Of a stretch of 25,347 bases of DNA, positions 1-25,347 are shown in pieces (positions within the stretch are counted from its first letter, which is position 1; each line of letters opens with the position of its first letter). The stretch spans positions 1 to 25,347 of the IMG/VR virus record IMGVR_UViG_3300042540_001278. One strand, given 5' to 3'. A program made the translations under genes and the position numbers. This DNA is from a virus. The notes under the pieces were generated by a model, which ran no database searches, was not told the origin of the DNA, and worked only from the letters and a program-made list of their open reading frames with translations.

Positions 1-1
1 C

Positions 2-565
2 AGCGGCATCTGGATTCTGCACTCGGGCCATGGATATACCAGCGGCAGCGTGACCATCTCGGCGCCTGACGACCCTGGCGGCGTGCAGGCGACCGCGACG
101 TTTACCGCAACGACCAATGCCAGCAACGCCGCCATGTTCCCGGTGTACCGATACAAGACCGGCAACAGGGCATTCCCGACAGACGCCACCGCGAGGGGCG
201 GCGGCTCGGTGCAGTCTCGCGACATCAGCCTGACCTATCGCCCGCAGCCCGCCCGCTGCGACATCGCTGCTCGCCTGTACTACAACAACTCGCCGCACGC
301 CCGCCCCAATGCCGCCTATCGCAATCGCGGGGTGGGCTTCGTGTCGAACACGGTAGACGGTGCCTCTCGGCTGGACATGGCGGCCCAGGCCACCAAGACC
401 GGCTATGACAGCGGCGTAGCCAAGGCGGCATTCGCGAGCCGGAGCATGGACGACATTCAGTCCTCCGATCGGCACGTGGCAGTGGAACTGATCGGCGCCC
501 GCAAGAACCCGCAACCTGTCATCGTGTACGCCCTCGACGTCTACGGCACCGCCGACAAGGGGTAG
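2..565 (+). CDS. 5'-truncated phage structural-type protein
   Basis: The frame is open from base 2 to the TAG at 563-565. The first in-window start codon would be GTG at 50, but in-frame sequence before it reads as ordinary protein (S-G-I-W-I-L-H-S-G-H), so the gene very likely begins upstream of the window. The visible 187 residues are rich in Thr, Ser, Ala and Asn with alternating hydrophobics, as in beta-sandwich virion or tail proteins. No catalytic motif is visible. The gene ends 4 bp before the next ATG, and both precede other virion-type genes. Function is inferred only from composition and position; I do not recognise the family. Confidence 0.7.
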   Translation, partial: SGIWILHSGHGYTSGSVTISAPDDPGGVQATATFTATTNASNAAMFPVYRYKTGNRAFPTDATARGGGSVQSRDISLTYRPQPARCDIAARLYYNNSPHARPNAAYRNRGVGFVSNTVDGASRLDMAAQATKTGYDSGVAKAAFASRSMDDIQSSDRHVAVELIGARKNPQPVIVYALDVYGTADKG

Positions 566-569
566 TTGC

Positions 570-2006
570 ATGGCGGGATTCAGCGAACAGCGGCAGCAGT
601 TGCGCAACGCCCTACTCGCGGCGGGACTGTCTCCCGACGCCGCGACTCAAATCGCCAACATTCTGGGCAACAGTTCCCAGAGCCTTCGGCACGCTGGCCC
701 CGTTGAGATTGACACCACGCCTGCCGACCTTCGGTTCGTAGAGCCCGAACAGCGAAAGCAGAGGTTCCCCAACCTCGATTTCCGCGACGCCGACCCTGAC
801 CACCGGCCGCAGCGCACCGCCACCTCCGAGAACCGCGAGGCGCCCAAGCCTGCGCCCAATATCGCGCCTGTCCTTGCGCCCCAGCAGTCCCCGAGCCCGC
901 ACGGCGTGGCTCCGGGCGCCCTGACGGACGTTGCTGGCAACGGCGAGGCCGCGAGAGTGGACGTACGTCATTTCGTGGCGGCCAATCCAGCGGACGGGCT
1001 TCCGATGGCTATGCTGGACGCGCAAGCCAACCGGCTTGTAGGCAAGTCGCCCCGCGCCCAGGTAGGGCCGGACGACGGCAGCGCCCGGCTTGAGATCCAA
1101 GAAACGGGCCGGGAGGTGGTCTGGAACCTCCAGATGCTGAACCGCTCTGAGTACGACGTCGTCACTAAGATTGAGTACGTCAGCGGCAGGGGCCTGGAGG
1201 TGACCTACGAGCGCATCAAGGCGTGGGATCAGCAGCGCACGTCGGTAGACACGATTCCGGTCGAGGAGCGCGACGTTGTCACCGAAATACTAGACGACAG
1301 CAGGGGGCTGAGGGGGAGTCGGCGCACAGTGCCCGTGTTTGAGTCGCGCGGCGCCGGCCCAAGTTACTTCAACACTTTCCGGGTCGGCACGTTCGAGGAT
1401 GACTGGCCCATCGGGACAACAAAAGAAGTCACGCAGGTGTGGCCCACCTCCGATCTTGTGGTCAATGTCGTGAACTACACGCGCGACATTGCAGACGCAT
1501 CCGGCCAAAGATACGTGATTTTTGCTGCCCGAACCGAGAGCGAGGTGACGCCCCAATCGGCCGAGTCTGGCGTGGATGCGCCGCAGCCGGTCGTGACTGA
1601 TCCACCTCTGCGTGATGTGAATGGCGAAATCGTAGACTCGGACCCCGACGGCGAGCACGCCCCCGCCGTCGAGTACGTCGCGATCGAGATTCAGAACTCG
1701 CAAAACTGCCGAGCCTTCCACTCTTTGGATGGCAAGCAAGTTTCGGACTTGCCGGGCTATCTAGCCTACACGCCAGCCGCGCTGTCCTACGGGACGGTCG
1801 ACCAGCCGTGCCTTGAGTGGCGCTCGCACACGGTCGATGTCATCACGGACGTCGTGCTGTCGCCCGGCGGCCTGACCTTCTCTCGCAAGACGCTGTACGT
1901 GCTAGGGGAGGCCGAAGGGACGGAACCGCTGGTGATCCCCGTTACATCGTGCCCTGATCCGCCGCCTAGCCCGCCGCCGAGCCCTGATCCGCCGTCGAGC
2001 CCCTGA
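570..2006 (+). CDS. Hypothetical virion-type protein with proline-rich tail
   Basis: This is a 478-aa protein. The ATG at 570 is preceded by AAGGGG (557-562), which overlaps the end of the upstream gene and supports this start. Three parts are visible: a short helical N-terminus (about residues 1-35, Gln/Arg/Ala-rich), a Pro/Arg-rich linker (about 70-130), and a long segment of alternating polar and hydrophobic residues that looks beta-rich (about 150-455). The last 20 residues are Pro/Ser/Asp repeats (PDPPPSPPPSP type). It lies between a truncated structural-type gene and a Cys-rich gene, so a tail or decoration role is plausible. I do not recognise the family. Confidence 0.72.
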   Translation: MAGFSEQRQQLRNALLAAGLSPDAATQIANILGNSSQSLRHAGPVEIDTTPADLRFVEPEQRKQRFPNLDFRDADPDHRPQRTATSENREAPKPAPNIAPVLAPQQSPSPHGVAPGALTDVAGNGEAARVDVRHFVAANPADGLPMAMLDAQANRLVGKSPRAQVGPDDGSARLEIQETGREVVWNLQMLNRSEYDVVTKIEYVSGRGLEVTYERIKAWDQQRTSVDTIPVEERDVVTEILDDSRGLRGSRRTVPVFESRGAGPSYFNTFRVGTFEDDWPIGTTKEVTQVWPTSDLVVNVVNYTRDIADASGQRYVIFAARTESEVTPQSAESGVDAPQPVVTDPPLRDVNGEIVDSDPDGEHAPAVEYVAIEIQNSQNCRAFHSLDGKQVSDLPGYLAYTPAALSYGTVDQPCLEWRSHTVDVITDVVLSPGGLTFSRKTLYVLGEAEGTEPLVIPVTSCPDPPPSPPPSPDPPSSP

Positions 2007-2008
2007 TC

Positions 2009-2647
2009 GTGCCGCTGTACATCTACAACAACGGATTGCTGGTGCGGAGCGACGGCCTCGCGTCCTCTGAGAGCTGTTGTTGCGATGCCCCTGGCTGCTG
2101 CTGCGTCAGCAACACGCCGGACCCGACCAAGGCCACAGAGGCAGCGTGCGTGGCTGCTGGTGGCGTGTGGCGCGCGGGAGTCCCGTGCGATCAGTACCAG
2201 CAGTATGACTGTCGCTGCTGCGAAGTGTTCAAGTACCTGTGCCGCGAGGAGGTTTTTGGTCGCGGCACATGGAACGACTACCCACCGGCCGGGTTCGAGT
2301 CCCCGCCCATAGGGCCGCAGCCACCGGGCACCGTGCTGGTAGATATGTCGCCTTTGTACTGCGCCGACTCAGATGTCGAGCTTTTGCGCCCAGGCCCCTA
2401 CGGCGATTGGTCTTGCGAGACTGGCTTGCTGGCAACGCCGCCGTATGAGACCCCGACAAGGTACGTTCGCTATCGTGTCGTTGATAGTTGCTCGGACTGC
2501 ACTACGCCGCCGAAGGAACTCGGAGAGTTCTGCCCCGACCGCGCGATCTCAACCAACTGCTGGGCATGGGATCAGTTACACATCTCTATGCAGCAGCTTC
2601 TGTGCGAGTGCAACGTCACTAACCTCTGTGATAATCCCCTCCCATGA
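2009..2647 (+). CDS. Cysteine-rich hypothetical protein
   Basis: This 212-aa protein starts at GTG 2009, two bases after the upstream TGA, and its end overlaps the next ATG by 4 bp. It contains about 21 cysteines, including CCC triplets near residues 23-25 and 30-32 and a CRCC cluster near 69-71. There is no signal peptide or membrane segment. The cysteine density suggests either multiple metal-binding knuckles or a disulfide-rich particle protein; the lack of a secretion signal makes metal binding or post-lysis disulfides more likely. The next gene is also a Cys-ribbon protein, so the two may work together. Function is unknown. Confidence 0.7.
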   Translation: MPLYIYNNGLLVRSDGLASSESCCCDAPGCCCVSNTPDPTKATEAACVAAGGVWRAGVPCDQYQQYDCRCCEVFKYLCREEVFGRGTWNDYPPAGFESPPIGPQPPGTVLVDMSPLYCADSDVELLRPGPYGDWSCETGLLATPPYETPTRYVRYRVVDSCSDCTTPPKELGEFCPDRAISTNCWAWDQLHISMQQLLCECNVTNLCDNPLP

Positions 2648-3090
2648 TCCGCTGCCGACTCGCGCACCTTGATGCCCGCTGCCGCCAGCGCGGATACACG
2701 CTAGATGAGGTCCGGCCGTGCATTGTCAGCGAGGACGGCGACGCAATCACGGTGGACGAAACGCACCCCGCCTACCCGCGCCAGGCCCGGCCGGTGGAGT
2801 CGGCTGGCGACGTCGTGCGGCTCTCGCTGCTTGATAAGGCCAAGAACTTTGCTGCTTCCGCCGTGCAGCACATCGCTGCCGGATTGCCCGCGACGCCCGC
2901 CGCAGAAATTGACCGCCGGTTTGCCATCTGCCAAGGGTGCGAGTTCTACGACGGCACCTCATGCCAGAAATGCGGGTGCCCGATCGTCCGCGAGTCGAAG
3001 TTCATCAGCAAACTCGCCTGGGCCGACCAGTCGTGCCCGGAGGGGAAATGGGGGCCGGTCGCGACGGCGGCCGGAAACGCCCAAAAGTAG
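2644..3090 (+). CDS. Small zinc-ribbon phage protein
   Basis: This 148-aa protein starts at ATG 2644, overlapping the previous stop (ATGA). An N-terminal segment with C4, C13 and C26 is followed by a helical linker (about 55-80) and a C-terminal zinc-ribbon-like block: C96-x2-C99-x7-C107-x2-C110-x-C112, then C131 in a Trp/Lys-rich tail. This CxxC...CxxCGC arrangement recurs in small phage proteins of unknown function next to structural genes. It probably binds zinc structurally. Whether it is a virion part, an assembly factor or a DNA-binding regulator cannot be told from sequence. Confidence 0.75.
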   Translation: MIRCRLAHLDARCRQRGYTLDEVRPCIVSEDGDAITVDETHPAYPRQARPVESAGDVVRLSLLDKAKNFAASAVQHIAAGLPATPAAEIDRRFAICQGCEFYDGTSCQKCGCPIVRESKFISKLAWADQSCPEGKWGPVATAAGNAQK

Positions 3091-3125
3091 TCCCGGCCCG
3101 GACATAAATCTAGCGAGGGACATCT

Positions 3126-3539
3126 ATGACGCCCATGCAGATCACTAGCTACACCGGCCCGTCGTACTCGCAGAGCAGCAGCGGGAGCAGTTCGTACGAC
3201 TACTCCGGGCTGGACGAACATCTCGCAAGACAGGAGGCGCTAGGCGCTGCCAGGGCGGGCAAGTTCAAAGCCCTTTATTCGGGCGATGTGCAGGCAGGCG
3301 TAGAGGCTGGCAATCGTATTCGCGACTTGCTCAAGGCCGTTCAGGCTCACAGCCCGCAGGCTGACGAGCGCGATCCAGTCCAGATGGTCAATCCGCTGGT
3401 TCGGGTCACTAGCGAAAGCAGTTCGTCAAACTCATCCGGCAGTGCGGCGTCCGGTCAGTTTACGCCAGAGGATTCCGGCACGGCGCCTCAAGTTGCGCAA
3501 CGGCAGCGGCTTGGCTTTGGGCGTATTGCACAGGCTTAG
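3126..3539 (+). CDS. Small Ser-rich hypothetical virion-module protein
   Basis: This 137-aa protein has a GAGGGA ribosome-binding site at 3115-3120 before ATG 3126 (a second in-frame ATG lies at 3135). The N-terminus is Ser/Tyr-rich low complexity (about 5-28). A predicted helical middle (about 30-75) contains an Arg/Ala/Lys-rich stretch, and another Ser/Asn/Gly low-complexity region covers about 96-112. No motif is recognised. It sits at the head of a run of small helical, low-complexity genes before the giant virion genes, so it may be a minor particle or connector-type protein. That is inference. Confidence 0.65.
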   Translation: MTPMQITSYTGPSYSQSSSGSSSYDYSGLDEHLARQEALGAARAGKFKALYSGDVQAGVEAGNRIRDLLKAVQAHSPQADERDPVQMVNPLVRVTSESSSSNSSGSAASGQFTPEDSGTAPQVAQRQRLGFGRIAQA

Positions 3540-3556
3540 AACAGGGAGCAAATGAA

Positions 3557-3895
3557 ATGGCCGGATTCGGTGCTTACGGACAGCAAACCTACGACGGCAT
3601 CAACGCCGAGCACGAGAGCACTCGTCGCCAAAAGCAGGATTGGGCTCAGCAGCAGGCGGACGCCCAGCAGCAGCAGCAGGTCAACTGGAATCAGGGGCGA
3701 GAAATGTTTGAGCGTGGCTTGATCGGCCAAGAGCAGGCTCGCAAGCAATACGACTCGCAGACGGCTCGCGACGCCAGCGGCCAGAAGTACAGCGTTCTCG
3801 GCGGCCTCCTCCAGGGGCTCGTGCAAGGCAATGCCGCAGGCGCAAGCCCATACGGCGGCGGCATGGACGGGTATCGAACCACGCGGCGGGGGTAG
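3557..3895 (+). CDS. Gln-rich coiled-coil hypothetical protein
   Basis: This 112-aa protein has a clear GGGAG ribosome-binding site (3544-3548), 8 nt before ATG 3557. Residues about 20-75 are strongly helical and Gln/Arg/Ala-rich, with a polyQ stretch (QQQQQ near residue 37-41), consistent with a coiled coil. The C-terminus is Gly-rich (GGLLQGLVQG, then GGG). It is one of three successive small Gln/Ala-rich proteins. The composition recalls small internal or connector-associated virion proteins, but no homology is recognised. Confidence 0.67.
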   Translation: MAGFGAYGQQTYDGINAEHESTRRQKQDWAQQQADAQQQQQVNWNQGREMFERGLIGQEQARKQYDSQTARDASGQKYSVLGGLLQGLVQGNAAGASPYGGGMDGYRTTRRG

Positions 3896-3900
3896 TTGCG

Positions 3901-4260
3901 ATGCAAGCCAAGCCTGCTGGCGGCCTGCTCGGCGGCCTCGCGAAAAATCCCAATGTCAGTGCCTATGCCAAAGGGCGGCAGATGGAAAACGCCGCCAGTG
4001 CTGGCCTTGAGAACGCCCAGCGGTCACAGAAGGACGCGGTTGACCAAATGCAGCAAGAGAGCAGCCAGCGGCAACTGCGGGCGTCGAATGCTGCGTCGCA
4101 GGCCGCCAATCAGTCGCAAGAGCGCATCGCGGCCAGCAATGCGAACACGCGATCTTCTGTGTTCGACACCTCGATGGGCTTTGACTACGCCGCCCTCCAA
4201 AAGCGGCGCAATCTTGACTTGCAGCAAGCGTTGTTCAACGGCGTAGTCAGGAGTTTCTGA
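3901..4260 (+). CDS. Ala/Gln-rich helical hypothetical protein
   Basis: This 119-aa protein starts at ATG 3901, five bases after the upstream TAG. A Gly-rich start (about 5-20) is followed by a long Ala/Gln/Ser/Asn helix (about 28-95) with heptad-like spacing, ending in a short hydrophobic tail (LDLQQALFNGVVRSF). The end overlaps the next ATG by one base (TGATG). The last segment, with an LDL motif followed by hydrophobics, resembles the end of the next protein, so the two may be distant paralogues. It is likely a virion-associated helical protein by context. Confidence 0.65.
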   Translation: MQAKPAGGLLGGLAKNPNVSAYAKGRQMENAASAGLENAQRSQKDAVDQMQQESSQRQLRASNAASQAANQSQERIAASNANTRSSVFDTSMGFDYAALQKRRNLDLQQALFNGVVRSF

Positions 4261-4802
4261 TGGCCGTTGGCTCTGACTCATCGCTGCGCATGCCTATGGG
4301 ATCGCCGCTGCGGCCATCCCCCCGTCCCGCCGCGCCGCAGCAGCACAGCGCCTCCAGCGGCTACCGGCCGTTTGCCATTAACGACCGGGCCGTAGCCGAT
4401 ATGGCAAACAACCAGCGGGCCGCTGGCGTCGGGGCCGGTGCGGCCGCCATGCGAGCCCAGGATCGGGCCGGGATCTCGAGGGGCAAGGGCCAGCAATACA
4501 TGGCCGACATCGCAGAGGCCGCCGGGATGGAGGGTGCCAATGCAGCGGCCAATGCCACCGAATCTGCGGCGGCGGCTGCGAATCAAGGGGCGCAGCGGGC
4601 CTACGAGAACACCCGCGAGAGCGAGCGGATTGCCAACGAGGGGCTACTGGAGCGGCTGCGGTCTGCCCAGGCTTCCGAGCAACTGGCACGGCGGGGCAAC
4701 GCCCAGGACATGTACGAGGCGTATCGACGCGGCCAGTTCGGCCTCGACTCGCAGCGGCTGGATTTGTCTCCGCTGCTCTCCCGACTGTTTGACAACCTGT
4801 GA
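4260..4802 (+). CDS. Ala-rich coiled-coil virion-type protein
   Basis: This 180-aa protein has AGGAG at 4249-4253, 6 nt before ATG 4260, with TGATG coupling to the upstream gene. The first 45 residues are Pro/Ser-rich. Residues about 50-165 form a long Ala/Gln/Arg-rich helix (EGANAAANATESAAAAAN type). The end is an amphipathic LDLSPLLSRLF segment. Long Ala-rich helices of this size occur in small internal core or ejection proteins of podoviruses. The giant low-complexity proteins downstream fit that picture, but this is inference. Confidence 0.67.
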   Translation: MAVGSDSSLRMPMGSPLRPSPRPAAPQQHSASSGYRPFAINDRAVADMANNQRAAGVGAGAAAMRAQDRAGISRGKGQQYMADIAEAAGMEGANAAANATESAAAAANQGAQRAYENTRESERIANEGLLERLRSAQASEQLARRGNAQDMYEAYRRGQFGLDSQRLDLSPLLSRLFDNL

Positions 4803-4816
4803 CAAGGAGCAATCGC

Positions 4817-5098
4817 ATGGACGCTGGTGAACTGGACATCGAAGACCTGCCGCCGAAGGCACTGCGGAAACTGATTCGCAGCATGATGGCGAAGGCTGGC
4901 AAGCCGCGTGATGACGACGCGGCCGACAAGGCCGACGACGAGCGCGAGGCGTTGGCTGACCTCAAGGAAGAGTCCAACGGCAAGGCACCGAAGATTCCGG
5001 TGAGCGAGGACGACCTCCCGCCTGAGTTGCGTGACGACGAGGACGAAGACGAGGACGAGGGCAAGAAGCCCGGCAAGCCAAAGCGGAAGGCCAAGTAA
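4817..5098 (+). CDS. Small highly charged protein with two EDLPP-type motifs
   Basis: This 93-aa protein starts at ATG 4817, preceded by AAGGAG (4804-4809, 7-nt spacer); this is far better than the GTG at 4799 in the same frame. The N-terminus has an EDLPP motif (residues 9-13) followed by a basic helix. The middle is Asp/Glu/Lys-rich, a second EDDLPPEL motif covers 64-71, then comes an acidic run and a Lys/Arg/Pro tail. The next, giant protein carries the same short DDLPP motif several times. A scaffold-, chaperone- or adaptor-like role for the neighbouring virion proteins is possible. No family is recognised. Its TAA overlaps the next ATG by one base. Confidence 0.7.
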   Translation: MDAGELDIEDLPPKALRKLIRSMMAKAGKPRDDDAADKADDEREALADLKEESNGKAPKIPVSEDDLPPELRDDEDEDEDEGKKPGKPKRKAK

Positions 5099-8000
5099 TG
5101 GCGACGATCATCGAGTTGCTCAACGAACTTCGGGAAAAGAGCGCCCGTGCGGGCGTTCGCGGTCCCGGTGCAACTGGGGCCATGACAGCGCGTGGCTACG
5201 TGCCGTCGCAGCCGTCGAAGGTGATCCCGCAGCAACTCCGCGATGCCTTGATGAACAAGGCGGCTCGTGGCGAGCGGCTGTCTGACTCAGAGCGTGCCAT
5301 TCTGGAGGAGGCAGGTCGCCAGCAGCAGGCTGGCCTCTTGCCTCCCTACGAGCCGGGCGCCAGCAGGCTTGAACCGGAGCCCGCCGCTGCCCCCACCCCA
5401 GAGGCGGTCAGTGCGGCGACCGGCGTGCCGGAAGAAGCCGTGACGATCATGGGGGCGGACGGCAAGTTCTTCTTGGTGGACGCTGGCGGCGAACGGCTCG
5501 AGGAAGTCACGCGGCTTCGAGATGGCACGTTCTCGCTGCCCAACGGCACCCGGCTGCAAATGTCGGACGATGCCCAGGGCTTTGAGGTGGTTCCTGGCGA
5601 CCTCACCACTACCAGTGCCGCTGGCACAGACAACTTGGAGGCGTCGGCGGTCGAGCTCGACGGGCCGAAGGCCGGTGCTAGGGGCGTTGGCCGCAAGCGC
5701 AAGGGTCCGTCCAAGATCGACAAACTGGCGGACGACATTCGTCAAGCCACTGCTCCTGCCGCTGGCGAGGAGGCGCTGGCTAACCTGCCTGCAATCGTGA
5801 AGCGGGTGGAAGCCCTTGCGACGGAGGGACGGCTAGACGAACTCCTGACGCATCCCTCGATTGCAGAGGGCATCGAATCGCTTGCTGCCCGCAATGATCC
5901 CGCTGCCCGCGAGGCCGCTATTGGCCGGGCCCGCGCCCGCCTGGAAGCGCTGCGGGGCTCTGTGTCCACGACCGACCGGGCCGCCGCACAGTTGGACAGC
6001 GCCGCCCAGGCACGACAGTCTGCTGGCCGCCCCGCTGCCCCGAACGCAGACCGCCGCCCCGCTGAGGCCGACTTCACGGCCGCTCGCCAGTTGGTCGGTG
6101 AAACGCTCCCGAAGGGCGATTTCCGGGCGGTGGCCGCTGCTTACAACGCTCTGCCGCCGGAGGCGAGAGCCGCCCTGCTCTCGCGCATGGACGACAGCAC
6201 CCGCGAAGCCTTGCGGCGAGGCATTGAGCGTGTAGTGCAGGACAGCGCTGGCGGGCCGCTCGACAGGGCAGCGCTCAGGCAGGCTGCTGATCCGCAGTTC
6301 GCGCAACTGATGCAGGGCGGGGACATGTCCCCTGCGGTGGTTGACGCGATCACTCGCCCGGTCAATGACATCGAAGGGCTCTTGCAGCAACTCGACGCCG
6401 CCATGCGGTCTGGCAACGAAGAGGCTGTGGCGGCACTGCGGCAGCAAGTCCAAGAGGCCGCCCGCGCCTCAGCCGAAGAAGGCGTTGATCCGCGATTCAC
6501 TGGCGCTGCAGTGGCGCAGCGCAACTTCCTTGGTCGCCGCCAACTGGCAGACAGCCTGCGGCGAGAACTCATCGGGCAAGACCCCATGGTGGCCGCTGAG
6601 GCCAGCCGCATGAGGGCCGCCGCCGTCGCCCCGCCGCAGCCATCGAACATTGCTCCCGGCGCCCGCCAGCCCGAAGTGCAGGCATTTGACCGCCAGCCCA
6701 ACGAGATGCCCACCGACGCAGACGAGGCCCGCTCGCTTGGGCGTGAGGCTGCGATGGAGCGGGCCGACAGGGCTCCGCTGGGCGGCATGGAAGATGGCGC
6801 TCGCCGGGAAGCCTTTGGCGACGACCTCCCCGTCTTCTTGCGAGGGGAGGACCGCAACCCCCCGATGGAGACCCGCAGGCGAAACGAGCGGCTTGACACC
6901 CGCGACATCGATGCCGTTGAAAAGGCCGAGCGGTTGGAGCAAGAGGTGGCCCAGGCCCAGCAGGCCGTCGATGCCGCTGCGGATCCGGCGGCTCGCGTCG
7001 CGGCCCTGTCCAGGCTCCAGAAGGCTTACGCCGCCATCGACAAGGCTTATCCGCCGCGACTCGTCAACGATGCGACAGGGGAGGTCATTGCGCGAGTCAC
7101 GCCAGCGCAACGGCGAGGGGAAGAAATCCCGAAGGGCTATCGTCTGGAGACGGGCCGCAAGGCGTACGCCGACAGCAGCGTCAATCGCGCCAGTGCGCAG
7201 GAAACCTTTGAGGACTTGTTCTTTGGCGTGACGGGTTTCCGGCGGCGTGGGCGCCGTGCCATCTCCAACACCAACGAGAAGGGCATGAGCGCCCAGGATC
7301 TTGGCGCCTCGCTGGACGATGCTCGCCTGGAGTTTGGCGACGACGTCTCTGAGTTCATCGACGACCTCCAGGGCGACTTCGCCTTCCGGGATGAGGTGAA
7401 CGAACTGATTGACGCCCCGCCGGTGGGCCGCAAGCAGCAAGTCAGAGGTGGCCAGCCGCAGCAAAGCCGCTTGACGGACTCCCTTGATCGTGGGTTCGGC
7501 GGCATCAATCCGCTCGACTCCGGCATGACTGCGGAAGAGGTCGCTCGCGAGGTTGCGTCTCGCGTTCGCGGGCTGCGGCCCGGCACCGCCACCTACGATT
7601 TGATGGTCGAGCGGTTTGCGAAGGCCGTGCAGGACAAGTACGGGCAACCCGCTGGGTTCCGCACTGGGGTGGACGCCAGCGAAGCCAAGGCGGCCCAGCC
7701 TGTGTCCTCCCGGCCCCAAGATCCTGCTCCCCCTGCGGCGGATGACCTTCCGCCCGTCGCTGGAGATGTTCCTGCTGCTGCGGCGGATGACCTTCCGCCT
7801 GCTGCTGGGGACGTTCCTGCGGCGACCCCCGAAGCCGCCAAACTGGACGCCTCTGCGACCGAACTTGGGGAAGTCGCTGGCGACCTGCCTCCGCCAGCCG
7901 CTGCAAGAGACACCGCGACCGTCCGGATTGGCGATCAGGAATATGTCGTGCCCCGTGCCGCAGTCGATGACATCCAAACGCAAGCCGATGCGGTGCGTGA

Positions 8001-8793
8001 AGAGGCATATCAGGCCGCCATCGCGGCTGGAGTTCCGAAGCGCAAGGCTGCAATCCAGGCTGGGGAAGCGCGTAAGGCATACGTGGAGCAGGAGCTTCGG
8101 AAGGCCCACGAGGCTCGCGCCGCTGGCCTGCCGCCCTCGAAGGGTGATTTGGGCGCCGCCGACGCCACGCCTGCCCCTGCGGCGGCTGACGCTACGCCAG
8201 CGGCGGCGGCCCCAGATGACCTGCCCCCGCCCGCTGGAGACGTCCCGCCACGTGCGGACGCAGACCCTGCTACCCCAGACGCTGACCGCCCGCCCAAGGC
8301 CGACGACGACCTGCCAGCCCCAGAGGGCGACCTTGAGGCCGATAAGCCCAAGGCCGATGGCGACACGCCCCCGAAGGACAAGGACGACAGAAAGGACGGC
8401 GACACGGACGGCAGCAAGGACGGCGACACGGGCGGCAAGCCCGCACCGGAGTCTTTGCTCAAGCGGCTGCGCTCGGGGGCGTGGAAGTGGGGCAGGCGTG
8501 GAGCGATTGCAGGCGGCTTAGTCGGCGCTGGGCTAATCGGACGCGGTGTTCTTGAGGGACTGACGCAGGGCTCTGGCGTGCCTCCTGGCCCTGCTCCGGG
8601 TCCGGGTGGCGGTGGCATGCCTCCCGTCGGCCTCCCGCCGCTCCCGCCGGTCGGGCAGGGCGGCGCTGGCGATCCGGCGGCCGACCGCGAAGCGCGAATC
8701 AATGCGGCGGTGGAAGGCATTATGCGGGGCGAAAACCTAAGGGGGCGGTTGCCGCAATACCAGATTCCCCAGGCATATAACCAGTGGAACTAA
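5098..8793 (+). CDS. Giant low-complexity virion protein (1231 aa)
   Basis: Start is ATG 5098 in a TAATG overlap with the upstream stop. The protein is mostly Ala/Arg/Glu/Gln-rich helix with linkers. Residues about 650-690 (KAERLEQEVAQAQQ) look coiled-coil. A 15-aa Pro/Asp repeat (DDLPPxAGDVPAA) is tandem at about 882-911, and DDLPP-type motifs return near 929, 1040 and 1071. A Lys/Asp/Gly-rich stretch (about 1085-1115) precedes a basic patch, then a Gly/Ala-rich hydrophobic segment (about 1134-1155) that could insert in or cross a membrane. Size, composition and position fit an ejection/internal-core or tail protein. There is no visible transglycosylase or peptidase site. Confidence 0.72.
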   Translation: MATIIELLNELREKSARAGVRGPGATGAMTARGYVPSQPSKVIPQQLRDALMNKAARGERLSDSERAILEEAGRQQQAGLLPPYEPGASRLEPEPAAAPTPEAVSAATGVPEEAVTIMGADGKFFLVDAGGERLEEVTRLRDGTFSLPNGTRLQMSDDAQGFEVVPGDLTTTSAAGTDNLEASAVELDGPKAGARGVGRKRKGPSKIDKLADDIRQATAPAAGEEALANLPAIVKRVEALATEGRLDELLTHPSIAEGIESLAARNDPAAREAAIGRARARLEALRGSVSTTDRAAAQLDSAAQARQSAGRPAAPNADRRPAEADFTAARQLVGETLPKGDFRAVAAAYNALPPEARAALLSRMDDSTREALRRGIERVVQDSAGGPLDRAALRQAADPQFAQLMQGGDMSPAVVDAITRPVNDIEGLLQQLDAAMRSGNEEAVAALRQQVQEAARASAEEGVDPRFTGAAVAQRNFLGRRQLADSLRRELIGQDPMVAAEASRMRAAAVAPPQPSNIAPGARQPEVQAFDRQPNEMPTDADEARSLGREAAMERADRAPLGGMEDGARREAFGDDLPVFLRGEDRNPPMETRRRNERLDTRDIDAVEKAERLEQEVAQAQQAVDAAADPAARVAALSRLQKAYAAIDKAYPPRLVNDATGEVIARVTPAQRRGEEIPKGYRLETGRKAYADSSVNRASAQETFEDLFFGVTGFRRRGRRAISNTNEKGMSAQDLGASLDDARLEFGDDVSEFIDDLQGDFAFRDEVNELIDAPPVGRKQQVRGGQPQQSRLTDSLDRGFGGINPLDSGMTAEEVAREVASRVRGLRPGTATYDLMVERFAKAVQDKYGQPAGFRTGVDASEAKAAQPVSSRPQDPAPPAADDLPPVAGDVPAAAADDLPPAAGDVPAATPEAAKLDASATELGEVAGDLPPPAAARDTATVRIGDQEYVVPRAAVDDIQTQADAVREEAYQAAIAAGVPKRKAAIQAGEARKAYVEQELRKAHEARAAGLPPSKGDLGAADATPAPAAADATPAAAAPDDLPPPAGDVPPRADADPATPDADRPPKADDDLPAPEGDLEADKPKADGDTPPKDKDDRKDGDTDGSKDGDTGGKPAPESLLKRLRSGAWKWGRRGAIAGGLVGAGLIGRGVLEGLTQGSGVPPGPAPGPGGGGMPPVGLPPLPPVGQGGAGDPAADREARINAAVEGIMRGENLRGRLPQYQIPQAYNQWN
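7735..7824 (+). repeat. Two tandem 45-bp in-frame units encoding a DDLPP repeat
   Basis: The 20-mer GCGGCGGATGACCTTCCGCC occurs at 7735-7754 and again at 7780-7799, exactly 45 bp apart (15 codons). Each copy encodes A-A-D-D-L-P-P followed by A-G-D-V-P-A-A. Diverged copies of the protein motif follow at about codons 929, 1040 and 1071 of the same gene. The near-identical DNA of the first two units suggests recent tandem duplication. Confidence 0.85.
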
Positions 8794-8803
8794 GGGTGCT
8801 GTA

Positions 8804-10171
8804 ATGGAACTACGACCGGACGAACGACAGGACTTTGCTCGCCAGTTCCTTGCGGCGAGGGGGCCCGCAGGCCAGGCCGAAGTCATGGAGCGGGCCGCTG
8901 GTTTTGGCGCCGCCGAACCTGGGGCGATCATGCAGATTGTGCGTGGCCAGCAGGGCGCGGTCAACGACGTTGCTGGCGTGGCTCCACCGGCCCGGCCCGT
9001 GATGGTCGAGATGAAGCCTGAGGATCGCGCTCGGGCTGCTGCGGAGCGAGCGTTTGCAGCAGACGCTGATCCGCCACCTGCCGCCGCACCGGCAGCGCCG
9101 CCACCAGCGGCCCCGCAGCCACCCCCCGAACCGCCGGTCGCTCGCCAGCCAGCCCCCCCAGCGCCGCAAGCAGCCGAGCAGGATGCCCCAGAGCCCCAGG
9201 CTGCGCCCGAGCCACAAGCCGCCCCTGCACCGCTGACGCCCCAGCAGGTCAAGCGAGAGGCGCACTTGCAGCGCAAGTTCGCCCAAGATCTTGTCACTCG
9301 CTACGTGCATCTCCTGCCGCCTGGCCCCAATGACGAGCCCAATCCATACCAACAAATGATCCTCGAGGAAGGAAACGTCCCGGGCGGGATGGCGGCGCTT
9401 CGTAGCATTGCCCATGCACTGCGCACGCAAGACCTCCAGAACCGGCGTCTTGCGGCCAAGCAGCGAGCCAACAACTACAACCTCACGCAGGACATGCGGA
9501 ACCCCAACATCGGCCCTGGCATGCGCATTCGCGGCTTGCAGGCGGCGGTGCAGGCTGGCGACGATCGGGCGATTGCGGCCCAGCATGAGATTGCTGGCAA
9601 TCCAACGGGGGCGGCTCGGGCGACCAACGTGTTGATCACCGGCGAGGCCGGGCGGGCGCAAGTTGACGCTGCCCGTGCTGAGGCGGCGGGCAAAGCCGAT
9701 CCGGCCGATACGCCGCCCAAGCCCATCGGGGAGCAGATCAGCGAGCAGATGCAGGCCGCCCTGGCGATCGAGAACCCCAACCAGCGCCGGATGGCTGTGA
9801 CGGCCGCACTCAAGCAACTGCCCCAGAATGAGGGGCTGCCCCTGCCGCAGCTTGAAGCGCTTGCGGACGAAGCAATCGCAGCCCATTTGTTTCGGCAAAA
9901 CGCCGCCGATCCGGCCGTGCTGGCTCACCTCAATTCGCTTCGGAAGAACAAGCCTGCGTTCCTCGCCTTTGCCCAGAAGCACCTTAACATGGACCCCACT
10001 CAGGCAGAGTTGTTCTACAACTCGGGCCAGCCTACGCCCGAGCAGCAGGGTGCGGAGGCGGTCCAAGGCGCGCAGGACTGGGGCAGGAGACTCGGCGGCT
10101 TCCTTCGCGGGGCCTGGCAGGGGGCCTGGCAGGGGGCCGCTGGTCAGGCACAGCCTCAACCGAAGGGGTAG
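8804..10171 (+). CDS. Pro/Ala-linker virion-type protein (455 aa)
   Basis: Start ATG 8804 follows the upstream TAA (8791-8793). A helical N-terminal domain (about 1-80) is separated by a long Pro/Ala/Gln linker (about 85-145) from an Ala/Gln/Arg-rich helical body (about 150-415). The end carries a Gly/Trp repeat (GAWQGAWQG, near residues 438-446) that could interact with membranes. It lies between two giant proteins with 6-11 bp gaps, so the three are probably co-expressed parts of one particle structure. An ejection-protein-like role is inferred from context only. Confidence 0.68.
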   Translation: MELRPDERQDFARQFLAARGPAGQAEVMERAAGFGAAEPGAIMQIVRGQQGAVNDVAGVAPPARPVMVEMKPEDRARAAAERAFAADADPPPAAAPAAPPPAAPQPPPEPPVARQPAPPAPQAAEQDAPEPQAAPEPQAAPAPLTPQQVKREAHLQRKFAQDLVTRYVHLLPPGPNDEPNPYQQMILEEGNVPGGMAALRSIAHALRTQDLQNRRLAAKQRANNYNLTQDMRNPNIGPGMRIRGLQAAVQAGDDRAIAAQHEIAGNPTGAARATNVLITGEAGRAQVDAARAEAAGKADPADTPPKPIGEQISEQMQAALAIENPNQRRMAVTAALKQLPQNEGLPLPQLEALADEAIAAHLFRQNAADPAVLAHLNSLRKNKPAFLAFAQKHLNMDPTQAELFYNSGQPTPEQQGAEAVQGAQDWGRRLGGFLRGAWQGAWQGAAGQAQPQPKG

Positions 10172-10177
10172 TTCGCG

Positions 10178-13100
10178 ATGAGCCTGTTCGCAGAAGACCT
10201 CTTCGGGCAGGCTGTCGGCCCCTCCGCACGCAGGCGGCGAGCGGCAGCGCAAGCCCCGATGTTTGGCGACCTGTTCGGCAGCGTTGCTCCCGACGAGGAG
10301 CAGGTCAGTCCCGAACTGCGCTCGTCGGTTCTGAGGGAACTTGGCGAGGTTGCTGGCGGGACGCTGTCTCGGGTGGGTGATGCACTCGCCATGCCGGGCG
10401 ACTATTTTCGCGGGCTGCTGTCAGGCTCTCCCGGCGAGCGTGTGACCGGACGCGACTTGCTGCGAAACGCAGGCTTGGCCGGGCAGGAAGACACGTGGGG
10501 CAATTTCCTGACGGGGCTGGCCGCTGAGGTGGTCACCGATCCCTTGGCCATGCTCAGTGGCCCAGCCAAGGCACTGACTCCCGCAGGCCGTGCTGCCCAG
10601 AAACTCGGTTTGCTGGACAATGCCCCAACCGCCGCCACCCGCAAGGCCATTCAGAGCGGGGCACTGGCGACTGCGGACGCACGGAAGGCTTTGCCGACCG
10701 TTGTGCAGCGCACTGCCGATAAGTTGGAGGCCACCGGCCGAACGCTCAGCACGTTTGATCCCGCAACGGTGGGCAGGCCGCTGTACGGAACTCGCACCGC
10801 CCGCCGGGCCACTACGCTCGACGACGCAATCAAATACTCCGACACTCCGCAGGCGGCCGAGCGAGAGGCCAGGGCGCTGCTTGGTGATACGGAGTTCAAT
10901 CGCATCCGCAACCAGCGGCTGGCCGACAGTTTCGGCATTGGCCTGCCCTTCCAGAACCCCAGCATCACCGGTGATTTTCTGGGCAAGGGCTTTGGCGACA
11001 ACTACGCCGACGTCTTGGACACGCTTGGGCAAGCCTACCGCTGGAGCCCCGTCGGGCGGCAAATGTCGGCACTGTTCGACAACAAGGTCGGCGGTGCCGT
11101 CGATGCCGAAGATCAACTCACCAACATCGCTGCGCTCCGCGCTCGAGAGCAGGCTGGCGGCGTGGCGGACAGCGCACACACCCTGCTTCTCTCACGGGTG
11201 CAGCAGGCCCACCCGGAAGTCTTCTCGGAGGACGGCAACCGCATCCTGGGTCGCTACCTCGAGGGGCCAGCGGCGATGCGGCCCGGCGACGAGGCGTACG
11301 TGCAAGCCCGCCCCGAACTGCTCAACTACGCCAACTGGTGGAAGAACAATCGGCAGGATTACCTGACCGGCGCCCGGGAACTCGGCCTCACGGCAGAGCA
11401 ACTGGCCGACAAGTACGGCATCGAGTATCTGCCCCGCCGGGCGGATGCGGTACTGGAGATGGAGTCTCGCCGCAACCGCCAACTCAACAACGCCCTGTCC
11501 ACGTTCACTGGCGACATGCTTCGCCGCACGGACGCCATGCAGGTGCCCGGTGGTCGCGAAACCATCCTGCGGCTGTCTCGCGACCCGGTGGTGGCGGGCG
11601 GGAAGCGGACGGCCACGACCGACACTGCCGCCGCCGTCCATATCCTCAAGGAACTCCAGCCGCTGGTGCCGCCAGGCGGACCAGACATCACGCTGGAGCA
11701 GGCCGAGAAGATTGCTCGCGTGCTGCACAAGTTGCCGTCAGAGGTACTCGACCGAGCGCCGCTGTTTGGGCAGCACCCGACCGAAATGATCGGCTCGTAC
11801 ATGCGCAACCGCAACGAGAGCATGGCGACGGCCAAGACGCTGTACGACTCCCTGGCGACGTTCGCTGAGGACGGTCTCTACACCGACATCCCGGGCGGTC
11901 GGCACATCTCCATGGAGGACGCGATCAAGCGTCTGGGATTGCGGTCATACGACGATTCTGCCGACGATCTCATGGACATCGTCGGTGATGGCGCTGCCGC
12001 GCGTGCCGTCAACGCTCGCCCCTTGTCTGGCGCCTCCAAGCAGATGCGTGAGCGCATCGCTGGGCTGCGGGGCATAGCCGACCCAGACCAAGTCAAACTG
12101 TCTGAAATCAGCATTCCAGAGGAGCATGTCAACCGGCTGCTCAGGGCACGGGACGTCTTCTCGGTGGACGAGGCTTCTGGCTCGCTGCTCCAGCACCTTG
12201 ATCACATCACCTCTGCCTGGAAGGGCTCGATCCTCACGTGGCCCGCCCGTGCTGTCCGTGACCTCTATTCTGGTGCCACCAGCAACTGGCTGGAGGGCGC
12301 CCTCGACCGGCAGGCTACGCTGGCGGCCAAGGGGCTGCTATCTCAGGGGCCGCAGGATCGGACGTTCTTGGCGGCCCTGCAATCCATTCCGCGATACCAG
12401 GGCATGGGGGCGGACGCCGTCAACCAGTTCTACTCCGACCTGGCCGGAACCGGTCTGGTCGCTGGCGGGGCGTCTACGGACATTGGCCTTGGGCTTACGG
12501 GCAGGCGAGCACTAGATGCCGCCCTGCCGGGAGCAACGCCGATCAACGCCGGTACGATCCTTGGGGAACTCGCTCCGCAGTCTGGTCGCACGTGGAGCCA
12601 GTTCGGGCAGGACTTCCTGACTTGGCGATCCAGCCTCAGGCCGCTGGCCGAGACCAAGAATCCCATCCTGCGGGCGGGCGAGCAGATGAACTCGCTGACC
12701 GACGGCATCAATCGGCTCAGCGGCTACATCGCCTTGCTCAAGCAGGGGTTCACGCCAGAGGCTGCGGCCAGGGCCATGAAGCGAGCCCACGTGGACTACA
12801 CCAGCCTTAGCGGGTTCGAGCGCAACGTACTTCGCCGCGTTTTTCCTTGGTATTCCTACCAGTCAAGGATTTTTCGTGAGGTGCTTCGCCAGCTCTCGGA
12901 GCAGCCGGGTGGTCGGTACGGGCAACTTGTCCGTGCGACCGAGTCGGTGCAGGACGACGTTGACGACGACACCTATATCACCAGCGACCTCCGCTCGCAG
13001 TTTGCCGTGCCCATCCCGGAGGAGTGGGGCGGGCTGTCGCCTGAGGGAACGCAGACGTTCCTGACCGACGCGGACTTCCCGGGCTTCGACCAGATCAACA

Positions 13101-13693
13101 TGCTCGAGACGCCGGGCACGATGTCTGGCGCACTGACCGGCACCATGCGGCAGGTCGGAATGCAGTTGCACCCGGGCCTTCGCACGCTCGCGGAACTCAT
13201 GTCTGGGCAAGACTTCTTCACTCGCCGCCCAGTGGGCGAAAGCACCAGCACCCTGGACGCGATCCTCCGCTCGGTGACGGGCAATCAGGACGCCAACGTG
13301 CCCGCCATCATCGAGAAGCCAATCGAGATGCTGCCCTTCGTTGGCAGGCCGCTGTACGCCGCCCGCTCGATGCTGGACGATCGCGGAGGACAGTCGGTTG
13401 CCCAGCGGGCCTTGAAGACGGGCCTCAACGCCACGACGGGCGTGAAGATCCGCGACAAGACGCCCGATGACATCCTTCGCGACCAAGTGCGGCAACTGCA
13501 AGAGAGCGTAGATCCCTTCACTCGCGAGTTCACGACCAGTTACATCCCCGAAAACCTCCAGCCGTACGTCCCCAACTGGGCGCTCGACCGCATGGCTGTC
13601 TCCCGTTCGCTGGATCGCGACCGTCGAGCAGCGAGGCGCAAGCCAAGGCGACAGGAACGGAAGAAGTCTGCCACCGGCCAACTATTCGAGTAG
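10178..13693 (+). CDS. Giant virion protein, large polyvalent-protein-like C-terminus
   Basis: This 1171-aa protein has AAGGGG (10163-10168) at the upstream stop, then ATG 10178. Most of the protein is helical with no signal peptide. The clearest segment is near residues 850-900: an EQMNSLTDGINR stretch, a helix with AAARAMKRAHVDY, then FERNVLRRVFPWYSYQSR. This 'DY..LS.FERN.....FPWYS' pattern matches, from memory, large phage proteins with 'large polyvalent protein-associated' domains that are thought to be injected or internal. A second hydrophobic, Pro-containing region lies near 1045-1065. The C-terminus is Arg/Lys-rich. The last 12 bp overlap the convergent integrase gene. Specific function is unproven. 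Confidence 0.72.
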   Translation: MSLFAEDLFGQAVGPSARRRRAAAQAPMFGDLFGSVAPDEEQVSPELRSSVLRELGEVAGGTLSRVGDALAMPGDYFRGLLSGSPGERVTGRDLLRNAGLAGQEDTWGNFLTGLAAEVVTDPLAMLSGPAKALTPAGRAAQKLGLLDNAPTAATRKAIQSGALATADARKALPTVVQRTADKLEATGRTLSTFDPATVGRPLYGTRTARRATTLDDAIKYSDTPQAAEREARALLGDTEFNRIRNQRLADSFGIGLPFQNPSITGDFLGKGFGDNYADVLDTLGQAYRWSPVGRQMSALFDNKVGGAVDAEDQLTNIAALRAREQAGGVADSAHTLLLSRVQQAHPEVFSEDGNRILGRYLEGPAAMRPGDEAYVQARPELLNYANWWKNNRQDYLTGARELGLTAEQLADKYGIEYLPRRADAVLEMESRRNRQLNNALSTFTGDMLRRTDAMQVPGGRETILRLSRDPVVAGGKRTATTDTAAAVHILKELQPLVPPGGPDITLEQAEKIARVLHKLPSEVLDRAPLFGQHPTEMIGSYMRNRNESMATAKTLYDSLATFAEDGLYTDIPGGRHISMEDAIKRLGLRSYDDSADDLMDIVGDGAAARAVNARPLSGASKQMRERIAGLRGIADPDQVKLSEISIPEEHVNRLLRARDVFSVDEASGSLLQHLDHITSAWKGSILTWPARAVRDLYSGATSNWLEGALDRQATLAAKGLLSQGPQDRTFLAALQSIPRYQGMGADAVNQFYSDLAGTGLVAGGASTDIGLGLTGRRALDAALPGATPINAGTILGELAPQSGRTWSQFGQDFLTWRSSLRPLAETKNPILRAGEQMNSLTDGINRLSGYIALLKQGFTPEAAARAMKRAHVDYTSLSGFERNVLRRVFPWYSYQSRIFREVLRQLSEQPGGRYGQLVRATESVQDDVDDDTYITSDLRSQFAVPIPEEWGGLSPEGTQTFLTDADFPGFDQINMLETPGTMSGALTGTMRQVGMQLHPGLRTLAELMSGQDFFTRRPVGESTSTLDAILRSVTGNQDANVPAIIEKPIEMLPFVGRPLYAARSMLDDRGGQSVAQRALKTGLNATTGVKIRDKTPDDILRDQVRQLQESVDPFTREFTTSYIPENLQPYVPNWALDRMAVSRSLDRDRRAARRKPRRQERKKSATGQLFE

Positions 13694-14497
13694 CACCGGC
13701 GTCTGCGGTATCTGTCCCCGCACCTGCGACCAGTCCACGTAGAACCGTTCGGCCAGCCCGACGGTCTTGTGGCCCAAGTGCAGCCGAGCCTTGCCCGGCT
13801 GCGACATCTCTACGTGCGTGGCCCCAGATCGCCTGAGCCACTTACTGGAGCCGGGCATGCCCAGCCGCACCAGAAACCGCCGCAGCCGCCGCCAGCCCGA
13901 CTCCTTGGTCATGGCCCAGCCCAGCACTCGCCCGTCTGGCGAGTCCTCCAGCATGCGGCTCACGGCCAGCATGCAGGCCGGTGTCAACTTTTTTGACAGC
14001 GGCATGCCGGTCTTGCCCTGCGTCCAGGCGACCGTGTCCCCGACAAAATCACCCTTCCGCAGGTTCCATAAATCCTCCTGGCGAGCGCCCGTCTCGTACC
14101 CCAGCAGCAGCCAGCACCGCAGAAAAACCCCGAGTTTTGCGCCGGATCGCAGAAAAATATGGTCGTCCGCGAAAGTGGCCTTGACGGCCGTACAGCACTG
14201 CTCTAAAGTCCACGCCCGAACTGGTGGCCTCGACACTTTGATCTTGACGAGACCACGCGGCATGGAATCCACTAGCCCACGTTCATAGGCAAAACGCCAC
14301 AGGCTCAGGATGAGCACTCGCTCGGGAGCGACGGTCACGGAGCGGACCTCCGACAACCTCTTTCTGAGGTATCGGTTGCACCACTCCACGTTGACCCATC
14401 GGCACCCCGCTGCGGCTGCTCTGACTCGCCGGGCATAGGACTCCTTCACGATTCGCTCACGGAGATACGCTTCCGCCACCCCTGGAAAAGACTTCAT
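13682..14497 (-). CDS. int: Tyrosine recombinase / phage integrase
   Basis: This 271-aa protein is the only minus-strand gene. The N-terminal half (about 1-90) fits a core-binding, SAM-like domain with basic helices. The catalytic domain shows R139 in TGARQEDLW, K162 in GKTG, an L-R-R-S-G-A-T box with R222, H243 in LGH, and the nucleophile Y253 in RFYVD. The histidine that normally precedes the second arginine (HxLR) is K219 here (K-W-L-R). It should catalyse site-specific integration/excision between attP and attB. At about 270 aa it is a short integrase lacking an obvious arm-binding domain. It converges on the virion operon and diverges from the early operon. I could not identify attP. Confidence 0.93.
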   Translation of the reverse strand: MKSFPGVAEAYLRERIVKESYARRVRAAAAGCRWVNVEWCNRYLRKRLSEVRSVTVAPERVLILSLWRFAYERGLVDSMPRGLVKIKVSRPPVRAWTLEQCCTAVKATFADDHIFLRSGAKLGVFLRCWLLLGYETGARQEDLWNLRKGDFVGDTVAWTQGKTGMPLSKKLTPACMLAVSRMLEDSPDGRVLGWAMTKESGWRRLRRFLVRLGMPGSSKWLRRSGATHVEMSQPGKARLHLGHKTVGLAERFYVDWSQVRGQIPQTPVLLE

Positions 14498-15467
14498 GTT
14501 TCATACCACTCAAAGTAGTGGCGTGCATGAAACTGAGGACAGCGGCACGGATGGTCATGCCAGCACAGCCGATACGATCGGAACTGCTCTCGGCTTGAAC
14601 ATCACGAACGTCCTGTCAGCAGGCACACCAACACTCCCTTCTTGCGATATTCGGCGTGGAGAGCCAAACGCCGACTACCATGCTGACCAGACGTACAGGT
14701 CATGCAGCACGGTCAAAACATTCCTTGACTCGCCGCTCCTGTACCACCAGCGGTACATCGCCAAAACGCTCCCGCCGCTCAGCAGCCCGGCCATGTCGCA
14801 TGGCACGATGCTGCATTCCTGGCTGGAGCGGGGCGACGACTTCCTTGAGTCGCTGGTGGTGCCTCCATCTGAAAGGCTAACCGCGACGGGGCTGCTGGGC
14901 AAAGATGCCGAGAAATGGGCCGAAAACGAGGCTCCTCCCGGCAGCACGCTCATTTCGCCCAAGGAGAAGGCCCAACTCCTCGCGGAGGTGGCGGCCATCC
15001 TGCGTCACCCGGCCTGCGTCGAGATGCTCGGACAGGTCGTGGATCGCGAGGCCAGCGTCCGCTGGATCTCGCCGGACGGGCATCGCCTCAAGTGCCGCTA
15101 CGACGCTCGCACCCCTGACTTCTGGATCGACCTCAAGACGACCAGCGAGCAGGACATCCTGGCCGACTTCTGGAAGTCGGTGCTCAAGTACCGCTACCAC
15201 CTGCAAGATGCGTGGTATCGACGCGGCATGGAGGCGTGCGGCCTAGAGCCCGCCCCGCTGCGGTTCATCGTTGTCAGCACATCGCTGCCGCACGACTGCC
15301 AAGTCGTGACGCTTCCCGACGCAATCGTTGCGGAAGGCCAGAGGCTCATGGATCGGGCGCTCGCTGACCTGCGAGTGCGAGAAGACCTCGACTGGTGGTT
15401 GCCGGATACGCACGGCGAGGTTGTGGAGTTGTCTTTTCCGGCTCATGTCATGGGGAGGATTTCGTGA
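14496..15467 (+). CDS. PD-(D/E)XK exonuclease, RecE/exonuclease VIII-like
   Basis: The longest reading starts at ATG 14496, but this overlaps the integrase start codon by 2 bp and runs through an inverted repeat. The first about 60 residues look non-conserved, so the real start may lie further downstream (for example TTG 14595). The core shows a YRSCSTVKTFLDSP N-terminal motif (about 67-80) typical of this group, D203 in CRYDARTPD, D212-x-K214 (IDLKTT), and a QxxxY motif at Q237-Y241. These match PD-(D/E)XK nucleases of the exonuclease VIII/DUF3799 type that resect dsDNA 5' ends. The next gene is an ERF annealing protein, its expected partner. The stop overlaps that GTG start (GTGA). Confidence 0.85.
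   Translation: MFHTTQSSGVHETEDSGTDGHASTADTIGTALGLNITNVLSAGTPTLPSCDIRRGEPNADYHADQTYRSCSTVKTFLDSPLLYHQRYIAKTLPPLSSPAMSHGTMLHSWLERGDDFLESLVVPPSERLTATGLLGKDAEKWAENEAPPGSTLISPKEKAQLLAEVAAILRHPACVEMLGQVVDREASVRWISPDGHRLKCRYDARTPDFWIDLKTTSEQDILADFWKSVLKYRYHLQDAWYRRGMEACGLEPAPLRFIVVSTSLPHDCQVVTLPDAIVAEGQRLMDRALADLRVREDLDWWLPDTHGEVVELSFPAHVMGRIS
14498..14533. promoter_or_regulatory. Nested inverted repeat at the integrase/early-operon divergence
   Basis: GTTTCAT (14498-14504) and ATGAAAC (14527-14533) form perfect outer arms; CCACT (14506-14510) and AGTGG (14517-14521) form perfect inner arms. The 36-bp dyad touches the integrase start codon and lies between the divergent coding regions. It could be an operator, an excisionase or integrase arm-type site, or part of attP. 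It also overlaps the likely integrase leader, so it could form a hairpin in the mRNA. Nothing here tells these apart. Confidence 0.45.
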
Positions 15468-16162
15468 ACAGGGTATTCGACGCATCGGTGTGGAACGCCA
15501 ACAGCGACCACGTGGATCAGATTTCGGCAGCGATGGCGAAGGCGTTCGGTCAACTGACGAACGTCGTGCGGAACAAGGTTTCGCACTTCGCCAAGAAGGG
15601 CAAGGACGGCAAGCCGGTTCCAGACTATGCCGACCTTGCTTCGTGCTTTGAGTGCATCCGTGCCGCCTACGCCACCAACGGTCTGTCGGTGCGGCAGACG
15701 TTTCATCCGTACGGCGAGGACGGGACGATCTATCTCGTCACGACCGTGCGGCACGAAAGCGGCCAGTTCGAGCGGTCGTACCTGCCCATGCCGGGTCGGG
15801 TTCCGCCCCAGGAACTAGCCAAGACGGCGACGTATCTCAAGCGGATCGCCCTGTGCGCCATCACCGGCATCGCCGCCGACGATGACGACGACGGCGAGCA
15901 GGCCGAGCGGTCGCATGCGGCGGCTGCGGCCGACACGGAGAAGCGATGGGAGAAGGCTCTCACGGCAAAGATCCGCGAGGCGACCAAACCTGAGGCCATT
16001 GCGGACGTCCTTGACCAGATCGCACGCGGCGTGTCTGGCGGCCACTTGTCGCAGGACGTTGCCGCAAGCCTGCGAAAGGTGGCCAGCGAGGCCGCAGGCA
16101 AGTTCCGGCCTGCTGCTGCGGCGGCCGAACCGGCCAAGAAGAAGACGGCGGCGGTGGCGTGA
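15464..16162 (+). CDS. erf: ERF-family single-strand annealing protein
   Basis: Start is GTG 15464, with GGGGAGG at 15452-15458 and a GTGA overlap; an in-frame extension to 15395 is rejected because it lies inside the exonuclease gene. The 232-aa product shows ERF-family features: NKVSHFAKKGK...DYADL near 37-58, a central KTATYLKRIALCAITGI segment, and the acidic G-I-A-A-D-D-D-D-D-G motif (about 135-144). The C-terminus is Ala/Lys-rich, a common flexible tail. ERF proteins bind ssDNA and anneal complementary strands, working with the upstream exonuclease for end recombination or genome circularisation. Confidence 0.92.
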   Translation: MNRVFDASVWNANSDHVDQISAAMAKAFGQLTNVVRNKVSHFAKKGKDGKPVPDYADLASCFECIRAAYATNGLSVRQTFHPYGEDGTIYLVTTVRHESGQFERSYLPMPGRVPPQELAKTATYLKRIALCAITGIAADDDDDGEQAERSHAAAAADTEKRWEKALTAKIREATKPEAIADVLDQIARGVSGGHLSQDVAASLRKVASEAAGKFRPAAAAAEPAKKKTAAVA

Positions 16163-16488
16163 TGACACAGGCAGGGGCCAAGCCTTCCTCCACCGGCGAG
16201 CCGGACGCCGTCAGCCCCATCCGGCAACCACACACCATGTTTGAGTACGAGCAACTACACGCGATTGCGATTGCGGTCTCTGGCCGAGCGCAGGCCGGGA
16301 ACCTCGATGCCGAGAGTGCGCTCAAGTTCTGCACACATCTGCTGCCGCAGTTGATGGTGGAACTGGAGATTGCCCGCCGGGTCGAGGAGCGACTGTCAGC
16401 CATGTTTCCGGCTCCCTCAGAGCCCGAAGCGCCGCTGCCCCCAAAGCCCGCCCGTCGCACCCGCAAGCCACGAAAGGGGAAGCGCTGA
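16162..16488 (+). CDS. Small hypothetical protein between ERF and helicase
   Basis: This 108-aa protein starts at ATG 16162, one base overlapping the ERF stop (TGATG); a GTG one codon earlier is less likely. After a disordered N-terminus (about 1-25), residues about 28-80 are helical (EYEQLHAIAIAVSGRAQ...). The C-terminal 25 residues are Pro/Arg/Lys-rich and strongly basic, suitable for nucleic-acid contact. Tight coupling on both sides suggests it serves the recombination module, perhaps as an accessory to the ERF or the helicase. No family is recognised. Confidence 0.75.
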   Translation: MTQAGAKPSSTGEPDAVSPIRQPHTMFEYEQLHAIAIAVSGRAQAGNLDAESALKFCTHLLPQLMVELEIARRVEERLSAMFPAPSEPEAPLPPKPARRTRKPRKGKR

Positions 16489-18008
16489 TGGTCATGCTGC
16501 GTGACTACCAGAAGAGGGCCGTCCAGGCGGTCTGCAAGGCGGCCAAGGCAGGGCATCGCCGGATCGTTGTGTGCCAGCCTGTCGGCAGCGGGAAGACGGA
16601 GGTGCAGGCCGAACTGTGCCGCCTCGCTCGGTATCCGCTGGGGATCGTGCCGCTGGTCGATCTCATGCGGCAGAACCGAGACCGCCTGGAGCTTCGGCTG
16701 GGCGAGCGGTGCGACATCGAGCAGGGCGGCAACTACGCCGAGTCCATCGAGGGGCTGCGGAACCGCGTCATCGTTGGCTCTCGAGACAGCCTGCTTTCCA
16801 GCGGCCGCTACAAGGCTCGGGCCTACGACCGCGTGACGCTAGTGCTGGTGGACGAGTGCCACGTGGGCATCACGCCCCGCATGGAGGAGATGCTGCGGTG
16901 GTTTGAGGATCGCGGGGCCACGATCGTTGGCTTCTCGGCCACGCCCTACAAGGGCAAGGGCAAGGCTCTCCGGTACTGGCCTCGCCCGCAGATCGTGTAC
17001 TCGCTCATGGAGGGGATCAGCGACGGCTACCTCGTCGGCCCAACCTGCTTTTTGTCGGAGGCCAAGTCGTTCGACCTCTCGCTGATTGAGGACGTCGCTG
17101 GCGAGTGGAACGAGCAGAGGCTTGCCGCCGTGCTGGCGGCTGAACACTTCGCCCAAGAGGTGTCGAGCCTCGTCCTCCAGACGCACAAGGGACAGCCATC
17201 TGTGGTCTACGCCGCTCACGTTCGGCAGGCCAGCCTGCTGGCGGAAGTGTTCCAGCGGTACGGGGCGAAGGTGGCCATCGTCCACTCCAAGCAGAACCCT
17301 CTGGTTCGCAAGGAGAACATGGATGCCTTCGTCGCTGGCGAGGCCCGCATCATCATCAACGTGGGCGTCTTGGGCTACGGCTGGGACTTTCCCGGGCTTC
17401 GCAACATCTACATGGCGGCGCCGACCCGCAGTCTCTCACGCTACGAGCAGCGGCTCGGGAGAGGCACGCGGCCACTGCCGGGAACCATCCACCCGGAGAT
17501 GACCCGCGACGAGCGGCTGGCGGCGATCCGTTCCAGCGACAAGCCCACGTTCAACCTGTACGACATCACCGACGCCAGCCGCAGCCACCAACTGCTCTCG
17601 GCCCTGGACGTTCTGGATGCCAAGTGCCGCAAGTCGGCCAAGCGTCGGCAGACGATCCGGGATCTCCTGACGTCTGACGGCGTCGAGGCCGTCGAGGCCA
17701 TGCGGCAGGCCGACGAACTGGAGCATGCCGAACTGGCCCTCCAGGCACAGGAACTGATCGAGAAGCGGAAGCGTCTGGTCGTGGGCGTAACCTTCGACCA
17801 TGAGACCCGCGACCTGTTCTCGGAGCCAGAGGGCAAGAAGCGGCGTGGCTGGCGGATGCTGTACGGCAAATACAAGGGCCAGCCGCTTGAAAGCCTGCCC
17901 GCCAGTTATCTGGCGTGGGTGCTGGAATCGACCAAGAAGGACTCGCCGTTCAAGTCGGCGGTACGGCACGCACTGGCGAAGCGCAAGGAAGCAACAGCCA
18001 CTCACTGA
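16488..18008 (+). CDS. SF2 DEAD/DEAH-type helicase with DUF3820-like tail
   Basis: This 506-aa protein starts at ATG 16488 (TGATG overlap; AAAGGGGA upstream). Motifs in order: LRDYQKRAV (Q-motif-like, Q8), Walker A PVGSGKT (31-37), motif II DECH (122-125), motif III SATP (150-153), a second RecA-like domain, and motif VI QRLGRGTR (321-328). The C-terminus (about 459-480) reads YGKYKGQPLESLPASYLAW, matching the DUF3820 pattern. The arrangement resembles RadD-type helicases linked to recombination and branch processing. It should use ATP to move on or remodel DNA, probably with the neighbouring exonuclease, ERF and nuclease. It is unlikely to be a restriction subunit, because no modification genes are near. 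Confidence 0.92.
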   Translation: MVMLRDYQKRAVQAVCKAAKAGHRRIVVCQPVGSGKTEVQAELCRLARYPLGIVPLVDLMRQNRDRLELRLGERCDIEQGGNYAESIEGLRNRVIVGSRDSLLSSGRYKARAYDRVTLVLVDECHVGITPRMEEMLRWFEDRGATIVGFSATPYKGKGKALRYWPRPQIVYSLMEGISDGYLVGPTCFLSEAKSFDLSLIEDVAGEWNEQRLAAVLAAEHFAQEVSSLVLQTHKGQPSVVYAAHVRQASLLAEVFQRYGAKVAIVHSKQNPLVRKENMDAFVAGEARIIINVGVLGYGWDFPGLRNIYMAAPTRSLSRYEQRLGRGTRPLPGTIHPEMTRDERLAAIRSSDKPTFNLYDITDASRSHQLLSALDVLDAKCRKSAKRRQTIRDLLTSDGVEAVEAMRQADELEHAELALQAQELIEKRKRLVVGVTFDHETRDLFSEPEGKKRRGWRMLYGKYKGQPLESLPASYLAWVLESTKKDSPFKSAVRHALAKRKEATATH

Positions 18009-18016
18009 GAGGCGGC

Positions 18017-18421
18017 ATGGACAAGGGACTGTCTGATGGACGTTACATCTGTGAAATCGGCATGGCGATGGCTGTCGCGGCGCTGCTGCGTGCTGGCTAT
18101 CAAGTGGCTATTCCGCTCATCGACGAGGGCTACGACATCTTGGCCTGCGAAGGGCGGCGCTGCTGGCGCATCCAAGTCAAGGCAACTGCCCGAACGTCCG
18201 GCAAGAACAAGTCGCGAGTGCGAATCAATCGCGGCGGCCGCAAGCAACTGCGTTACGAGGCCAGCCAAGTCGATGCCTTTGTCGTGGCGAACATATCGAC
18301 CGGGCTCCTGCTCTGCGTGCCGTTCGCCAAAGCGGGTGGCCGAAGTTGGATCAACCTCTCCGTCGGGGATCAGTACGCCGACTTCCAAATCCTGAGGAGC
18401 GTCAAGCCAAACAAGAACTGA
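18017..18421 (+). CDS. Small PD-(D/E)XK endonuclease-like protein
   Basis: Start ATG 18017 is 8 bp after the helicase stop; a longer reading into the helicase gene is rejected. The 134-aa protein has E13 in ICEIG, D40 in DEGYD, and Q53-V-K55 in RIQVK, followed by a basic Arg/Lys stretch. This E...D...(E/Q)xK order fits compact PD-(D/E)XK endonucleases, such as Holliday-junction-resolvase-like or PF11645-type enzymes. With the upstream helicase it could cut branched recombination intermediates. It is the last gene before the 297-nt non-coding gap. Confidence 0.82.
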   Translation: MDKGLSDGRYICEIGMAMAVAALLRAGYQVAIPLIDEGYDILACEGRRCWRIQVKATARTSGKNKSRVRINRGGRKQLRYEASQVDAFVVANISTGLLLCVPFAKAGGRSWINLSVGDQYADFQILRSVKPNKN

Positions 18422-18718
18422 CTGACAACACAAACGGCTGCGTGGGTTGGGTGAACCTCTGGCACGCAGGCGCATGACTCGCAACCAGAAGGGATTTGGA
18501 CGACAGCGAGTAGGCCAGCCGCAAGCGACAGGGCCAAGTCCGACGGTCAGCAACCATGGCCGATAAGCAGGTCGCATGTCACCCGCCGGTGCGGCAGGGT
18601 GGCCACCCGAAAGCGTCCTAACGAGCAGCGGACAGGGTGGCGGCTAACCCCAGCATCACGCTGGGGATTAGTCGCCGTCCACCCATTGCGAGCCTTCAAG
18701 CAACAGACAGGGGCTTCC
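18422..18718 (+). ncRNA. Structured non-coding gap: candidate ncRNA or leader
   Basis: This 297-nt stretch is the largest gap in an otherwise overlapping operon. Read as RNA it holds several hairpins. Helix 1 is CTGCGTG+GGTT (18438-18448) with AACC (18454-18457) and CACGCAG (18463-18469). Helix 2 is ACTCGC (18477-18482) with GCGAGT (18506-18511). Helix 3 is CACCCGCCG (18580-18588) with CGGC/GGGTG (18592-18601, bulged A). Helix 4 is a roughly 20-bp stem, 18635-18654 with 18660-18680, one bulged A at 18667, loop ATCAC. GCCACCC (18602-18608) can instead pair GGGTGGC (18635-18641), competing with helix 4. No poly-T tract marks a terminator. I do not recognise a known RNA class. Confidence 0.5.
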
Positions 18719-19009
18719 ATGACACAGGACTTGGTCTTACTGAGATACAGGGATCAGCAGAGCAACAGATTGACCGCAATGTGTAGGCCCAAGGAGATGA
18801 GCGAGTTGATGAGGTCGGTGTTAGCGGGCCTTGGGGAGTCCGACGCGGCTTGGCTGCGAGACGAGGGCAAGGCTGCTGTGATCGTCGCACCCAGCGGGTC
18901 ACTGCTCATCACATCGCCTTCCGACCTTCACCTGCTGTCGTTCTGGTTCTCGCTTGCGGCTGCATGGATGGAGACCGAGCAGGAAGACGCGACTACGAAA
19001 GGAGAGTGA
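18719..19009 (+). CDS. Small hypothetical protein after the structured gap
   Basis: The chosen start is ATG 18719 with AGGGG at 18709-18713 (96 aa). A longer reading from 18599 would translate the strong hairpin and gives a low-quality N-terminus, so it is rejected. The protein has a central helix (KEMSELMRSVLAGLG), a possible beta segment (AAVIVAPSGSLLIT), and a hydrophobic stretch with Trp residues (about 72-87). It does not match a family I know. The upstream AGCC (18691-18694) can pair with GGCT (18712-18715) and partly mask the ribosome-binding site. Confidence 0.65.
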   Translation: MTQDLVLLRYRDQQSNRLTAMCRPKEMSELMRSVLAGLGESDAAWLRDEGKAAVIVAPSGSLLITSPSDLHLLSFWFSLAAAWMETEQEDATTKGE

Positions 19010-19013
19010 TCGC

Positions 19014-19265
19014 ATGTCCGGGTTTCTTTCACAGGCGATTAGCAGGCTGCTAGTTGCCAACGACGCGATGGCGACGGCTGCTCGCACGGCCGGGATGCTG
19101 CGGCGGCGGCGACCGGCCGTGATCGAGGAAATCACCGACGTTCGGGAGCCGCACGAACCGCCAGTCATTCGCTGGTCTGTGTTCTTCCGGTCTCGCGAGG
19201 ATGCGATTGAGTTCGACGGCGCTGTGTTGCAAATGGCCAGGGCCGTTTCGGAGGAGGAGGAGTGA
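19014..19265 (+). CDS. Small hypothetical protein upstream of HNH fusion
   Basis: This 83-aa protein has an AAAGGAGAG ribosome-binding site directly before ATG 19014. An N-terminal helix (FLSQAISRLLVANDAM) is followed by an Arg-rich patch (LRRRRPAV), then a probable beta-alpha segment with IRWSVFFRSREDA. The end is acidic (EEEE) because the next gene's GGAGGAGGAG ribosome-binding site is encoded there. It is coupled to the downstream gene by GTGA overlap. Function is unknown. Confidence 0.68.
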   Translation: MSGFLSQAISRLLVANDAMATAARTAGMLRRRRPAVIEEITDVREPHEPPVIRWSVFFRSREDAIEFDGAVLQMARAVSEEEE

Positions 19266-19954
19266 GCCATGCTGTGCTATCTGCCTTTGCTGACACATTC
19301 CAGTTTTGTGCGGTGTGCTGGAGCCGAGAGCGGCTGCACATTCACCATCTGGTCGGCGGCGCCGGACGCAAGCACGACCGCAGAAACTTGCTGCGTTTGT
19401 GCATGTGGTGCCATCACGGTCTCCACTCGGGCGGGGTGCATAACCTCACGCCCGGGATGTGCCTATCTGCCAAGCGGGAAGTGGATGACGCCCACTACGA
19501 CCCAGGGTTTCTTGCCAGCCTGCGGCACCGCAGGCATCTGGGGCACGACCCGGAGTGCTATCCACCGCGTGTTCTCGGGTTTCGCCGCCGTAATGGGCCT
19601 CCGCAGGAGTTGATCGACATGGCAATCAACAGTCGCCGCAAGGGCAAGGTCGGGGAACTGGAGGCCGCTGCGGAGGTCAATCGCCTGCTGCCAAAGGCTT
19701 TGGCTCGCAGGTCTCAGCAGCACAGCGGCACCGAAAGCGCGTCCGATCTCATCGCCCCTGGCCTGCCCGGCCTGTGGCTTGAGGTCAAGCGGGTGCAGAA
19801 GTTGAACCTGACTGAGGTGATGGAGAAGTCCCGGGAGCAGTGCGGCTCGCTGGTTCCTGTGGTGTTGCACCGCAAGAACGACGCGGAGTGGCTGGTGACT
19901 TTCCCGCTTGAGCAAATCCAGCAGTTCGTGCAGCAGGTGCAGGGAGGGATGTGA
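19262..19954 (+). CDS. HNH domain fused to PD-(D/E)XK nuclease domain
   Basis: Start is GTG 19262 (GTGA overlap, repeated GGAGG ribosome-binding site). Residues about 14-58 form an HNH module: C16xxC19, H-I-H-H (26-29), N42 and C47xxC50 with H51/H52/H55. Residues about 120-215 form a second nuclease: G-E132, D162 in SASDL, and E174-V-K176, with an SQQHSG block as in phage Holliday-junction-resolvase-like PD-(D/E)XK proteins. The reading frame is continuous. An internal AGGAG (19605-19609) lies 9 nt before in-frame ATG 19619 (M120), so a separate nuclease-only product is possible. It may nick or resolve DNA branches. The linked two-nuclease design is unusual. Confidence 0.85.
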   Translation: MSHAVLSAFADTFQFCAVCWSRERLHIHHLVGGAGRKHDRRNLLRLCMWCHHGLHSGGVHNLTPGMCLSAKREVDDAHYDPGFLASLRHRRHLGHDPECYPPRVLGFRRRNGPPQELIDMAINSRRKGKVGELEAAAEVNRLLPKALARRSQQHSGTESASDLIAPGLPGLWLEVKRVQKLNLTEVMEKSREQCGSLVPVVLHRKNDAEWLVTFPLEQIQQFVQQVQGGM

Positions 19955-20247
19955 TGGCTTGCAACCATGAGTTCCTGATCAACGGAGTTCGGTGGCTGTG
20001 GCGGTACGCCCGGCTTCGCGGCGGGGCGGACGGTTACGCCTTCGTTCGCACGCCCAAGACGCCGCACACTCGCGAGCGAATCCTCATCGACGATCGGCTC
20101 GTTGGTCGCAAGCGCCTCGAAATCGAGATCCACGAATTCCTCCATGCGGCAAATCCGACGCACGACGAGGAGCATGTCACCCAGCAAGGGCGAGACCTGT
20201 CTCGCATCCTGTGGGCTTTGGGCTACCGGCTCAAGGAGGGAGTGTGA
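19954..20247 (+). CDS. Minimal HExxH putative zinc metallopeptidase-like protein
   Basis: This 97-aa protein starts at ATG 19954 (TGATG overlap). The key motif is H60-E-F-L-H64-A, followed by H70-D-E-E-H74, within a helix typical of zinc-binding HExxH proteins. The third ligand could be one of E72, E73 or H74. It is too short for a full peptidase and has no secretion signal, so it would act in the cytoplasm. Similar tiny HExLHA proteins occur among phage early genes with unknown role. It lies between two nuclease-like genes in the DNA-metabolism operon; proteolysis is not proven. Confidence 0.72.
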   Translation: MACNHEFLINGVRWLWRYARLRGGADGYAFVRTPKTPHTRERILIDDRLVGRKRLEIEIHEFLHAANPTHDEEHVTQQGRDLSRILWALGYRLKEGV

Positions 20248-20714
20248 AGGTCGACCTTGAGTGGTTTGAGGTGAGCCGGGCGGCGCTTGTTGGCGTCTCT
20301 CGCAACGTCGAGGCCATGCGCAAGCAGTGCCAAAACCGCAGCACCGTGCCGGACGACTGGGGCATCCACATCCTGGGGGCGCTGGGCGAGTGTGCATTTG
20401 CCAAGGCCACCAATCGCTACTGGAACGGCAGCGTCAACACGTTCAAGCGGGGTGGCGATGTTGGTCGCATCCAAGTCCGGACACGGGCGAGGCACGATCA
20501 CGACCTGATCGTCCGGGACGGAGACAGCGACGACGATGTGTTCGTGCTAGTGACCGGCGGCCCAAGCAGTTTTGAGATTCGTGGCTGGTGCATGGGCAAG
20601 GAAGCCAAGTACGCCGCGTTCTCCGCGAATCACGGTGGATACGGCGAAGCCTATTTCGTGCCTGTGAAGTCGCTGCGGTCGCCAGACCAACTCGTTGCGG
20701 GGGACAGTCAATGA
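20244..20714 (+). CDS. PD-(D/E)XK-like protein with QVR in place of QxK
   Basis: Start is GTG 20244 (GTGA overlap, AGGAGGG upstream); the longer reading from 19992 lies over the previous gene and is rejected. The 156-aa protein shows G-E49, D72 in FKRGGDVG, and Q77-V-R79, followed by beta-strand-like segments (DLIVRDGD, DDDVFVLVTG). The order matches a PD-(D/E)XK core, but arginine replaces the usual lysine. It may still be a nuclease with an altered site or an inactive DNA-binding relative. It sits inside the recombination and nucleotide operon. Confidence 0.75.
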   Translation: MKVDLEWFEVSRAALVGVSRNVEAMRKQCQNRSTVPDDWGIHILGALGECAFAKATNRYWNGSVNTFKRGGDVGRIQVRTRARHDHDLIVRDGDSDDDVFVLVTGGPSSFEIRGWCMGKEAKYAAFSANHGGYGEAYFVPVKSLRSPDQLVAGDSQ

Positions 20715-21226
20715 AAAAGTCTGTCATGCAAACCTACACCGGCAAACTGATCGACTTGGCGAACTTCCGTCCGAGCGATGTGCGGCTGCCCGACATTGCC
20801 CACGCCCTCGCGTCAATCAATCGCTTCACCGGGCACTGCCGGGTGCCGTACTCGGTTGCTCAGCACAGCGTGCTGGTCAGCGAACTGACCCCTCCGGAGC
20901 ACGCCCTGTGGGGGCTCCTCCACGATGCCAGCGAGGCATACCTGGGCGACGTCGCAACGCCGCTCAAGTCAATGCTGCCCGGGTATCGCGAACTCGAGGA
21001 GTCGGTTCAGCGGGCCATCGCAACGTATTTCGGGCTCGGCTGGCCGATTCCTTCGGCCGTGCATCTGGCCGACAAGCAGGCGTTGCTGGCAGAGAAGCGA
21101 GACCTAGTGACGGTGGACAGCGACTGGGGCATAGATGCCCAGCCTGCGGCAGTTGTGGTCGTGCCCTGTGGATGGGCAGAGGCCAAGGATCGGTTTGAGA
21201 AACGCTTTAAGGAGTTGTATCGATGA
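20711..21226 (+). CDS. HD-domain phosphohydrolase (YfbR/DatZ-like)
   Basis: Start is ATG 20711 in an ATGA overlap; an earlier in-frame ATG at 20588 lies deep inside the previous gene and is rejected. The 171-aa protein has the HD metal site: H52 in YSVAQHS, H71-D72 in GLLHDASE, E75, D80, and D121 in LADKQ. This size and pattern match YfbR-type 5'-deoxynucleotidases and the phage DatZ dATP triphosphohydrolases. It should remove phosphate from dNMPs or dNTPs. The next gene is a MazZ/DUF5664-like enzyme, which makes a nucleotide-pool role likely. Substrate cannot be read from sequence alone. Confidence 0.88.
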   Translation: MKKSVMQTYTGKLIDLANFRPSDVRLPDIAHALASINRFTGHCRVPYSVAQHSVLVSELTPPEHALWGLLHDASEAYLGDVATPLKSMLPGYRELEESVQRAIATYFGLGWPIPSAVHLADKQALLAEKRDLVTVDSDWGIDAQPAAVVVVPCGWAEAKDRFEKRFKELYR

Positions 21227-21579
21227 AGACTGTGGAGCGGTCGCGAGTGACGTACGGGAGCGGTGCGGTTCGGTCGAGCGATGCAGAGCAGACGCGCTAC
21301 GACCTAATCACGCCGGTTGGATTGGCGGCGGTGGCGAGGGCGTGCGCGGAGGGTGCGCAGAAGTACGGCGACTTCAACTGGGAGAAGGGCATGCCCGCCA
21401 ACGACATGCTCAACCACGCCATTCGGCACCTGTACATGTTTCTTGGCGGGGATCGTTCAGAGGATCACTTGGGGCATGCGGCATGGAACGTCATGGCGGC
21501 GATCCATTCCCTCGAGGTCTGGCCGGAGATCAACGAGGGCACCCTGCGTTCCGGCTTCTTGGAACCACCGGGAGACTGA
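21223..21579 (+). CDS. MazZ/DUF5664-like dATP/dGTP diphosphohydrolase
   Basis: This 118-aa protein starts at ATG 21223 (ATGA overlap). Motifs include R25-Y-D-L, K47-Y-G-D-x-N-W53, H65-A-I-R-H69 and D81-H-L-x-H-A-A-W-N89. These match the all-alpha DUF5664/MazG-related diphosphohydrolases that hydrolyse dATP or dGTP to the monophosphate. Coupling to the upstream HD hydrolase suggests a joint nucleotide pathway. In 2-aminoadenine ('Z') phages, MazZ and DatZ work with PurZ; no PurZ is in this window, so ordinary pool control is equally likely. Confidence 0.88.
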   Translation: MKTVERSRVTYGSGAVRSSDAEQTRYDLITPVGLAAVARACAEGAQKYGDFNWEKGMPANDMLNHAIRHLYMFLGGDRSEDHLGHAAWNVMAAIHSLEVWPEINEGTLRSGFLEPPGD

Positions 21580-22119
21580 ATGAACGCTGTCGCCGTAACG
21601 GACTACGACGACCAGGGGATTGTTGAGCACTGCGAGGCCGGATGGAGGCGGTTTTGCTGTGACACCATAGCCAGGGCGTACTTTCACCTACGGGCGCTGG
21701 GCCGCCGATCGGCTGGCTGTGCCGGTGCGGTGCGTTGGCCGCGAGACCGGATGGGCAGGGAGGTGCTGCGGCGGCAGGTGGCCGCTTACAAGTGGGTGTT
21801 TCGTGGCACCGGCGGCGAGTTTTCGTTCGACCAGACCTGCGCGGACGTTGGGCTTGACCCTGATTTGCTGCGAAGGAAGTTCGTGTCCGGGTGCCGCCTC
21901 CCCAGGGACATAAATGTAGTAGTTCGCCTGGTTCAGTCCCAGAAGGAGCGCATCCGTGATCACTCTCGCAGACAAGATTCGCCTTTTGGTGGAGTGGGCT
22001 CCGGGCTTGTCGCTGCTGTCCGCGCTTTCCACCGCGCAAACGCCAGCCGACCGGGCCGACGCGGCGCTCAGGCTCATGCAATTTGTTGCTACCAAAACCG
22101 CGACGCCGATCGACGATGA
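21580..22119 (+). CDS. Hypothetical phage protein with long 3' overlap
   Basis: ATG 21580 immediately follows the previous TGA. Up to about residue 125 the protein looks real: a Trp/Cys-containing N-terminus and an AYKWVFRG...FSFDQTCADVGLDPDLLRRK segment that resembles a helix-turn-helix-like motif seen in phage proteins of unknown function. From base 21956 to the stop it overlaps a better-looking gene in another frame by 164 bp, and the last about 50 residues (Arg/Gly-rich) look like a shadow reading. The gene could be shortened in relatives, or carry a frameshift near 21950. A DNA-binding role is only possible. Confidence 0.6.
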   Translation: MNAVAVTDYDDQGIVEHCEAGWRRFCCDTIARAYFHLRALGRRSAGCAGAVRWPRDRMGREVLRRQVAAYKWVFRGTGGEFSFDQTCADVGLDPDLLRRKFVSGCRLPRDINVVVRLVQSQKERIRDHSRRQDSPFGGVGSGLVAAVRAFHRANASRPGRRGAQAHAICCYQNRDADRR

Positions 22120-22231
22120 GGTGGTCGCTCGGCTGCGGGCCGTCCTCCAGACCAAGGAGGGCTACGAACTGTTTGAGTATGTCGTCCGGCTGGCAACGGT
22201 GCTGACGATCAAGGAGGTGCAGGCGTCGTGA
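21956..22231 (+). CDS. Small helical hypothetical protein
   Basis: This 91-aa protein starts at GTG 21956 with AAGGAG a few bases upstream. It is almost wholly helical: LADKIRLLVEWAPGLSLLSAL, then AALRLMQFVA, then VVARLRAVLQTKEGYELFEYVV. There is no signal peptide or clear membrane segment. Its coding quality is better than the overlapping tail of the upstream gene. It is coupled by GTGA to a membrane protein gene, so it may serve that module. No family is recognised. Confidence 0.68.
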   Translation: MITLADKIRLLVEWAPGLSLLSALSTAQTPADRADAALRLMQFVATKTATPIDDEVVARLRAVLQTKEGYELFEYVVRLATVLTIKEVQAS

Positions 22232-22833
22232 GCGCGGAACTGCTCCTGCGGGCGGCGGCGATCGTGGCGGCGTTGGCCGTGCTGGCGGCGCCGCACCACG
22301 ATCGAATTGTTGCCGCAGCCAAGCAGGCCGCTGCTGCGATCTACGCCAACTCGGGCGTGCTCAGCCGCACTGCCGCTGCGCTTCTCTTGGTGGCGGCGGC
22401 GTGGGGGAAGATTCCATTGCCGTCGTTCGTGATCGACCTGCCTAGGGCTAGTGCCGTCGTCCCGGAGCCCAGCGTGGCGATGAGGGTGCTTGTTGGGCCA
22501 GTTCGGGCGGCCCTGGATGGCGCCACCCCGCAGGCCAGGGCCGCGTGGACTGAGGTGTGGAGCAAGGCCGCCATCGTCGTGGAGGCTGAGTCTGCCGCCA
22601 AAGACCCCATCTTCAAGGACGTCCCATCCCTGCGGGTGCTGACCGTGACTGCCCTGGACATCGGCTGGCGGCGTCTGGCAGGAGTGCCGCCAGGGTCGCT
22701 GCCGGGCCTCAGGGAGGCCGTCGAGGCGGCGCTGGCCTCCGCAGTGGGCAAGGACGCCAAGCCGCTCACGGACGAAATGCGGGCCTCCTACGCAGGGGTA
22801 GCCCGTGCGCTGGCATGGGCGGGGCAGAGGTGA
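22228..22833 (+). CDS. Membrane protein upstream of C1 peptidase
   Basis: This 201-aa protein starts at GTG 22228 (GTGA overlap). Residues about 5-22 form a hydrophobic Ala/Leu/Val segment, and a second follows at about 47-61 (TAAALLLVAAAW). The remainder is soluble and helical, with an Ala/Glu-rich body. The two membrane segments next to a peptidase gene fit a holin-like or membrane-anchor role in a lysis cassette, but 201 aa is long for a simple holin. Identity is not established. Confidence 0.65.
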   Translation: MSAELLLRAAAIVAALAVLAAPHHDRIVAAAKQAAAAIYANSGVLSRTAAALLLVAAAWGKIPLPSFVIDLPRASAVVPEPSVAMRVLVGPVRAALDGATPQARAAWTEVWSKAAIVVEAESAAKDPIFKDVPSLRVLTVTALDIGWRRLAGVPPGSLPGLREAVEAALASAVGKDAKPLTDEMRASYAGVARALAWAGQR

Positions 22834-22836
22834 CCG

Positions 22837-23760
22837 GTGGCAAACTACCACTCGTTTGGCTACGTCCCGGACCCGGCTGGGGCAGAGAGGTTCGCAGCCT
22901 CGCTGCCGCACCAGACGTTTTCTTCGGCCGCCCCAGAATGCACGGCTAGCGGCAAGGACGTTTTCCTGTGGCCTGCGCTGCTGCAATGCTCTCCGCGATG
23001 GAAGCGCGGAAGCCAGGGCTCGGTGGGCTCATGCGTCGGCTGGGCCGCCAGTCTGGGCGTAGACATGACTGCGGCCTGCGACATCGTCTATCGGCACGAG
23101 CCAGAAGAGTGGCGAGGCCGCACGATCGAAAGTTCCCTCTATGGTTTTAGCCGAGTCGAGGCCAGGGGCCTGCGAACTAACACGGGGGGTGACGGCTCGA
23201 CCGGCTGGCACGCCGCCAAGGCCATTCGCGAACTCGGGTGCTTGCACTACGGCGTGGACTACGGCGGCGTCGTGATCCCGGAGAAGGGCAAGGAGGCCCG
23301 GGACCGGGACTGGGGCCGCAATGGCGTGCCGGACACGCTGGAGCCTTTCGCCAAGGAGAGGCGGTGCAGCGAGGTCACGCTGGTCACGACCTTCGAGGAG
23401 GCGGCCGCTGCGATCTCCAACGGTTTCCCGGTCATGGTGTGCTCGGGCGTCGGCTTTAGCATGACCCGGGACGACGACGGCTTCTGTCGGCCGGGTCCGA
23501 CTTGGTGGCACGCCATGCTCCTGGCGGCGGTGAGATGGGGCAAGCGGCCCGGCCTCAAGTGCTTCAACTCCTGGGGCGACAGTAATACTCGCGGCAAGCA
23601 CTACCCCGAAGACCTGCCTCCGGCGATCGCCAACTGCTCCTTCTGGATCGACGCCGACGTCTGCACTCGCATGCTGTCCGGTCGCGACTCCTACGCCTAC
23701 GCCGGGTACAGCGGCTTTCGGGTGACCCAGATTCCCGACTGGACTGGGGGTGCGTTGTGA
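22837..23760 (+). CDS. Papain-like (C1 family) cysteine peptidase
   Basis: This 307-aa protein starts at GTG 22837, three bases after the upstream TGA. The papain signature is clear: Q60-G-S-V-G-S-C66 gives the oxyanion Gln six residues before the nucleophile Cys, H225 lies in TWWHAM, and N244-S-W-G in CFNSWG supplies the catalytic Asn. There is no signal peptide. The enzyme would hydrolyse peptide bonds. Between two-segment membrane proteins and a lipoprotein, it could be an unconventional endolysin acting on peptidoglycan cross-links, or it could process host or virion proteins. Phage C1 peptidases are known but their role is rarely tested. Confidence 0.88.
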   Translation: MANYHSFGYVPDPAGAERFAASLPHQTFSSAAPECTASGKDVFLWPALLQCSPRWKRGSQGSVGSCVGWAASLGVDMTAACDIVYRHEPEEWRGRTIESSLYGFSRVEARGLRTNTGGDGSTGWHAAKAIRELGCLHYGVDYGGVVIPEKGKEARDRDWGRNGVPDTLEPFAKERRCSEVTLVTTFEEAAAAISNGFPVMVCSGVGFSMTRDDDGFCRPGPTWWHAMLLAAVRWGKRPGLKCFNSWGDSNTRGKHYPEDLPPAIANCSFWIDADVCTRMLSGRDSYAYAGYSGFRVTQIPDWTGGAL

Positions 23761-24053
23761 GGCTGCGCCTTGTAGCCCTCGTTGCCCTGGCTGGGTGCGT
23801 GCCCGGCGATGATCCGACGATCACCGCCGACATCGCCGTTGAAACGGCGTGCGCATTGGCCAGTCAGGCCGACGAATCGCCCGATGACGCCGCCCCAAAG
23901 CCTGGCGATCCCTGTCCTAATTGCGATGGTCGCGGATACGTGGGGGACGGAACCGTGCGTGTCACTTGTCAGGCGTGCGGTGGCGGCAAGGTTGTGAGGT
24001 CCGTGCTGGTTCGCGAATGCCCGGACGGCAAGTGCCGCCCGAAGGGGCTGTGA
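23757..24053 (+). CDS. Lipoprotein with DnaJ-type zinc module
   Basis: This 98-aa protein starts at GTG 23757 (GTGA overlap with the peptidase). The N-terminus is a short lipoprotein signal: two Arg, then VALVALAGC with lipobox L11-A-G-C14. After a Pro/Asp/Ala linker, C53xxC56-x-G-x-G and C71xxC74-x-G-G form a CxxCxGxG pair like the DnaJ zinc region, with C88 and C93 near the end. The product should be lipidated at C14. An outer-membrane or spanin-like lysis role is possible from position, but spanins do not carry this zinc module. Confidence 0.75.
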   Translation: MRLRLVALVALAGCVPGDDPTITADIAVETACALASQADESPDDAAPKPGDPCPNCDGRGYVGDGTVRVTCQACGGGKVVRSVLVRECPDGKCRPKGL

Positions 24054-24055
24054 AC

Positions 24056-24409
24056 ATGGATGACCTGATTGAGTACGTCCGTCGCCGCCTGCCTATCAAG
24101 GCTCGCATGATCGGACAGGACCGGCTGCGGGAGATCGTGGAGCAGTATGTCTCGCAATGGCCCGCAGACGCCCTGCTTGCCTGCCGCAGAGGGTCGGCGC
24201 AGGAGCAAGACATCCTCCAGGCCCTGTCGCATCAGGTCGGCCTGCGGCATCAGGACGCTGCCCAAGGCGCCCGCACGTACGGCTTCGTCTGGGGGCTTCT
24301 GCTGTCGGCCGTGCTGTCCGCAGTGGTGCAGACACTGCTTCGCTGGTGGCTCGATAAGGAAGGCAATCGCGTGGCGATGGCTGCGTGGAAAGGGGGGCTG
24401 TTCTCGTGA
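24056..24409 (+). CDS. Small protein with one C-terminal membrane segment
   Basis: Start is ATG 24056, two bases after the upstream TGA; the longer reading from 23921 overlaps the lipoprotein gene and is rejected. The 117-aa protein has a helical, soluble first part (about 1-75) and one membrane segment (YGFVWGLLLSAVLSAVVQTLL, about 80-100), followed by a Trp/Lys/Arg cytoplasmic-type end. Together with the next small membrane protein it looks like a holin or antiholin candidate in the peptidase cassette. No family is recognised. Confidence 0.66.
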   Translation: MDDLIEYVRRRLPIKARMIGQDRLREIVEQYVSQWPADALLACRRGSAQEQDILQALSHQVGLRHQDAAQGARTYGFVWGLLLSAVLSAVVQTLLRWWLDKEGNRVAMAAWKGGLFS

Positions 24410-24660
24410 GCGGAGAAAGCGTGTACGAGGTGGGACTGCGAGCGTTGGAGCGCTACGGCTTTGGTTTGGTTTTGGCTTCGGCGGTGCTGTGGTTTGTGCG
24501 TATCGACATTGTGCTGCCAATGGTAGAGTCGCACCGGCAGTTCCTTAATGAAATGTCCGACACCCAGCGGCAAATATCCGCCGCTGTGGCAGAGCAGACG
24601 AGATTGCTTTACGCATTGCAGCCTTCACACCATAACGACGGGGGTGCGAGCAAGCCATGA
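24406..24660 (+). CDS. Small single-pass membrane protein
   Basis: This 84-aa protein starts at GTG 24406 (GTGA overlap; an earlier in-frame ATG at 24385 lies inside the upstream gene). An amphipathic start (about 1-15) is followed by a membrane segment (about 18-45: GFGLVLASAVLWFVRIDIVL) and a helical, charged tail with EMSDTQRQISAAVAEQTR. This one-membrane-segment plus coiled-tail design is common among small holin-like or i-spanin-like proteins. The adjacent lipoprotein would fit a spanin pair, but this is inference. The ATGA overlap couples it to the tail-type gene next. Confidence 0.66.
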   Translation: MSGESVYEVGLRALERYGFGLVLASAVLWFVRIDIVLPMVESHRQFLNEMSDTQRQISAAVAEQTRLLYALQPSHHNDGGASKP

Positions 24661-25004
24661 CAGACAAAGACTTCAAGGCCGACATCTTTGCCAAGACGTC
24701 CGCTGAGTGGGCGGCAGTCAACCCTTTTCTGGCCAAGAACGACCTTGGTATCGAAGTGGATACCGGCAAGTTCAAGGTAGGCGAAGGCACAAAATGGGCC
24801 GACACGGCCTACGTCGCCACTGACCCGGCCGCTATTGCCTGGTCTAGCGTGACCAGCAAGCCAGCCCTGGCTACCTTCGTCGCCGTACCGTCCGCCGCCA
24901 ACGACCCTGGGACCGCAGGCCAGATGGCGTATGACGGCACGCACCTTTACATCTGCACCGCCACAGACACCTGGCTCCGGGTAGGCATCGCCACCTGGCC
25001 GTAA
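24657..25004 (+). CDS. Tail-fibre/receptor-binding-type protein, Mtd N-like
   Basis: This 115-aa protein starts at ATG 24657 (ATGA overlap). The N-terminal half contains KTSAEWAAVNPFLAKNDLGI...DTGKFKVGEG..W, closely matching the pattern of the Mtd N-terminal fold found at the base of many phage tail-fibre proteins (GEIGYETDTGKFKIGDG type). The C-terminal half (GTAGQMAYDGTHLYICTATDTWLRVGIATW) matches a short beta motif common in tail-fibre proteins. It likely forms a trimeric beta-prism element that attaches receptor-binding domains. It marks return to virion genes after the lysis-type cassette. Confidence 0.82.
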   Translation: MTDKDFKADIFAKTSAEWAAVNPFLAKNDLGIEVDTGKFKVGEGTKWADTAYVATDPAAIAWSSVTSKPALATFVAVPSAANDPGTAGQMAYDGTHLYICTATDTWLRVGIATWP

Positions 25005-25011
25005 TGCCCGC

Positions 25012-25302
25012 ATGGCCGCAATCCGATACTTCCGCGCGACTCCCGAAGTGTACGCTGCGATCTGTGCTCAACTAGACGCGGCGTATGGCTATCCGCGCCC
25101 CGAGACGCTGGCTGACCGCACCCTGCCTGCGGTGGACTCGCTGCCGACTGACGAGCAGGGGCGTGTGTATCTGGCGGTGTCGGCCGCCTACTGCGACTAC
25201 GTCCTGCCGGGCCAGATGCTGCCAGAGTTGATCGCGACTGGCGCGGTGGAGGAGATCACCGCCGAGGACTACGCCGCCGTGCTGCCGGAGGGAGTTGACT
25301 GA
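25012..25302 (+). CDS. Small hypothetical tail-module protein
   Basis: This 96-aa protein starts at ATG 25012, 7 bp after the previous stop; an ATG at 25004 is in another frame. It is acidic and moderately helical, beginning IRYFRATPEVYAAICAQLDAAYGYPR and ending EEITAEDYAAVLPEG. Short proteins of this kind lie beside tail-fibre genes, but I do not recognise the family. Its stop overlaps the next start (TGATG). Confidence 0.66.
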   Translation: MAAIRYFRATPEVYAAICAQLDAAYGYPRPETLADRTLPAVDSLPTDEQGRVYLAVSAAYCDYVLPGQMLPELIATGAVEEITAEDYAAVLPEGVD

Positions 25303-25347
25303 TGCCGATGAATTCGAGACTGCTGAGGCCGGTCAGCACGACGCACC
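25302..25347 (+). CDS. 3'-truncated gene start at window edge
   Basis: ATG 25302 overlaps the upstream TGA (TGATG) and the frame stays open to the window end, giving M-P-M-N-S-R-L-L-R-P-V-S-T-T-H. GGAGGGAG (25288-25294) lies a few bases upstream. Only 15 residues are visible. The 'NSRLLRP' opening recalls tail-module proteins, but the product cannot be assigned. Confidence 0.55.
   Translation, partial: MPMNSRLLRPVSTTH

Follow-up and report, generated by a model that had tools for sequence, protein, structure and literature searches.

A candidate stand-alone structured RNA with chained pseudoknots in a phage recombination and replication operon

Locus and conservation of the gap

The window, the whole stretch of DNA analysed here, corresponds to positions 1 to 25,347 (25,347 bases) of the IMG/VR virus record IMGVR_UViG_3300042540_001278. 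The operon considered encodes a RecE-like exonuclease, an ERF annealing protein, a helicase, often a PD-(D/E)XK protein, and a RusA-like protein. It is interrupted by a 297-nt gap (18422-18718), bounded by a stop codon ending at position 18421 and a homologue-supported ATG at position 18719 (Table 1). The initial annotation, made from the sequence of the window, had noted the lack of a convincing gene between the neighbouring genes at this site. This observation was confirmed: the gap is present, and it is non-coding across homologues. Elsewhere in the window, the genes at 5098-8793 (1231 aa) and 570-2006 (478 aa) had no PHROGs match.

We searched IMG/VR using the proteins encoded next to the gap, together with DNA patterns derived from its sequence. 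In this sample, which includes partial genomes, homologues of the gap sequence (here termed type-A RNA) were found on about 48 IMG/VR contigs and on one contig of a Pirellulaceae (Planctomycetota) metagenome-assembled genome (MAG). Five further loci (L111, L114, L118, L119 and L128) were discarded as chance pattern matches. Nucleotide identity to the homologues was 73-89% for the RNA and 60-91% for the flanking genes, and conservation of the gap exceeded that of the adjacent genes in almost all pairwise comparisons. Between the window and L033, for example, identity reached 88% in the gap, against 73% for the helicase gene, 60% for the upstream gene and 71% for the RusA-like gene. In L113 and L120, the helicase displayed only about 32% protein identity, yet the gap remained 75-76% identical. 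Two relatives departed from this trend: in L126, identity was 73% for the gap and 74% for the helicase, and in L011, the closest relative, these values were 89% and 91%. Stop codons were present in every frame across the homologues and indels were mostly of 1-2 nt, indicating that the gap is not a protein gene. A GTG frame running from position 18599 into the downstream gene could be taken for an undetected coding sequence, but no frame is open across the homologues, short indels dominate and the changes are structure-driven, making this explanation extremely unlikely.

The type-A RNA was single-copy in each of the six whole records searched. A search of 392 Planctomycetota genomes with the type-A model R1 returned one true copy, in the Pirellulaceae MAG already found; eight other matches scoring 20-26 bits, six of which were inspected, were judged to be due to chance. 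No DNA match was obtained in the annotated phage and plasmid collections. The MAG copy (L120, JAGYIQ010000016.1) is the only one from a cellular genome collection; it hints at a Planctomycetota host, although this single contig could be a mis-binned phage contig.

Table 1. Coordinates of the genes, helices, pseudoknots and repeats at the locus
Feature	Position	Strand	Remarks
Upstream helicase (ResIII/Helicase_C)	16488-18008	+	Near-full relatives carry RNA A or B
PD-(D/E)XK endonuclease-like gene, directly upstream	18020-18421	+	Not in all loci
Type-A structured RNA, conserved block	18435-18712	+	About 280 letters; from nucleotide identity to homologues and covariation; extent of aligned conservation, not transcript ends
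P1 (18438-18444/18463-18469), capped by P1a (18445-18448/18454-18457)	18438-18469	+	P1 98.8% paired, 3 pairs compensated; 18443-18464 significant in tree-based null
PK1, TCTGG 18458-18462 (P1 loop) with CCAGA 18485-18489 (P3 loop)	18458-18489	+	97.6% paired; both-side changes in 2 pairs
P3, ACTCGC/GCGAGT	18477-18511	+	93.3% paired, 3 compensated pairs; 2 significant in tree-based null
PK2, TTGGAC 18496-18501 (P3 loop) with GTCCGA 18538-18543 (strand after P4)	18496-18543	+	6 pairs, 100% paired in every sequence; compensatory changes in all 6
P4, GGCC 18513-18516 with GGCC 18532-18535	18513-18535	+	95% paired, 2 compensated pairs
PK3, GCGAC 18525-18529 (P4 loop) with GTCGC 18571-18575 (strand after P6)	18525-18575	+	100% paired, 2 compensated pairs
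P6, CGGTC/GGCCG	18544-18562	+	100% paired, 2 compensated pairs; 18547-18559 significant in tree-based null
PK4, kissing loops of P6 and P7 (18550-18555 with 18588-18592)	18550-18592	+	96% paired, 4 of 5 pairs compensated
P7/P7a, CACCC-GCC/GGC-A-GGGTG	18580-18601	+	97.3% of counted cells paired, 3 compensated pairs; window-type rows aligned one position off
Direct-repeat unit 1	18604-18637	+	Variable positions 18625, 18629, 18632; same letters as unit 2 in 26/26
Alternative helix, CACCC copy 1 (18604-18608) with GGGTG (18635-18639)	18604-18639	+	86% paired; exclusive with P9a
P8, TCC/GGA, inside repeat unit 1	18616-18632	+	98.7% paired; U-A/U-G variation, one-sided only
P9, 3' hairpin: P9a GGGTG/CACCC, P9b GCGGCTAA/TTAGTCGC, P9c CCCCAGC/GCTGGGG with bulged A	18635-18684	+	P9b/c 98.1% paired, 3 compensated pairs
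Direct-repeat unit 2	18680-18712	+	Variable positions 18700, 18704, 18707; at least 9 joint steps with unit 1
Small downstream gene, no function assigned	18719-19009	+	Not in all loci
Gene conserved downstream of the RNA	19262-19954		HNH-like N-terminal stretch (by eye); RusA-like C-terminal match (phrog_244, residues 120-219)
Type-B RNA examples	L008:3365-3604, L037:7547-7786, L091:2034-2273(-), others		Same slot as type A

Fold of the type-A RNA and comparison with known families

The gap of the window had a minimum free energy of -127.2 kcal/mol, with a z-score of -3.1 on the plus strand relative to shuffled sequences, versus only -1.35 on the minus strand. An alignment of 26 homologues supported 75 pairs in 13 helices, corresponding to P1/P1a, P3, P4, P6, P7/P7a, P8, P9 and four pseudoknots, with standard pairs in 97.6% of the cells. 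Changes on both sides were observed in 31 pairs, against a mean of 11.9 (sd 2.2) for shuffled data and 2-11 for slid controls, in which helix partners were moved by 1-3 columns. We also used a tree-based null, in our own implementation rather than R-scape, with substitutions redistributed along the tree and weighted by column variability: eight of the 75 pairs had E<0.05, versus none in six slid controls. The same alignment served both to derive the structure and to count its pairs; the slid controls and the tree-based null reduce this circularity without eliminating it. A test of all column pairs with no structure assumed beforehand brought a single base pair (18443-18464) near significance, and it is therefore on the proposed helices that the evidence depends. 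G-U cells greatly outnumbered A-C cells in the model pairs (113 versus 5), identifying the plus strand as the folding strand. Judged by this covariation, significant beyond phylogeny, the type-A RNA is a structured non-coding RNA in the general sense.

All the stems named by the initial annotation are present in the window, and most are supported by the homologues: the 11-bp stem at 18438-18469 as 7+4 bp (18438-18448 with 18454-18469), the ACTCGC/GCGAGT stem (18477-18482 with 18506-18511) and the 9-bp stem at 18580-18601. The four pseudoknots, together with the concerted repeats and the alternative RNA described below, were absent from that annotation. In each pseudoknot, a hairpin loop pairs with a neighbouring element, such that PK1-PK4 form a chain. 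PK3 occurs as GAGTC/GACTC in L123 and L131 and as GAGAC/GTCTC in L126, and PK4 has one mismatch in the window sequence itself.

No Rfam 15 family was found for the window or its homologues at the gathering threshold, and permissive searches returned only chance matches at the RNA (of the miRNA type for the window). The suggestion of a structured RNA of no recognised class is thus supported by the related gaps gathered, which display compensatory changes in the proposed stems and no codon-type conservation, and by the lack of an Rfam family explaining the RNA. No published report of this RNA was found in the papers searched. The many invariant unpaired positions and the chained pseudoknots would be in keeping with a self-cleaving or self-splicing ribozyme, but no Rfam ribozyme or intron matched even at permissive thresholds and the locus is intergenic rather than within a gene; we consider a ribozyme highly improbable. 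Group I and group II introns, in their unpermuted forms, were rejected on the same two grounds.

HEARO/OMEGA RNAs are about 300 nt long and pseudoknotted. The type-A RNA resembles them in both respects, but they need an IscB/IsrB-type partner protein, and no IscB/IsrB/TnpB gene was found beside the RNA of the window, the neighbours of which are PDDEXK, helicase, ERF, RusA-like and unassigned genes. One HEARO/OMEGA example measures 343 nt (PMC12286853). The STAXI motif also combines pseudoknots with proximity to genes acting on DNA, but consists of one pseudoknot repeated in tandem (PMC2864571), whereas the type-A RNA has four different, chained pseudoknots and no Rfam match. The nearest RNAs in spirit are GOLLD and ROOL, ornate RNAs of phages and prophages that are likewise phage-borne and stand-alone, with multiple pseudoknots and kissing loops and no described function (PMC12286853). 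GOLLD members are often >800 nt long, and GOLLD and ROOL often lie near tRNA islands (PMC12286853), whereas the type-A RNA is about 280 nt long and lies between the helicase and RusA-like genes, with no tRNA nearby. GOLLD and ROOL gave no match, either in sequence or with their covariance models, and ARAGORN detected no tRNA or tmRNA in the window or the scanned A and B loci. Membership of GOLLD or ROOL would also entail a homo-oligomeric RNA cage. The type-A RNA is of a known kind, that of folded phage RNAs without a described role; what is new is the absence of a match to known families, a size far below that of GOLLD, a different context and the existence of a non-homologous substitute. Known phage RNAs of comparable structural complexity are few, with roles still to be defined; here, a compact one is a constant part of one phage group.

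Exclusive pairing and concerted direct repeats

The 20-bp stem proposed by the initial annotation (18635-18680) was upheld only in part. Its inner 15 bp (18640-18654 with 18660-18675) are supported by the homologues, but its outer 5 bp (18635-18639 with 18676-18680) fail in many of them, the two outermost positions being paired in 9/26 and 20/26 sequences. The supported outer helix is P9a, in which GGGTG (18635-18639) pairs with CACCC at 18680-18684, leaving a 4-nt bulge; its outermost pair forms in nine of the 26 sequences and the other four in 24-26, with one pair compensated. The same GGGTG strand can form an alternative helix with the upstream CACCC copy, and this helix and P9a are supported by co-variation to the same degree. 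A U-A to C-G change is followed by both CACCC copies in the same sequences, indicating that exclusive pairing is conserved. The competition between the upstream CACCC and the long stem suggested by the initial annotation thus finds comparative support, and the two CACCC copies may exchange on one GGGTG strand, with which they can pair in a mutually exclusive manner.

Such pairing could serve as the expression platform of a riboswitch or attenuator acting in cis on the downstream operon. Consistent with this possibility, the RusA-like gene is found downstream of the RNA in most loci whose contigs extend that far, only a short distance separates repeat unit 2 from the next start codon in the window, and both RNA types described below precede the same genes, with conserved genes further downstream. 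However, the genes touching the RNA vary among loci (neighbours in other loci were clustered, mostly without profiling) and the directly downstream gene may be different or missing. The distance to the next start is variable, with some starts having their own ribosome-binding site further on, no terminator-like or promoter-like site was found at the type-A RNA, and covariation spans the whole 280 nt. Given the variable neighbours, the lack of a terminator and the unfixed spacing, a stand-alone RNA is favoured, and we regard a cis-acting switch as unlikely. Of the two options raised by the initial annotation, the stand-alone phage RNA therefore fits better than the switch.

P9 is flanked by two direct repeats that evolve in concert. 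The letters at positions 18625/18700, 18629/18704 and 18632/18707 are identical between the units in all 26 sequences, the joint steps being counted on a tree built without the repeat units, and 18625-18700 displays the strongest covariation among all column pairs. No column within the RNA fits as a third partner for these variable positions. Complementarity searches for a trans partner in the phage DNA sampled gave results no stronger than those for non-cognate controls; the exact complement matches in four phage records corresponded to the repeats' own antisense, apart from one further match in one record. The concerted change of the repeats is an unusual and strong signal pointing to a common partner, and the most economical reading is that a single type of binding site would be present twice, once in each repeat, and would be recognised by this co-evolving partner, probably a protein. 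Direct repeats with concerted changes are also typical of DNA sites, and the neighbouring genes act on DNA, as might be expected for an origin, a cos/pac site or a recombination site with the repeats as protein-binding iterons. Nevertheless, the excess of G-U over A-C cells argues for one folded strand, as do the chained pseudoknots with their compensatory changes. A single folded DNA strand would be compatible with both features, and we consider a single-stranded or duplex DNA element highly improbable overall.

Type-B RNA, cassette exchange and proposed role

Related phages carry a second RNA (type B; core CGAAATCCGGGCAACGGGCAGG) at the same spot. Over its 43 pairs, 99.1% of cells are paired, and 15 pairs changed on both sides, versus 7.4 for shuffled and 0-3 for slid controls. 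The type-B RNA shares the slot of type A, is similar in length and has its own covarying pseudoknot, but there is no recognisable sequence or structural homology between the two. Treating A and B as one family was unsupported, as R1 did not match B. The B core was not found in the 392 Planctomycetota genomes. Within the type-B RNA, a single 3' strand is a potential target of two competing GCTGA..GGGC stretches.

Among 97 loci with a near-full helicase relative, a count that includes overlapping pieces of the same contig and corresponds to 45 distinct helicase sequences, 58 had A, 38 had B, none had both and one (L034) was scored as having neither; the contig of L034 ends inside the gap, which starts as A sequence. 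No empty site was present among these loci. On the tree of the 45 helicase sequences, the A/B label changed at least 10 times, all changes being forced by well-supported branches; recombination between helicase and RNA can generate this pattern, so ten is a count of reassortments rather than of independent inventions. The flanks of L036 (A) and L039 (B) match at 97.4% identity across 7.36 kb upstream and at 98.6% across 2.58 kb downstream, and the two loci differ only in the intervening cassette. The presence of exactly one of the two RNAs at each locus suggests that they do equivalent work, and A and B are probably functionally equivalent. With such a natural, non-homologous substitute, function can be tested by swaps between nearly identical phages.

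An HNH endonuclease-like gene lies right after the type-A RNA, within the exchanged cassette, in L036 (7658-8311) and at the equivalent position in L066; it might promote cassette exchange. The clean exchange and the HNH gene travelling with the RNA in these two loci would fit a selfish cassette replacing itself at a permissive site, but the absence of any phage of the group with an empty site among the loci checked, and of that HNH gene from most A loci, renders this explanation very unlikely.

We consider it probable that the gap encodes a stand-alone structured phage RNA belonging to a new class and cotranscribed with the recombination/replication operon. Comparison of the homologues indicates that the plus strand folds into a core of chained pseudoknots (PK1-PK4), followed by a 3' domain in which a long hairpin lies between the two concertedly evolving repeats. 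The RNA would act in trans and, judging from its position, would most likely serve the recombination/replication module, either as the RNA component of a ribonucleoprotein complex or as a regulator. The repeats may bind the common partner, and the CACCC/GGGTG exchange may correspond to a folding or binding step. A more specific, speculative and rather doubtful version is that A and B are interchangeable types of one RNA-based system, like incompatibility or immunity types, with the repeat positions setting specificity to the co-evolving partner and the CACCC/GGGTG exchange as the moving part; if true, this would constitute a category of phage RNA not previously described.

The B core (minus-strand match to ATCCGGGCAACGGGCAGG) was also present in L073, L085, L088, L090 and L104, on unrelated-looking contigs with quite different surroundings, which suggests a wider RNA family around this core. 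An ERF-like gene lies near the core in L085, and L104 carries a DUF3800-IX RNA elsewhere in the locus, together with two tRNAs.
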